Assembly: GCA_019242475.1 (NCBI GenBank)
Contig: JAFAVK010000052.1
Span: 55,359 to 119,358, forward strand
From: Acidobacteriota bacterium
GTDB lineage: Bacteria > Acidobacteriota > Blastocatellia > Pyrinomonadales > Pyrinomonadaceae
Direction of reading: 5' to 3'
DNA: 64,000 nucleotides
The number at the start of each line of letters is the position of its first letter. The stretch's first letter is position 1. Shown in pieces: positions 1-64,000 of this stretch. The notes beneath the pieces are model-generated. The model saw only the letters and a program-made list of their open reading frames with translations. It ran no database searches and was not told the origin of the DNA. Position numbers and translations under genes: made by a program.

Positions 1-3
1 TTC

Positions 4-516
4 ATGGCCTACTTCTTCCGCGACCCGCAACGCGCGGTGCCGGCGGAGGCGGGGCTCGTCGTCTCGCCCGCGGACGGCAAGGTGACCCGCATCGAGAGAC
101 TCGCGGGGAACGGCGCGGACTCGCCGACCGTCGTCAGCATCTTCCTCTCGCCCTTCGACGTGCACGTCAACCGCGCCCCCATCGCGGGCGAAGTCATCGA
201 CGTGACCTACACGAAGGGGCGTTTCATCGCGGCCACGAGCGACAACGCGAGCCTCGTCAACGAGCAGAACGCGCTGACGATCAAGGGCGAGCGGATGACC
301 GTGGTCTGCAAACAGATCGCGGGCGTCCTCGCGCGCCGGATCGTCTGCTGGAAGCGCCCCGGCGACAGCCTCGGGCTGGGCGAGCGTTTCGGCCTCATCA
401 AGTTCGGGTCGCGGACGGACTTGGTGCTGCCCCGTGGGGTCGAAGTTTCGGTCAAGGTGGGCCAGCGCGTGAGCGGCGGCGTGACGGTGATAGGGAGGTT
501 CCTCGATGGCGAGTGA
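4..516 (+). CDS. psd: Phosphatidylserine decarboxylase (5' end possibly truncated by window edge)
   Basis: MAYFFRDPQR...SPADGKV...FLSPFDVHVNR...FGLIKFGSRTDL, typical short-type PSD with GS processing site. Confidence 0.9.
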   Translation: MAYFFRDPQRAVPAEAGLVVSPADGKVTRIERLAGNGADSPTVVSIFLSPFDVHVNRAPIAGEVIDVTYTKGRFIAATSDNASLVNEQNALTIKGERMTVVCKQIAGVLARRIVCWKRPGDSLGLGERFGLIKFGSRTDLVLPRGVEVSVKVGQRVSGGVTVIGRFLDGE

Positions 517-1426
517 AGCGAAGGGCTCTGTGCAGGCCCCGTCGGAAGAGGTGAGGGAGCGGCGCGGCATCAGGAAGGGGCTCTACATCCTGCCCTCCGC
601 CTTCACGGCCGCCAACATCGGCATGGGCTACTTCGCGGTCATGGCCGCGCTCCGAGGCTTCCAGATGCTGGACGGGGTCTCCCTGGGCCAGCCCCTGGTG
701 GGGGAGGCGGCGCAGAAGATCGCGGCCGCCACCATGCATTTCGACAACGCCTCGCGCGCCATCGGCTGGGCGATTCTGTTCGACACGCTCGACGGCAGGA
801 TCGCGCGGCTGACGAAGACGACGACGGAGATCGGCATCCAGTTCGACTCGATAGCGGACGTGCTCACCTTCGGCATCGCGCCCGCCGTGCTCGTCTACGC
901 CTGGGGCTACGGCTCGACGTTCGCCGACGGCAGCCAGCTCCACAAGCTCGGTTGGTTCCTCTCCTTCATGTTCCTCATCTGCGGCGCCCTGAGGCTGGCG
1001 AGGTTTAACGTGCAGGCCACGCGCCCCCGCCCGCTCGCGGAGGGGAGCGCGAAGGTCGATAAGAAGAGTTTTCTGGGGCTCCCGATCCCCGCGGCGGCGG
1101 GGCTGCTCGCGGCGCTCATACATTTCGCCCCGCGCCCTCTGCTCACGTACGGGGGCGATTACGCGCCCCTCTACGCGAGCCTCCTGATGGGGGTGGTGGC
1201 GGTGCTCGGGGCGCTGATGGTGAGCACCATACGCTATTCCAGCTTCAAGACGCTCGGGGCGGGGAAGCGCAGTACGATCATGGTGATGCCCATCATCGCC
1301 GCCGTCGGGATGCTCGTCTGGCTCTTCTCTCGTTACGTCCTTCTGACGATAGTCCTCATTTACGTCCTGCACGGAATCATTTTCCGCATCTTTGCGCTCT
1401 TCCGTTCGCGCCCCGCCGAGGAGTGA
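506..1426 (+). CDS. pssA: CDP-diacylglycerol--serine O-phosphatidyltransferase
   Basis: CDP-alcohol phosphatidyltransferase motif DTLDGRIARLTKTTTEIGIQFDSIAD; overlaps psd end. Confidence 0.9.
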   Translation: MASEAKGSVQAPSEEVRERRGIRKGLYILPSAFTAANIGMGYFAVMAALRGFQMLDGVSLGQPLVGEAAQKIAAATMHFDNASRAIGWAILFDTLDGRIARLTKTTTEIGIQFDSIADVLTFGIAPAVLVYAWGYGSTFADGSQLHKLGWFLSFMFLICGALRLARFNVQATRPRPLAEGSAKVDKKSFLGLPIPAAAGLLAALIHFAPRPLLTYGGDYAPLYASLLMGVVAVLGALMVSTIRYSSFKTLGAGKRSTIMVMPIIAAVGMLVWLFSRYVLLTIVLIYVLHGIIFRIFALFRSRPAEE

Positions 1427-1448
1427 GGTGCTTCGCCGAGCGCGCGCC

Positions 1449-2609
1449 TCATTGCGGCGGGTTAGACGTCTGCGCGTTGTTCGTGAGCGCCATCAAACCT
1501 TCCCGGGTCGTCAATAAAAGCGCGTCCGCTGAGAGCAGCGGCGCGGCCTCCGTGTTGTTATCCTCGCCGACGTAGATGCTGTTAACTTTCTTACCGTCCG
1601 CCAGATTGAGCACCACGCACTCGTCGCCGACCAAAGGCGCGAGCAGCACCTGGTTCTTCAGCACGAGGGGCGGGGCTGTGACCCTGCCCGCCAACTGCCT
1701 TTTCCAGATTTTCGCCCCGTTCTGTGGCGAGAGGCAGTAGACGAAATTATCCAGGGAGGTTGCCAGCACCCACCTCTCACCCGCCAGGACGGCCTGTATC
1801 GCGGCCCCCGCCCGCACACGCCACCTGAGGCGCCCGTTCGTCCTGTCGATTGCGTAGACAAACCCGTCCGCGGCACCCGCGTAAACCATGCTGCCGTAGA
1901 CGGCGACCGGCGCACTCAAAGCTTTCCGCGTCCGATAACGCCAGAGAGTTCTCCCGCTCTCCGGTTCGATGGAGATGATGTCCCCGTAAGTGTCGCTGGC
2001 ATAAAGCGTTTCGTCGTCGAGTAGGTTTAAGGTGGTGAAAGGTGAAGAGTTGTACTTAATCCACTTGATCTCGCCCGTCTCCTTTTTGAGGACATAGAGG
2101 CGCCCGTCGGAAGAGGTGACGAAAAGGTTCTGTGTATTCAAATTAATGATTCCTCTGACGGGGGAGGGCAGGGTGCGCATCCAGGAGGTCAGACCGCTCT
2201 GACGGCTCAAGGCGCGCAGGACGCCCGTGGCCTGCGGGTAGATCGATTTGGGCGTCGGAAGACTCTCCGAGGCAACGTAGACGTTTCTGTTATCAACCGC
2301 GGGCGAGGCAGACAGGGCTCCACCGACATCGCTCCTCCAGACGAGACCCCCGTCGGACAGCCCCACAGAAACGATGGAGCCGTTATCCAGCGGCATGTAT
2401 GCGCGTTCGTTATCCGCGGCGGGCGTGAGATTTGTTACGGATTCCGTTTTAAAGAGCCAACGGACGTATACGGGTCGCGCCAGGTCGGTCAAATTCTGCC
2501 CCGACGCCGGGACTGATAATATTGCCAGCAATAGCGTTAAAGGGAGGAGTGTCTCCGTAAATTTTATCAAGTTGCTTCGGATAACTCCGGAGGCCGTCTT
2601 TACTCTCAT
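1449..2609 (-). CDS. PQQ-binding-like beta-propeller repeat protein, secreted (ORF open to 2690; start MRVKTASG preferred)
   Basis: Repeated blades such as VYAIDRTNGRLRWRV, VYCLSPQNGAKIWKRQL; N-terminal signal-like segment. Confidence 0.75.
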   Translation of the reverse strand: MRVKTASGVIRSNLIKFTETLLPLTLLLAILSVPASGQNLTDLARPVYVRWLFKTESVTNLTPAADNERAYMPLDNGSIVSVGLSDGGLVWRSDVGGALSASPAVDNRNVYVASESLPTPKSIYPQATGVLRALSRQSGLTSWMRTLPSPVRGIINLNTQNLFVTSSDGRLYVLKKETGEIKWIKYNSSPFTTLNLLDDETLYASDTYGDIISIEPESGRTLWRYRTRKALSAPVAVYGSMVYAGAADGFVYAIDRTNGRLRWRVRAGAAIQAVLAGERWVLATSLDNFVYCLSPQNGAKIWKRQLAGRVTAPPLVLKNQVLLAPLVGDECVVLNLADGKKVNSIYVGEDNNTEAAPLLSADALLLTTREGLMALTNNAQTSNPPQ

Positions 2610-2636
2610 TTGTTTTTGATGAAAGCCTGTCCAGTA

Positions 2637-2666
2637 TTGGCTAATAACAATTCGACAAACTATAAT
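2637..2666 (+). promoter_or_regulatory. Predicted sigma70-type promoter for guaA (TTGGCT-N18-TATAAT)
   Basis: Exact TATAAT at 2661-2666, TTGGCT at 2637-2642, 18-bp spacer, in divergent intergenic region. Confidence 0.6.
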
Positions 2667-2726
2667 CGCGCGCGAACCAATGAGCCACACGTGCGGTGGG
2701 CTTTAGTCTACGGAGGAGGCCGGCTT

Positions 2727-4283
2727 TTGAGCAAGCAACCCGCGCCACACGACACCATCCTGATACTAGACTTCGGTTCTCAATACACCCAATTGATCGC
2801 CAGGCGGGTGAGGGAATCCAACGTCTATTGCGAGATTTTGCCTTTCGACACGCCGAAAGAGGTAATACTGGCACGGGAGCCGAAGGGGATTATCCTTTCG
2901 GGCGGACCGGCCTCGGTTTATGACGCGGACGCGCCCAAACTCTCCTACGACCTGCACGACCTCTTACGATGTCCGGTTCTGGGTATCTGCTACGGCTTAC
3001 AGGTGATCGCCTCGGAACTGGGTGGGGAGGTGCGCCCCTCTGCGAACAGGGAGTACGGGTACGCACGCCTCCTCGTCGCCGACCAGAACAGCCCTCTTTT
3101 CAAAGGCTTACCGGCCGAGATGGACGTTTGGATGAGCCACGGCGACCACATCATCAGCGTTCCGGAGGGCATTCACGTCACGGCCAGGACGGCCGATGCG
3201 CTTAACGCTTTTGAGGGTTTAAGCGGCCGCATATACGGCGTCCAGTTTCACCCGGAAGTGGCGCATACGCCCTTCGGGAAGGAGATTCTGCAAAACTTTA
3301 TCTATAGAGTTTGTGAGGCGCAGGCGGACTGGTCGCCGCAGTCGATTATCGGCGAGCAGGTCGCCAAAATTCGCAGTCAGGTCGGCGCGGAGAAGGTCAT
3401 CTGCGGGCTCTCGGGCGGGGTGGATTCGACGGTCGCGGCGGCGCTCGTGCACGAGGCGATTGGCGAACAGCAGACCTGCATCTTCGTGGACACGGGGCTT
3501 CTCAAGGAGGGGGAATTCGAAACCACGCGCGCTCTGTTTCGGCAGAAGATGAGTCTCAACGTCGTCGGCGTAAAGGCCGCGGACGAGTTCCTCGGCGCGC
3601 TGAAGGGCGTGGCCGATCCGGAGGAGAAGCGACGGATCATCGGCAGGGTTTTTATAGAGATTTTCGAGAGGGAAGCGAAGAGACTTGGTGGGGTTAAATA
3701 TCTAGTCCAGGGTACTTTATACCCGGACGTGATCGAGTCCGTCTCCGTCCGCGGCCCTTCGGCCGTTATCAAAAGCCACCATAACGTGGGGGGCTTGCCC
3801 GAGCGTATGAACCTGACGCTCATCGAACCGCTCAGAGAACTCTTTAAAGATGAGGTTCGAACGATTGGCAGAGACCTGGGGATACCTGAGGATTTCCTGC
3901 GTAGACATCCTTTCCCCGGCCCCGGTTTCGCCGTCAGGATTCTGGGTGAGGTTACCGAAGAGCATCTGAGATTGCTCCGGGCGGCCGATCTGATAATCGA
4001 GGAGGAGCTGAAACTCGCACAACTGTATGACAGTGTCTGGCAGGCGTTCCCCGTGCTTTTACCGGTTTCGACGGTGGGCGTGATGGGCGATTTCAGGACG
4101 TACGAGCGCGTGCTGGCGATTCGGGCGGTAACGAGCGTCGATGGAATGACGGCCGACTGGGCGCGGCTCCCGCACGATGTCTTAGGGCGCATCTCCACAC
4201 GCCTCATCTCTGAGGTGAGGGGCATCAACCGCGTAGTTTTTGACGTAAGTTCAAAGCCGCCGAGCACGATTGAGTGGGAGTAG
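2727..4283 (+). CDS. guaA: GMP synthase (glutamine-hydrolysing); TTG start preferred over the upstream ORF start at 2610
   Basis: ILILDFGSQYTQLIARRVRE, GICYGLQ, GLSGGVDSTVAAALVHEAIG, C-terminal KPPSTIEWE; GGAGGA just upstream of TTG at 2727. Confidence 0.95.
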   Translation: MSKQPAPHDTILILDFGSQYTQLIARRVRESNVYCEILPFDTPKEVILAREPKGIILSGGPASVYDADAPKLSYDLHDLLRCPVLGICYGLQVIASELGGEVRPSANREYGYARLLVADQNSPLFKGLPAEMDVWMSHGDHIISVPEGIHVTARTADALNAFEGLSGRIYGVQFHPEVAHTPFGKEILQNFIYRVCEAQADWSPQSIIGEQVAKIRSQVGAEKVICGLSGGVDSTVAAALVHEAIGEQQTCIFVDTGLLKEGEFETTRALFRQKMSLNVVGVKAADEFLGALKGVADPEEKRRIIGRVFIEIFEREAKRLGGVKYLVQGTLYPDVIESVSVRGPSAVIKSHHNVGGLPERMNLTLIEPLRELFKDEVRTIGRDLGIPEDFLRRHPFPGPGFAVRILGEVTEEHLRLLRAADLIIEEELKLAQLYDSVWQAFPVLLPVSTVGVMGDFRTYERVLAIRAVTSVDGMTADWARLPHDVLGRISTRLISEVRGINRVVFDVSSKPPSTIEWE

Positions 4284-4287
4284 ACAA

Positions 4288-4358
4288 GGCCGCCTCCGCT
4301 TAACGATTTAAGCCCTTTCTTATTAAGAAAGGGCTTAAATCGTTAAGCGGAGGCGGCC
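4288..4358. repeat. Perfect 34-bp inverted repeat with 3-nt loop between guaA and miaB
   Basis: ggccgcctccgcttaacgatttaagccctttctt / att / exact reverse complement. Confidence 0.95.
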
Positions 4359-4434
4359 GGGAGACAGCTCTTGGCAGAACTTTATCTCCTGACCCGTATC
4401 AATTCTGATAAACTAAGGGCACAGAGGGTTATAA

Positions 4435-5769
4435 ATGAGTAAGTTGAGCGTCCACATTGAGACTTTCGGCTGCCAGATGAATGTGTCCGACTCGGAGCAG
4501 GTAGCCACGAAACTCCGCGAGCACGGGTTTGAGTTAGCTGATGCCGACGCTTCCGCCGATGTCATTCTTCTTAACACCTGTTCGATACGGGAAAAGGCTG
4601 AGCAGAAAGTATTTCGGAGAGTGAATGAGATCAAGCGCGGGCGCGCCGGGCGTCAGCCCTTAGTGGGTGTGTTGGGGTGCGTCGCGCAGCTCGAAGGCGA
4701 ATCTATTTTCAACAGCTCCCCTTCCGTGCAACTGGTGGCAGGCACCGGGGCCGCGGACAGGATTCCGAGTCTTTTAGACCGTGTGAGGGGGGGCGAAAGT
4801 CGTGTCATCGATCTGGGCGGACGTGAGGAGGGGGCGGATTTTGAAATCTCACCTGCCGTCCGCCACTCGAAGCACGTCGCCTTCGTCCCGATTATCGAAG
4901 GGTGTAATAAGTTTTGTACCTATTGTATCGTGCCTTATTCACGCGGTCGCGAACGGAGCCGCACGGCCTTTGAGATCGTCGAAGATGTCGAGAAGCTTAG
5001 GGCCGACGGTTTCAAGGAAGTACAGCTCATAGGGCAGAACGTCAACAGTTATCGTCCAAGGGTTGAGAAAGGACTGGAGGGTTTCTCCGGGGCCACGCCT
5101 TTTTCGAGGCTTCTACGTGCGGTCGCCTCGACCGGCATGACTCGCGTAAAGTTTACGACCTCCTTCCCCAGGGACTTTCACGCGGACATCGTCAAGGCGA
5201 TAGAGGAGTACGAGAACCTTTGTAACTGGGTGCATCTGCCCGTACAGTCAGGTAATAATCGAATTTTGCGTGCGATGCGCAGGGGGCATAAGGTCGAGGA
5301 GTATCTGGAGAGAGTTGCGGCCGTCAAGAACTCGCGCAGAGAAATCTCGCTCACGAGTGACATAATAGTAGGGTTCCCGGGTGAGACGGACGAGGAGTTC
5401 GAGGACACTTTAAGGCTGGCAGAAAAGTGCGAGTTTCATGGCCTGTATATCTTCAAATATTCAGAGAGGCGCGGCACTCCCGCCGCCAGGTTAAAGGACG
5501 ACGTCACAAAGGACGAGAAGACTCGACGCTTTCTCTCCCTCGAAAACTTGCAAATGGCAATACAAAGTAAGGTTTACAAGGATTATGTTGGTAGAATGGT
5601 TGAGGTGCTGGCCGAAGGCTTCAGTGCAAGATCCGACAGCGACCTCAAAGGCCATACGACCTGTAATAAAGTAGTAAATTTCGCCGCCAGTCCTGAGTTC
5701 ATAGGAAAGGTCGTAAGGGTTCGTGTAACGGAGGCGAAGGCGCATAGCCTTTTCGGCCAACTTCTGTAA
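4435..5769 (+). CDS. miaB: tRNA-2-methylthio-N6-dimethylallyladenosine synthase
   Basis: ETFGCQMN, NTCSIREKAE, GCNKFCTYCIVPYSRGRERSR (radical SAM CxxxCxxC), TRAM-like C-terminus. Confidence 0.95.
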   Translation: MSKLSVHIETFGCQMNVSDSEQVATKLREHGFELADADASADVILLNTCSIREKAEQKVFRRVNEIKRGRAGRQPLVGVLGCVAQLEGESIFNSSPSVQLVAGTGAADRIPSLLDRVRGGESRVIDLGGREEGADFEISPAVRHSKHVAFVPIIEGCNKFCTYCIVPYSRGRERSRTAFEIVEDVEKLRADGFKEVQLIGQNVNSYRPRVEKGLEGFSGATPFSRLLRAVASTGMTRVKFTTSFPRDFHADIVKAIEEYENLCNWVHLPVQSGNNRILRAMRRGHKVEEYLERVAAVKNSRREISLTSDIIVGFPGETDEEFEDTLRLAEKCEFHGLYIFKYSERRGTPAARLKDDVTKDEKTRRFLSLENLQMAIQSKVYKDYVGRMVEVLAEGFSARSDSDLKGHTTCNKVVNFAASPEFIGKVVRVRVTEAKAHSLFGQLL

Positions 5770-5795
5770 AAAATTAGAAGCGCTTAGAGGGTTCT

Positions 5796-6281
5796 ATGGA
5801 GATCGAAGTTAAAATAAGAGGGTTAATGATGGACCCGAGCAGCGGAACTCCTATCATTATTCTCAAAGACATCAACAGCGAGACCATGTTACCCATCTGG
5901 GTCGGTGCGTACGAGGCTAACGCCATCGCGCTCGAAATAGAGAAAATCTCTCCTCAGAGACCTATGACGCACGACCTTCTGCGCAACGTCATCCTTGAGA
6001 TGGGCGCGAGCGTCGAGCGCGTCGTCGTCACAGAGCTGCGTGACAACACCTTCTTCGCGACGATCAACATGAAGGACAGGGGGGGCGAGTCCGTCTTGAT
6101 CGACGCACGCCCTTCCGACGCCATCGCCCTGGCCCTGCGGGTCGATTGCCCGATCTTTGTGAACGAAGAGGTGATCAGGGCCTCTCGTAATACCGTCGCG
6201 AGCGGGGAGGAGGAGAGCGTTTCGGGCTCCGAAGATGAATGGCCCGATGTAATCGGCGAGGCCGGCGACCTGCCGATGTAG
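5796..6281 (+). CDS. Bifunctional nuclease family protein (DUF151/BFN)
   Basis: MEIEVKIRGLMMDPSSGTPIIILKD...LPIWVGAYEANAIALEIE...DARPSDAIALALR. Confidence 0.85.
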   Translation: MEIEVKIRGLMMDPSSGTPIIILKDINSETMLPIWVGAYEANAIALEIEKISPQRPMTHDLLRNVILEMGASVERVVVTELRDNTFFATINMKDRGGESVLIDARPSDAIALALRVDCPIFVNEEVIRASRNTVASGEEESVSGSEDEWPDVIGEAGDLPM

Positions 6282-6312
6282 TTCTTAAATCTTCTGACCG
6301 GGACAACCTTCT

Positions 6313-7074
6313 TTGAGCACCGTCATCGCAATAGCCAATCAGAAGGGCGGGGTCGGGAAGACCACGACCACGATCAATCTCGCCGCCGCCTTCGCACAGC
6401 GCGGACAACGCGTACTCCTGCTCGACCTGGATCCGCAGGGCAATAGCTCCATCTCCTTCCTGGATCCGCGTTCGATAGCCGCCTCGGCCTACGAGATGAT
6501 GGTGGACGGGCAGGAGGATCTCTCCGTCTACACGTACCCGACGGCCGTCGGGGGTCTGGAGATAATTCCTGCGAGGATAAGTCTGGCGAAGCTTGAATCA
6601 AAGCTGGTGGGCGATTTCGACGCGCCGTTTCGTCTGAAGGATCGTTTGGAGCGTGTCGCGGGGCGCTACGATACGATCTTCATCGACACGCCGCCGACTC
6701 TGGGTCTGATAACGGTGAACGCACTGGTCGCCTCCACACACGTCTTAATCCCTATACAATCCTCTTTCTACGCGCTCGAAGGGACGGATGATCTCCTTGA
6801 GACGATTGAGAAGGTCAAAGCACGCCCCAACCCGAACCTGCGTGTACTGGGTGTGCTCGTGACTCTTTTCGATAAGCGGACGACCCTGGCGAGGGAAGTG
6901 TACGAACAGATCCGAAGCGTCTTCGGGCAGCAGGTCTTCGAGACGGTTATAACCAAGAGCGTGCGTTTGGAAGAGGCCCCTGCGTACAAGGAATCGATCT
7001 TCACGTTTGCGCCGCAATCGACCGGCGCCAGCGAATATTCAAAACTTTGTGAAGAGGTGATGCAGCGTGTCTAG
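6313..7074 (+). CDS. parA: ParA/Soj chromosome partitioning ATPase
   Basis: IAIANQKGGVGKTTTTINLAAAFA Walker A; FIDTPPTLGLIT. Confidence 0.93.
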   Translation: MSTVIAIANQKGGVGKTTTTINLAAAFAQRGQRVLLLDLDPQGNSSISFLDPRSIAASAYEMMVDGQEDLSVYTYPTAVGGLEIIPARISLAKLESKLVGDFDAPFRLKDRLERVAGRYDTIFIDTPPTLGLITVNALVASTHVLIPIQSSFYALEGTDDLLETIEKVKARPNPNLRVLGVLVTLFDKRTTLAREVYEQIRSVFGQQVFETVITKSVRLEEAPAYKESIFTFAPQSTGASEYSKLCEEVMQRV

Positions 7075-7915
7075 AAGAGGACTCCCTGCGGGAATACGTA
7101 TGAGGCACGATGCGCATTACGTAGAGGAACTGTCGAGCCAGAGCCCGACGACCATCGGCCGACTGATTGCGTTGGAGGCTCTCGACCCGAATCCCGAGCA
7201 GCCGCGCGTAGAGATCGGTGATTTGACGGAACTGACCATCTCCATCAAGGAGAAGGGCGTTTTAGAGCCGCTCCTCGTGAAGCCGACCCGGCAGAAGGGG
7301 CGGTGGATGATCATCGCGGGGGAGCGTAGGTGGCGCGCCGCACAGGCGGCGGGTCTGAGGGAAGTTCCATGCGTAGAGATGGACGTTGACGAGGCGGCCG
7401 TCGCGGAGATCGCGCTCATAGAGAATATGCAGCGGAAGGATTTGACGCCCTGGGAGGAGGCTGACGGGCTTGCGGCCCTCTGTCAACGGTACGGTTACAC
7501 GCACGAGGATGTCTCCAGGAAGGTCGGGAAGAGCCGGACTACCGTCACGGAGGCCATCGCGCTGGCGGCAATACCTGAGGAGATACGTGAAGAATGTCGG
7601 CGCGCCGACATCAACGTTAAGTCTCTGCTCTTACAGATCGTCAGGCAGCCCGACACCGGGATGATGCGTCAGGCGATCAGCGCCCTTGCCAATAAAGAGT
7701 TTACGAGGGATGAGGCGCGTGCGTTGATTCGAGAGCGAAAGTTCAAGGAGGGGCATAAGGAAGGAAACGCGGACGCCTCTAAGCCCTTTACGTTCAAATA
7801 TCAACTGCCTACACCTAACGTAAAAGTTGAACTGAAATTCCGGAAGGCAGAGGTGGAGAAGAGTGAGATTATAGAGGCCCTCAAATCGCTCTTAAAGGAG
7901 TTGGAGAACTCTTAG
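7067..7915 (+). CDS. parB: ParB/Spo0J family partition protein
   Basis: ITSI-like ParB-N domain, GERRWRAAQAAGL, AEIALIENMQRKDLTPWEEA; overlaps parA end by 8 nt. Confidence 0.93.
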   Translation: MSRRGLPAGIRMRHDAHYVEELSSQSPTTIGRLIALEALDPNPEQPRVEIGDLTELTISIKEKGVLEPLLVKPTRQKGRWMIIAGERRWRAAQAAGLREVPCVEMDVDEAAVAEIALIENMQRKDLTPWEEADGLAALCQRYGYTHEDVSRKVGKSRTTVTEAIALAAIPEEIREECRRADINVKSLLLQIVRQPDTGMMRQAISALANKEFTRDEARALIRERKFKEGHKEGNADASKPFTFKYQLPTPNVKVELKFRKAEVEKSEIIEALKSLLKELENS

Positions 7916-7954
7916 GATGCTCGCGCCGCCTTCTTCTGCTACATGTTTTCGGTG

Positions 7955-8563
7955 CTAGGAGTTTCGCCCGCCCTTTTTTGCCCTCCGCTGTAGACTCTGT
8001 GCCCAACGTTCGAAGGTCGGCTGGAGCGGTTTGAAGAGTCTTGCGCGAAATGTGTGCTCCTGCTCATTCCACTTCTTCAGATGTCTCTCCGTGTAGGTTC
8101 TAATGGAGGATTCCAGTTGGCCTTTTTTCACGGAGTGGCGCAGCGTCAAGTAATGATGCTGGCCGACAAGTGAGAAGATGACGGCGGCCATGTTTGCTTT
8201 AAAAGAGAGTCTAGGGATGAGCCTTTTGTGTAGAGGCGCATCCTTCGGGAGGAGCACGTCGAGCGCCACCTCAATCCATGCGGGCTGCGAACCCTGTCGT
8301 GGGTGATAGAGGCCCGGCAGCTTTGTTTGCTTCAACTGCGTGTTGCGTAGCCTGGGGTCGGAGATCGAATCGACCAGGCGCAGGCGTTCGAGCCCCCTCA
8401 GGTGCTCCTTGGGGAGGGTGGACAGAATTTTTCTGATGTTAGCATCTGTCCCGGATGGTAGCTTCTGACGGCTGGAACTATTTTCTATTTTATTAACCAT
8501 GAGCACAAAGCATCCGAAAAGGGTTCTGTTTAGAGTTGTAAAGAAGAAAGGGTAATTTTGCAA
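7955..8563 (-). CDS. Conserved hypothetical protein
   Basis: Single 202-aa ORF in lower-GC segment between parB and metK; basic, no recognised domain. Confidence 0.5.
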   Translation of the reverse strand: MQNYPFFFTTLNRTLFGCFVLMVNKIENSSSRQKLPSGTDANIRKILSTLPKEHLRGLERLRLVDSISDPRLRNTQLKQTKLPGLYHPRQGSQPAWIEVALDVLLPKDAPLHKRLIPRLSFKANMAAVIFSLVGQHHYLTLRHSVKKGQLESSIRTYTERHLKKWNEQEHTFRARLFKPLQPTFERWAQSLQRRAKKGGRNS

Positions 8564-8766
8564 GCGGAGCTCATTCGAGCCGGGAGGGGAATAATTATCT
8601 CAGGCCATAAAGGCAGAAAAGACAGATAGACCTTGAGTCCGATAATGAATCTTATGTCTTGCACTCTTAGAAGGCTGTGTAGAAGGGGCTCCTGCAAATC
8701 CAAACTAAAATTCGCCTGCCGTTTTCGCCTGGCGTCCAGACAGAACAGATTAAAACCCTCGGTTCC

Positions 8767-8796
8767 TTGACATCGTTCGACGCGTGTTGCTACATT
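8767..8796 (+). promoter_or_regulatory. Predicted sigma70-type promoter for metK (TTGACA-N18-TACATT)
   Basis: Consensus -35 TTGACA 8767-8772, -10 TACATT 8791-8796. Confidence 0.6.
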
Positions 8797-8854
8797 ACGC
8801 GTTCTTTTGTCCCGAGCTACTCTTTCCAGACAGACCACAGGAGGCATTTAGCAA

Positions 8855-10006
8855 TTGAGCAACTCCGGCAGTTACCTTTTCACCTCTGAATCCGTTACAG
8901 AAGGCCACCCTGATAAGATAGCCGACCAAATTTCTGACGCAGTCCTCGACGCAGTCCTTTCAGAGGATAGCAAAGGACGCGTCGCCTGCGAGACGCTCGT
9001 CACGACGGGCTTGGTCGTAATTGCCGGCGAGATCACGACGAACGCACAGATCGACTTCTCGCAAGTGGCACGTGAAACCGTTAGAGAAATAGGTTATACG
9101 CGGGCCAAATACGGTTTCGATTGTGACACTTGTGCAGTCCTGACGGCGGTCGATAAACAGTCCCCGGACATCGCAATGGGTGTCGATACGGGCGGCGCGG
9201 GCGATCAGGGGCTCATGTTCGGTTTCGCCTGTAACGAGACGTCGGAGTTGATGCCCCTCCCGATCCAACTGGCCCACAAACTCTCTCGGAGGCTGGCGGA
9301 GGCCAGGCGTTCGGGTGCGCTCCCGTACCTGCGTCCCGACGGCAAATCCCAGGTCACGGTCGAGTACAGGGACGGTCGCCCTTTCCGCATCGACGCCGTC
9401 GTCATCTCCACGCAGCACTCCCCGGACGTCTCCAACGAGCAGCTGCGCACAGAGATCGAAGAGCAAGTTATACGCGCGACAGTCCCCGTCGAGCTGCTCG
9501 ATAAGACTACAAAATATCACATCAATCCCACCGGACGCTTCGTCGTGGGAGGCCCGCAGGGCGACGCGGGGCTGACAGGAAGAAAGATCATCGTCGATAC
9601 GTACGGCGGGTACGCGCCGCACGGGGGCGGTGCATTCTCCGGTAAAGACCCGACCAAGGTTGATCGCTCCGCCGCTTACATGGCTCGCTACATCGCCAAG
9701 AACATCGTGGGCGCAGGACTCGCCGAACGCTGCCTTGTGCAGCTGGCCTACGCCATCGGCGTCGCGGAACCCGTCTCCGTCCTCGTAGACACGGGCGGCA
9801 CAGGGCGCGTGAGCGAGTCCGACCTCTCGAACCTCGTGCGTGAACACTTCAACCTGACCCCGCACGGCATCATCGAGACTCTCAAGCTAAGGCGGCCAAT
9901 ATATAGACAGACGGCAGCTTACGGGCATTTCGGCCGTGACGAAGAGGGCTTTAGCTGGGAGCTTACCGACCGCGCTCAGGAGTTGCGCGAAGCCGCAAAA
10001 ATCTAA
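8855..10006 (+). CDS. metK: S-adenosylmethionine synthase (TTG start)
   Basis: [54 protein letters not shown]. Confidence 0.96.
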
Positions 10007-10041
10007 CCCCTGCTAAAAGATCAACGATTCCCCGAAGGTAA

Positions 10042-11322
<1,281 letters not shown>

Positions 11323-11351
11323 GGCGACTTTAGAAGATTTGAAAAGGGTTT

Positions 11352-11387
11352 GAAGGGCGGGCCGCGTCATGCACAGGCCCGCCCTTC
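11352..11387. terminator. Bidirectional terminator-like hairpin between convergent ahcY and lptFG
   Basis: gaagggcgggcc (12-nt loop) ggcccgcccttc. Confidence 0.7.
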
Positions 11388-11426
11388 GTGTTTCCGAAGG
11401 CGTTTTCTCGACTCCGCCTCATCATC

Positions 11427-13730
11427 TCAGGTTCGCGTGCGTGAGAGCATGTAGAGCCCCGCGGCGGAGAAGAGCGCGGGCGGCGCCCAGGCCGCGAGAG
11501 AGGTCGAGATGAGGCCGCTCGAACCCACCTGCTGGGCCACGCTCATCAACCCCAGGAAGAGTAGGCCGACCCCTATCCCGAAGCAGAGCGCGAGCAGCGT
11601 CCCGCGCCGGCCGAAGACGAAGGCGAGGGGGGAGCCGACGAGAATCATGACGAGCGGCAGGAAGGGCTCGACGAGCCGCCGCTGGAGCGCGACGGCGAGC
11701 GGCTGCACGTTCACCCCGCGCTCCTTAAGCGCTTTTATGTAAGCGCTTAAGTCCTGGAAGCTGAACTCCATCGGGCGGTTAAGACCGGAGTTGAAAGCCT
11801 CAAAGGCCTCGGCCTCGACCGCCACACGCGACTGGTGCGCGTATGTGACCCCCCCGCCGACGAAATCCACCACCTCCGCCTCGCGCATCTCCAGAGTCAT
11901 GCCGGCGGCCGGCGCGGCGGCCGGCGCCAGGTATATCCTCTCCAGATGCAGTGCCTCCCGGTCGAAATTAAAGACCACGAGGTCGGACAGTTCGCCGCCC
12001 GGCCCCGAAGGGCTGTAATTGTATATGCGCCTGGAATCTGCGCTCGCGACCCAGCGGCGCCCCTTCTGCGCCTCCGCCTGCGCCCCGCCGCTCCGAATTA
12101 CCCCGCGCAGCGCGTTCTGCCTGCGGTTGGCCTCGGGCATGACCTTGTCCTGCAGCAGCCAGACGCACGCGCCGAGGAGCGTCGCGAAAAACAGGCAGGG
12201 CAGGATGAAGCGGTAGACGCTCTGCCCGCTCGACCACCAAGCGACCGACTCGTTCCGCCTCGACATCAGTGCGAACGTGACGAGTGAGGAGAGGAGCGCC
12301 CCCACGGGCGTCACCGCGAGACACGCGAAGGGCAGAAGGTACAGAAGGTAGCGCAAGACCAACGACGGCGCCGCGCCGTGTGCGGCGATGAACTTGATCA
12401 ACTCGAAGAGCGTGAAGATCAGGAAGATCGAGACCAGCGCCGAGACGATCAACAGAAAGTTGGCCGCCAGAGATTTAAAGATGCTCTTGTCGAGCAGACC
12501 GAGCAGCGCGACGTAACGCCCACGCGCCTTCGCCTCCCTTCCCACTCCCTGTGTCTTGTGCAGCTTACCCGCGGGTCTATAGACGGGGAGCGCGAAGGAC
12601 CAGCGCCTTGTGAAAAGCAGCAGGAAACCCGCACACACGGCCGTGCAGAAGGCGAGCCAGGAGCCCAAAACAGGCGGGACAGTCCCCGCGCGCCCGAGCT
12701 GCTCCCCCGCGAGCGAGAGAAGGTAGTAGAGCAGCATCGCCGTCAGCGAGAGCAGAACCCCTTTCGAGCGCCCCCCGCGCACGACTCTCAGCCCCAGCCC
12801 CGCACCAAAAAAGGCGAAAATAATCGGGCAGAGCGAAAGAGTCAGCCTTCTGTGCAGAACGATGTCGGCTTCCCTTCTGTCCGAAGGATCCTTCGAGTTC
12901 CGTCTCCTCTCCGAGAGCCCCTCCCAGCCCAGCTCGTCAAGCTCCGGCTCGCGCTCGCGCATGCGCCGCGTGAGAGAGCCCCTCCCGAGGTCTAGGCGCT
13001 CGTCCCTCAGGCGCATGTTCGCCGAGCGCTCTATCGTGACGTGCGCCCCCTGCGCGAAGGCTTCGAAGCCGCCCGGCGGCAGCGTCGTCAAAAGCGCGTC
13101 CTCCAGCACGAGTTCGGCCTGCTCCCCCGAGAAGTCGAGCCTGCCGCTGCGCGCCGTCACGAGGCGCACTCCCCCTCCCTCCTCCCACTGTATGAAAATC
13201 TTCCCCCAGAGCCCCCTCTCTTTATCCCCCTCGCGCACGTATACGACCTTGCCGGGCATCCCCGTGTAGAAGCTCCTCGGCTCGACGGGCGACTCCAGGC
13301 GGTACAGGGCCGCCTGGAGCCCTATGTCCCTCAGGTTCTGTGCGGCGACGGGCGAGACAACGAAGGCCATGTAGAAGTTCAGAAGGCTCAGGAGCGCCCC
13401 CAGAAACATCAGAGGGGCGATGATCCTGAAAGTCCCTACGCCTGCCGCGCGTATTGCGACCAGCTCGCTGTCCTGCCCGAGCTGTCCGAAACCCGTGGAG
13501 GCTCCCACGAGGACCGAGGTCGGAAGCGTGAAGATGAGTATGCTCGGCAGAATGTTCGCGGCCACCTGCAAGGTCAGGTGCATCGGCGTTTCGGTCGAGC
13601 CCAAAACCTCCGCGAACTTGGCCGTCTGCTGTATTAAGAGTATTGCGGAGAGGATCGTGAGCGAGAGCAGAACGTAGGGCAAGGCGGCGCCGATTAGATA
13701 CCCGTCGATGGCTCTCCAAGGTCTGCTCAA
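11427..13730 (-). CDS. LptF-LptG fused permease (LPS export ABC permease, two YjgP/YjgQ units in one polypeptide)
   Basis: Two successive permease units: IDGYLIGAALPYVLLSLTIL...QDSELVAIRAAGV and LLGLLDKSIFKSLAANFLLIVSALVSIFLIF...MSRRNESVAWWSSGQS...VEPFLPLVMILVGSPLAFVFGRRG. Confidence 0.85.
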   Translation of the reverse strand: MSRPWRAIDGYLIGAALPYVLLSLTILSAILLIQQTAKFAEVLGSTETPMHLTLQVAANILPSILIFTLPTSVLVGASTGFGQLGQDSELVAIRAAGVGTFRIIAPLMFLGALLSLLNFYMAFVVSPVAAQNLRDIGLQAALYRLESPVEPRSFYTGMPGKVVYVREGDKERGLWGKIFIQWEEGGGVRLVTARSGRLDFSGEQAELVLEDALLTTLPPGGFEAFAQGAHVTIERSANMRLRDERLDLGRGSLTRRMREREPELDELGWEGLSERRRNSKDPSDRREADIVLHRRLTLSLCPIIFAFFGAGLGLRVVRGGRSKGVLLSLTAMLLYYLLSLAGEQLGRAGTVPPVLGSWLAFCTAVCAGFLLLFTRRWSFALPVYRPAGKLHKTQGVGREAKARGRYVALLGLLDKSIFKSLAANFLLIVSALVSIFLIFTLFELIKFIAAHGAAPSLVLRYLLYLLPFACLAVTPVGALLSSLVTFALMSRRNESVAWWSSGQSVYRFILPCLFFATLLGACVWLLQDKVMPEANRRQNALRGVIRSGGAQAEAQKGRRWVASADSRRIYNYSPSGPGGELSDLVVFNFDREALHLERIYLAPAAAPAAGMTLEMREAEVVDFVGGGVTYAHQSRVAVEAEAFEAFNSGLNRPMEFSFQDLSAYIKALKERGVNVQPLAVALQRRLVEPFLPLVMILVGSPLAFVFGRRGTLLALCFGIGVGLLFLGLMSVAQQVGSSGLISTSLAAWAPPALFSAAGLYMLSRTRT

Positions 13731-13780
13731 AGGGAACTCCGGTTCGGAAACTCTTGCGAAGCTACCGCAAGTCGCGCCAG

Positions 13781-14539
13781 CTAAATGTGCGAGGCAGACA
13801 CTTTCCCCGCGCGCGGCTCCCTTTCGAGAGCCCTCCTGACGAGCCTGCGTGAGGTCTCCGCAACGACACGCCTCCCCTCCTCCGAGGCGCCTTCGAAGCT
13901 CAGAGACCAGGCCCCAGGGCCTTCTCGACGCGTGGACGAGAGGAGTTCAAAAGCCTCCGCGCCGAGCGTCTGTGCGCCGCCCTTTCGGCAGTTCTGACAC
14001 CAGATGACGCCCTCGTGCGAGATGTAACGCTGCCCACGGAAGGATTCGCCCAGGGGCGTACCGCAGTCGCCGCAGCTCTTAAAATCGGGCAGAAATCCGG
14101 TCAGCCTCAAAATCCAAAGCTCTGTATAGGCGTTGACGGCGGCCGCGCGCCCGGGCGCGCCGGCGAGAAAGTCCACGCACGCGCGTAGCATTTTAAAGAG
14201 TTTTTCGTCTGCGTGGTGCGGGGGCGCAAACTCCTTCACCAGTTCGAGGATGTATACGAGCCCCTCGAAGGTTTCGGGGCTCTTCGAGGCCTGGAAGTAG
14301 GATTTGACGATCTCCGCGCCCTTGATTGTCACCAGTTCGCGGGTCTCCTTCTCAAAGAAGGTCAAGTGTATGAGTGTGAAGGGCTCGAGGCTCGCCCCGA
14401 ACTTGCTCTTCAGGCGCCGTGCGCCGCGCGCGACGCCGCGCACGAGCCCTGCCTTCTCCGTCATGCAGAGCACAATCTTGTCCGCGTCGGCCAGTTTAAA
14501 TGTCTGTAGGACGATGGCCTGAGTTTCGACTAAACCCAT
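13781..14539 (-). CDS. recO: DNA repair protein RecO
   Basis: TQAIVLQTFKLADADKIVLCMTEKAGLVRGVARGARR; CGDCG...CQNC zinc ribbon. Confidence 0.9.
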   Translation of the reverse strand: MGLVETQAIVLQTFKLADADKIVLCMTEKAGLVRGVARGARRLKSKFGASLEPFTLIHLTFFEKETRELVTIKGAEIVKSYFQASKSPETFEGLVYILELVKEFAPPHHADEKLFKMLRACVDFLAGAPGRAAAVNAYTELWILRLTGFLPDFKSCGDCGTPLGESFRGQRYISHEGVIWCQNCRKGGAQTLGAEAFELLSSTRREGPGAWSLSFEGASEEGRRVVAETSRRLVRRALEREPRAGKVSASHI

Positions 14540-14567
14540 TACCTTGTTCGAGTTGGGCGGACGGTGC

Positions 14568-14738
14568 CTACCAGGGCACGAAGTAGAGCAGCCATGCCAG
14601 CGCGAAGCCGACGCAGACGAATTCGAGGAAAATCTTCAGGCCGTAGCGCAGGCGGCCGCCCTCGCCCTCGCGGCCGACGACGCCGAAGACGACCGCGACA
14701 AGCAGCGCGAAGAGAACCATCAGAGTAAAGTGTATCAA
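14568..14738 (-). CDS. Small membrane protein (TTG start, TTGA overlap with upstream stop)
   Basis: LIHFTLMVLFALLVAVVFGVVGREGEGGRLRYGLKIFLEFVCVGFALAWLLYFVPW, two TM segments. Confidence 0.6.
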   Translation of the reverse strand: MIHFTLMVLFALLVAVVFGVVGREGEGGRLRYGLKIFLEFVCVGFALAWLLYFVPW

Positions 14739-15106
14739 GCCTTCCTCCCTGCCCTTATGTCGAACGCGTCGAGCGCCAGGATGAGGTTGAGCAGGCCCGA
14801 GACCATCAGGAAGACGCTCCCGTACTCGGAAGTGGCCTGTTCCGGCCGCTCGTTCACGGCCAGCCCCGCGAAATTCGAGAGCAGGTAGAGAATCCCAGAC
14901 CCCATGTCGCAGAGGCCGAAGAGGCTTGAGAGAAGCCCCTCGCCAGTCTCTCTCAGGCCGTAAATGTGCCCCCCGATGGAGACGCCCAGCACGAACATCA
15001 GAAGGATCGTCAGGGCACTGGCGACTCCCCTCCAGACGCGGCCCTGCACGAAGTGTCCCAGTCCAGGGACTAGCCAAGCCAGAAAACCGACCAGCCAAGG
15101 GCTCAT
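14735..15106 (-). CDS. Small multi-TM membrane protein, DUF6677-like (ORF open to 15247)
   Basis: MSPWLVGFLAWLVPGLGHFVQGRVWRGVASALTILLMFVLGVSIGGH. Confidence 0.65.
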   Translation of the reverse strand: MSPWLVGFLAWLVPGLGHFVQGRVWRGVASALTILLMFVLGVSIGGHIYGLRETGEGLLSSLFGLCDMGSGILYLLSNFAGLAVNERPEQATSEYGSVFLMVSGLLNLILALDAFDIRAGRKA

Positions 15107-15203
15107 AGCAAAAGTGTCTACTCCTCTCCGTATCTTTGACGCTTCTTCAAAATCTCTTGTCGAACAGTCTCTAACAGAAGTCTCCATAGGTGCGTTATCG
15201 GAC

Positions 15204-15815
15204 TCAATCTGCCTTGGGCGTTCTCTGATAATAAAGGCCGAAGGCACAGGGACGGCAGACTCTTCGATTTAGAGCATCTACGACATCCCTCCCGTCGTTG
15301 ACCCCCTCGCCGCACTCCGCGCAGCTTATACGCCCGCGCGGCCTTCCAGGCATTTCAAACTCATCTAATTCGAGGCGGACAGACTCTATTTTGAAGAGCG
15401 CGGACGCGTCCAAATCTCTGTAGGTTAACATCTGCCGCTCCTTCTTACCTACACCTGCCGGGTAGAGCGCGTCCGCCAGCTCCCTCGACTCCTCCTTCGC
15501 CGCAATCCTGAAGGCAAGACCCTCGGAAAGGTTCAGAAAAGTCGCCGCGACCTTCCCGTAATTCAGAAACTTGAGACTTCTCTTCCCGAGTCTAACGCTC
15601 GTCACCGCGCTGACCGCGTCTGTCACGCAGCGGTCTATCTCCACCCAGACCAGAAGCCTCTTCCGGTCTACGCCGCGCGGGTCTTCTATTCCCGTCAAAC
15701 GACACCCAAGAACGGCCATTCTAACACCCAGGACCTGGCCCGGGCAGACGTGTCCGTGAAGGCTTCCGCATTCTTCTATTAAAGCATCCAGATTCGCCAG
15801 ATAATCAGCCTGCAT
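15204..15815 (-). CDS. FmdE-family protein with C-terminal zinc ribbon
   Basis: CGSLHGHVCPGQVLGVRMAVLG, IDRCVTDAVSAVT, CAECGEGV...CRPC. Confidence 0.8.
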   Translation of the reverse strand: MQADYLANLDALIEECGSLHGHVCPGQVLGVRMAVLGCRLTGIEDPRGVDRKRLLVWVEIDRCVTDAVSAVTSVRLGKRSLKFLNYGKVAATFLNLSEGLAFRIAAKEESRELADALYPAGVGKKERQMLTYRDLDASALFKIESVRLELDEFEMPGRPRGRISCAECGEGVNDGRDVVDALNRRVCRPCAFGLYYQRTPKAD

Positions 15816-15939
15816 CTTACCTACAGCTCCGGGGAGCTAAGATTCAACTTTAAGGGCCGAACCATCGTTCAAGCTCTTCTTTAATTGTCGGCGCGACGAC
15901 AAACTTGAGGTTTCAGTTTAACTTCGACTCGCCCCCGCA

Positions 15940-17151
15940 CTAATAAAGAAGATACTTCTGACGTGCCTTTTCAAACTCCGACAGCTCTGCGTGCCAGGAG
16001 CGCTCGATATCCTCCAGAGAATCCCCCCTCTCAAAAGAGATTCGTAGACGATCCGTGCCGGATATCACGTCGAACGGGTTCTTATCGTAGACGTACTCGT
16101 AAGGCGGCTCCTTCCAACGAAAATCCTCTCCGTAGAGATCAAAAAAGGTCTTCACAACCGCCAGCCCCGTCACGACCGGCCGCAGTCCGAGCCGTTCGAG
16201 CACGTGTATCTGCACCCCGCCGCAGGTCACGCCGGCGTGCTTCTGAAAGGTCGGCAGGAAATTGTTGGGGCGGAAACGGACGCCGGGCAGCCCTATCGAT
16301 TCGAGCTTCCGTGCAAAAGCCCCAGCCTCTACATACGGTGCGCCGACCAGCTCGAAGGGGCGCGTCGTCCCCCTCCCTTCCGAAACCTGCGTGCCTTCGA
16401 GGTGTACCGTCCCCGGAAAAACTGTCGCAGAGTCGAGCGTGGGCATGTTCGGGGAAGGCAGAACCCACGGAACGTCCGTCTCGTCAAACCAGAGTTCGCG
16501 CGACCAGCCGTCCATCCTCAAGACCTCTAGGTCGCAGCCGATCTCCCAATGCTCGTTGAACATCTTCGAAAGCTCGCCGGCCGTCATCCCGTGACGCGTG
16601 GGGATTTGAAACTGCCCCACGAACGACTCGAACCCGGACTCAAGCAGATTTCCCTCGACCGCGACGCCGCCTATAGGGTTCGGACGGTCACAGACTATCA
16701 CGCGCTTGCCCAGCCTACGCGCCACGCGCATGCAGTTCGCGATGGTGTAGACGAAGGTGTATATGCGGCATCCGACATCCTGTAGGTCGCAGACGATGTC
16801 GTCCACCTCCCTCAACATCTCCTCCGTCGGCTCACGCGTCTCGCTGTAGAGCGAGTAGACCGGAAGCCCCGTCTCGACGTCGCGCGTGTGCGGCGTCTCG
16901 ACCATGTTGTCCTGTACGTCGCCCCTGATTCCGTGCTGCGGGCCGAAGAGTGTCGTCAGGTTCACGCCCTCGACCGACTTGAGCACATCCGCGGAGTGTC
17001 TCAACTGATGATCGACCGAAGCCTGATTACAGACCAGCCCGACCCTTCTACCATTTATCAGATCGGCCCGCTCCTTACAGAGCTTTTCGATCCCTAGGAC
17101 GACCTTTCGCTCACTCTTCAAACTCTTCCCCTCCAACCTTTTAAATAACAA
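15940..17151 (-). CDS. DUF1343 protein, NamZ-like exo-beta-N-acetylmuramidase
   Basis: VGLVCNQASVDHQLRHSADVL, LFGPQHGIRGDVQDNM, VCDLQDVGCRIYTFVYTIANCM, DRPNPIGG. Confidence 0.85.
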   Translation of the reverse strand: MLFKRLEGKSLKSERKVVLGIEKLCKERADLINGRRVGLVCNQASVDHQLRHSADVLKSVEGVNLTTLFGPQHGIRGDVQDNMVETPHTRDVETGLPVYSLYSETREPTEEMLREVDDIVCDLQDVGCRIYTFVYTIANCMRVARRLGKRVIVCDRPNPIGGVAVEGNLLESGFESFVGQFQIPTRHGMTAGELSKMFNEHWEIGCDLEVLRMDGWSRELWFDETDVPWVLPSPNMPTLDSATVFPGTVHLEGTQVSEGRGTTRPFELVGAPYVEAGAFARKLESIGLPGVRFRPNNFLPTFQKHAGVTCGGVQIHVLERLGLRPVVTGLAVVKTFFDLYGEDFRWKEPPYEYVYDKNPFDVISGTDRLRISFERGDSLEDIERSWHAELSEFEKARQKYLLY

Positions 17152-17180
17152 TTGCTCACATGCAGCTCAAATTAGCTGCG

Positions 17181-17909
17181 TTATCGGACGCGAGCGGAAG
17201 TCGCGTTGAGAAACGATTTGAAGATGTTGGCCGAGAGCCTGTCTCTCTCCCAGCCTATCTCCGGATGCCACTGCACGCCCAGAGCCCAGCGACCCTCCCT
17301 CACATCCTCGACCGCTTCGACCAGCCCGTCCGAACTCCAGGCCGAAGCCTGTAAGCCCTCGCCAATCTGTTCGAGTGCCTGATGATGATGGCTGTTGACC
17401 AGGGTCGTGGCCTCCCCTGCAAGGCCCGCCAGGAGGCTCTCAGGCCGTATTTGGACGCGGTGCGAGTGCCTGTCGCGCGGCGCGCCCTGTTCGTGTTTGT
17501 GCGCCTTCGGCACTTCGGAGGCGATGTCCTGAATCAGGCTCCCTCCCCTATAGACGTTCCAGACCTGCATCCCGAAACAGATGGCCAGAAGCGGCAGGCG
17601 CCTCCCCTCCGCCTCCTTCAAAACGAGCAGGTCGGTCTCGTCCTTCAGAGGATGTACCGGCCCCAGTTTCGCGTGCGGCTCGCGCCCGTAACGCAGAGGG
17701 TCTACGTCCGAGGCGCTGCCGGGCAGAAGTACGCCGTCCAGCCGCTCGACAAGTGCCCTAATCAGCTCCGGGTCGGGGATGAGCGGGATGTGTACCGGCA
17801 CTCCCCCGGCCGCGGCCACCGCCTCGCCGTAGTGCCGCGCGAGGTAGAACCTCTCCGTCTCCAATTCGTGGCGCATCGTGATCCCGATGAGGGGTCTTCC
17901 GTTAGCCAA
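17181..17909 (-). CDS. Class I glutamine amidotransferase-like (gamma-glutamyl-gamma-aminobutyrate hydrolase family)
   Basis: RPLIGITMRHE, GVLLPGSASDVDPLRYG, LAICFGMQ, VQWHPE. Confidence 0.85.
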   Translation of the reverse strand: MANGRPLIGITMRHELETERFYLARHYGEAVAAAGGVPVHIPLIPDPELIRALVERLDGVLLPGSASDVDPLRYGREPHAKLGPVHPLKDETDLLVLKEAEGRRLPLLAICFGMQVWNVYRGGSLIQDIASEVPKAHKHEQGAPRDRHSHRVQIRPESLLAGLAGEATTLVNSHHHQALEQIGEGLQASAWSSDGLVEAVEDVREGRWALGVQWHPEIGWERDRLSANIFKSFLNATSARVR

Positions 17910-18019
17910 AATCTCTTATCTCCTCCGGGCATTCATGATAACCCAAATCTTCCCGCCTGTCCGTCCGTCCGCGCCCGCACAGAGATTTGAAAGGCACACG
18001 CGCCGACTCCGCGTCCCGC

Positions 18020-18049
18020 TTGACTTCGCTTCTCGCCAGTTTCTATAGT
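18020..18049 (+). promoter_or_regulatory. Predicted sigma70-type promoter for hslVU (TTGACT-N18-TATAGT)
   Basis: TTGACT 18020-18025, TATAGT 18044-18049. Confidence 0.55.
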
Positions 18050-18063
18050 GCTACCCTTACGTT

Positions 18064-18609
18064 ATGAGCCGCCCCGAGAGCAAGATTCGCAGCACCACCA
18101 TCCTCCTCGTGCGCCGCGGCAACCGCGTCGCGCTCGCGGGCGACGGCCAGGTCACGCTCGGCGACACGGTCATGAAGAGCGGTGCGCGCAAGGTCAGGCG
18201 GCTCTACAACGAGAAGATTCTCGCGGGCTTCGCGGGCGCCTCGGCCGACGCCTTCTCCCTCCTCGCGCGCTTCGAGGCGAAGCTCGAACAGTACCACGGG
18301 AACCTCGAGCGCGCCGCCGTCGAGCTGAGCAAAGAGTGGCGCACGGACAAGATTCTGCGCCACCTGGAGGCGCTCCTCATCGTCACGGACGAGAAGACTT
18401 CCTTCCTCCTCTCGGGCAACGGCGACGTGATCGCGCCCGACGGGGGCGTGCTCGCCATCGGCTCCGGCGGGCCTTACGCGCTCGCGGCGGCGCGCGCGCT
18501 CTTAGAGCACACCGAACTCGGGGCGCGGGAGATTGCCGAGCGCGCCCTGCAGATCGCCGGCGAAATCTGCATCTACACGAACCAGAACATCGTCATCGAA
18601 GAGATTTAA
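18064..18609 (+). CDS. hslV: ATP-dependent protease subunit HslV
   Basis: [49 protein letters not shown]. Confidence 0.95.
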
Positions 18610-18648
18610 AACGCCGCGCCGTGCGCCGACTTTAAAACACGAGTTCTT

Positions 18649-20072
<1,424 letters not shown>

Positions 20073-20073
<1 letters not shown>

Positions 20074-21239
20074 TGAAGGCGACAGTGAAGGCACAAGGCA
20101 CAAGGCACAAGGCAAAGGGCACAAGTGTGGGCGCGGTACGCGTTCGAAGTTTTTCCCTTTTGATTTTTGCCTTGTGCCTTGTGCCTTGTGCCTTGACGCT
20201 TGCCGGCTGCGGCAAACGCCGGCCGCCGCAGCCGCCGGTCGAGAGAGTCCCGCAGCGCACGGAGCTTCTCTCCGGCGTGCAGCGCGGCAACCAGGTCATC
20301 CTGAACTGGCCCGCGCCGCGCCGCAACGCCTCCGACGAGAGCGTCCAGAGCATCAGGAGGGTCGATGTCTACCGCCTCGCCGAGGCCATCGACGACCCCC
20401 TGCCCCTGACCGAAGAGGAGTTCTCCGCGCGCGCGAACCTCATCGGCTCGGTCACCTCCGAGCAGATCGCCGGGGCCAAAGAGACGCTCGCATACACGGA
20501 CGAGCTTTCGCTCTCCGAGCCCGTGCGCCTGCGTTACGCCGTGCGCTACGTCAACTCCGCGGGGCAGCGCGCCTCCTTCTCGAACTTCCTCCTCATCGAG
20601 CCGGCCGCGAGCGTCAGCCAGCCGCCGGTCGTCGCACAGAACCCGGAGGTCAGGGAGAACGCCGTCACCGTCCGCTGGGAGGCGCCCGCCGCGAACGTCG
20701 ATAACACGCGGCCCGCGAACCTGCTCGGCTATAACGTCTACCGCTCCGCGCGCTCGCAGAACGCGCCGGCCCAGACGCCTCTCAATTCGAGGCCGGTCAA
20801 CGCTCTGAGCTTCGCCGACCAGACCTTCGCCTTCGGCGAAGAGTACGTCTACGTCGTCCGCGCCGTCTCGCTCGGCACGGGCGGCGAGCCGGTCGAGAGC
20901 CTCAACTCGAACCCCGTCCAGGTCACGCCGGAAGATAAGTTTCCCCCCGCGGCCCCGACCGGCCTGACCCTCGCCGCCGCCGCGACGCCCCTGCGCATCT
21001 CCGTCTTCTTCGCGGCCAACCAGGAGCGCGACATCGCCGGCTACAACGTCTTTCGCTCCACAGACCCCGCCCTGCCGAAAGACCAGTGGACGAAGCTCAA
21101 CCGGAATCTGCTGGAACGCACGACCTTTCAGGACGAGGCCGTCAAGTCAGGGCAGCGTTATTACTACTACGTCACGGCCGTCGATAAGGCCGGCAACGTC
21201 TCGAACCCTTCCGACGTGCAGTCCGAGACCGTCCCTTAA
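20073..21239 (+). CDS. Fibronectin type III domain lipoprotein
   Basis: [18 protein letters not shown] lipobox; repeated FnIII segments (VTVRWEAP...[20 protein letters not shown]); TGATG overlap with hslU stop. Confidence 0.8.
20088..20194. repeat. Heptad inverted-repeat element A (AAGGCAC unit)
   Basis: 29-nt perfect arms 20088-20116 and 20166-20194, each about four 7-bp units; 49-nt spacer. Confidence 0.95.
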
Positions 21240-21262
21240 GTCTCTCCAGAGCTTCAAACAAG

Positions 21263-22072
21263 ATGAGAATCTGCCGCTTCACAGACCCTTCGACACAGCG
21301 CCCCGCCTTCGGCGCCATAGAGGGCTCGGAGGTCTTCAGGCTCGAAGGTGACCTGTCCGCGGGGAACCTCTCCCTCGAACGCTCCGAGCCCTCCATCCGA
21401 CTCTCCGACGCGCGGCTTCTGCCGCCGGTCACGCCCTCAAAAATCGTCTGCGTCGGGCGCAACTACCGCGAGCACGCCGCAGAATTGGGGAACCCGATGC
21501 CTTTAGAGCCGCTCCTCTTCCTCAAAGCGCCTTCGACCATCGTCGGCGACGGCGATTTGATAGAGCTTCCCGAATTGTCCCGGAGGGTCGAGCACGAGGG
21601 CGAACTCGCCGTCGTTATCGGACGGAGGTGCCGCCGCCTCCCGCCCGACGAAGACCCGCTCGCCTACGTCCTCGGTTATACATGCCTCAACGACGTGACC
21701 GCGCGCGACCTACAACGCAAGGACGTGCAGTTCACACGCGGCAAATCCTTCGACACCTTCTGCCCCGTCGGCCCCTACATCGTCACCGGCCTCGACCCTT
21801 CCGACCTCAAAGTCGAGACGCGCGTCAACGGCCAGGTGCGCCAGAGCGGCCGCACCAGCGCGATGGCCTTCCCCGTCGCGCACGTCATCCGTTACATCTC
21901 GCAAGCGATGACGTTGGAGCCGGGAGACCTGATCGCGACGGGGACGCCCGCGGGGGTCGGGCCGCTCCTCGACGGCGACGTGTGCGAGGTCGAAGTTGAA
22001 GGCATCGGGACGCTCCGCAACACCGTCCGGGCACGCGCGCCTGAGCCGAAAGAATCTCTGACGGACGTTTAA
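21263..22072 (+). CDS. Fumarylacetoacetate hydrolase family protein
   Basis: [62 protein letters not shown]. Confidence 0.9.
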
Positions 22073-22079
22073 GTATTCG

Positions 22080-22577
22080 ATGAAGGAAGGCGGGACAGAA
22101 CCGTTCGAGATCGTCGTCCGCTCCTGCAAACACGACGGCCGCGTCCACCGCAGTTGGCCCGCGCGCGTCGCGCGGCGCGAAGGCTCCCTCGTCGTCCTCG
22201 ACGCCTTCTTCGCGGAGGAGATAAGGCACGCACTCATCGGCACCATCGAGGCGGGGACTCTGAGCACCGAGTTCTTCTGGACGGATCGCTGGTACAGCGT
22301 CTTCCGCTTCCAGTCGCCCGACGGCCGCCTCCTCAAGTTCTACTGCAACGTCAACACCCCGCCGACCTTCGAGTCCGGCGCACTCACCTTCGTAGACCTC
22401 GACGTTGACGTTCTCGTTCAACCCGACCACTCCTTCGAAGTCCTCGACGAGGATGAGTTCGAACGTCACGCGGAGCTTTATCAATACCCAGACCTGTACC
22501 GCTCCAACGTTAAGAAAGCACTCGACGAGCTTCGAGGTTTAATCGAGAACAGGCAGTTCCCCTTCGACTTCGCATGA
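22080..22577 (+). CDS. DUF402 domain protein
   Basis: FYCNVNTPPTFESGALTFVDLDVDVLVQPDHSFEVLDEDEFERH. Confidence 0.8.
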   Translation: MKEGGTEPFEIVVRSCKHDGRVHRSWPARVARREGSLVVLDAFFAEEIRHALIGTIEAGTLSTEFFWTDRWYSVFRFQSPDGRLLKFYCNVNTPPTFESGALTFVDLDVDVLVQPDHSFEVLDEDEFERHAELYQYPDLYRSNVKKALDELRGLIENRQFPFDFA

Positions 22578-22670
22578 CTCTCAAGTATCCGTGGAACGTG
22601 AGCCTGAGCCTTTTGCATAACTCGAAGCTTACCCTTTACGTTCGAAAAGTCGTCCCCCGCCGGCGGCCTC

Positions 22671-22716
22671 AGGTAAGAGTTGAAGGGTCGGCGCGCCGAC
22701 CCTTCAACTCTTACCT
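22671..22716. repeat. Perfect 46-bp palindrome with no loop
   Basis: aggtaagagttgaagggtcggcg / cgccgacccttcaactcttacct. Confidence 0.95.
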
Positions 22717-22795
22717 TTCAAGCTCCATCTCAAACGCCGCGCGTGTACAAATCCCCGCTTATCATTCATAATCCCGCGGCGTTACTTCTCGACCT

Positions 22796-24367
22796 ATGAA
22801 ACCCGAACCGGCCGGACACACGCACAAGTCAAAACTCGAACAGCTCCTCGAGCGGCAGCGCCGCGCGTCGGAGGGCGGCGGCGCCGCGCGCACCGCGCGC
22901 CAGCACGAGGCGGGCAAATGGACTGCGCGCGAGCGCATCGAGTTCTTCCTCGACGAGGGCACCTTCGAGGAGTTCGACCAGCTCGTCGTCCACCGCTCGC
23001 GCGACTTCGGCCTGGACAGACAGCTCTTCCCCGGCGACGGAGTCGTCACCGGCCACGGCCTCGTGGACGGCCGCCGCGTCTTCGTCTTCGCGCAGGATTT
23101 TACGGTCTTCGGCGGCTCCCTCTCCGAGACGCACGCCGAGAAGATCTGCAAGGTTCTGGACACCGCGATGCGCGTCGGCGCCCCCGTCGTCGGCCTCAAC
23201 GATTCGGGCGGGGCGCGCATTCAGGAGGGCGTCGTCTCCCTGGGCGGCTACGCGGACATCTTCCTGCGCAACACGCTCGCCTCGGGCGTCGTCCCGCAGA
23301 TCAGCTGCATCATGGGGCCTTGCGCCGGCGGCGCCGTCTACAGCCCCGCCATCACCGACTTCAACGTGATGGTCAAGCACACCTCCTACATGTTCATCAC
23401 CGGCCCCGAGGTGATCCGCACCGTCACGCACGAGGACGTTTCGAAGGAGGAGCTGGGCGGCGCCGACACGCACAACAGCGTCTCGGGCGTCGCGCACTTC
23501 GCCGCGGACTCCGACGAGCAGGCCCTCCTGCTCGTGCGCGAGCTGCTCTCCTTCATCCCCTCCAACAACCTGGAGGACGCGCCCCGCCTGGAGACGAACG
23601 ACCCGCCCGAACGGCGCGTCGAGTCGCTCAACACGCTCGTCCCCGAAGCTTCCAACCAGCCCTACGACATGCGCGACGCCCTCCACGCGGTCGTGGACGA
23701 AGGGTACTTCTTCGAAGTCCAGGAGCACTACGCCCCGAACATCGTCGTCGGGTTCGCGCGCCTCGGCGGCCGGAGCGTCGGCCTCGTCGCCAACCAGCCC
23801 GCCTACCTCGCGGGCGTGCTCGACATCGACGCCTCGGTCAAGGGCGCGCGCTTCGTCCGCTTCTGCGACTGCTTCAACATCCCGCTCGTCGTCTTCGAGG
23901 ACGTGCCCGGCTTCCTGCCCGGCGTGCGCCAGGAGCACGCCGGCATCATCAGGCACGGGGCGAAACTCCTCTACGCCTTCGCCGAGGCGACGGTGCCCAA
24001 GGTCACCGTCATCACGCGCAAGGCTTACGGCGGCGCCTACTGCGTCATGGCCTCGAAGCACATCCGCACGGACGTTAACTTCGCCTGGCCGACGGCCGAG
24101 ATCGCCGTCATGGGCGCGGAGGGCGCGGTCGGGATTCTCTACCGGCGTGAGATTGCAGAGGCGGCGGATCAGGAGACGGCCCGTCGGACGCGCGTCGCGG
24201 AGTTCGAGGAGAAGTTTGCCAACCCTTACGTCGCGGCCGAGCGCGGGTTTATAGACGAGATCATAGAGCCCGCGCTGACGCGCCGGAAGCTCATCGGTGC
24301 CCTCTCGATGCTCGAAAACAAGAGGGACACGAACCCTCCCAAGAAGCACGGGAACATCCCCCTCTGA
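22796..24367 (+). CDS. Acyl-CoA carboxylase (propionyl-CoA carboxylase-type) beta subunit
   Basis: [73 protein letters not shown]. Confidence 0.95.
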
Positions 24368-24392
24368 AGGGGTAAAGCACCTCGCCAAAATT

Positions 24393-24427
24393 GAAAGGCG
24401 CGCGAGATTGAATCTCGCGCGCCTTTC
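24393..24427. terminator. Bidirectional terminator-like hairpin between convergent genes
   Basis: gaaaggcgcgcgagatt / aatctcgcgcgcctttc, 17-bp perfect arms, minimal loop. Confidence 0.75.
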
Positions 24428-24449
24428 GACGTGTGCGATGCTCGTCCTT

Positions 24450-25751
24450 TTAGGCTGGACGCTGCGGGGTCTGCGCCGGCTTGTTCTCGCGCAGGAGTTC
24501 GAGCGCCTTCTTCAACTGCACGTCTTCGGGCTGCTGCTTGGGCGAGGCGGCGTCGGGCGAAACCTCCCTGCGGTCTGCGGGGGCGTTGGTGTTCGGCTGC
24601 GCGATGGCGTCGTCGTCGTTGCCGGTCAGGTCTTCGGGGTCAATCGCATCGGCCAGCTCGGGCGCCTTGACCTCGACCGTCGGCTTCACGCCCTCGCCGA
24701 GGAAAGCCTTGCCCGTCGAAGAGGCCCACTTGACCGTCGTCAGGAGCAGCCCGTCGCCCGCGCGCAGCGTGAACAACTGCTGCTCGGCGCCCGCGCCGAA
24801 GCTCTTGACGCCGACCACGTCGCCGCGCTTGTGATCGACGAAGGCTGAGGCCACGACCTCCGCCGCGGCGGCAGTCCCGCGGTCGATCAGCACCGCGGTC
24901 GGCCCTTCGAAGAGGACGGCCTTCGGGTCGGCCGTGAAAGTCTTCTGGGGCTTGTTCCCGCGCCCGACCGTCTGCGCCAGAGTCCCCTCCTTGATGAAGA
25001 GGTTCGCGACCTTCACGCCCTCTTCGAGCGAGCCGCCGGCGACGCTCCGCAAGTCGAGCACGATCTTCTGCGCGCCCTGCTTCTGTAAAAGCTCCTGCAA
25101 ACGCGCCTTCACGTCCGCGGCCTCGCCGTCCGCGAGACTGTTGACCTTGACGACGCCGACCTTTCCGGCCTCCATCCGCGCCTCCGCGGCGGGGACGGAG
25201 ACGGAGCCGCGCTTGACGTTCAGGACGAACGGGCGCGTGCCCGCCCGCAGGACGCGCAGCTTGACCTCGCTCCCGGGCGCGCCGTTCAGAAGCTGGCGCG
25301 CGTCGTAGAGCGAGATGTCGCGCGTCGCCTTCCCGTCGATGTACTCGATGATGTCGCCCGCCTGCAAGCCCGCCTGTTCGGCCGGCCCGCCCTTCACGGG
25401 GGCGATGACGTAGAGGTAGGAGGCGAACTGCGAAAGCTCCGCGCCGATGCCGGACTGCCCCTTCTGGTTGGCGGGGCTGAAGTTCTTGACCTGCTCGGTC
25501 GTCAGGTAGGTCGAGTACGGGTCGAGGCCGTAGGCCAGACCCCGCAGGGCGCCCGCCCGAACCTTGTTCAGATCGGGCTCGTCCACGTAGTCGTCCTGTA
25601 TGTGCCGCAGGACGCTCTCGAAGATTCGGAGCTGCGCGCCCGGGTCGTTCTGCTGCTGCTGCGCGTTGATCGACATCCAGCCGCCGACGACGGCGTAGAG
25701 CGCCAGCGAAGCGGAGAAGACGACGAGAAGGAACTTACTGCGAAAAGACAT
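24450..25751 (-). CDS. S41 (C-terminal processing peptidase) homologue with PDZ, predicted catalytically inactive
   Basis: PDZ (GIGAELSQFASYLYVIAPVKGGPAEQAGLQAGDIIEYIDGK); S41 core VLIDRGTAAAAEVVASAFVDHKRGDVVGVKSFGAGAEQ lacks Ser and Lys. Confidence 0.85.
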   Translation of the reverse strand: MSFRSKFLLVVFSASLALYAVVGGWMSINAQQQQNDPGAQLRIFESVLRHIQDDYVDEPDLNKVRAGALRGLAYGLDPYSTYLTTEQVKNFSPANQKGQSGIGAELSQFASYLYVIAPVKGGPAEQAGLQAGDIIEYIDGKATRDISLYDARQLLNGAPGSEVKLRVLRAGTRPFVLNVKRGSVSVPAAEARMEAGKVGVVKVNSLADGEAADVKARLQELLQKQGAQKIVLDLRSVAGGSLEEGVKVANLFIKEGTLAQTVGRGNKPQKTFTADPKAVLFEGPTAVLIDRGTAAAAEVVASAFVDHKRGDVVGVKSFGAGAEQQLFTLRAGDGLLLTTVKWASSTGKAFLGEGVKPTVEVKAPELADAIDPEDLTGNDDDAIAQPNTNAPADRREVSPDAASPKQQPEDVQLKKALELLRENKPAQTPQRPA

Positions 25752-25892
25752 CGAGCACCTCTAATTCCACTCAAACCCTTAAAAAAAGCGCTTCAGCCCG
25801 ACGAAGGGCCGACCTCGTCCGAACCCACGGGTCGGATGATACAGTAGCCAACGACGGCGCGCAAGCCGTCTAAGTGGCAGAATTGTCAAGGG

Positions 25893-26390
25893 TTGCGTTA
25901 TACTCCGCGCCGGCCGAAGGCGCAGATTTCATCCAAAAAAGCGAGTCGGGAAGGTCTACAGTTGCAGGGCCGTGTCCTCGCCATCGACATGGGTTCGAAG
26001 AGAGTCGGCCTAGCCGTCTCGGACGAATTGCGCCTGACCGTCCGGGCACTCGCGCCCCTGCCACGCACCCCCTGGAAGCGTCTGCTCAGCTCACTCGCCG
26101 AACTTTGCGAGCAGTTTGACGTGCGGAGCATAGTCCTGGGTTTGCCGCTCCGCCTCGACGGCGACGAAGGCGATGCCGCGCAGGAGGTCAGGCGCCTCGG
26201 GCGCAACCTGCAACTCTCGCTCAAGCTCCCGATCTTTTTTCAGGACGAGCGCCTCACCTCCAGAGAGGCCGAAAGCTCCCTGCGCGAGCGCGGCCTTCGG
26301 GCCTCCGAAATCTCAGACCGGGTTGACAGCGAAGCCGCATCTATAATCTTGAGTGACTTTCTTGAAGCTCAGAACCGGGCCGAAAGTTAA
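25893..26390 (+). CDS. ruvX: Putative pre-16S rRNA nuclease / YqgF-type Holliday junction resolvase (true start likely internal, near LQGRVLAIDMG)
   Basis: RVLAIDMGSKRVGLAVSDELRLTV, IVLGLPLRLDG, FFQDERLTSREAE. Confidence 0.85.
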   Translation: MRYTPRRPKAQISSKKASREGLQLQGRVLAIDMGSKRVGLAVSDELRLTVRALAPLPRTPWKRLLSSLAELCEQFDVRSIVLGLPLRLDGDEGDAAQEVRRLGRNLQLSLKLPIFFQDERLTSREAESSLRERGLRASEISDRVDSEAASIILSDFLEAQNRAES

Positions 26391-26433
26391 GACCCGCGGC
26401 TGAGCTTCTACTTCAGACCACACGAGATATGTA

Positions 26434-27549
26434 ATGACTTTTAAAAGAGTTATCCTTTCATTCTTCATCATTCTCATCATCGCCTGCGCGGGCTCTCTCC
26501 TGTGGATTCGCAACGAGCTACAGACGCCCAGGCCCCACTCCCAGAGCGAGAAGTACGTCGCCATCCCCAAAGGCTCCACCCCGGATGAGATTATTAATAA
26601 CCTGGAAAGTCTCGGCGTTATCAGACACGGATGGCTTTTGCGGCTCTACGTGCGTGCGAACGGTTCGGGTCAACGCCTGAAGGCGGGCGAATACCGCTTC
26701 CCCTCGCCCATCTCCCCCCTGTCTGTTCTCAGAAAACTCGAAGAGGGCGAGCAGCGTCTGGGCCGCCTGACCGTCATCGAGGGCTGGACGCGCTGGGACA
26801 TCGCCGCACTCCTCGCGAGGATTCCGGAATTAAAACTCCAGAGCCCGGAAGAGGCTCTGGCACTCTTCGACGACACAAGCTCCATCCGCGACATCGACCC
26901 CGAGGCCAAAAATCTCGAAGGCTACCTCTACCCGGACACGTACAGTTTTCAGCCGGACGCGACGCCGCGGCAGGTCGTCGAAACGATGGTGAAGCGCTTC
27001 CGGCAGGTCTGGGGCGAGTTGTCGGCGAAGCACGCCCCGCCGCCCGGCCTGAGCCCGCGCGAGTTGGTCACCGTCGCCTCGCTCGTCGAGACCGAGTCGA
27101 AGCTTTCGGACGAGCGCCCGGTCGTCGCCTCCGTCATCTACAACCGGCTCAGGCGGGACATCCCGCTCGGCATCGACTCGACCGTCATCTACGCCTCGAA
27201 GGCCGCCGGCAAGTGGAGGAACAACGGCAAGGTCTACCAGAGCGACCTCGACCGCGATTCGCCCTACAACACGCGCAAAGTGCGTGGGCTGCCGCCCGGC
27301 CCCATCGCCTCACCGGGTCAAAGCTCTCTCGAAGCGGCGCTCGGCCCGGCGCAGACCGACTTCATCTACTACGTCCGCGAGCCCTCGCGTAACGACGGCG
27401 CGCACAACTTCTACGACAACGAGGCGGACTTCCAGCGCGGCGTGCAGGCCCTGCGCGAGTGGGAGCGCAACCGCAACGCGAACGTTTCCGCGACGCCCAC
27501 GCCCTCGGAAGGGACTGACGTGACAACTCAGCCGTCCCCCTCCCCTTAA
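26434..27549 (+). CDS. mltG: Endolytic transglycosylase MltG
   Basis: VASLVETESKLSDERPVVASVIYNRLRRDIPLGIDSTVIYA, SPYNTRKVRGLPPGPIASPG. Confidence 0.93.
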   Translation: MTFKRVILSFFIILIIACAGSLLWIRNELQTPRPHSQSEKYVAIPKGSTPDEIINNLESLGVIRHGWLLRLYVRANGSGQRLKAGEYRFPSPISPLSVLRKLEEGEQRLGRLTVIEGWTRWDIAALLARIPELKLQSPEEALALFDDTSSIRDIDPEAKNLEGYLYPDTYSFQPDATPRQVVETMVKRFRQVWGELSAKHAPPPGLSPRELVTVASLVETESKLSDERPVVASVIYNRLRRDIPLGIDSTVIYASKAAGKWRNNGKVYQSDLDRDSPYNTRKVRGLPPGPIASPGQSSLEAALGPAQTDFIYYVREPSRNDGAHNFYDNEADFQRGVQALREWERNRNANVSATPTPSEGTDVTTQPSPSP

Positions 27550-27667
27550 AATGGCATCTAAACTTTCGCGCCTCGGAGTAAGTCTTGAATTCGTCTGTTC
27601 GTTGCATTATGCTCGCAGGCGTTTCCCTCTTGAATAGTTTGCAAGGTCAGGGCAAAAGGGGCTTTCC

Positions 27668-28309
27668 ATGAAAAAGCTTTTCGCAATCGGGCTTCTCTTT
27701 TTCGCTTGCACCGTCTGCGCCGCACAGGAGAAGGGCGTCGATCAGCAGAACGACCGCATCCGCGACAGCAGCACCAATCAGCAGCCGGCCGTCAACGGCC
27801 GCAAGGTGGACAACGGCGTCGGCCGCGGCATCGACTTCGGCAAAGGCAAGACGCAGCAGCCGCCCCCCGTCCCAAACCCTTACCGCTTCCAGGCCCCAAA
27901 CGACGTGCTGACGAAGGCGGCACTGGAGTTGATGCGCGAGAGGAAGCTCATCCTCGACGAGACGGTCTCGAAGCCGGAGACCGGACTGCTCGTCTCACAG
28001 CCTTACACCTTCACCCGCGGCACCGTCGTCACCTCCTCGGAGCTTTTCCGCCTCGCGGAGGTGCCGCGCACGGAGCAGGGCAACTGGACGCGGGGCCGCT
28101 ACACGCTCGTCATCGAAATCCAGCCCATCGACAGCTCTAACACGAACGTCTCGGTCAACGCGCGCGTCGAGGGCCGGAGCGACAACGTGCTCGGCGCCGA
28201 GTGGCTCTCGCTCAAGAGCAACGGGACGGCCGAAGAGGAGTTTCTCGTGGCGCTCATCACGAAGGTCACGGGCACCCCGCCGCCGGGCCACGAACAGGAT
28301 CAGCAGTAG
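27668..28309 (+). CDS. Secreted hypothetical protein
   Basis: MKKLFAIGLLFFACTVCAAQEKG signal peptide. Confidence 0.6.
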   Translation: MKKLFAIGLLFFACTVCAAQEKGVDQQNDRIRDSSTNQQPAVNGRKVDNGVGRGIDFGKGKTQQPPPVPNPYRFQAPNDVLTKAALELMRERKLILDETVSKPETGLLVSQPYTFTRGTVVTSSELFRLAEVPRTEQGNWTRGRYTLVIEIQPIDSSNTNVSVNARVEGRSDNVLGAEWLSLKSNGTAEEEFLVALITKVTGTPPPGHEQDQQ

Positions 28310-28415
28310 CGGCCGCCGGCCGCGGCGAACGGGCGTTGTGCCCGACAGCTTAAATCTTTAAGTTTGAACGTTGAAGGGGCGGGAAGCTCAACCATCAGTC
28401 GAACAAAGCAGTAAG

Positions 28416-28988
28416 ATGATCCATCTCAGACACCTCCTCGCGGCCGGCCTCAAGCCTGCCCTCACGCTGGCACTCCTCCCCTTTCTGATTCTGTCGGGCT
28501 GTCAGAAGGCCCCGGACGCTCCGCGGCAGAAGGCGGCACAGGCGACGCCGACTCCGAAGCCGGAGCCCCAGGCTCACGTCTTCGTGGACGAGGCTCTGCT
28601 GGCCAAGCCCTACGCAATCATCGGCGGCGCGGTGCAGAACGTCGGCAAAGAGAGGCTCGAAAAGCTCTCGGTACAGGTCGAGCTGAGGCGCAGGGCGGAC
28701 TCCGGCGTCGAGACGCGCGAGATCAAGGTCGAGCCGGCCGACCTCGAGCCGGGGCAGCAGGGCAAGTTCACGCTCAAAGTTCTGTCGGAGGAGTGGAGCG
28801 GGTCGCGCGTGGTCGGGCTCAAGAGCGGCGCGCGCGCCGGGGAGGTCGCCTTCAGGTCACTGCCCGGAGCGAAACGGCCGCCCGAGAAGATTAAGGATAA
28901 CGTCATCATCGTCAAGACTCCGTCCAAGAAGAAGTCTGGCGGGGACGACTTCATCAACACGCCCGACACGCCCTACAGCGTTCCTTAA
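28416..28988 (+). CDS. Hypothetical lipoprotein (ORF open from 28371)
   Basis: ALTLALLPFLILSGCQKAPDA lipobox. Confidence 0.6.
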   Translation: MIHLRHLLAAGLKPALTLALLPFLILSGCQKAPDAPRQKAAQATPTPKPEPQAHVFVDEALLAKPYAIIGGAVQNVGKERLEKLSVQVELRRRADSGVETREIKVEPADLEPGQQGKFTLKVLSEEWSGSRVVGLKSGARAGEVAFRSLPGAKRPPEKIKDNVIIVKTPSKKKSGGDDFINTPDTPYSVP

Positions 28989-29185
28989 AGCGTCGGCGAA
29001 GCTCGCGTCCTGCTTTAAGAGTCGGCGCGCCGACAAAGTTCACGTAAAGCGTTTAGAGAAGAACTCTAACAGACTCTCGCCTTGCAACCCGGCGTCTCTT
29101 CGGCGGCATCCCTAACTTCGAGGCACGTGTTACACTTCTCAGGCGCTCGCGGAAAGTTCTGTAGGGGAGTCTTCAGGCCGTTCTC

Positions 29186-29716
29186 ATGCTAAGAACCGTA
29201 GCCCTCGCAGCCGTCCTTTTGGCGCTCAACCCGTTCGGCGCACGTGCGCAGACGACCGGGGCGGAACAGCCCGGCGCGAAGCCCGACGGGCAACGCTCGA
29301 CCGACTTCGGCTCGCCCGAGGCGGAGATGCTGCACCGCGCGGAGATTCGGCGTGAGGAGGAGACGCACAAGGAGATGGTCGAGCGCGCCGACGAAGCCGC
29401 GCAGCTCGGGGACGAGCTGCTCTCCTCCTACAGGAAGAACAACTCCCTCACGCGCGAAGACCAGAAGCGGCTCGAACGGCTCGAAAAACTCGCGCGTAAA
29501 ATCAGGGGCGGCGCGGGCGGCTCCGACGACGAAGAGGAGCTGAGCGACCCGCCGGAGAAGATCGACGGCGCCGTCACGCGCCTCGCCAAAGTCGCGGGCG
29601 ACCTGAAGGAGAGCGTTTCGAAGACTTCGCGCCTGGTCATCTCGGGCAACGTCATCCGGCGCTCCAACGAAATGATCGAGCTGATTCGCCGCATCCGCAC
29701 CATCAAACAGCCATGA
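29186..29716 (+). CDS. Secreted hypothetical protein
   Basis: N-terminal signal MLRTVALAAVLLALNPFGARAQ; ATGA overlap with next CDS. Confidence 0.6.
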   Translation: MLRTVALAAVLLALNPFGARAQTTGAEQPGAKPDGQRSTDFGSPEAEMLHRAEIRREEETHKEMVERADEAAQLGDELLSSYRKNNSLTREDQKRLERLEKLARKIRGGAGGSDDEEELSDPPEKIDGAVTRLAKVAGDLKESVSKTSRLVISGNVIRRSNEMIELIRRIRTIKQP

Positions 29717-30669
29717 CGATTTCGCCGCCCGACGGGCCCCGCCCTTCCCTCCTCCGCACTCAGACGAGAACCCTTGTAGTCATCCTGTCCCTGCTGGCCC
29801 TGGCCGCCCCCGTCGCCCTCGTGCGCGCGCAGAAGGGTGATGACGACGACGAGGTCGTCCGCGTGAACTCAGACCTCGTCGTCCTCAACGTGACCGTGAC
29901 GGACGCGGGCGGCGAGTACGTCCACAAGCTCTCGAACAAAGATTTCAAGGTTCTCGAGGACGGCGTCGAGCAGCGCGTCACGCTCTTCTCCGTCGAGGAG
30001 ACGCCCTTCGCCGCGGCCATCCTGCTCGACACTTCGGGGAGCATGGAGAGCCGCCTGACGCTGGCGCGCGCCGCGGCCGTGCGCTTCCTCGAAGGGCTGC
30101 GCGAGGAGGACGTGGCCTCCGTCTACCACTTCGACTCGAAGGTCGAGCAGTTGTCGGACTTCGCGCCGGGGCGCGACCTGCCGCCCGTCGCCTACGACCT
30201 GAGCTCGAAAGGGATGACGGCGCTCAACGACGCGGTCGTGCGCGCGGCAAAAGACCTCGCCCGGCGCCCGGAGAAGCGCCGCGCGATCATCATCCTCTCG
30301 GACGGCGCCGACACGAAGAGCAGCGCCACGTCCGAGAAGGCGCTCAACGCCGCGCTCGGGGCGAACGCGACCATCTACACCGTTGACATGTCAGACCCGG
30401 AGATGAATCCGGCCGAGCGCATGTCGGCGGCGGGCACGCTGAAGAATTACGCGAGCAAGAGCGGCGGGCGGTTCGTCTCGAAGCCGGGCGGGCGGGCGCT
30501 CGACGACGCTTTCCGGGAGATTCTACAGGAGTTGAGCAACCAGTACACCATCGGCTACCGCCCGAACAACACCGCGCGGGACGGCCGCTGGCGCACCATA
30601 CAGTTGAAGCTCTCGCGGCCCGAGCTGAGCGCGCGCACGCGCAACGGCTACCGCGCGCCAAAGAGTTAG
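29713..30669 (+). CDS. VWA domain secreted protein (VWFA-related Acidobacterial domain type)
   Basis: LVVLNVTVTDAGGEYVHKLSNKDFKVLEDGVEQ...AAILLDTSGSMESRL (MIDAS DxSGS). Confidence 0.85.
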   Translation: MTISPPDGPRPSLLRTQTRTLVVILSLLALAAPVALVRAQKGDDDDEVVRVNSDLVVLNVTVTDAGGEYVHKLSNKDFKVLEDGVEQRVTLFSVEETPFAAAILLDTSGSMESRLTLARAAAVRFLEGLREEDVASVYHFDSKVEQLSDFAPGRDLPPVAYDLSSKGMTALNDAVVRAAKDLARRPEKRRAIIILSDGADTKSSATSEKALNAALGANATIYTVDMSDPEMNPAERMSAAGTLKNYASKSGGRFVSKPGGRALDDAFREILQELSNQYTIGYRPNNTARDGRWRTIQLKLSRPELSARTRNGYRAPKS

Positions 30670-30703
30670 GGCGCGCGGGCTCGGAGTTTACTCGAACAGA
30701 TTT

Positions 30704-31834
30704 CTAAAGGCTGGTCGCGTTTCGAGACTTCTCCGAGTGGCGCTCGAAGGCGAGTTCGACCAGACGGTCGATGACCTGCGTGAAGGGTTGGCCGGAGGCT
30801 TCCCACATCTGCGGGAAGCCGGAGACATCCGTGAGCCCCGGGATGGTGTTCAGTTCGTTGACGATGAGCTTCTTGTTGTCCCGCCTCAGGAAGAAGTCCA
30901 CGCGTGCGAAGCCTGCGCCGTCAACGGCCTTGAAGGCGCGGACGGCCAACTCCTGTATGCGCCGCGTGAGGCGCTTCGGGATGGGCGCGGGGACGACGAA
31001 CTCGACGTGGCCCGTGCTCGAATACTTCTCCGTGTAGTCGAGGAATCTCGCCTGCTCGTCGTGGACGACGTACTCGCCCGGCAGGCTCGCCTCGGGCTCG
31101 TCGTTCCCCATCACCGCGCACTCGATCTCGCGCGCGTCCAACCCCTCTTCGACGATGATCTTCCGGTCGTAGCGCGCCGCGAGGTTGACGGCCCTGACCA
31201 GCGTCTCCCCGTCGTCCGCGCGCGAGACACCCACGGACGAGCCCAGGTTGGCGGGCTTGACGAAGCACGGGTAGCCTATCCCGCGCTCGACGCGTTCGCG
31301 GATCTCCGAAGGCTTCTCTTCCCATTCGCGCCGCAGGAACCAGTCGTATTTACAGACCGGCAGCCCCGCGTGTCGGAAGAGTATCTTCATCGCAACCTTG
31401 TCCATCCCTGTGCTCGACGCGAGCACGCCGCAGCCGACGTAAGGGATGCCGGCCATCTCCAAAAGCCCCTGAATCGTCCCGTCCTCGCCGTAGGTGCCGT
31501 GCAACACGGGGAAGACCACGTCGAGCCTCTGGTCTCCCACATCCGCACCCTCGTGCCGGAGGAGTCCGCCGCTGGAAGGGTCTACGACGAGCGCCGTGCC
31601 GCCTTCGTCGCCCCCGCCCGCGTAATTCGAGAGCCTGCGCCGCGTAGGCTCCGGGAGCAGCGAGGCCGACTCGGCCGGCGAGAGCCAGCGCCCCTCTTTC
31701 GTAATCGCGACCGGGATGACCTCGTACTTCTCCGGGTCAACGGCCTCGATGACTGTGCGGGCCGAGCGCACGGAGACCTCGTGCTCGCCCGAGCGGCCGC
31801 CGTAGATGACCCCGATGCGAATCTTTGTCGTCAT
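30704..31834 (-). CDS. ddl: D-alanine--D-alanine ligase
   Basis: IGVIYGGRSGEHEVSVRSA, FPVLHGTYGEDGTIQGLLEMAGIPYVGCGVLASS, VNELNTIPGLT. Confidence 0.95.
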   Translation of the reverse strand: MTTKIRIGVIYGGRSGEHEVSVRSARTVIEAVDPEKYEVIPVAITKEGRWLSPAESASLLPEPTRRRLSNYAGGGDEGGTALVVDPSSGGLLRHEGADVGDQRLDVVFPVLHGTYGEDGTIQGLLEMAGIPYVGCGVLASSTGMDKVAMKILFRHAGLPVCKYDWFLRREWEEKPSEIRERVERGIGYPCFVKPANLGSSVGVSRADDGETLVRAVNLAARYDRKIIVEEGLDAREIECAVMGNDEPEASLPGEYVVHDEQARFLDYTEKYSSTGHVEFVVPAPIPKRLTRRIQELAVRAFKAVDGAGFARVDFFLRRDNKKLIVNELNTIPGLTDVSGFPQMWEASGQPFTQVIDRLVELAFERHSEKSRNATSL

Positions 31835-31929
31835 GTTGAAAGTCGTCGTCCTAAAAATTTAGCCCAAAGCGTGCCGGCAGAGCAGCTTCGGGCGCCGGAG
31901 TTGAGGAATCACCCCAGCACACGGCCGTC

Positions 31930-32910
31930 TTAAAGTATCGACTTGCCGAGGGCCGAGAGGATCAGCTCGACGCCCAGCTCGGCCGTACGGTTGTTGATGT
32001 CGAGCGCGGTGTTTATCTCGACCACTTCGAGCGAGAGCGCGCCGCCGGCCTCCGCGATCTTCTCCATCGCGAGGTGCGCCTCCCTGTAGGTCAGCCCGCC
32101 GCGGACGACCGTGCCCGACCCTGGCGCGTCGCCTGGGTCGAGCGCGTCCACGTCGAGCGTCACATGATAGCCGGCCGGCGCTTGAGATGCGATGTGGATT
32201 GCCTCGTCCACGCAGGCGGACATCCCGCGCTCGTCGATCTCGCGCATGGTGAAGAAGCGCAGCCCGAGCTTCCGAATCAGCTCGCGCTCGCCGGGGTCTA
32301 CGTCGCGCGCGCCGATGTGCGCGCAGAAGCGCGGGTCGAGCTTGGGCGAGAAGCCCTCGATGCCGGTCAGCTCCGGCGTGCCGTAGCCGAGCAGCACCGC
32401 GAGCGGCATCCCGTGGATGTTGCCGGAAGGGGTCGTCTCGGGCGTGTTCATGTCCGCGTGCGCGTCGAACCAGATGAGTCCGACGGGCTCTTGGCGCCCG
32501 CGGTAGAAGGAGGCGACGCCCGCGACCGAGCCGATGGCGATGGAGTGGTCGCCGCCGAGGACAATCGGCAACTCGCCGGCCTCAAGCGCCTGACGGACTT
32601 CCGACGCGAGCTGCACGCAGGCGTCCTTGATTTCGTTGAGGTAGCGCAGCTTCTCGCCGGCCGGGGGCGGCTCCGTCGGGCAGTCCATCCGCAGGTCGCC
32701 CTTGTCCCTCACCTCGTAGCCGAGCCCCGCGACACGCTGCCTGAGACCCGCGACGCGCATCGCCCGAGGCCCCAGATCGACGCCCGCGATGCTCGCCCCG
32801 AAGCCGCACGGCGCGCCGATGATGCACGCGCGCCTTCCCTCCCCCGGAAGACGGTTCGTGCCCAACGTTCTCTGTTCTTCGAGCAGCCCGCTCATAGTTT
32901 CTTTCTTCAC
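31930..32910 (-). CDS. rocF: Arginase
   Basis: GASIAGVDLGPRAMR, VLGGDHSIAIGS, WFDAHADMNTPETTPSGNIHGMPLA, LDVDALDPGDAPGSGT. Confidence 0.92.
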   Translation of the reverse strand: MKKETMSGLLEEQRTLGTNRLPGEGRRACIIGAPCGFGASIAGVDLGPRAMRVAGLRQRVAGLGYEVRDKGDLRMDCPTEPPPAGEKLRYLNEIKDACVQLASEVRQALEAGELPIVLGGDHSIAIGSVAGVASFYRGRQEPVGLIWFDAHADMNTPETTPSGNIHGMPLAVLLGYGTPELTGIEGFSPKLDPRFCAHIGARDVDPGERELIRKLGLRFFTMREIDERGMSACVDEAIHIASQAPAGYHVTLDVDALDPGDAPGSGTVVRGGLTYREAHLAMEKIAEAGGALSLEVVEINTALDINNRTAELGVELILSALGKSIL

Positions 32911-32931
32911 CCGAACGTTATCGGTCGCGCG

Positions 32932-33826
32932 TCAGCCGCCGAGGTTGATGTTGAAGCCGCCACCGCCGCCGCCGCCGCTCTGCGTCGGGAAGAAGGGCTT
33001 GAGCAGCCCCGCGAGCGCCGCGAGGTTCCGCGTCTGGATGAGAATCTCGCCCGGCCCCGAGAACTCCGCCACGACGCCCTCGCCGCTGACCATGCTGCGG
33101 AAGAAGCCGGCCGCGGCCTTGCGCAGAGTGTACTGCGTCGTTCCCTCCCAGGCGACGAGGTGCCCCGTGTCCACCACGTACCGCTCGCCCGCGGCGAGGC
33201 GCTTGCGGTGAATCGCTCCGAACGAAGAGAGGAGCAGCAGGCCCGTCCCGCTCACCTGAAGCACGAACAGCCCCTCGCCGCCGATAGAAGGTCTTGGCGC
33301 CGCCCCAGCGCGTGTCCACGTTCAGGCCGGCGTCGCCCGCGAGGTAGGAGCTGGACTGGACGTAGAAGAGCTGATTATTCATCTCGATGGCGGCGATGTC
33401 GCCGGGGCTGCCCGGGGCGAAAGTGACTTCGCCGGGGCCGCCGCGCGCCGTGAAGGTCGAGACGAAGGCCGACTCGCCGCCGACGGCGCGCTTCAAAGCG
33501 CCCATCAATCCGCCCTTCATCTGCGACTGCAACTCCACGTTGGCAGACATTGAGACCATCGCGCCCGCCTCGGCCAGAATCGACTGCTCGGCCGCGAGCT
33601 GCACGACGGCCAGCGCGAACGAGGGCTGGTGGAGGATTTCGTAAGAGTAGCCGCGCCCCTGGCCGCGCGCGTCGTCGTCGATCTTGATTCCGCCGCCGGA
33701 CGGGGCGGACTGGTACTGGGGTTGAGGTTGCGGCTGCGGCGCCTCGGCCGCCGCGACGGTGGCGCCGCAGGCGCCGCAGAATTTCGCGCCGGGCACGAGG
33801 CCGGCGCCGCATTTAGGACAGTTCAT
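32932..33826 (-). pseudogene. AIM24-family protein with N-terminal zinc ribbon, interrupted by +1 frameshift near 33280
   Basis: N part ORF 32918..33826 (MNCPKCGAGLVPGAKFCGACG...VDTRWGGAKTFY) and C part ORF 32932..33264 (LQVSGTGLLLLSSFGAIHRKRLAAGERYVVDTGHLVAWEG) lie in different frames of one family. Confidence 0.8.
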
Positions 33827-34362
33827 ACACTCTCCCCTTCGGCCCTCTCCGCGATGATCCGCACGGCCTCCTCCGGCGTGTTGACGAAGTCGAGGAGAGC
33901 CACGTCCTGCTCGCTCACCACGAGGTTCTCCCTGAACGACTCGATGACCCTCGGCCAGAAGTCCCCGAGCAGCACGAGCGGGCGCGGCTCGATGACTCTG
34001 GTCTGGAGCTTGTTCCAGACGAGCGAGAGTTCGGTCACCGTCCCGGCGCCGCCGCGCAGGGCGATGAAGCCGACCGAGCGCTCGATCAAATTCTGAAGTC
34101 TCTCATAGAAGTGTGCGCTCGCGACCTTCTCCGTCAGATAGCGGTTGGGCTCGGACTTGAACTGGTTCATGAGGATGCCGAGCACGCGGCCGCCGCGCTC
34201 GTGCGCCCCGCGGCTCGCACCCTCCATCACGCCCAGGTAACCGCCCGTGCAGATGGTGTAGCCGCGCTCCGCGAGGAGCTGCCCGAGCCGCACCGCCTGC
34301 CCGTACTCCTCGCTCTCCTCGCCGCACTTCGCGCCGCCGAATATCGTGACGATCTTTTCCAT
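33823..34362 (-). CDS. LOG family / TIGR00730 Rossmann-fold protein
   Basis: TICTGGYLGVMEGASRGAHERGG; FIALRGGAGTVTELSLVWNKLQ. Confidence 0.85.
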   Translation of the reverse strand: MEKIVTIFGGAKCGEESEEYGQAVRLGQLLAERGYTICTGGYLGVMEGASRGAHERGGRVLGILMNQFKSEPNRYLTEKVASAHFYERLQNLIERSVGFIALRGGAGTVTELSLVWNKLQTRVIEPRPLVLLGDFWPRVIESFRENLVVSEQDVALLDFVNTPEEAVRIIAERAEGESV

Positions 34363-34369
34363 GAGAGCT

Positions 34370-35683
34370 TCAAGGTCTCAGCCTGTAGAGCATCCGCGGG
34401 AACGGGATGGTCTCGCGGATGTGCTCAATGCCGCACATCCAGGCGACGCAGCGCTCGATGCCCATGCCGAAGCCCGCGTGCGGGACGCTGCCGTAGCGGC
34501 GCAGGTCTAAGTACCATTCGAAAGCCTCGCGCGGCAGGTCGTGCAGTTTGAGCTGCTCTTCGAGGAATTCGAGCGAGGTGGCACGCTCGCCGCCTCCGAT
34601 GACCTCGCCGTAGCCCTCGGGCGCGAGCACGTCCACGCCGAGCGCCAAGTCGTCGCGCTCCGGGTCGCGCTTCATGTAGAAGGCTTTGACGGCCGCGGGG
34701 TAGCGGTGCACCATGACCGGCCGGTCGAAGCGCGAGGAGATGTAGGTCTCGTCGGGCGCGCCGAAGTCGCCGCCCCATTCGAACTTCTGCTCAAGCTCGC
34801 CGCGCCCGTGCCCCTCGTGCAGAATCTTCACCGCGTCGTCGTAGTGCACGCGCGGGAACGGCGGCACAATCGCTTCGAGCTTCGACGTGTCGCGCTCGAG
34901 CACCTTCAGCTCCTCCCGCCGCTCTTCGAGCACGCGCGCGGCGATGGAGGAGAGGAAGCGCTCGCTCAAGTCCATCACGTCGTCGAGCGTGGCGTAGGCC
35001 ATCTCGGGCTCGACCATCCAGAACTCCGTGAGGTGGCGGCGCGTCTTCGAGCGCTCGGCGCGGAAGGTCGGGCCGAAGCAGTAGACCTTGCCGAAGGCCG
35101 CGGCCGTCGCCTCGTTGTAGAGCTGGCCCGACTGCGAGAGGTACGCCTTCTCGTCGCCGAAGTAATCGACCTCGAAGAGCGTGGTCGTGCCCTCGCACGC
35201 CGCGGGCGTGAGGATCGGCGTGTCGCAGAGGATGTGGCCGTCGCGGTTGAGGAAGTCTCGGACGGCGTTGACGACCGTGTGGCGCACGAGCAGGATCGCG
35301 TGCTGGCGGCGCGAGCGGAGCCAGAGGTGGCGGTGATCCATGAGGAACTCCGTCCCGTGCTCCTTCGGCGTGATGGGGTAGCCCTCGACGCTCTGTGTGA
35401 TCTGTGCGTCGGCCACGTCGATCTCGAAGCCGCCCGGGGCGCGCTCGTCGGCGCGCACGGTGCCGCGGACGGTGACGGCCGACTCCTGGCCGGCGTGGCC
35501 GAGCGCCTCCCAGACCTCGGGCGCGACCGCTTTTTTGAGCACGACGCACTGGACGACGCCCGTCCCGTCGCGCAGCTGCGGGAACATGAGCTTGCCGCTC
35601 GAACGCATGTTGTAGACCCAGCCCCGCACCGTGACCTCTTCGCCCGCGTGCCCTGAAAGCTGGTTGATGTAGACCTTTTGCAT
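34370..35683 (-). CDS. asnS: Asparagine--tRNA ligase
   Basis: [72 protein letters not shown]. Confidence 0.95.
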
Positions 35684-35758
35684 CTCTGTTTTAAGAACCG
35701 GGCGGCGACGACTCCGAATCCCGACGCGCGCCGCCCTGCCTCCCCTCGGGTCTTTGAA

Positions 35759-36835
35759 TCAGGTGTTGTCATCTCCCGCGGCCGGCGGCTCCGCCCCGTT
35801 CAAACGCGCGCGTAGCGTCGAGCGCAGAAGGGGGAAGCGGCCGAGCCATTCGGCGGCCTGGACGACGATTTCGAGCATCGGGTTGATGAACTGCGCGTAG
35901 GTCTCGCCGCGCCCGGCGACGGCCGTCTGGTAGGAGAAGGTGCCGACGGCCTTCAGACATCGCTGGACGGTCATCAGGCGGAACTCGTAGGCGAAGTCGT
36001 CCGGGTCGATGGGGTCGAGCCCGCGCGCGCGCCGCTCGTCGAGGAAGAAGAGGCGGCGCTCGCGCACCTCCGCGAGCGAGGGCATCGAAGTCCTCCGGTC
36101 GAGCAGGAGCGAGACGAGGTCGTAGCTCGCCGGCCCCATGCGCGCGTCCTGGTAGTCGATGATGCGCAGGCGCCCCTGCTTGTCCACCATCAAATTTGAA
36201 GGATGAAAGTCGCGGTGGCAGAGCGTCCGCGGGCGGCCGGCGAGTTCCGCCGCCACGTCGTTCAATTCGGCCTTCAACTGCGCCTCGTCGCCGTGCCTGA
36301 AGGTCTCCCCGCGCAGGCTCTTGAAGTAGTGCTCGAAGAAGTAGTCCAGCTCCCAGGAGAGCTTCGCCTCGTCGAAGGCGAGGCGGCTGGCGACGGAGTC
36401 GCGCTCCCTTGCGAGCGCGGTCGCGGCCTGTATGTCGGCGATGACGGAGATGGCCTGCTCCAGGTACGACTCGCGCTCGTCCTCGGAGGCGGTCTCGAAG
36501 ACGCGCCGGAGCTGCCGGTCGCCGAAGTCCTCCTGGACGATGATGCCGTTCAAAGGGTCAACGTCCAGAATCGAAGGGACGGGCAGGCCGGCCTCCGTGA
36601 AGAGGCGCGTCACGTCCATGAAGGGGTGTATCTCGGGGTCGAAGGGCTCCGGGTAGACGGCGGCGACGGCCTTCGAGTTCTTCCAGGGGATGCGGAAGTA
36701 TTCGCGCGTGGAGGCGTCGGGCGTGAGCGCGAGCACCTGTTCCGCGTCGCCCCCGAGACGTGCGACGTACTCCGACAGGCGCTCGCGCGCCGAGGTGCGG
36801 AAGGCGTTCGGGGTGATCTGCGAAGGGTGATGCAT
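35759..36835 (-). CDS. Aminoglycoside phosphotransferase-fold kinase, AmgK-like
   Basis: DASTREYFRIP, QEDFGDRQL, LCHRDFHPSNLMVDKQGRLRIIDYQDARMGPASYDLVSLL; adjacent to sugar nucleotidyltransferase. Confidence 0.8.
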   Translation of the reverse strand: MHHPSQITPNAFRTSARERLSEYVARLGGDAEQVLALTPDASTREYFRIPWKNSKAVAAVYPEPFDPEIHPFMDVTRLFTEAGLPVPSILDVDPLNGIIVQEDFGDRQLRRVFETASEDERESYLEQAISVIADIQAATALARERDSVASRLAFDEAKLSWELDYFFEHYFKSLRGETFRHGDEAQLKAELNDVAAELAGRPRTLCHRDFHPSNLMVDKQGRLRIIDYQDARMGPASYDLVSLLLDRRTSMPSLAEVRERRLFFLDERRARGLDPIDPDDFAYEFRLMTVQRCLKAVGTFSYQTAVAGRGETYAQFINPMLEIVVQAAEWLGRFPLLRSTLRARLNGAEPPAAGDDNT

Positions 36836-36840
36836 AGGAG

Positions 36841-36918
36841 CGTGAACCGTGAACCGTAAACCGTGACGAGATAAGAACGGGTTTCCGTCTCGTCACGGTT
36901 TACGGTTCACGGTTTACG
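36841..36918. repeat. Heptad inverted-repeat element B (GTRAACC unit)
   Basis: Arms 36841-36870 / 36889-36918, one G/T mismatch. Confidence 0.95.
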
Positions 36919-36956
36919 ATTCATCTTTATACGCTTGGCGGCGCGCGTGGATTGTA

Positions 36957-38012
36957 TCACTCAGGTATTGGCGCCACAAAATTTGAGCCGCGGAACTCGC
37001 CCTGTAAGCCCTTCTCCGGGCGCTCGGCGCCGCGCGCGAGTTCGGCGCGGACGACGGCGACGTTGTCGAAGACTTCGCCGGGGCCGACGCGGACGCCCGC
37101 GCCGAGCACGGAGCGACTGACGCGCGCGCCGCGTGCGACCCGGACGTTCTCCCACAGGACGCTCTCCGTGACGCCGGCACCGACTTCGACGACTGAGCCT
37201 TCGCCGAGTTCTACGTCTCGCCCCTCGCGCTTCAAGAGCGTGACGCTCGTGTCCAGGTAGCGGCGGACGGTCGAGAGTTCGTACCAGGCGCCCCGCGCGA
37301 CGTGCGCCGCGACGCGTTCGCCGCGCGCGATGGCGGGGACGTACACGTCCGTCACGGAGTGCGAGAAGACGCCCGGCGGGATGTATTTGAAGACCCTCGG
37401 GTCGAGGATTTGAATGCCCGTGAACATGAGGGGCGCCCCGACCGCATCACTCTCATCCGCCAACGCCGCCCCCCCGCCCCGAGAGTCTGACTCACTCTTT
37501 GGAGCAGCGCCGGGGGCGCCGCCGGCCTTATCGGACGCGGGGTAGCCGCCGAAGCCTTCGACGAGGCCGTCCCGGACGTGGACGACGCTGTAGCGCTCGC
37601 GCGCGGGGTTCGGCCGCAGCACGAGCGTGGCGAGCGCCCCCGTCCGCCGGTGCGTCTCAAGCGCCTCGCCGAGGTCGATGTCGGTGGCGAGCTTGCCGTT
37701 GATGACGACGAAGTGGTCGCCGTCCAGGAGGTGTCGCGCGTTGCCGATGGCGCCGCTCGTGCCGAGGATGACGGGCTCTTCGACGTAGTGGAAGCGGACG
37801 CCGAACCGGCTGCCGTCGCCGAGCGCGGCGCGGACGGACTCGGGCTGGTGGTGCAAATTGACGACGATGTCGTCGAAGCCGTAGCCGGCCAGGTACTCCG
37901 CGACGTAGCCGATCAGCGGCCGCCCCATGAAGGGGATGGCCGGCTTGGTGCGGTCAATCGTCAAAGGCCACAGCCGCGTCCCGTAGCCCGCGGCGAGAAT
38001 CATCGCGCGCAT
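36957..38012 (-). CDS. Sugar-1-phosphate nucleotidyltransferase, MurU-like
   Basis: MRAMILAAGYGTRLWPLTIDRTKPAIPFMGRPLIGYVAEYL; C-terminal hexapeptide-like repeats. Confidence 0.85.
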   Translation of the reverse strand: MRAMILAAGYGTRLWPLTIDRTKPAIPFMGRPLIGYVAEYLAGYGFDDIVVNLHHQPESVRAALGDGSRFGVRFHYVEEPVILGTSGAIGNARHLLDGDHFVVINGKLATDIDLGEALETHRRTGALATLVLRPNPARERYSVVHVRDGLVEGFGGYPASDKAGGAPGAAPKSESDSRGGGAALADESDAVGAPLMFTGIQILDPRVFKYIPPGVFSHSVTDVYVPAIARGERVAAHVARGAWYELSTVRRYLDTSVTLLKREGRDVELGEGSVVEVGAGVTESVLWENVRVARGARVSRSVLGAGVRVGPGEVFDNVAVVRAELARGAERPEKGLQGEFRGSNFVAPIPE

Positions 38013-38334
38013 GAAACCTTCGGAGCCCCCTCACAGTCCGTCTCGAAAGCAGTTCCGGAGAACTTAGCACACGAGCACGCCGCGCATGAAAGAGGCCCGC
38101 CGCACGCGCCGCCCCGCTCCCCGTGGCCGATTTGTCTGCCCGGACAAAAACGCCACAGCCGCCGGGCCGCGCCGGGGCGTCCGCCTCACCTCCTCAAACG
38201 CTATTTACCCGCTGAAATTGGGGGGCGGGGCGGCGGATGCGTCTTGGCCCATCGCTTGCCAACCGTTAGGGCGTTAAGGCTCGGAGGGCTTCCGGCCTTC
38301 CTGCGGGATTCAAACTTCTCAAGAGGAGACGACG

Positions 38335-38583
38335 ATGAAGAACGTTCTGACGAAGACTTTTCTGACGCTGGCGCTGGCCGTCACGGCCGGGACGCCGGCC
38401 GCCTTCGCCAAAGGCAAGAAGCCGAAGCACAGCGCCGAGCACGTGGCGGCGGTGAAGAAGTGCAACGACGATTACAACGCGGCGATCAAGGCGGCCAGGA
38501 GCCTGAAGGGCAAGGAGCGCGCGGCCGCGCAGGCCAAGGCCAAGGCCGACAAGAAGCAGTGCCTCGCCGCGGCCCCGAAGTAA
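38335..38583 (+). CDS. Small secreted Lys/Ala-rich protein with two Cys
   Basis: MKNVLTKTFLTLALAVTAGTPAAFAKGKKPK signal peptide; GAGGAGA ribosome-binding site. Confidence 0.65.
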   Translation: MKNVLTKTFLTLALAVTAGTPAAFAKGKKPKHSAEHVAAVKKCNDDYNAAIKAARSLKGKERAAAQAKAKADKKQCLAAAPK

Positions 38584-38649
38584 GGTTCCGTTCGTAACGG
38601 GAACGTGTCGCCGCCGGGCTTCCCCCGACAAACTCCGGCCGGCGCGCGC

Positions 38650-38685
38650 GGGGCACGACCCTTTCATCGGTCTCGGTCGTGCCCC
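38650..38685. terminator. Terminator-like hairpin
   Basis: ggggcacgacc / ggtcgtgcccc, 11-bp arms. Confidence 0.55.
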
Positions 38686-38694
38686 ACGCATGTT

Positions 38695-38748
38695 CAGCAG
38701 GCAGCAGGCGGTTGAAAGAAAGGTCTTTCAACCGCCTGCTGCCTGCTG
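38695..38748. repeat. Heptad-type inverted-repeat element C (CAGCAGG unit)
   Basis: 25-nt perfect arms 38695-38719 / 38724-38748. Confidence 0.9.
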
Positions 38749-38755
38749 TCTACTT

Positions 38756-39379
38756 TCAGGAAGCCTGCGCGGCGTCGCGGATGGTGAGGTCGAAGGTGCC
38801 GGGGGCGACCTTGCGGAAGCGGCGGTTGCGGTTGAGCGAGACGGCGATGCTGATGGTCGGGTTCTGGCCGGTGAACTGAAAGCCGCCTTCGAGCAGCCGG
38901 TTGTAAAGCTCGTTGACGTGGAGCGGCCCGCCCGACTCGCGCAGGAGGACGGCCGCGGCGTGCGGGATGGTGCGCTCGAAGAAGCGGTCGCTCTTCGGCG
39001 CGATGTCGGAACGAATCGGCGGAATGTGGTGGCGGAAGTGGTGCTCCTGTTGCTGCGGCGGGCTCTGCGCGTAGGGCACGTGGGCCTGCGGCGCCTGCGT
39101 GGTGGCCCGCGCGTTGGCCGCCGCGTCGCGGCGGAGCGCGAACTCGATCTCGGCGTCCGAAGGCGGGGCGGCCGACTGCGCCGCGCCGAACATCGAGGAG
39201 AGGATGCGAAACATCGCATTCTCTGTGTGGCTGATGACGGCGTCGATCTCGTTCAGCTCGGTGCGGACGCGCTCGGCCTCGGCCTCAAGGTCTGCCAGCC
39301 GCGACGCGCGGCGCGTGCGCGCCTCGCGCGATTGCCTCAGCGTGTTCTCCAGCGTGGCGAGAAGATTTTCGTCAGGCAT
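38756..39379 (-). CDS. Coiled-coil protein with C-terminal HARE-HTH-like winged helix
   Basis: AAAVLLRESGGPLHVNELYNRLLEGGFQFTGQNPTISIAVSLNRNRRFRKVAPGTFDL. Confidence 0.65.
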   Translation of the reverse strand: MPDENLLATLENTLRQSREARTRRASRLADLEAEAERVRTELNEIDAVISHTENAMFRILSSMFGAAQSAAPPSDAEIEFALRRDAAANARATTQAPQAHVPYAQSPPQQQEHHFRHHIPPIRSDIAPKSDRFFERTIPHAAAVLLRESGGPLHVNELYNRLLEGGFQFTGQNPTISIAVSLNRNRRFRKVAPGTFDLTIRDAAQAS

Positions 39380-39399
39380 TGTTGGCCGTTAGCTATTGA

Positions 39400-39450
39400 C
39401 TGTTGGCTTTTAGCTTCTTCGTCGGTTGGCTGAAAGCTAACAGCCAACAG
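39400..39450. repeat. Heptad-type inverted-repeat element D (CTGTTGG/CTGTTAG unit)
   Basis: Arms 39400-39416 / 39434-39450, 16 of 17 paired. Confidence 0.8.
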
Positions 39451-39456
39451 CTTCCC

Positions 39457-40476
39457 TCACATCTCTCTCTCCAAAATGTACGAGGGGATGGAGCGGAGGC
39501 CGTCGGTGTACTTGGACGGCTCAACCTCCGCGAGGGCCTGGACAGCGGCCTCGGCGTAGGAGGTCGCGGCGGCACGCGCGCGTTCGAGGGCGCCGCCCTT
39601 CTCGGCGGCGCGGACGAGGGCGTCGCGCGTGAACTCGCCGTAGGCGCCTTCGCGCATCACCGACTGCACGCCGGCCTTCATCCGCGGCTCCTCGGCGAGC
39701 AGGTGAATGAGGGGCAGCGTGACCTTCCCTTCCAGAAGGTCTGCGCCCGCGGCCTTCCCCAGAGCGTCTTCGTCCGAGGTGAAGTCGAGCAGGTCGTCCA
39801 CGAGTTGGAAGGCCGTGCCCAGGTTCATGCCGTAGTCGCGCAGCGCCCGACTCTGCGAAGGGTTCGCGCCGCCGAGGATGGCGCCGATCTCGCAGCACGC
39901 GCTGAAGAGGTACGCGGTCTTGCGCCGGAGCACGTCGTAGTACTGCTCCTCGGTCACGTCGGCGCGGCCGAGCAGGGTCAACTGTAGCAGCTCGCCCTCG
40001 GTCATCTTCCGCGTGACGTTGGTCAGGATGTCGAGGATTTCGAGCGAGCGCTCTTTCAGACTCGTCTCGAAGGCAGACATGTAGAGCCAGTCGCCCATGA
40101 GCACGGCCGTCTGGTTGCCGAAGCGCGAGTTGATGGAGGGGCGGTTGCGGCGCGTCTCGGCGTTGTCGATGATGTCGTCGTGGACGAGCGTGGCCGTGTG
40201 GAGGAACTCCATCACGGTCGCCATCCGCACGACGTTCGGGCGCGAGGCGTCGCCGCCGACGGCCGCGGCCGAGAGCAGCGTCAGCGCCGGGCGCACGCGC
40301 TTGCCGCCCGAGGCGCGCAGGTAGTCGCCGATGTAGGCGATGACCTGGATGTTCGAGCGCGCCTGCCGCTCGAACTCCTGCTCGACGAGCGCCAGCTCAG
40401 CCGCGACCAGACTGAAGATGCGCCGCGCCGTCAAACGCTGCGCCTCGACCGCCGCTGTGTTACCGGAAGTGTTCAT
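39457..40476 (-). CDS. Polyprenyl (octaprenyl-type) diphosphate synthase
   Basis: GGKRVRPALTLLSAAAV, TATLVHDDIIDNAETRRNRPSINSRFGNQTAVLMGDW, FQLVDDLLDFTSD. Confidence 0.93.
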   Translation of the reverse strand: MNTSGNTAAVEAQRLTARRIFSLVAAELALVEQEFERQARSNIQVIAYIGDYLRASGGKRVRPALTLLSAAAVGGDASRPNVVRMATVMEFLHTATLVHDDIIDNAETRRNRPSINSRFGNQTAVLMGDWLYMSAFETSLKERSLEILDILTNVTRKMTEGELLQLTLLGRADVTEEQYYDVLRRKTAYLFSACCEIGAILGGANPSQSRALRDYGMNLGTAFQLVDDLLDFTSDEDALGKAAGADLLEGKVTLPLIHLLAEEPRMKAGVQSVMREGAYGEFTRDALVRAAEKGGALERARAAATSYAEAAVQALAEVEPSKYTDGLRSIPSYILEREM

Positions 40477-40478
40477 AT

Positions 40479-40562
40479 GTGATGAGTGATGAGTGATGAG
40501 TGATGAGTGATGAGTGAAAGCAAGCTGCCTTCACTCATCACTCATCACTCATCACTCATCAC
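40479..40562. repeat. Heptad inverted-repeat element E (TGATGAG unit)
   Basis: 33-nt perfect arms 40486-40518 / 40530-40562; five tandem units on left side. Confidence 0.97.
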
Positions 40563-41063
40563 TTAGTTCGTCCTGTAGTTCGTGTACTGCATGTTGATGC
40601 CGAAGTCTTTCGACTTGAGCTGGGCGACTACATCCTGAAGGATGTCTCGGTCGCGCCCCGTGACGCGGACGGTGTCGCCCTGAATGGCGGCCTGGACTTT
40701 GAGCTTCGACTCCTTGATGAACTTGACGATCTCCTTGGCCTTGTCCGAGGGGATGCCCTGCTGGATGGCCGCGTGCTGGCGGACGGTGCCGCCCGCGGCG
40801 GGCTCGACGCGCCCGTAGGAGAGGGCCTTGAGCGGCACGCTCCGCCGCACGAGCTTCTGCTGGAGGATGTCGTTCATGTTCCGCAGCTTGGTCTCGTCCT
40901 CGGCCGAGAGGATCAGCTCCTCCTCGCCTTCGAGCCTCACCTCGGCGCGGCTCCCCTTGAAGTCGAAGCGCTGCCTGACCTCCTTCATGGTCTGGTCGAG
41001 CGCGTTCTTGACCTCCGCCATCTCCACCTTCGAGACGATGTCGAATGAGTTCTGCTGGGCCAT
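40563..41063 (-). CDS. yajQ: YajQ family nucleotide (c-di-GMP)-binding protein
   Basis: MAQQNSFDIVSKVEMAEVKNALDQTMKEVRQRFDFKGS. Confidence 0.93.
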   Translation of the reverse strand: MAQQNSFDIVSKVEMAEVKNALDQTMKEVRQRFDFKGSRAEVRLEGEEELILSAEDETKLRNMNDILQQKLVRRSVPLKALSYGRVEPAAGGTVRQHAAIQQGIPSDKAKEIVKFIKESKLKVQAAIQGDTVRVTGRDRDILQDVVAQLKSKDFGINMQYTNYRTN

Positions 41064-41175
41064 AAGAAGTGAAAAGTTACCGCGAACCCGCCGGGGCTTT
41101 TATAACATTTACGGGCGGGGAGGAAAAGTTGATTGTGCCGTCCGGCGCAAGGCCGCCCGCGTCCGGACGGGCGCT

Positions 41176-41964
41176 TCAGGCCGGCCCGACGCCGAAGAGG
41201 CGCGTGAAGTTTTCGGAGGTGGCGCGCCCGAACTCTTCGGCGGTGAGGCCGCGCAGGTCGGCGAGGAAGCGCGCCGTCGCGGCGACGTAGGCCGGCTCGT
41301 TGCGGCGCCCGCGGTGCGGCACGGGCGCGAGGTACGGGCAGTCGGTCTCGACGAGCAGCCTGTCGAGGGGGACTGTCCGCGCGACCTCGCGCAGCGCGTC
41401 CGCCTTCTTGAAGGTGACGTTCCCGGCGAAGGAGATGTAGAAGCCGAGCGCGAGCGCCCCTTCCGCCAGCGCAGGCCCGCCGCCGAAGCAGTGCATGACG
41501 CCGCCCCGTACCGTTTCTGCGTACTCGTGACGGAGGATTTCCAACGTATCATCATCCGCCTCGCGCGAATGGATAATGACGGGAAGCGCGAGGCTTTTCG
41601 CCAACCGCAACTGCCGCGCGAAGACCTCCCGTTGCACCTCCCGCGGCGAGTTGTCGTAGTGGTAGTCGAGTCCTATCTCCCCGAGAGCGACGGCGCGGGT
41701 GCTACCGTGGAGAAGGTCAGCCACATAATACTCTGTAGAGTCGTCGTAGCTCCTGGCGTCGTGCGGATGCACGCCGACGGCGAAGTACACATCTTCGTAA
41801 GTCTCCGCCACTCTCAAAGCACGCTCGAAATTTCCCCCGTGCGGGTCGCCCGTCCCCACGTTCAGGATCGCGTGCACGCCCGCCTCACGCGCCCGCACCA
41901 CGACCTCGCCGCGGTCGGCGTCGAACTCCTCCCCGTCAATGTGGGCGTGGGAATCGATGAACAT
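41176..41964 (-). CDS. tatD: TatD family hydrolase (ORF open to 42033; MFIDSHAH start preferred)
   Basis: MFIDSHAHIDGEEFDADR, AVGVHPHDA, GEIGLDYHYD, LVETDCPYLAP. Confidence 0.93.
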   Translation of the reverse strand: MFIDSHAHIDGEEFDADRGEVVVRAREAGVHAILNVGTGDPHGGNFERALRVAETYEDVYFAVGVHPHDARSYDDSTEYYVADLLHGSTRAVALGEIGLDYHYDNSPREVQREVFARQLRLAKSLALPVIIHSREADDDTLEILRHEYAETVRGGVMHCFGGGPALAEGALALGFYISFAGNVTFKKADALREVARTVPLDRLLVETDCPYLAPVPHRGRRNEPAYVAATARFLADLRGLTAEEFGRATSENFTRLFGVGPA

Positions 41965-42085
41965 AGTAGGCAGTAGGCAGATGGCAGCAGGCAGTACGCT
42001 CCGCGTTAAGTGTGTTGAAGGGACAATGCGCAATTTTAGACAGCAGGGCTCTTAACTGCCTACTGCCATCTGCCTACTGCCTACT
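41965..42085. repeat. Heptad inverted-repeat element F (CAGTAGG unit), 3' of metG
   Basis: 31-nt arms 41965-41995 / 42055-42085, one mismatch; includes metG stop codon. Confidence 0.95.
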
Positions 42086-44261
42086 TCAATCTTGCCCCGT
42101 TCGGCACGTCCTCCGTGAAGGTGGCGAGGACGGGGCGGCCCTCTTCGCCGACGGAGGCGGCGAGCACCATGCCCTGCGACTCGAAGCCGCGGAGCTTGCG
42201 CGGCTTGAGGTTGGCGACGATGACGAGCTTGCGGCCGACCAGTTTTTCGGGCTCGTAGTGCTCGGCGATGCCCGCGAGAATCTGGCGCGGCTCGGGCTCG
42301 CCCACGTCCACCGTGAAGCGCAGGAGCTTGTCCGACTTCGGCACGCGCTCGGCCGTCAAGACCTGCCCGGCGCGCAGCTCGACCTTCACGAAGTCCTCAA
42401 TCGAAATGTACGTGGCGACGCCCTCGGGCGGGGCTCCGGCCTCGGTCGCGCCCGTTTGCGGGGGCTGCGCGGGCTGCGTGCCGGCCGCGGTCGGCGCGCC
42501 GGGCACGGCCGCCTGCGTGGCGTGCGCGCCCTCCTGTGTTGTCGAAGGTGGCGGGGACGTTTGCGCCTCCGCCTCTTTGCGCTGTGCAATCTCTTTCTCG
42601 ATCTCTGACATCGTCTTCGCCTTGTCTATTCTCGGGAAGAGCGGCGCGACCTCGCCGACGCGCTCGCCCGCGCGCAGGCCGCCCCAGCTCAACCTCGCCG
42701 GGTCAAAATCCTGCGGGTCTCCTTCCAGACCCAACTGCTTCCAGACCGCCCGCGCGGACTCCGGCATCACCGGGTAGAGCAGCACCGCGAGCCAGCGCAG
42801 AGTCTCCGCCGAACGGTAGAGCACCGCGCCCAGAGTCTCGCGCTGCTCCTCGTCGCGCGCCAGCTCCCACGGCTTCGCGTCGGAGATGAACTTATCGACG
42901 CGCGCGATCATGCCCCACGCCGCTTCGAGCGCGCGGTGGAAGGCGTAGTCGTCCACGTGCAGAAGGAACTGGTCGCGCATCAGCTCCAGGCTCGTCGAAA
43001 GCTCCTGCGCGTCCGAATCGACGCCCGCGCGCTTGGCGAGCAGCCGCCGCCCTTCGTTGATGTCCGGCAGGGGGACGACGCCGTCGAAATACTTGTGAAT
43101 CATCGTCAGCGTGCGGCTCACGAGGTTGCCGAACCCGCTGGCGAGGTCGCTGTTCGAGCGTTCGAGGATGACCTCGTAATCGACCTTGCAGTCCTGCCCG
43201 AAAGACATCTCGCGCAGGAGGAAGTAGCGCACCGCGTCCACCTGGAAATGACGCAACAAGGTCGGAAGCTCAAGCGCGTTCCCCAACGTCTTCGAGCCCT
43301 TCCGCCCCGTCTGGTCGAGCCACAGCCCGTGCGCCACGACCGCCCGCGGCAGCTCGACGCCCGCCGCCAAAAGCATCGCCGGCCAGAGCACCGCGTGCTG
43401 CCGCAGGATGTCTTTGCCGAGCAGGTGCACGCCGGGCCAGAACTTTTCGAAGAGGTCTTCGCCCACCTGCGCGCGGCGCTCCGCGCTCCCCCAGCCGAGC
43501 GCCGTGATGTAGTTGAGCAGCGCGTCGAACCAGATGTAGACGGTGTGCTGCGGGTCGTCGGGCACGGGGATGGCCCAGCTCACGGAACTCTTCAAACGGC
43601 TGATGGAAACGTCTTCGAGCCCGCCGCGCACCAGGCTGATGACCTCGTTGCGGCGCGCCTCGGGGCGCACGAAGTCGGGCCGCGCCTCGTAGAGTTCGAG
43701 CAAGACCTCGTCGTAGTCCGACAGGCGGAAGAAGTAGCTCTCCTCCGAGACCTTGTCGAGCGGGCGCTCGTGGATGGGGCAGAGCGGCGGGCCGCCCTCT
43801 TCGGCCGCCGGAATCATCTCGGCCTCGGTCTTGAACGTCGCGCACGGCGCGCAGAACCAGCCCTCGTAGAAACCTTTGTAGATGTTCTCGCGCCCCTTCG
43901 GCGTCGTGCGCGCGGCGGCGCGGCGCCAGAACTCGGAGGCGCCCTCGTAGTGGAACGGCTCGGTCGTGCGCATGAAGATGTCGTAGCCGCCGTGCTCCGA
44001 GTCGAGCGCGTAGGCGCCGAACATCTTCTTCAATTCGCCGACGACGTAATCGACGTGCGCGCGCGGCGTGCGCCCGGCCCTGGCCGACGCGCGCTCGATG
44101 TTCGTCCCGTGCTCGTCCGTCCCGGTCAGGAAGTATGTCTCGTAGCCGCGCTGCCGCTTGTAGCGCTTGAGGAAGTCGCCGACGACGGTCGTGTACAGGT
44201 GCCCCATGTGGGGCAGGCTGTTCGCGTAATAAATAGGAGTTGTGACGTAGAAGGTTTTCAT
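42081..44261 (-). CDS. metG: Methionine--tRNA ligase with C-terminal tRNA-binding (OB) domain
   Basis: MKTFYVTTPIYYANSLPHMGHLYTTV; KMSKS-region variant GRKGSKTLGNAL; C-terminal ISIEDFVKVELRAGQVL. Confidence 0.94.
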   Translation of the reverse strand: MKTFYVTTPIYYANSLPHMGHLYTTVVGDFLKRYKRQRGYETYFLTGTDEHGTNIERASARAGRTPRAHVDYVVGELKKMFGAYALDSEHGGYDIFMRTTEPFHYEGASEFWRRAAARTTPKGRENIYKGFYEGWFCAPCATFKTEAEMIPAAEEGGPPLCPIHERPLDKVSEESYFFRLSDYDEVLLELYEARPDFVRPEARRNEVISLVRGGLEDVSISRLKSSVSWAIPVPDDPQHTVYIWFDALLNYITALGWGSAERRAQVGEDLFEKFWPGVHLLGKDILRQHAVLWPAMLLAAGVELPRAVVAHGLWLDQTGRKGSKTLGNALELPTLLRHFQVDAVRYFLLREMSFGQDCKVDYEVILERSNSDLASGFGNLVSRTLTMIHKYFDGVVPLPDINEGRRLLAKRAGVDSDAQELSTSLELMRDQFLLHVDDYAFHRALEAAWGMIARVDKFISDAKPWELARDEEQRETLGAVLYRSAETLRWLAVLLYPVMPESARAVWKQLGLEGDPQDFDPARLSWGGLRAGERVGEVAPLFPRIDKAKTMSEIEKEIAQRKEAEAQTSPPPSTTQEGAHATQAAVPGAPTAAGTQPAQPPQTGATEAGAPPEGVATYISIEDFVKVELRAGQVLTAERVPKSDKLLRFTVDVGEPEPRQILAGIAEHYEPEKLVGRKLVIVANLKPRKLRGFESQGMVLAASVGEEGRPVLATFTEDVPNGARLK

Positions 44262-44284
44262 GTAAGCGAAGGCAGTCCTCCGAG

Positions 44285-44397
44285 CAGTAGGCAGTAGGCA
44301 GATGGCAGTAGGCAGTTGAAGACAAACCAGCGCAGGGCGGTGTGAACAAAAAGTTGTTGACTCATACTGCCTACTGCCATCTGCCTACTGCCTACTG
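44285..44397. repeat. Heptad inverted-repeat element G (CAGTAGG unit), 5' of metG
   Basis: 32-nt perfect arms 44285-44316 / 44366-44397; includes stop codon of 44392..45015. Confidence 0.97.
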
Positions 44398-45015
44398 TCT
44401 TTTATAACGTCTGCTCTTTGGCACCGTCCAGACGTAGACCGTGCGGTAGAGGTTCTTCCAGGGCACGCGCACAGAGTTCTCCGGCTGCCAGTCGCCCATG
44501 CGGAAGTCGTGCGAGACGATGCGCGCGCCGACCGGCAGTTCGCGCAGGAGCTTCGGGCGGAGCATGACGTTGAGCGTGTCCGAAAGGTAGAGCGTGACGA
44601 CGGTCGCCCCGCGCAGGTCGGCCGCGAACATGTCGCCGAGGCGGAAGGTGACGAGCTTGTCCACGCCCTCGCGCTTCGCCGCCTCGGTCGCCTCTTCGAC
44701 GAGCTTCGGGTCGATGTCGATGCCGACCGCGCGCACGCCGTACTGCTTCGCGGCCGCGATGGGGATGCGCCCGTCGCCGCTCCCGAGGTCGAAGAGCACG
44801 TCGTTCTTTTTGAGGCGCGCCTGCCGCAGCATCTCGTCCACGGTCTCGGGCGGGGTCGGGACGAAGATCACGTCCGGCTCGCGCAGAGGCTTCTGAGGAA
44901 CTTTGGCGTGACGCGTTGTCCGCCTCTTTTGAAGACGGACGCGCGCCTCGACGGTGAACGAAGCGGTGAAGAGCACGCACGCGGACAGGGCGATTTTCGT
45001 CAGCAACATTCTCAT
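44392..45015 (-). CDS. SAM-dependent methyltransferase with N-terminal signal-like segment
   Basis: LFDLGSGDGRIPIAAAKQYGVRAVGIDIDPKLVEEA; N-term MRMLLTKIALSACVLFTASFTVEA. Confidence 0.8.
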   Translation of the reverse strand: MRMLLTKIALSACVLFTASFTVEARVRLQKRRTTRHAKVPQKPLREPDVIFVPTPPETVDEMLRQARLKKNDVLFDLGSGDGRIPIAAAKQYGVRAVGIDIDPKLVEEATEAAKREGVDKLVTFRLGDMFAADLRGATVVTLYLSDTLNVMLRPKLLRELPVGARIVSHDFRMGDWQPENSVRVPWKNLYRTVYVWTVPKSRRYKRQ

Positions 45016-45018
45016 CCT

Positions 45019-45651
45019 TCACTTCTCCCGGATCAGCGCCATCGCCTCCGCGCGCGTGCGCGAGTCCTTGCGGAAGCCGCCGCGGATGGCCGAGGTGATG
45101 GTGACGGCGCCCGGCTTCTTCACGCCGCGGATGGTCATGCAGGTGTGCTCGGCCTCCATCACGACCATCACGCCCACCGGCTTCAAGCCCTCGAAGAGCG
45201 TGTCGGCGATTTCAGAAGTCAGACGCTCCTGCACCTGTAAACGCCGCGCGAAGCTCTCGACGAGCCGCGCGAGCTTGGAGAGGCCGACGATGCGCCCCTC
45301 CTTCGGGATGTAGGCGATGTGGCACTTGCCGACGAACGGCGCGAGGTGGTGCTCGCAGAGCGAGGCGAAGTGTATCTCCTTCACGATGACCATCTCGTCG
45401 TGGCGGTCGCCGGGCAGCGGCTGGACGTGCTCGGAAGGGTCTTCGCGCATCCCCGCGGTCAGCTCGGCGTACATCTCCGCCACGCGCCGCGGCGTCCGTT
45501 GCAAGCCGGCGCGTTCGGCGTCCTCGCCCACGCCTTCGAGGATGAGCCGCACGCCGCGCTCGATCTTTTCGAGGTCAACCCCGCGCGCGCCCCCTTCTTC
45601 GGAGCCCTCGTCCGGCTCGGTCGCGGAGAAGATCGTAGCCATAACATGCAC
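45019..45651 (-). CDS. folE: GTP cyclohydrolase I
   Basis: FASLCEHHLAPFVGKCHIAYIPKEGRIVGLSKLARLVESFARRLQVQERL. Confidence 0.95.
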   Translation of the reverse strand: MHVMATIFSATEPDEGSEEGGARGVDLEKIERGVRLILEGVGEDAERAGLQRTPRRVAEMYAELTAGMREDPSEHVQPLPGDRHDEMVIVKEIHFASLCEHHLAPFVGKCHIAYIPKEGRIVGLSKLARLVESFARRLQVQERLTSEIADTLFEGLKPVGVMVVMEAEHTCMTIRGVKKPGAVTITSAIRGGFRKDSRTRAEAMALIREK

Positions 45652-45660
45652 CCCTTCCCT

Positions 45661-45794
45661 GGGAGCGCGGGCATCCTGCCCGCCAAAGCGTGCTTCAGCA
45701 CGCTTCCCACCTTACTCTATCCCTCAACCTTGAGGCTTAAAGTCTCCCCGTCTTCGCGCTGCGCGCTCATGGCGGGCAGGATGCCCGCGCTCCC
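45661..45794. repeat. Paired REP-like inverted repeat H (GGGAGCGCGGGCATCCTGCCCGCC)
   Basis: 24-nt perfect arms 45661-45684 / 45771-45794, each arm itself a hairpin; internal hairpin aagcgtgc/gcacgctt. Confidence 0.93.
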
Positions 45795-45797
45795 GGC

Positions 45798-47000
45798 CTA
45801 AGCCTTTACCCTTCGAAACGCCGCGAGCGCCGCCTCCTGCACCGCGCGCAGCGGGACGTTGTGTGCGCGCGCGGCCGCGCGGCAGTCTTCGTACTCGGGC
45901 GTCGCGCCGAGCGTCTGCCCTTCTCTGCGCGCGACCTTGACGGCAATCGTACCGAACTCGGTCTCGACAGTCACGGCCTCCCTCTCCAGAGCGCGCCGCC
46001 TGACGGTGTAAGAGCGCACGCCCAGAGTCGGCGTCTCGGCGAAGAGGAGTCCGTGCATGGCCTCGCCGTCTGCGGGGCGGCAGAGGATCGAGACGAGCAC
46101 GCCGGGCCGGTTCTTCTTCATCTGCACGTGCGTGAAGAAGCAGTCGAGCGCGCCGGCTTCGAACGCCTTCTCCAAAAGATGACCGAGGACTTGCGGCGAC
46201 ACGTCGTCAACGTTCGTCTCGACCATTAACAACTCCTCTTCATCTTGCCCGGAGACGCCTGACGGCGTCTCCCCGGCCTTATCGGACTCGCCGAGGAGCA
46301 GGCGCAGCACGTTCGGAAAGTTCTTGTACTCGCGCCCGCCCGCGCCGTAGCCGGTCGCCTCGATCTTCATCCGCGGCAGCGCGCCGAACTCCTCGCACAC
46401 GGCCGCCACGATGGCCGCGCCCGTCGGCGTGACCAGCTCGCCGACGATGTCGGTCGAGTAGACGGGCGCGCCTTTCAGAAGCTCCGCGACCGCGGGCGGC
46501 GGGACGGGGAAACGCCCGTGTGCCATCTCGACCGTGCCGCTCCCGACGTGCAGGGCCGAGGCGGCGAAGCGTTCGACCTGCAAGAGCTCAAACCCGATGC
46601 ACGCGCCGACCACATCCACGATGGCGTCCACGGCGCCGACCTCGTGGAAGTGTATGCGCTCGACCGGCACGCCGTGGACGCGCGCCTCGGCCTCGCCCAG
46701 GCGCCGGAAGATTTTCAGCGCGCGCCCTTTGACCGAGTCGTTCAGGCGAGAGTCGCCGATGATCTTCTCGATGTGCGAGAGGTGCCGGTGCTTCGTCTCT
46801 TCTTTGGTGAGCTTAACCAATGCGCGCGTCGCGCCGATGCCGCTGCGGTCAACCTTCTCGAAACTTATCTCGTAGCCGTCCACGCCGAGCAGCGCGAGCC
46901 GCTCCGTCAACTCGCGCGCGTCCGCCCCGGCGTCCACGAGCGCGCCGAGCGTCATGTCGCCGCTGACGCCGGCGAAGCAGTCGAAATAGAGAGTCCTCAA
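45798..47000 (-). CDS. larC: LarC-type nickel insertion protein (nickel-pincer cofactor), full length in one frame
   Basis: MRTLYFDCFAGVSGDMTLGALVDAG; HFHEVGAVDAIVDVVGA; VETNVDDVSPQVLGHLLEKAFEAGALD. Confidence 0.9.
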   Translation of the reverse strand: MRTLYFDCFAGVSGDMTLGALVDAGADARELTERLALLGVDGYEISFEKVDRSGIGATRALVKLTKEETKHRHLSHIEKIIGDSRLNDSVKGRALKIFRRLGEAEARVHGVPVERIHFHEVGAVDAIVDVVGACIGFELLQVERFAASALHVGSGTVEMAHGRFPVPPPAVAELLKGAPVYSTDIVGELVTPTGAAIVAAVCEEFGALPRMKIEATGYGAGGREYKNFPNVLRLLLGESDKAGETPSGVSGQDEEELLMVETNVDDVSPQVLGHLLEKAFEAGALDCFFTHVQMKKNRPGVLVSILCRPADGEAMHGLLFAETPTLGVRSYTVRRRALEREAVTVETEFGTIAVKVARREGQTLGATPEYEDCRAAARAHNVPLRAVQEAALAAFRRVKA

Positions 47001-47756
47001 CTAAGCTCCTTCTTCATCCAGCAAAGGCAGAATCTCGCCCGCCGCCCCGCGCAGCGTCGCGTCGCAGGCTTCGGAGAGCGGCGTCGGCTCCGGGTTGATT
47101 TCGACGAGGAACGCGCCCGCCTCGGCCGCCGCGTAGGGCAGACCGGCCGCCGGGTAGACGATGGCCGAAGTGCCGACGACGAAGCAGAGGTCACAACGGG
47201 CGGCGCGCTCGGCCGCCGAAATCCAGACGCGCTCGGGCAGCATCTCGCCGAAGAGCACCACGTCCGGCCGCATCTGCCCGCCGCACGCGACGCACACGGG
47301 CGGTCGCACGTCGGAAGGCTTCTCGCGCAGCTCTTCCCTGCCCCCACACTTCAGACAGCGAGCGCGCCAGGCGTTGCCGTGCAGTTCCAAGACCTCGCGC
47401 GAGCCCGCCGCGGCGTGCAGGCCGTCGATGTTCTGCGTGGCGAGTGTGAACGAGTCGAATCTGTCTTGCCAGCGCGCGATGGTCTCGTGCGCGGGGTTCG
47501 GCCGGCAGGTCGAGAGCACGCCGCGGCGGTAGTCGAACCACTCCCAGACTTCGGGCAGGTTGCTCCTGACCATCCCGGCCGACGAGATGACTTCGAACGG
47601 CATGCCCTTCCAGACGGCCGTCCGGCCGCCGCCGCGGAAGGTCGGAACGCCGCTCTCGGCCGAGACGCCCGCGCCGGTCAGCACGAAGACGCTCCGCGCT
47701 GAACGGAGACGTTCCCGCAGCTCTCCGGGGATGTCCAGATGTTCTTTGGCGTGCAT
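47001..47756 (-). CDS. Sirtuin-type NAD-dependent protein deacylase (ORF open to 47801)
   Basis: VLTGAGVSAESGVPTFRGG, TQNIDGLHAAAGS, ELHGNAWRARCLKCGG...CVACGGQMRPDVVLFGEMLP. Confidence 0.93.
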   Translation of the reverse strand: MHAKEHLDIPGELRERLRSARSVFVLTGAGVSAESGVPTFRGGGRTAVWKGMPFEVISSAGMVRSNLPEVWEWFDYRRGVLSTCRPNPAHETIARWQDRFDSFTLATQNIDGLHAAAGSREVLELHGNAWRARCLKCGGREELREKPSDVRPPVCVACGGQMRPDVVLFGEMLPERVWISAAERAARCDLCFVVGTSAIVYPAAGLPYAAAEAGAFLVEINPEPTPLSEACDATLRGAAGEILPLLDEEGA

Positions 47757-47888
47757 TGAAATCGAATTCGATGGTAGCAGAGCGCGTCGGGCGAGTGTCA
47801 AGCAAGTGCGTTGGCGCCGCGCGAATCGGCTGAGCTATACTCTCTGCTTTTCCGGCCGACCGAGAAAGTGTCAGAGGAAACATACGCC

Positions 47889-49946
47889 TTGAACCTGAGC
47901 GAACTGCAAGAGTCCCTGCGCGAGCGCGTCCGCGCCGCCGCCGCCGAAAAATTCGGGGTCGAACTCGAACAATTCCCCGCGGAGGTTCCGCCCCGCACGG
48001 AGTTGGGCGACCTCGCCTTCCCCGTCGCCTTCGAGCTGGCGAAGCGCATCAAGCAGGCGACCGGCGAGAAGCGCAACCCGCGCGCCATCGCGGAAGAGCT
48101 CAAGCAGGTGCTCGAATCGGACGCGGCGGTCGCGCGCGTCGAAGTCGCCGGCGCCGGCTACCTCAACCTCTTCTACGACCGAGCGCGACTGCTGGCGGCA
48201 CTCTCTTCGTCAACGACCGAAGCGACGGCCGCGGCCCCCTCGTCCGAAGACCGGCCCAAGCGGATGGTCGAGCACACGAGCGTCAACCCGAACAAGGCCG
48301 CGCACATCGGCCACCTGCGCAACTCCGTCCTCGGCGACACCTTCGTCCGCATCCTCCGGGCCAACGGCGAGCGCGTCGAGGTGCACAACTACATCGACAA
48401 CACCGGCGTGCAGGTCGCCGACGTGGTCGTCGGCTTCCAACACCTCGAAGGCATGTCGCTCGCAGACGTGCGCGCGCTCGACGCCTCTTTAAAAGAGGAC
48501 TACCCGTTCGACTATTACTGCTGGGACTTGTACGCGCGCGTCGGCCTCTTCTACAGGGGCGGCGACCCGGACGCGAAGGAAGACCCGGAGCGTCTGAAGC
48601 TGCGCGTCGAGACTTTGCACGCGCTCGAAGAGGGCGGGAACGCGACGGCCGAGCTGGCCGACTACGTCGCGACGCGCATCGTGCATCAACATCTCGACAC
48701 GATGCGCCGGCTCGGCATCACGTACGACCTTTTGCCGCGCGAGTCCGAAGTCCTGCACTTCCTCTGGTCGCACGCCTTCGAGCGCATGAAGGAGTCGGGC
48801 GCGATTCACTTCCAGACCGAAGGCAAGAACCGGGGCTGCTGGGTCATGCCGATGGAGGGCCACGAAGGGAGCGAAGAGCACGAGCCCGACAAGGTCATCG
48901 TCCGCTCCAATGGCACCATCACCTACACGGGCAAGGACATCGCTTATCAACTCTGGAAGCTCGGGCAGGTTGACCTCAACTTCTACTTCAAGCCCTTCCG
49001 CACCGAGCCCGACGGCCACGCCGTCTGGACGACGACGAGCAACAAGGAAGAGGCCGCGTCGGACGCGCCGCACTTCGGCGCGGGCGCGACCGTCTATAAC
49101 GTCATCGACTCGCGCCAGTCCTACCCGCAGGAGGTCGTCAAGCGCGGCGTCGCGGCCGTCGCGCCGCAGGTCGGCGAGGCGGCGAGCGCCCACCTCTCCT
49201 ACGAGAGGGTCGTGCTCACACCGGCCGCGGCCGAGGAGCTGGGGCTTGAGCTGAGCACAGAGGAAAAGTCACGCACCTTCGTCGAGATGAGCGGCCGCCG
49301 CGGCCTCGGCGTCAAGGCCGACGACTTCATCGACACGCTCGAAGCGAACGCCCTGCGCGAGGTCGAAGGCCGCCACCCCGACATTCCCGACGAAGAGAAA
49401 CGGGCGGCGGCGCACGCCCTCGCCGTCGGCGCGCTCCGCTACTTCCTGATGAAGTGGACGCGGAACTCCGTCATCGTCTTCGACTTTAAGGAGGCGCTTT
49501 CGACGAAGGGCGAGGCCGGCCCTTACTGCCAGTACGCGGCCGTGCGCGCCAACTCCATCTTTCGCAAGTTGCCAAACGGCGAGCTTGAGAATGCACAACG
49601 CCTGATCGCCTCGTCGGCCGCTGAGGGCGGCGAGGCGGCCGAGTCCGTGCGCAAAGTTTTCGAGGGCGAGATCGGGGACGAGATTTGGTCGCTGGTGACG
49701 CTGGCGGCGCGCCTGCCCCAGGTGCTCCAACAGTCGGCCAGCTTCGCGGAGCCTTCGCACCTCGCGAAGTACACCTTCCAACTGGCACAGGCATTTAACT
49801 TCTTCTACAATCGCGACGAGAACCGCATCCTCGAAGAGCGGGACGCGGTCAGGCGCGCCGTCCTCGTCTACGTCACAGACTTCGTGCGCACACAACTCAC
49901 GTCCGCGCTCGCCACGCTCGGCATCGAGGTGCCCGAGCGGATGTGA
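47889..49946 (+). CDS. argS: Arginine--tRNA ligase (TTG start at 47889 proposed; ORF open from 47811)
   Basis: VEHTSVNPNKAAHIGHLRNSVLGDTFVRILRANGERVEVHNYIDNTGVQVADVV; RRGLGVKADDFID. Confidence 0.92.
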   Translation: MNLSELQESLRERVRAAAAEKFGVELEQFPAEVPPRTELGDLAFPVAFELAKRIKQATGEKRNPRAIAEELKQVLESDAAVARVEVAGAGYLNLFYDRARLLAALSSSTTEATAAAPSSEDRPKRMVEHTSVNPNKAAHIGHLRNSVLGDTFVRILRANGERVEVHNYIDNTGVQVADVVVGFQHLEGMSLADVRALDASLKEDYPFDYYCWDLYARVGLFYRGGDPDAKEDPERLKLRVETLHALEEGGNATAELADYVATRIVHQHLDTMRRLGITYDLLPRESEVLHFLWSHAFERMKESGAIHFQTEGKNRGCWVMPMEGHEGSEEHEPDKVIVRSNGTITYTGKDIAYQLWKLGQVDLNFYFKPFRTEPDGHAVWTTTSNKEEAASDAPHFGAGATVYNVIDSRQSYPQEVVKRGVAAVAPQVGEAASAHLSYERVVLTPAAAEELGLELSTEEKSRTFVEMSGRRGLGVKADDFIDTLEANALREVEGRHPDIPDEEKRAAAHALAVGALRYFLMKWTRNSVIVFDFKEALSTKGEAGPYCQYAAVRANSIFRKLPNGELENAQRLIASSAAEGGEAAESVRKVFEGEIGDEIWSLVTLAARLPQVLQQSASFAEPSHLAKYTFQLAQAFNFFYNRDENRILEERDAVRRAVLVYVTDFVRTQLTSALATLGIEVPERM

Positions 49947-50017
49947 GCGCGCCCGGCGGCACGAGCCTTGCACAAATTTTTAGCGGCTTAAGACTTTTAC
50001 AGGTTTAGAGGTACACG

Positions 50018-51037
50018 ATGCTTATCGTCATGAAGGCCGACGCCACCGAACGCGACGTGGCGGAGGTCGAGCGCGTCATCACGGAGATGGGCTACCGCCC
50101 GCACACGATGCCCGGCGCCTCGCGCACGGCCATCGGCATCACGGGCAACGACAAGCCCGTGGACATCACGCGCTTCGAGACGCTGCACGGCGTGGCCGAG
50201 GCCATCCGCGTCACCAAGCCCTACAAGCTCGTCACGCTCGACCTGCGCCCCGAGAAGACGGTCGTCCGTGTCGGCGACGCCGAGATCGGCGGCGAAGAAC
50301 TCGCCATCATCGCCGGCCCCTGCGCCGTCGAGAACCGCGAACAACTCTTCGCCGTGGCCGAGGCCGTCCGCCGCAGCGGCGCGCGCTTCTTCCGCGGCGG
50401 CGCGTTCAAACCGCGCACGAGCCCTTACGCGTTTCAAGGGCTGGGCGAAGAGGGCTTGAAGCTTCTGGCGGAAGTCCGCGAGGCGTTCGGCCTGAAGATC
50501 GTGACGGAGGCGGTGGACGAGGCGAGCGCGGACTTGGTGGACAGGTACGCGGACGTGTTCCAGGTCGGCGCGCGCAACATGCAGAACTTCTCTCTGCTCA
50601 AGCGCGCGGGTCGCTCGCGGCTGCCGGTGCTTTTGAAGCGCGGACTGTCGGCGACCGTGGACGAGTGGCTGCTCGCGGCCGAGTACGTCATGGCCGAGGG
50701 CAACTACAACGTCGTCCTCTGCGAGCGCGGCGTGCGCACCTTCGCGCAGCACACGCGCAACACGCTCGACCTCGCGGCCGTGCCCGCGGTGCAGCGCATC
50801 TCGCACCTGCCGGTCGTCATCGACCCCTCGCACGGCACGGGCAAGAATCACATGGTCACGCCGCTCGCGCGCGCGGGCGTCGCCGTCGGCGCCGACGGCC
50901 TCATCATCGAAGTCCACAACCAGCCCGAGCGCGCCCTCTCCGACGGCGCGCAGTCGCTCACCCTCGAACAGTACGAACAGCTCGCCCGCGAGGTGCGCGC
51001 CATCCACGAAGTCATCGCCCCCGCGCCGGTCGGTTGA
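50018..51037 (+). CDS. aroF: 3-deoxy-7-phosphoheptulonate synthase
   Basis: [63 protein letters not shown]. Confidence 0.94.
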
Positions 51038-51040
51038 GAG

Positions 51041-51126
51041 AAGGCAAAGGGCAGAAGGCAAAAGGCAAAAATGAAAGACGAGGGGCGTGCTCCCTGTCTT
51101 CACTTTTGCCTTTTGCCTTTTGCCTT
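51041..51126. repeat. Heptad inverted-repeat element I (AAGGCAA unit)
   Basis: Arms 51048-51070 / 51104-51126 with two mismatches; heptads aaggcaa agggcag aaggcaa aaggcaa. Confidence 0.93.
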
Positions 51127-51127
51127 C

Positions 51128-51490
51128 CTACAGTTCTCCGCTCAGGATTTGTCCCAAACGCTGCGTGAAGACTGACCGCGGCAGGACGTGTTCGACGCCG
51201 GCCTCAAGCGCTCTGCGCCGGAGTTCCGTCTCGACGTGTGAGAAGAAGGCGACGACGGGGACGGCGCGCAGTTGTTCGTCGGCCTTGAGGCGCGCGGCCA
51301 GTCGGACGGGGTCGAAGCGCGTCTCTTGCAGATCGAGGATGACGAGCGAGGGCATCTCGGTCTTCGCGTAGTCGAAGAGCCCCGCCTCCGTCCGCGCGAA
51401 ATCGACCGTGACGTTGAGGTGCTCCGCCGTCCCGCGAATCTTCGAGGCGAAGAACATGTCGCTCACTGCGGCGATAACGCGTCTGTTCAT
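51128..51490 (-). CDS. Divergent response-regulator receiver-like protein
   Basis: LVILDLQETRFDPVRLAARLKADEQLRAVPVVAFFSHVETELRRRALEAGVEHVLPRSVF. Confidence 0.6.
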   Translation of the reverse strand: MNRRVIAAVSDMFFASKIRGTAEHLNVTVDFARTEAGLFDYAKTEMPSLVILDLQETRFDPVRLAARLKADEQLRAVPVVAFFSHVETELRRRALEAGVEHVLPRSVFTQRLGQILSGEL

Positions 51491-51536
51491 CTATAATCCC
51501 CCCACGCTCTATCCGAATCCATTGTGCGAGCCGATT

Positions 51537-52475
51537 GTGCAACACGTCAGCGACGCGAGCCAAGCCGAGCCCGAACTCGAAATCGAGCGCGGCGATTTCG
51601 CGGCTCAACCTGTTTCGTCGGAAGGGCCGCGGCGGCTGGTCGTCGTCACCTACAACATCAGGTACGCGGTCGGCTCGCGCCTCATCGGCGGGAGCCTTCT
51701 GCGCCGCGCCGGCCTCGGCCAGCCGGGCCGCCGCCCGCGGCTCGTCGGCGACAACATCCGCAAAGCCGCGCGCATACTTTCAGACGGCGCTTATCTGCCA
51801 CGCGCCGACGTGGTCGCTTTGCAGGAGGCGGACAGCGGCACCTTCCGCGCGGGCGGGCGCCACGTCGCGCGCGAGCTGGCCGGCGAGTTGAAGATGAACT
51901 ACGTCCGCGCGCACGTGCCGACGCCGTCGGACGTGGAGCCGAAGGGTCGCAAGTGGTGGCTCGACTTCGAGGAGCGCATGCTGCGCGGCGAGGCCGGGGA
52001 CACGGGCGTCGCCCTCCTCAGCCGTCTGCCGCTCTCACAGCCCGAGCGCATCGAGCTGCCGTGGGACGCGTGCCCCTGGCGGCCGCGTTTGGCCGTCGCG
52101 GCGTCCGTGCCCTTCGGCGGGCGCAGGCTGCACGTCTTTAACGCGCACATCGACACGCACGCGAGCGTCGAGGGCCAGCTCCGGCAGCACCGAACCATCC
52201 TCGCGCTGGCCGCGCGCACGGCGGAGCCGACCGTCCTGCTCGGCGACTTCAACACGCTGAACGACGAGGGGCGGCGGGCCGCCCGTGGGCTGCTGGAATC
52301 GGAAGGCTACGCGACGCCGCTCCCCACGAACACGCCGACCTGGCGCTCGGGGCCGATCCGGCACCACTTCGACTGGATATTCCTGCGCGGCGCGCGCGTG
52401 CTGCGCTGGGGCGTCGCGCGCGTGCGCGGCATCTCCGACCACTGGCCCGTCTGGGTCGAGATAGAAACGCAGTAG
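51537..52475 (+). CDS. Endonuclease/exonuclease/phosphatase family protein (ORF open from 51408; GTG at 51537 possible start)
   Basis: LVVVTYNIRYAVG, DVVALQEAD, LLGDFNTLND, IRHHFDWIFLRG, ISDHWPVWVEI. Confidence 0.85.
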   Translation: MQHVSDASQAEPELEIERGDFAAQPVSSEGPRRLVVVTYNIRYAVGSRLIGGSLLRRAGLGQPGRRPRLVGDNIRKAARILSDGAYLPRADVVALQEADSGTFRAGGRHVARELAGELKMNYVRAHVPTPSDVEPKGRKWWLDFEERMLRGEAGDTGVALLSRLPLSQPERIELPWDACPWRPRLAVAASVPFGGRRLHVFNAHIDTHASVEGQLRQHRTILALAARTAEPTVLLGDFNTLNDEGRRAARGLLESEGYATPLPTNTPTWRSGPIRHHFDWIFLRGARVLRWGVARVRGISDHWPVWVEIETQ

Positions 52476-52478
52476 TCA

Positions 52479-53282
52479 ATGACGAGCGAGACCATCACCA
52501 GCCGGAAGAACCAGTTCGCGCAGCGCGCGCGTGCCGTCCGCGACGGGCGCGAGCGGGAGTTCGTCTTCGTCGAGGGCACGCGCCTGGTCGAAGAGGCTTT
52601 GGGCGCATCCATCGCGTTCGAGGCGGTGCTCTACACGCGCAGCCTCGCCGAAGACGAACGCGGGGCTTCGCTCCTTAAAAAACTTCAAGCCGTTTGCCGG
52701 AACACGTACGCCGTCTCCGAAGACGTGCTGGAATCCGTCTCGGACACGAAGACGCCGCAGGGCGTGCTGGCGCTCGCGCGCCGGCCGCAGACTGGGCGGG
52801 AGGTTTTAGAGCGCGCGGCGGGCGTGCCGCTGGTCGTCGTCATGCACGGGGCGAACAACCCTTCGAACGCGGGCGCGGTGCTGAGGGTCGCCGAGGCGGC
52901 GGGCGCGACCGGCGTCGTCCTGACGAAGGGCTCGACCGACCCGCTCTCGCCGAAGGGCCTGCGGGGCTCGATGGGTTCGGCGTTCCGCCTGCCGCTCTGG
53001 ACGGGGCCGACGCTCGAAGAGGCGCTCGGCTGGTGCTCGGAACGTGGCATCCGCACGGTTGCGACGGCGGCCGGCGCGCCGCGCCTGCACACAGAGATCG
53101 ACTGGACGCCGCCGCGCGCGGTCTTCCTCGGCCCCGAGGCCGGTGGGCTCTCCGACGAGGAAGCTCGGGCCGCGGACGACGCCGTGCGCATCCCCATGCG
53201 CGCCCCCGTGGAGAGTTTGAACCTCGCCACCGCGCTCGCGGTCGTCCTCTACGAGGCCGCGCGGCAGAGGCTTTTTGCTTGA
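52479..53282 (+). CDS. TrmH/SpoU family RNA methyltransferase
   Basis: HGANNPSNAGAVLRVAEAAGATGVVLTKGSTDPLSPKGLRGSMGSAFRLP; FLGPEAGGLSDEEARAADDAVRIPM. Confidence 0.92.
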   Translation: MTSETITSRKNQFAQRARAVRDGREREFVFVEGTRLVEEALGASIAFEAVLYTRSLAEDERGASLLKKLQAVCRNTYAVSEDVLESVSDTKTPQGVLALARRPQTGREVLERAAGVPLVVVMHGANNPSNAGAVLRVAEAAGATGVVLTKGSTDPLSPKGLRGSMGSAFRLPLWTGPTLEEALGWCSERGIRTVATAAGAPRLHTEIDWTPPRAVFLGPEAGGLSDEEARAADDAVRIPMRAPVESLNLATALAVVLYEAARQRLFA

Positions 53283-53473
53283 GCCCGCGCGGGCAAATGT
53301 CTCTTTCTTCTCACCTTTCCCTTCTGACTTTAGACGAGACTTCCGCGGGGCGGCTCATTTCGGCTAGAATGACCGCAGGTTATTCAAGGCGATAAACAGT
53401 TTTCCCCCTGCTCGAAGACCTTGCCGCCGTGCCGCCCCGGCTCGGTTGCGGTTTTGTCGCGGACGCCCCTTTT

Positions 53474-54337
53474 ATGAGTGAAGAGAAAGAGAAGAAGCGC
53501 GAAGGGAAGAAGCGCGACGCCGCGCCGAAGGAGAAGAAGCGCGACGAGGCGCTGGTCGAGCGCCTGATGCGGCGCGTGCTCGAAGGCATGGGCTCGGTCG
53601 TGGATCGCAAGCTCGGGCGCGAGGCCGACGCGCAGACGGGCTTCACGACGACCAAGCTCATCGAGCGCATGAAGCACCTCGTGGACGAGCGCGCGCGCAC
53701 CGATTCGGAAGGGCGCCGCATCGCCCCGCACCTCTTCAAGCTCAAGGTCGAGTGGGGCACGCACTCCGAGGCGCCGCCCGAGTACATCAAGGAGCTGGAG
53801 CACGAGGTGCTCGCCGCCGCCATCGACCACATCAACGACCGCCGCTACCGCACGCTCGCGCCCATCCAGGTCGAGACGAGCGCCGACATCTTCACCTCGG
53901 GCATCGCCGTCGATCCCTCCTACGGCGAGTTCGAGGAGGAGCTGAAGCGGCGCGACCAGGCCGAGCAGCTCCACGTGGAGATGGCCGGCGCGGTGCCGAA
54001 GGCGAAGACCTTGACGACGACCGACGTGCAAATCCTCGCGCGCGTCAACACCCCCGAGCGCTCCTTCGAGAAGCCGCTCGCGTTCCGGCCCGGCGGGCGC
54101 CGGATGGGCGTCGGGCGCGTGGCCGACAATGATTTGCAACTCGAACACCCGAGCGTCTCCAAGATTCACGCGTCGCTCGTGATGAACCGCGAGGGCACGC
54201 TGCTCGTCGCCGACACGGGCTCGACCAACGGCACCTTCATCAACGGCCGCCGCATCGCCTACGGCGAGGCGCGGCAGATCGAGGACGGCGACGTCGTCAG
54301 CTTCGGCGACGTGGAAGTAAGGTTTAAAAGGCAATGA
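53474..54337 (+). CDS. DUF3662 (FhaA N-terminal type) plus FHA domain protein (ORF open from 53429)
   Basis: IAPHLFKLKVEW...AAIDHINDRRYRTLAPIQVETSADIFTSGIAVDPSYG; FHA MGVGRVADNDLQLEHPSVSKIHASLVMNREG...DTGSTNGTFINGRR. Confidence 0.85.
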   Translation: MSEEKEKKREGKKRDAAPKEKKRDEALVERLMRRVLEGMGSVVDRKLGREADAQTGFTTTKLIERMKHLVDERARTDSEGRRIAPHLFKLKVEWGTHSEAPPEYIKELEHEVLAAAIDHINDRRYRTLAPIQVETSADIFTSGIAVDPSYGEFEEELKRRDQAEQLHVEMAGAVPKAKTLTTTDVQILARVNTPERSFEKPLAFRPGGRRMGVGRVADNDLQLEHPSVSKIHASLVMNREGTLLVADTGSTNGTFINGRRIAYGEARQIEDGDVVSFGDVEVRFKRQ

Positions 54338-54417
54338 TGAATGATGAGTGATGAATGATGAATGAAAGGCACGCTGCTTCTTATTCATCACTCATCACTC
54401 ATCATTCATCACTCATT
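54334..54417. repeat. Heptad inverted-repeat element J (TGATGAR unit)
   Basis: Left heptads (ARTGATG)x4 54334-54366, right complement 54384-54417, imperfect; first unit supplies TGA stop of upstream CDS. Confidence 0.9.
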
Positions 54418-54423
54418 AAAATT

Positions 54424-56361
54424 ATGTTTCTCGCAGACATTCCCGAGGCGAAGCCGGCGCTGCTGAGTCTGTTGTACGTGGGCGGGGTGGCGTTGCTGGC
54501 GTTGATTTTGTTCGTGTCGTTGCTGCTGATGCGGAGGCGCCGGCGCTCGTCGCTCGACGCCATCGCGCCGGCCGACCTGCCGCCGGAGGTGCGGCAGCGT
54601 CTGGGGGCGACTTCGACCAACCGCGGCCTGCGCGCGCTGCGCTGGCTCTTCGTGCTCCTCGCGCTCGGCGTCTTCAGCTTCCACGTCTACTGGGCGCAGT
54701 ACGCGGCCGAGTCGAACGAGCGCTTTCAGGAGCTGAGCTACAAAGACCTGCGCAACCGGCGCCTGGCCGAATCGACCCTGCGGGGCTGGATTCTCGACCG
54801 GACGGGGGGGCTCGACAAGGCGCTCGCGCTCTACCGGCGCGCGCCGAACGGGCAGATCGTGCGCGACTACCCGCTCGACACGGAGGTCTCGCAGATACTC
54901 GGCTCCGACCGCGGCGACCCCGGCCTCGAGCGCGCTCTCTTCGGCATCCAGAGCAGCGCCGCGCCCGAGGCGTGGGACGTGTTGATGGGCAAGAACGTCA
55001 TGCAGCAGGCGAACCTCGACGTGCGCCTCACCATCGACCAGGAGCTTCAGAAGGAGGCCGTCGCGCAGCTGCGCGGCCGGCACGGCTCGGCCGTCGTCCT
55101 CAACCCGCAGACGGGCGAAGTGCTCGCGCTCTACAGCAACCCTTCTTACTCGTTGAAAGAGGTGCAGGACGAGGAAGCCTGGATCAAGTTGAACGCGAAC
55201 GAGCGCGACCGGCCGCTCGTCAACCGCGCGCTGCGCGGCCGCTACATCCCGGGCTCGACGTTCAAGACCGCCGTCATGATCGCGGCCTTCAACAACGGGA
55301 TGCAGAACGAGAAGTTCAACTGCTCGGCCGCGGGCTTCTACGCCGAGCGCGGGGCGAAGCCCATCCTCGACTCGGGCGGCACCGGCGAGGTGCACGGCAC
55401 CATCGGCATCGACACGGCGATTGAAGTCTCCTGCAACCAGTACTTCGCGCAGATGGCGATCAAGCTCGGCCCGGAGAAGCTGGCCGAGGCAATCAAGCTG
55501 GTCGGCATGACGCCGGTCGGGAGCCCGCAGGAGGCGCTCGGCGCGGGCAAGCAGCCGGAGATTTGGAACACGAGCCAGCCGGCCGTGGCGCGCGCTCTGG
55601 CCCCGGTCGAGGCCACGGTCGCGCTCTACCCGCACGAGCGCCCGTACGACCTCGGCCTCATCGGCTTCGGCCAGGGCTACGCGGGCCAGATGACGCCCTT
55701 CCAGATGGCGCTCGTCGCGTCGGCCATCGGCAACCTCGAAGGCAAGCTGATGAAGCCGAAGATCGAGTTCGACCGCCCGCCCGAGGTCTGGGCGCAGGTG
55801 ACGACGCCCGCGTACGCGGCCGAGATGCGCCGCATCATGGGGCTCGTCACGTCGGGGCCTTCGGGCACGGCGACGAGCGTCTTCGGCGACGTGCACCGCC
55901 AGGGCATCATCACCGGCGGCAAGACCGGCACGGCCGAGAAGCAGGTGCCGCTCTACGACCCGAAGACCGGCGAGATGCTGATGGAGAAGAAGATCGAGCG
56001 CGACCGCCGCGGCAACCCCATCCGCGAGTACGAGGTGCCGAGGCTCGACCCCCAGTTCAGGATTGACAGCTGGTTCCTCTGCCTCGCGCCGCTCGACCGC
56101 CCGCAGCTCGCCATCGCCGTCATCATCGAGGGCGGCGGCTACGGCGCGAAGGCCGCCGCGCCGGTCGCGGCCGCGCTGGTCTTGAAGGCGCGCGACCTCG
56201 GCCTGCTCACCGGGGCCGGCATCGCACCGGCGCAGCAACAGCCGCAGCCGCAGCCGCAGAACGGCAGACAGCAGGGGCAGACGCCGACGCCGGCCGCGAC
56301 TCCGGCCGCGCGCACGACACCGGCCGCACGGCCACGAGGGGCGAACACGCCGAATCAGTAG
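54424..56361 (+). CDS. Class B penicillin-binding protein (PbpA/MrdA-like transpeptidase)
   Basis: SxxK: IPGSTFKTAV; SxN: VSCNQ; KTG: GGKTGTAEKQ; N-terminal TM segments. Confidence 0.88.
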   Translation: MFLADIPEAKPALLSLLYVGGVALLALILFVSLLLMRRRRRSSLDAIAPADLPPEVRQRLGATSTNRGLRALRWLFVLLALGVFSFHVYWAQYAAESNERFQELSYKDLRNRRLAESTLRGWILDRTGGLDKALALYRRAPNGQIVRDYPLDTEVSQILGSDRGDPGLERALFGIQSSAAPEAWDVLMGKNVMQQANLDVRLTIDQELQKEAVAQLRGRHGSAVVLNPQTGEVLALYSNPSYSLKEVQDEEAWIKLNANERDRPLVNRALRGRYIPGSTFKTAVMIAAFNNGMQNEKFNCSAAGFYAERGAKPILDSGGTGEVHGTIGIDTAIEVSCNQYFAQMAIKLGPEKLAEAIKLVGMTPVGSPQEALGAGKQPEIWNTSQPAVARALAPVEATVALYPHERPYDLGLIGFGQGYAGQMTPFQMALVASAIGNLEGKLMKPKIEFDRPPEVWAQVTTPAYAAEMRRIMGLVTSGPSGTATSVFGDVHRQGIITGGKTGTAEKQVPLYDPKTGEMLMEKKIERDRRGNPIREYEVPRLDPQFRIDSWFLCLAPLDRPQLAIAVIIEGGGYGAKAAAPVAAALVLKARDLGLLTGAGIAPAQQQPQPQPQNGRQQGQTPTPAATPAARTTPAARPRGANTPNQ

Positions 56362-56383
56362 GACGACCCGGGGGATTTGTTCG

Positions 56384-58093
56384 ATGAGGAATCGCGCTTC
56401 GACACACTTACTGCTGCTGCTGCTGATCGTCGGGCTGGAGGTCGTCGGCTACGTGGCGGTCTACGACTCGGCGCTGCTGCGCGGCTACGAGCCTTCCGTC
56501 GTGGGCGCCGCGCGCGACCTGCTGCTCTACGTGCCGCTCGTCGCCATGCTCTTCTGGCTGACGCGCGTGATGCGGTTCAAGGGCAACTGGACGCTCTACA
56601 CGACGGCCGTGCTGCTCTTCTCGGTCGGCCTGCTCGTGCAGTACCGCCTCTATAGCGACCCCGAGTACGGCTCGGGCAACAAGGCCGAGGCGCGCGCCGA
56701 GAAGACGCAGGTGCAGCGCATGCGCTACATCAACCAGTTCTACGGCCCCGACAAGAAGGCCGCGCTCGGGCTCGACGCGACGGCCGCGCAGCCCGCCGCG
56801 ACGCCCGAGGTCGTGCGCCGCTCGGACGTGACGGCCGGCCGCGCGCTCACCTCTTCGTTCACCTGGATTCCCCTCTTCGCCTTCTTCACGATGGCCCTGG
56901 CCTACTGGCTGTGCGTGCAGGACAAGTACCTCGACTGGATGCAGCGGCACAGCTTCGTCATCGTGCTGGCGACGCTCGTCCCGCTCTTCGGCGCCATCAT
57001 CTGGTCGCGCGCGGGCAAGTTCGGCGGCAACATGACGCCCTGGGAGCCCTCGAAGATTCCCTTCCTCCTCGGCTTCGCGGGCATCCTGACGGTGCACTAC
57101 CGCGAGCTGGCGCGCACCTACTGGGGCATGCCGCGCGCGCGCAACGTCATCCCGCTGCTCGCGATGGGCCTCATCCCCTTCATCCCTTTCTTCGCCCTGA
57201 AAGACTTCGGGCAGATGCTCGTCTTCAGCGGCGCCTACACGACGCTCTACCTCGTCGCCGTGCGGCGCTGGCCGCAGCTGCTCGTCTTCGTCGGCTCGCT
57301 CGTGCTGGTCGTCATCATCCTCATCGTCGGGGCGCTGCCCGTCAACGTGCAGGAGAAGGTGCCGACGCTCGCCACCATCGCCGCGCCCGTCCGCTCGGTG
57401 CTGCCCGACCGCATCAAGCAGCGCTTCCACCTCTGGCTCGACGGCTTCGACCCGCCCGCGCCCGACGAGGAGTGGTGGAAGAAGGATTACGAGGACGCGC
57501 TCGCGCGCGACCAAAGGATGCGCGAGCTGGCCGAGTCGAGCCCCGCGATGCAGAAGACCGTCAACGTGGACGTGTGGTTCGACCGCATCGCCTTCCAGCC
57601 GTCGCAGGCCACCTTCGGCCTCGCCGCCGGGCGGACTTCGGGGCGCGGCCTGGGGCTCGGCTTCGCCGAAGTCATCCCCGTCGCCGACTCGGACTACATC
57701 TACGCGGCCATCGGCGAGGAGTTCGGTTTGGTAGGCGGCGCGGTCGTGCTGCTCGCGCTCATCGTCCTCGTCAACGCGGGCGTGCGCACCTCGATCGAGG
57801 CGCGCGACATGTTCACCAAGCTCTGCTCGGCGGGCCTGACGGCCTTCATCGGCTTCCAGGCCATCGTCAACATCGGGGGGACGACGCGCGCGCTGCCGAT
57901 GACGGGCATCACGCTGCCCTTCGTCAGTCACGGGGGTTTCAGCCTCATCACGAGCTTCGCCATGCTCGGCATGCTCCTGGCCTTCTCGCACCGCAACGCC
58001 AGCGACGCCGAGGCGCCGAACCTGCGCGCGGCCGGCGCCGTCAACGAGCCGCGTGAGGAGGAAGAGTACAAAATCCCGGAGGCGGTTCAATGA
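56384..58093 (+). CDS. FtsW/RodA/SpoVE family SEDS protein
   Basis: ALKDFGQMLVFSGAYTTLYLVAVRRW; AAIGEEFGLVGGAVVLLALIVLV; ALPMTGITLPFVSHGGFSLITSF. Confidence 0.9.
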   Translation: MRNRASTHLLLLLLIVGLEVVGYVAVYDSALLRGYEPSVVGAARDLLLYVPLVAMLFWLTRVMRFKGNWTLYTTAVLLFSVGLLVQYRLYSDPEYGSGNKAEARAEKTQVQRMRYINQFYGPDKKAALGLDATAAQPAATPEVVRRSDVTAGRALTSSFTWIPLFAFFTMALAYWLCVQDKYLDWMQRHSFVIVLATLVPLFGAIIWSRAGKFGGNMTPWEPSKIPFLLGFAGILTVHYRELARTYWGMPRARNVIPLLAMGLIPFIPFFALKDFGQMLVFSGAYTTLYLVAVRRWPQLLVFVGSLVLVVIILIVGALPVNVQEKVPTLATIAAPVRSVLPDRIKQRFHLWLDGFDPPAPDEEWWKKDYEDALARDQRMRELAESSPAMQKTVNVDVWFDRIAFQPSQATFGLAAGRTSGRGLGLGFAEVIPVADSDYIYAAIGEEFGLVGGAVVLLALIVLVNAGVRTSIEARDMFTKLCSAGLTAFIGFQAIVNIGGTTRALPMTGITLPFVSHGGFSLITSFAMLGMLLAFSHRNASDAEAPNLRAAGAVNEPREEEEYKIPEAVQ

Positions 58094-59709
58094 CAGCAGA
58101 CCCCAGCGCGGTCTCCATCGAGGCGGCGTCGGTCACCGACCGCGGCCTGAGCGAGAAGCGGCCCGAGAACGAGGACTCTTTGCTGAGCGACCCCGCGCAC
58201 GGCATCTTCGCCGTCGCCGACGGCGTGGGCGGCGCGCAGGCCGGCGAGGTCGCCTCGCAGACTGCCATCGAGGTCTTGCAGGAGGCGTTCTCGAACCAGC
58301 ACGACGGCGAGGACGTGGAAGACCTGATGGAGATCGCCATCCAAAGGGCCAACGACTCCATCTACCGCATGTCGCGCGAGCAGCCGCGCTTCGCGATGAT
58401 GGCGACGACCATCGTCGCGCTCCACCTCGACGGCCTGCGCGCCACCGTCGGCCACGTCGGCGACTCGCGCCTCTACCGGCTCGCGCCCGACGGCCGCCTG
58501 AGCCGCGAGACCCAAGACCACTCGCTCGTCGAGGAGGAGATGCGGGCCGGCCGCCTCACCCCCGAGCAGGCCGCGACGCACCCGAACCGCAACGTCATCA
58601 GCCGCGCCCTCGGGGCCGAGGCGTCGGTCGAGGTTGACATGCGCAGCTTCGAGGTCGAGCCCGGCACGATCTTCCTCCTCTGCTCCGACGGCATCACGCG
58701 CCACGTCCCCGACGACGAGCTTTCGACCGTCCTGCGCAACGCGCGCGCGCTCGAAGCCGCCTGCGAGGAGCTGAAGCGCCGCTGCTTCGAGCGCGGCGCC
58801 GAGGACAACCTGACGGCCGTCCTCGTCCGCGTCGGCGGCGAAGGCGGCGGCGGCAACATTCACGACACAGAGACGGACGAAGAGCAGACCCTCGTCCGCG
58901 AGCGCCCGACTTTGCACAACGCGCGCACGCTCCCCGACACGCCGGCCGCGCACCTCCGCAGGCCCTTCGACGCCGGCGGCACGGCCGTGGGCGTCGCCGC
59001 GCCGCCCGCCGCGGGGGCGAAGACGCGCGCCGCGGGCGGCGGCGACGACGACGCCCAGGAGACATCAAAGGCCGCGCCGGCCACATCAAACGTCCGCGCG
59101 AATGGGGGCGGCGCGGGGCGGAGCCTGCTGGCGGCCGGCGCCCTCCTGCTCACGCTCGGCGCCGTGGCGCTGGCCTTCTACGTGGGGATGATGTTCGAGC
59201 GCAAAGGGATGAGCAGTCGTCTGAGCCTGAGCCCGACCGCGGCCACGCCGACGCCCGCGGCGACGGCCACGCCGAGGCCGGCCGACGCGGCCTTCACCGA
59301 GACGCCCGCCGAGCGTTTCGTGCGGCTGCGGCGCGCCGTCGATCTCTCGCCCGCCTCCGAGGCCGCGCGGATGTCTACGGAGGCCAACGGCCAGCCGCTC
59401 GAATCGAGTGACCCCGAGTTCCTCTACCTCTACGGGCGCGCGCTGCTCCTCTCCGACCGCCCGCCCGAGGCGGCCGCGGCCTTCGACCGCGCCATCCAGA
59501 GGATCAACGAGAACATGACGCCCGCCAACGGCGAGCTGAAGATCGACGCGCGCCTCGCCAAAGTCGCCGCGCACCTGCGCGACCGCAACGAGGCGGCCGC
59601 CCGCGAGGCCGCCGACGCGCTCTCCGACATCGTCCGGCCGCAGCCGCTCCAAACGCCGGCCGGCGCAGGGGCCAACGGCGCGAACGGCGCCGCGTCGCCG
59701 ACTCCGTGA
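58090..59709 (+). CDS. PP2C-type Ser/Thr phosphatase with C-terminal TM and extracytoplasmic region (PstP-like)
   Basis: SEKRPENEDSLLS, IFAVADGVGGAQAGEVAS, VGDSRLYRL, EDNLTAVLVRVG; ATGA overlap with RodA. Confidence 0.9.
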   Translation: MTADPSAVSIEAASVTDRGLSEKRPENEDSLLSDPAHGIFAVADGVGGAQAGEVASQTAIEVLQEAFSNQHDGEDVEDLMEIAIQRANDSIYRMSREQPRFAMMATTIVALHLDGLRATVGHVGDSRLYRLAPDGRLSRETQDHSLVEEEMRAGRLTPEQAATHPNRNVISRALGAEASVEVDMRSFEVEPGTIFLLCSDGITRHVPDDELSTVLRNARALEAACEELKRRCFERGAEDNLTAVLVRVGGEGGGGNIHDTETDEEQTLVRERPTLHNARTLPDTPAAHLRRPFDAGGTAVGVAAPPAAGAKTRAAGGGDDDAQETSKAAPATSNVRANGGGAGRSLLAAGALLLTLGAVALAFYVGMMFERKGMSSRLSLSPTAATPTPAATATPRPADAAFTETPAERFVRLRRAVDLSPASEAARMSTEANGQPLESSDPEFLYLYGRALLLSDRPPEAAAAFDRAIQRINENMTPANGELKIDARLAKVAAHLRDRNEAAAREAADALSDIVRPQPLQTPAGAGANGANGAASPTP

Positions 59710-59710
59710 G

Positions 59711-59817
59711 TAGACGGCAGTCAGTAGTCAGTAGTCAGTAGCGCCCCGCGCTGCCGACGCTGAACATGAAAATCGGCGGGTTCGTAATCAAGAATGTCTT
59801 TCTACTGTCTACTGACT
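59711..59817. repeat. Heptad inverted-repeat element K (CAGTAGT unit)
   Basis: cagtcagtagtcagtagtcagtag left; ctactgtctactgact 59802-59817 right, 15 of 16 paired. Confidence 0.85.
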
Positions 59818-59821
59818 TGAG

Positions 59822-61417
59822 ATGAGCGAGCTGAAGCTTCAGCAGTGTAGACTCGACGGGCGCTACGACGTGCTCGACTGCCTCGGGCGCGGGAGCTACT
59901 CGGAGGTCTACGTGGCGCGCGACGCGGCCGCCGCGGAGGGCGGCCCGAGCCTCGTCGTCATCAAGGCGCTCAACACGCACCTCCAGGGGATGCCCGACCC
60001 GGAGCTGGAGCGCACGCTCGTCGAGAACTTTCGCAACGAGGCCATCGCGCTCGACCGCGTCCGCCACCCCAACATCATCAGCCGCCTCGGCCACGGCACG
60101 GCCATCGACCTCTCGGGGCGCACGTTCCATTACCTTGTCCTCGAATACCTCTCGGGCGGAGACTTGCAGGCGCTCGTCCTGCGCCACCCCCTGCCGCTCG
60201 ACGGCGCGCTCTTCTACCTCGAACAGGTCTGCAAGGGGCTCGCGCACGCGCACAAGCACGGCGTCATCCACCGCGACATCAAGCCGCAGAACCTCCTGCT
60301 CACCGCCGACCAGCACACCATCAAGATCGCGGACTTCGGCGTCGCCAAGATCGAGGCGGCCGAGGGGGCGATTACGCGCGTCGGCACGGACGTGTACGCC
60401 GCGCCCGAGCACCACCCGCTCGCCGTCACGGGGCCGCTCGACACGACCTCTCTTTCGCGGCCACGGCCGATTCAGTTGACGCCCGCGGCCGACGTGTACT
60501 CTCTGGCGAAGACGACCTACATGGTTCTGACCGGCGAGTCGCCGCGCCGCTTCTCGCAGAAGCCGATCACGTCGCTCCCGCAGGAGTTCATCGCGGAGGA
60601 GTGGGCCGACTACGTCCTGCGCGTCCTTGAGCGCGCGACGCAGACGAACCCCGCGAAGCGGCACCAGACGGTAGACGAGTTCTGGATCGATTTGCGCGAC
60701 GCGGTGATGGCCGGGACGCGCCCCCTGCGCCGCCCCGACGGGGGCGTCGCGGGCTCGGGCGAGCCCGACGAGCGCGGCCGAAGCAACGACTCCGGCCCGC
60801 GCAGCTTCACGCCCAAGCCGCCGCCCGCGCCCACCTTCGACCGCGAGTCGCGCGCGGCCCGAGGCTCCGGGCGCCACCGCTTCGTCGTGCCCATCGCGCA
60901 CGCGGGGCCGGCCGCGGCCGCCGTCGCCGAGGCCGAGAGCGGCCAGTTCCTCTCGCCGCGCGAGGGCGTGGACGCGCCGGCCGGCACGTTCACGGAGCGG
61001 CGCCCGCTCCCCGCGCCGCGCGGCCCGCGCCTGCCCCCGCGCCTGCGCAAGTGGGGCGTGGCGCTCCTGCTTCTGCTCGCCTTCTCGGGGATGCTCTACG
61101 CGACCTTCCGCTACGTGCGCACCGTGCGGACGGCCGGCGAGACGCGGCAGGGCCAGCAGTCGGGCGGCGCGGCCGCGAACAAAACGGGAACGGTGGGGAG
61201 TGAATTTGTGACGACGACCGATGTAAACTTGCGCAAAGGCCCCGACCCGAGCTACTCCAAGGTCGGCACGGCCGAGGTCGGCTCGACCGTGCGCGTGTTG
61301 CAGGCGAGCGGCAAGTGGTATCAGGTGCAGGTCATCGAGCACGGGCGCGCGAAGACCGATCCCGACTCGGAAGACACCGGCTGGGTCAACAGCACTTTGT
61401 TGAAGGCGAAGTCTTAA
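59822..61417 (+). CDS. Ser/Thr protein kinase with single TM and C-terminal SH3b domain
   Basis: GRGSYSEVYVARD, HRDIKPQNLLL, IADFGVAK; TM KWGVALLLLLAFSGMLYATFRYV; VTTTDVNLRKGPDPSYSKVGTAEVGSTVRVLQASGKWYQVQ. Confidence 0.92.
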   Translation: MSELKLQQCRLDGRYDVLDCLGRGSYSEVYVARDAAAAEGGPSLVVIKALNTHLQGMPDPELERTLVENFRNEAIALDRVRHPNIISRLGHGTAIDLSGRTFHYLVLEYLSGGDLQALVLRHPLPLDGALFYLEQVCKGLAHAHKHGVIHRDIKPQNLLLTADQHTIKIADFGVAKIEAAEGAITRVGTDVYAAPEHHPLAVTGPLDTTSLSRPRPIQLTPAADVYSLAKTTYMVLTGESPRRFSQKPITSLPQEFIAEEWADYVLRVLERATQTNPAKRHQTVDEFWIDLRDAVMAGTRPLRRPDGGVAGSGEPDERGRSNDSGPRSFTPKPPPAPTFDRESRAARGSGRHRFVVPIAHAGPAAAAVAEAESGQFLSPREGVDAPAGTFTERRPLPAPRGPRLPPRLRKWGVALLLLLAFSGMLYATFRYVRTVRTAGETRQGQQSGGAAANKTGTVGSEFVTTTDVNLRKGPDPSYSKVGTAEVGSTVRVLQASGKWYQVQVIEHGRAKTDPDSEDTGWVNSTLLKAKS

Positions 61418-61435
61418 TTACTGCCCCGCGGAGAG

Positions 61436-62308
61436 GTGACGACGACAGTGAGCATAATCGATTCGATTCGGCGCTGGATTGACGGGGAGGTCTCGGACGA
61501 CCCCATGGCCGAGGTGGACGCCGGCGCGCGCCCGCGCCGCATCTGGGAGGACTTCCTGGTGAGGGTCGCGCGCGAGGTCGAGTCGGTCATGCAGCGCGAG
61601 ATGTTCACCCCGCCGGGCGGCCCCACCTACATCCCGCCCGAGTACGTCGTCTATCTCTCGAACGACGACGACAAGGAGTGGCAGGGCGAGAAGCGGCGCG
61701 GGCTGGAGCAGGGGCTCTACTACGTCCTCTCGGAGCGCGCGCGCGAGCTGTCGGGGCAGACGCAGCTCGCCACCAAGCAGTTCGCCGTCGAGCTGCGGGT
61801 GGACGGCACGCTCGAAAAGGGGCAGTTCCGCGTCCAGCCCGTGTGGGAGTCGAACGAGCAGGGCGGGCACACGATGGTCACGGCGCGCCCGGCGGAGATC
61901 GACGCGGCCACCGCGCCCGCGCCGGAGGAGACTTCGGGCGGCGTGACGGGCGAGCTTGAGAGTGACATCACCCGCGTGGCGGCGCGGCCGGCGGCCGCGC
62001 TCTACAACGTGGAAATCTGGCGCAACGGCCAGCGGCAGACGGTCGAGCCCGTCACCAAGCAGGAGATCAGCATCGGCCGCGGCTCGAAGTCCGTCTCCGT
62101 CGATCTCGTCATCAAGGGCGACCCCGAGGTCAGCCGCAGCCACGCCACGCTGGAGCTGGACAACACCGGCCGCTACTGGTTCACGCCGCAGGGCAGGAAC
62201 CCGACCTTCGTCGGCGGCCGCGAAGTCCCGCGCGAGGAGCGCGTCGAAGTCCTCCCCGACCAGAAGATCGACATCGCCAGCTTCACGCTCCGCATCCAGC
62301 CCAAGTAG
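61436..62308 (+). CDS. Second DUF3662-like plus FHA domain protein
   Basis: VESVMQREMFTPPGGPTYIPPEYVVYLSNDDDKEWQGEKRRGLEQGLYYVLSERA; FHA ISIGRGSKSVSVDLVIKGDPEVSRSHATLELDNTGRY. Confidence 0.82.
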   Translation: MTTTVSIIDSIRRWIDGEVSDDPMAEVDAGARPRRIWEDFLVRVAREVESVMQREMFTPPGGPTYIPPEYVVYLSNDDDKEWQGEKRRGLEQGLYYVLSERARELSGQTQLATKQFAVELRVDGTLEKGQFRVQPVWESNEQGGHTMVTARPAEIDAATAPAPEETSGGVTGELESDITRVAARPAAALYNVEIWRNGQRQTVEPVTKQEISIGRGSKSVSVDLVIKGDPEVSRSHATLELDNTGRYWFTPQGRNPTFVGGREVPREERVEVLPDQKIDIASFTLRIQPK

Positions 62309-62359
62309 CTGAAGGATTCGTGTGCGTCCTTTCCTCTTATTACCACACCATGAGCGATC

Positions 62360-63580
62360 ATGGACAAGGTTCACACAAACGTCTCACAAACGGGCTCGGC
62401 CGAAAGCACTCCTAAGGCGAAAGCCACCGCGGGGAACGGCCGCGCTCCGGCGGATGAGGCGAAAAACATCCCCGAGGTAGACTGCACCGAAGAAGCGGCG
62501 GGAGAGAAGAAGCGGGATCGCAGCATAAGGGCTCCCATCCTGAAAGCCGCAAAGTGGCTCTTTAACTTTATCGGCACTCTTCTGTGGACCTCCGCCGTTG
62601 CCCTTCTGATACTCGTTGCCCTCATTTCGATAACCGAGGCGTCACTCACCACGCAGTTAATCTTAGGAGTGTCTGCCGCCACTTCTCTGCTGGTCTTCAT
62701 ACTCTGGAAGGTTCCGAAATGGCAGGTCTCGGCTCTCCAAGAAGTGCAGCCGAAGGACGCCTTCGCGTTGGAGAACGAGGCACGCAGGACGTTGGCTCAA
62801 ATCCTCGCCGGCGTCCTGGTCTTAACGGGAATCTACGGCACGTGGCGAACCTCGCAGGTCTCTGAGCAAGGCCAGATTACCGAAAGATTCAACAAGGCCA
62901 TAGACCAACTGGGGAGTGAGACACTGACCTTAAAGCTGGGGGCCATTTACTCTCTTGAAAGAATTTTTGAAGACTCGGTGAGGGATCGCGGCCGTATTAT
63001 TGAGCTTGTAACGACGTACGTTAGGGAGAATGCGCCCTTTCATAAGTATGTTAAGCAGCCCCCGGCCAGCCCCGAGCCTCCGACATCAGTGAAAGGTGTA
63101 AAGGACAAAGCAACCGAGGCCGAGGCGGCGGCCCAGTCCAGAATTCCCCGCGCTGACATCCAAGCAGTCTTGAACATTCTGCGGAAGCGGAAGCCACCCG
63201 CTGATAAGTCCGAGGAGGTGTCAATTAGCTTAGAAAAAACAGACCTTTACGGTGCGAACCTGCAAGACGCCTACCTGCCTAAAGCGCGATTCAATCAAGC
63301 GGAGCTTTCACGCATTAACTTCATCGGGGCAACGTTAAGTGGCGCGACCTTCGCGGGGGCCAATTTGAAGGACACGGATTTGTTCTATGCCCAATTGCAA
63401 AACACCGACTTCTTCCTTGCTAACCTTGAAGGTGCGAACCTGGACTACGCTGATATTGAAGGGGCCGATTTCCGCTGGGCAAAGGGACTGAGTGCGGAGC
63501 AGCTCAAGAAAGCAAAGAACGTCCAGAAGGCCAAACTACCCGACGAACTCGTCAAAGCATTTAGCCAGATAGGGCAATAA
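62360..63580 (+). CDS. Membrane-anchored pentapeptide-repeat protein
   Basis: Two to three TM helices then LYGANLQDAYLPKARFNQAELSRINFIGATLSGATFAGANLKDTDLFYAQLQNTDFFLANLEGANLDYADIEGADF. Confidence 0.85.
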   Translation: MDKVHTNVSQTGSAESTPKAKATAGNGRAPADEAKNIPEVDCTEEAAGEKKRDRSIRAPILKAAKWLFNFIGTLLWTSAVALLILVALISITEASLTTQLILGVSAATSLLVFILWKVPKWQVSALQEVQPKDAFALENEARRTLAQILAGVLVLTGIYGTWRTSQVSEQGQITERFNKAIDQLGSETLTLKLGAIYSLERIFEDSVRDRGRIIELVTTYVRENAPFHKYVKQPPASPEPPTSVKGVKDKATEAEAAAQSRIPRADIQAVLNILRKRKPPADKSEEVSISLEKTDLYGANLQDAYLPKARFNQAELSRINFIGATLSGATFAGANLKDTDLFYAQLQNTDFFLANLEGANLDYADIEGADFRWAKGLSAEQLKKAKNVQKAKLPDELVKAFSQIGQ

Positions 63581-63594
63581 TACGACGATATTTT

Positions 63595-63655
63595 GATGTT
63601 CGTAGCACGTGAAGATGTCCGCATTTAGTAGCACATCATATGTCCGGTTTGCAGT
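63595..63655. mobile_element. Putative terminal region of the IS element with two direct repeats GTAGCAC-N5/6-ATGTCCG
   Basis: GTAGCAC at 63602 and 63628; ATGTCCG at 63615 and 63640. Confidence 0.5.
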
Positions 63656-64000
63656 TTAAGCCGCGCGCTTGCTCACAGCCTTCTTCGTCTCAGCTTTCAC
63701 CGCCGGTGCTCTCAGCGGTACGCCTTCGGAGTTATAGCGCCCGACCTCGTGGGCGCCGTAGCCGAGCGAGATCGTCCCGTCCAAGTGCTCGTAGACCGTC
63801 ACCCGGCAGCCCGAGAGTGTCGCGCGCCACTGTTGGTGTTCGATCTGCAAGGCGAGCCGGGCGAACTGCACCGTGTTGTCTCTCGCCACCACCCGCTCGT
63901 GTTGCAGGCAGAAGACGCGGTCGAGGTCTGCGCGCGTGCAGAGCACGAAGGCCGTGCCCTCTGCGGCCGCCACGACGCTGAAGCGCTTGTTGAACTCCGC
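63656..64000 (-). mobile_element. 3' part of ISNCY-like transposase CDS, truncated by window edge
   Basis: AEFNKRFSV...TAFVLCTRADLDRVFCLQHERVVARDNTVQFARLALQIEHQQWRATLSGCRVTVYEHLDGTISLGYGAHEVGRYN. Confidence 0.75.

Follow-up and report, generated by a model that had tools for sequence, protein, structure and literature searches.

A clade of CtpA-type S41 proteins lacking catalytic residues in the Acidobacteriota

Considering that C-terminal processing peptidases (CTPs) set the levels of cell-wall hydrolases in those bacteria in which they have been studied, the locus described here raises the question as to what function may be served by a CTP homologue from which the catalytic residues have been lost. 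The corresponding gene occupies positions 24450 to 25751 of the window (i.e. the whole 64,000-nucleotide stretch of DNA, from an acidobacterial genome, that was analyzed), and specifies a CtpA-type S41 protein of 433 amino acids without a catalytic dyad. The original prediction had delimited this interval exactly, omitting that the frame lies on the minus strand, and its description of the product as a homologue devoid of both catalytic residues was borne out by alignment with active paralogues.

Domains and catalytic columns of the window protein

The Pfam profile Peptidase_S41 (PF03572) matches residues 197-361 of the window protein with 121 bits (cut-off 24), and this S41 core domain (24669..25163; minus strand, as for all features of this gene) was also recovered in an AlphaFold model and by Foldseek. 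The core is preceded by a PDZ domain encompassing approximately residues 98-172 (25236..25460; PF17820, 53.8 bits over residues 115-169), with a GIGA loop at residues 101-104. Residues 1-34 (25650..25751) represent a putative N-terminal signal sequence or membrane anchor, followed at residues 37-84 (25500..25643) by two helices that coincide, at moderate to low model confidence, with the location of the N-terminal dimerisation region (NDR) in CtpA/CtpB. Towards the other end, the helix DVQLKKALELLRE (residues 410-422; 24486..24524) matches the C-terminal dimerisation helix of CtpA, while the protein terminates in QRPA (24453..24464). Against the NCBIfam model TIGR00225 (‘C-terminal processing peptidase’) the protein scores 238.9 bits, which is above the cut-off of 218.6, so that automatic annotation would name it a peptidase.

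The position of the nucleophilic Ser is occupied by Ala295 (codon GCC, 24867..24869) and that of the general-base Lys by Ala320 (codon GCG, 24792..24794), as determined by alignment with active paralogues, and the 25 residues that separate them equal the distance between Ser430 and Lys455 of Tsp. The equivalents of CtpA S302 and K327, both of which characterize an active S41A enzyme, are therefore absent, and in Pseudomonas aeruginosa CtpA either S302A or K327A alone abolishes activity, in vivo (PMC11021448). The third S41A residue, Gln324 (24780..24782; equivalent to CtpA Q331 and CtpB Q338), is retained, and Asp306 is present at the spacing of Tsp Asp441. Two further elements of the active site are altered: Tyr79 (25515..25517) replaces a His of active CTPs, being His-84 of P. 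aeruginosa CtpA as assigned by counting along the alignment with that protein, for which a role as triad acid has been proposed (PMC11021448), and Val237-Ala238 (25038..25043) replace the Asn-Pro of the NPGG loop. Among the 11 S41 matches in the window genome (6.1 Mb, 145 contigs) are two CTPs, L001 and L002, that carry Ser and Lys; active-type paralogues, the presence of which the original prediction had proposed to check, thus exist beside the dead protein. Judged from its sequence, the window protein is a member of the CtpA family that falls outside the active S41A peptidases.

Distribution, conservation and phylogeny of the dead proteins

A search of 60 genomes of the window’s family and class, its own genome included, returned an S41 match in each of these, and in 59 of them the best match was closely related to the window protein. 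None of the class orthologues possesses both Ser and Lys; nearly all have Gly at the nucleophile column, the exceptions being Ala (in the window genus only), Asn (once, L091) and Ser (once, L077, with Ala at the Lys column). A phylum-wide search and subsequent fetching then yielded 157 distinct dead homologues from 51 coded Acidobacteriota families, in which the nucleophile column contains Gly 137 times, followed by Ala (5, almost confined to the window genus), Ser (4), Asn (4), Gln (3), Arg (2), Lys (1) and His (1), while the Lys column contains Ala (73), Arg (16), Leu (12), Met (10), Glu (9) and 12 other residues (17 in all). Ala/Ala, the conservation of which in orthologues had been suggested as a check, proved to be a local variant of a site that is Gly/variable elsewhere in the phylum, and Ala/Ala as the common state of the clade could be ruled out with Gly as the usual residue of the nucleophile column.

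The remaining catalytic-site elements follow a similar course. The S41A Gln is kept in 138 of the 157 dead homologues. The intervening Asp, which had been proposed to be kept, is present in the window protein, but is not a conserved feature of the clade (D in 67, E in 65, others in the rest). The His-84 column contains His in 81 of 87 active sequences, and Tyr, Asp, Glu or other residues in the dead clade; the Asn-Pro of NPGG, found in 58 of the 87 active sequences, is missing from 156 of the 157 dead proteins. Ser and Lys are jointly missing in nearly all of the 157, and 150 of the 157 lack Ser, Lys and the His. The dead state of the clade is therefore well supported, and the proposal of a pseudopeptidase with a retained PDZ domain is strongly supported, the loss reaching far beyond what was originally proposed in being phylum-wide and in affecting four catalytic-site elements.

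Other parts of the protein have been retained. Within the N-terminal signal/anchor region Ser13 is kept in 94% and Gly23 in approximately 95% of the clade, and Gly103, Q324 and the D.QL..A..L pattern of the C-terminal helix are likewise preserved. The first Gly of the carboxylate-binding loop is kept in just 69 of the 157 dead homologues, the second Gly alone being strongly kept, for which reason ligand binding by the PDZ domain may have changed in the clade. The dead acidobacterial proteins are mostly 385-465 amino acids in length, as compared to 500-650 for most active acidobacterial CTPs.

Comparison of the window gene with six near orthologues gave dN/dS values of 0.14-0.25 (NG86). Such strong purifying selection, in combination with the absence of any class orthologue with both Ser and Lys, places the Ala/Ala state beyond chance, and a catalytic loss that is conserved in orthologues under purifying selection is what characterizes a selected pseudoprotease. 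A phylogenetic tree of 83 sequences, including 30 active CTPs, was obtained following removal of the two dyad columns and exclusion of L081, a Parabacteroides row with AA in the alignment that was spurious and sat on a very long branch. In this tree the short, dead proteins are separated from the longer active CTPs by a branch with a support of 100/99. The only clade members seen with an intact dyad belong to family f30 (L197 and L238, from two genomes), which possess Ser, Lys and Gln, lack the His and the NPGG Pro, end in KKAA, and are placed inside the short clade adjoining L200, in which just the Lys is kept. The f30 dyad may have been retained or regained, as both fit the tree, and the loss may accordingly have happened once or more than once. 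Within the window lineage no intact orthologues, which the original prediction had associated with local decay, were encountered.

Outside the Acidobacteriota, two phyla were sampled, and all 42 best matches retrieved from them keep Ser and Lys (30 loci belong to the phylum of G245, labelled Deltaproteobacteria, and 12 to that of G246, Parabacteroides); no dead form occurs among these 42 loci. The sequences compared thus indicate an ancient clade which is spread over most of the sampled Acidobacteriota families, rather than local decay. As a separate observation, the pseudo-CTP match of locus L257 (approximately 4064-5308; genome G154, family f15) falls in two same-strand pieces, 154066-154752 and 154882-155307, which are nevertheless spanned by one open frame of 415 residues.

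Fold, C-terminal tail and gene neighbourhood

The AlphaFold model of the window protein, based on a 32-row alignment, is of moderate confidence (pLDDT 73, pTM 0.69), being confident in the PDZ domain, the core and the C-terminal helix (411-422), whereas the N-terminal segment and the linker to the tail are poorly modelled. The best PDB matches retrieved with this model by Foldseek are Helicobacter pylori and P. aeruginosa CtpA, the D1 protease and CtpB (E-values to 1.8e-34, target TM up to 0.86), and each of the best 50 PDB matches listed is an S41 CTP; the predicted structure, which had been suggested as a check, accordingly matches the CtpA/CtpB fold. By both sequence and fold the P. aeruginosa and H. 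pylori CtpA proteins are the best PDB matches, with approximately 28-32% identity in structural alignments and the same order of NDR, PDZ, S41 core and C-terminal helix, yet the window protein has lost Ser and Lys as well as the equivalent of His-84 and the NP in NPGG, and the dead clade differs in possessing a conserved -(K/R)AA tail. The top matches also include laboratory dead mutants that resemble the window protein, namely a CtpA chain with SAAAAE and H. pylori S300A/K325A/Q329A. CtpA is assembled by its N- and C-terminal helices, the C-terminal one holding the hexamer together (PMC8764530), and since the DVQLKKALELLRE helix corresponds to the latter, oligomerisation is likely; it probably proceeds via the N- and C-terminal helices.

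The PDZ loop GIGA is identical to the carboxylate-binding loop of Bacillus subtilis CtpB, the PDZ domain of which binds Val-Pro-Ala and Ala-Tyr-Ala tails (PMC3808539), to be compared with the RPA end of the window protein. CtpB itself, unlike the window protein, is active, employs a different C-terminal dimerisation and functions in sporulation. The RPA end is the window version of a tail that is widespread in the clade: 88 of the 157 dead proteins end in Ala-Ala, against approximately 2-3 expected from the frequency of Ala, with Lys or Arg preceding it in 71 of the 88. This ending is the majority state in 29 of the 51 coded families; among the 87 active sequences, 6 possess it. Binomial p-values for the tail disregard the relatedness of the sequences and were given no weight. 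Every one of the 16 Ala-Ala codon pairs is in use among the dead-clade tails, which argues that the tail is selected as protein and rules out an artefact at the DNA level.

Similar tails were observed in a small number of active proteins. L216 and L220 (families f10 and f36) are active long CTPs which end in -KAA/-QAA, and dead homologues that have diverged greatly, with R/W and R/F as their dyad residues, occur in the same genomes. L282 and L293, active CtpA proteins of another phylum, end in KKAA, and the tail may thus predate the loss of activity.

Divergently oriented with respect to the pseudo-CTP gene is ruvX (YqgF; 25893..26390, plus strand), downstream of which lies mltG (YceG; 26434..27549, plus strand), specifying an endolytic transglycosylase, both genes being identified by Pfam. 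This divergent arrangement of the pseudo-CTP gene and ruvX-mltG extends over at least 17 coded families, inside as well as outside the window class, and MltG is encoded upstream of the pseudo-CTP in 53 of 106 loci with sufficient flanking sequence, the pairing being absent from many families, the f15 group included. No ruvX-mltG pairing was found at active-CTP loci, most of which had short flanks only. A scan of the divergent intergenic region for sigma-70 promoters gave no match. The C-termini of MltG proteins adjoining a pseudo-CTP gene did not exhibit a common tail, and the notion that MltG bears a shared CTP-type tail was dropped for this reason.

In Escherichia coli, Prc has MltG among its substrates, independently of NlpI, an accessory factor being suspected for its Prc-mediated turnover, and inactive K455A-Prc still binds MltG (PMC7481392). 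Prc/Tsp resembles the window protein in its PDZ domain and Ser/Lys-type fold, and its targets among the cell-wall enzymes include MltG (PMC7481392), but at approximately 680 amino acids it contains extra helical domains and is active, whereas the window protein is of the CtpA type and dead. The pairing with mltG constitutes the strongest lead to the function of the pseudo-CTP.

Beyond mltG, the plus strand encodes three proteins without a Pfam match (27668-28309, 28371-28988 and 29186-29716), and neighbour clusters that apparently hold the first and third of these recur at 36 and 25 loci, respectively. They are followed by a secreted-looking von Willebrand A domain protein (29713-30669, plus strand), relatives of which are apparently also encoded close to the locus in related genomes (31 loci).

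Candidate functions of the pseudo-CTP

The best explanation, to which we assign about as much chance of being right as of being wrong, is that the dead CtpA-type CTP acts as a natural non-cleaving trap or reader for peptide tails, with MltG-type clients or an active CTP as its partners. It builds on the observed catalytic loss, conservation and selection, clade structure, fold similarity, tail conservation and gene pairing. The pseudo-CTP would reside in the periplasm, either exported or anchored there, and its PDZ domain would probably still bind unstructured peptide tails without cleaving them, most likely in the manner of the laboratory K455A-Prc trap mutant. Cell-wall enzymes might thereby be sequestered or presented, so as to tune the degree to which they are destroyed by a separate active CTP, and MltG is the first client candidate because the genes are paired. 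The protein’s own -(K/R)AA tail (RPA in the window) is a candidate PDZ ligand, and could mediate docking either on the active CTP or on another copy of the protein itself. The steps that we infer are the binding of peptides, oligomerisation, the client role of MltG and tail docking, and the full combination, in which a phylum-wide non-cleaving CTP controls MltG turnover with its tail docked on the PDZ domain of an active CTP or on its own, is unlikely to be correct in every part. If true, such a tail-docking pseudo-CTP would amount to a built-in ‘trap-mutant’ level of cell-wall control, undescribed in other bacteria. Points against the trap or reader explanation are that many families lack the mltG pairing, that the first Gly of the PDZ loop is poorly kept in the clade, that the structural model is of moderate confidence, and that the adjoining MltG proteins share no C-terminal tail.

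The protein has probably been maintained for holding or regulating cell-wall proteins, not for cutting them. The envelope scaffold or adaptor role advanced in the original prediction is plausible in the light of the signal sequence or anchor, the oligomerisation helix and the pairing with mltG. The adaptors NlpI and LbcA offer a possible functional analogy as non-catalytic CTP partners that act on cell-wall hydrolases, but are TPR lipoproteins without an S41 fold. While the S41 fold and a dead vertebrate protein with such a fold are known, no description of a bacterial pseudo-CTP was found in the open-access literature (most subscription papers being outside the scope of the search). The occurrence of a dead CTP that passes TIGR00225 across a major soil phylum implies that the peptidase annotation would be wrong in a large set of genomes; a natural non-cleaving CTP also represents a means to ask how CTPs choose their substrates, and its conserved tail and pairing with mltG are direct and inexpensive points at which function can be tested.

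A doubtful alternative, yet the one that survives best, holds that the dead protein is a regulatory subunit which forms hetero-oligomers with the longer Ser/Lys CTP encoded elsewhere, and exerts allosteric inhibition or activation upon it. Many of the genomes with a member of the dead clade also yielded an active long CTP, and in several genomes of families f9, f12, f56 and f32 an active CTP alone was recovered, from which the dependence looks one-sided. The oligomerisation helices are kept in the dead clade, the -(K/R)AA tail could serve as a ligand of the active PDZ domain, and a precedent exists in the LbcA complex, where one CtpA subunit per dimer is active and the other inactive (PMC11021448). 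Against this, the two clades are distant (the 100/99 split), their C-terminal regions differ and the genes are unlinked.

A little less probable again is a new function on the S41 fold, such as that of a ligand carrier or a structural part of the envelope, without any tie to CTP proteolysis. The occurrence of 17 different residues at the Lys column and eight at the nucleophile column suggests a site that is free to drift, and vertebrate IRBP/RBP3 is an S41-fold protein that has lost its catalytic residues (PMC11750400); however, IRBP/RBP3 is a retinoid carrier of tandem modules with no envelope role, and does not represent a phylum-wide bacterial clade. That the PDZ domain is conserved, together with Gln324 and the C-terminal oligomerisation helix, speaks against this reading and for retained peptide handling.

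It is highly improbable that the clade still consists of proteases, whether by means of other residues or through its f30 members. L197 and L238 indeed keep Ser, Lys and Gln (and L200 the Lys), but they are without the His and the NPGG Pro, and outside f30 no new invariant nucleophile/base pair is present, the clade-invariant polar residues D77, D133, D233, R235 and E298 being read as shared S41/PDZ framework positions. An alternative catalytic dyad was rejected, the clade containing no substitute Ser/Lys or other invariant catalytic pair. Local decay or sequencing error, for which the draft status of the 145-contig source genome might be invoked, can practically be dismissed, given that the same state is present in three congeners, the dead site extends across the phylum, the frames are intact and dN/dS is well below 1.
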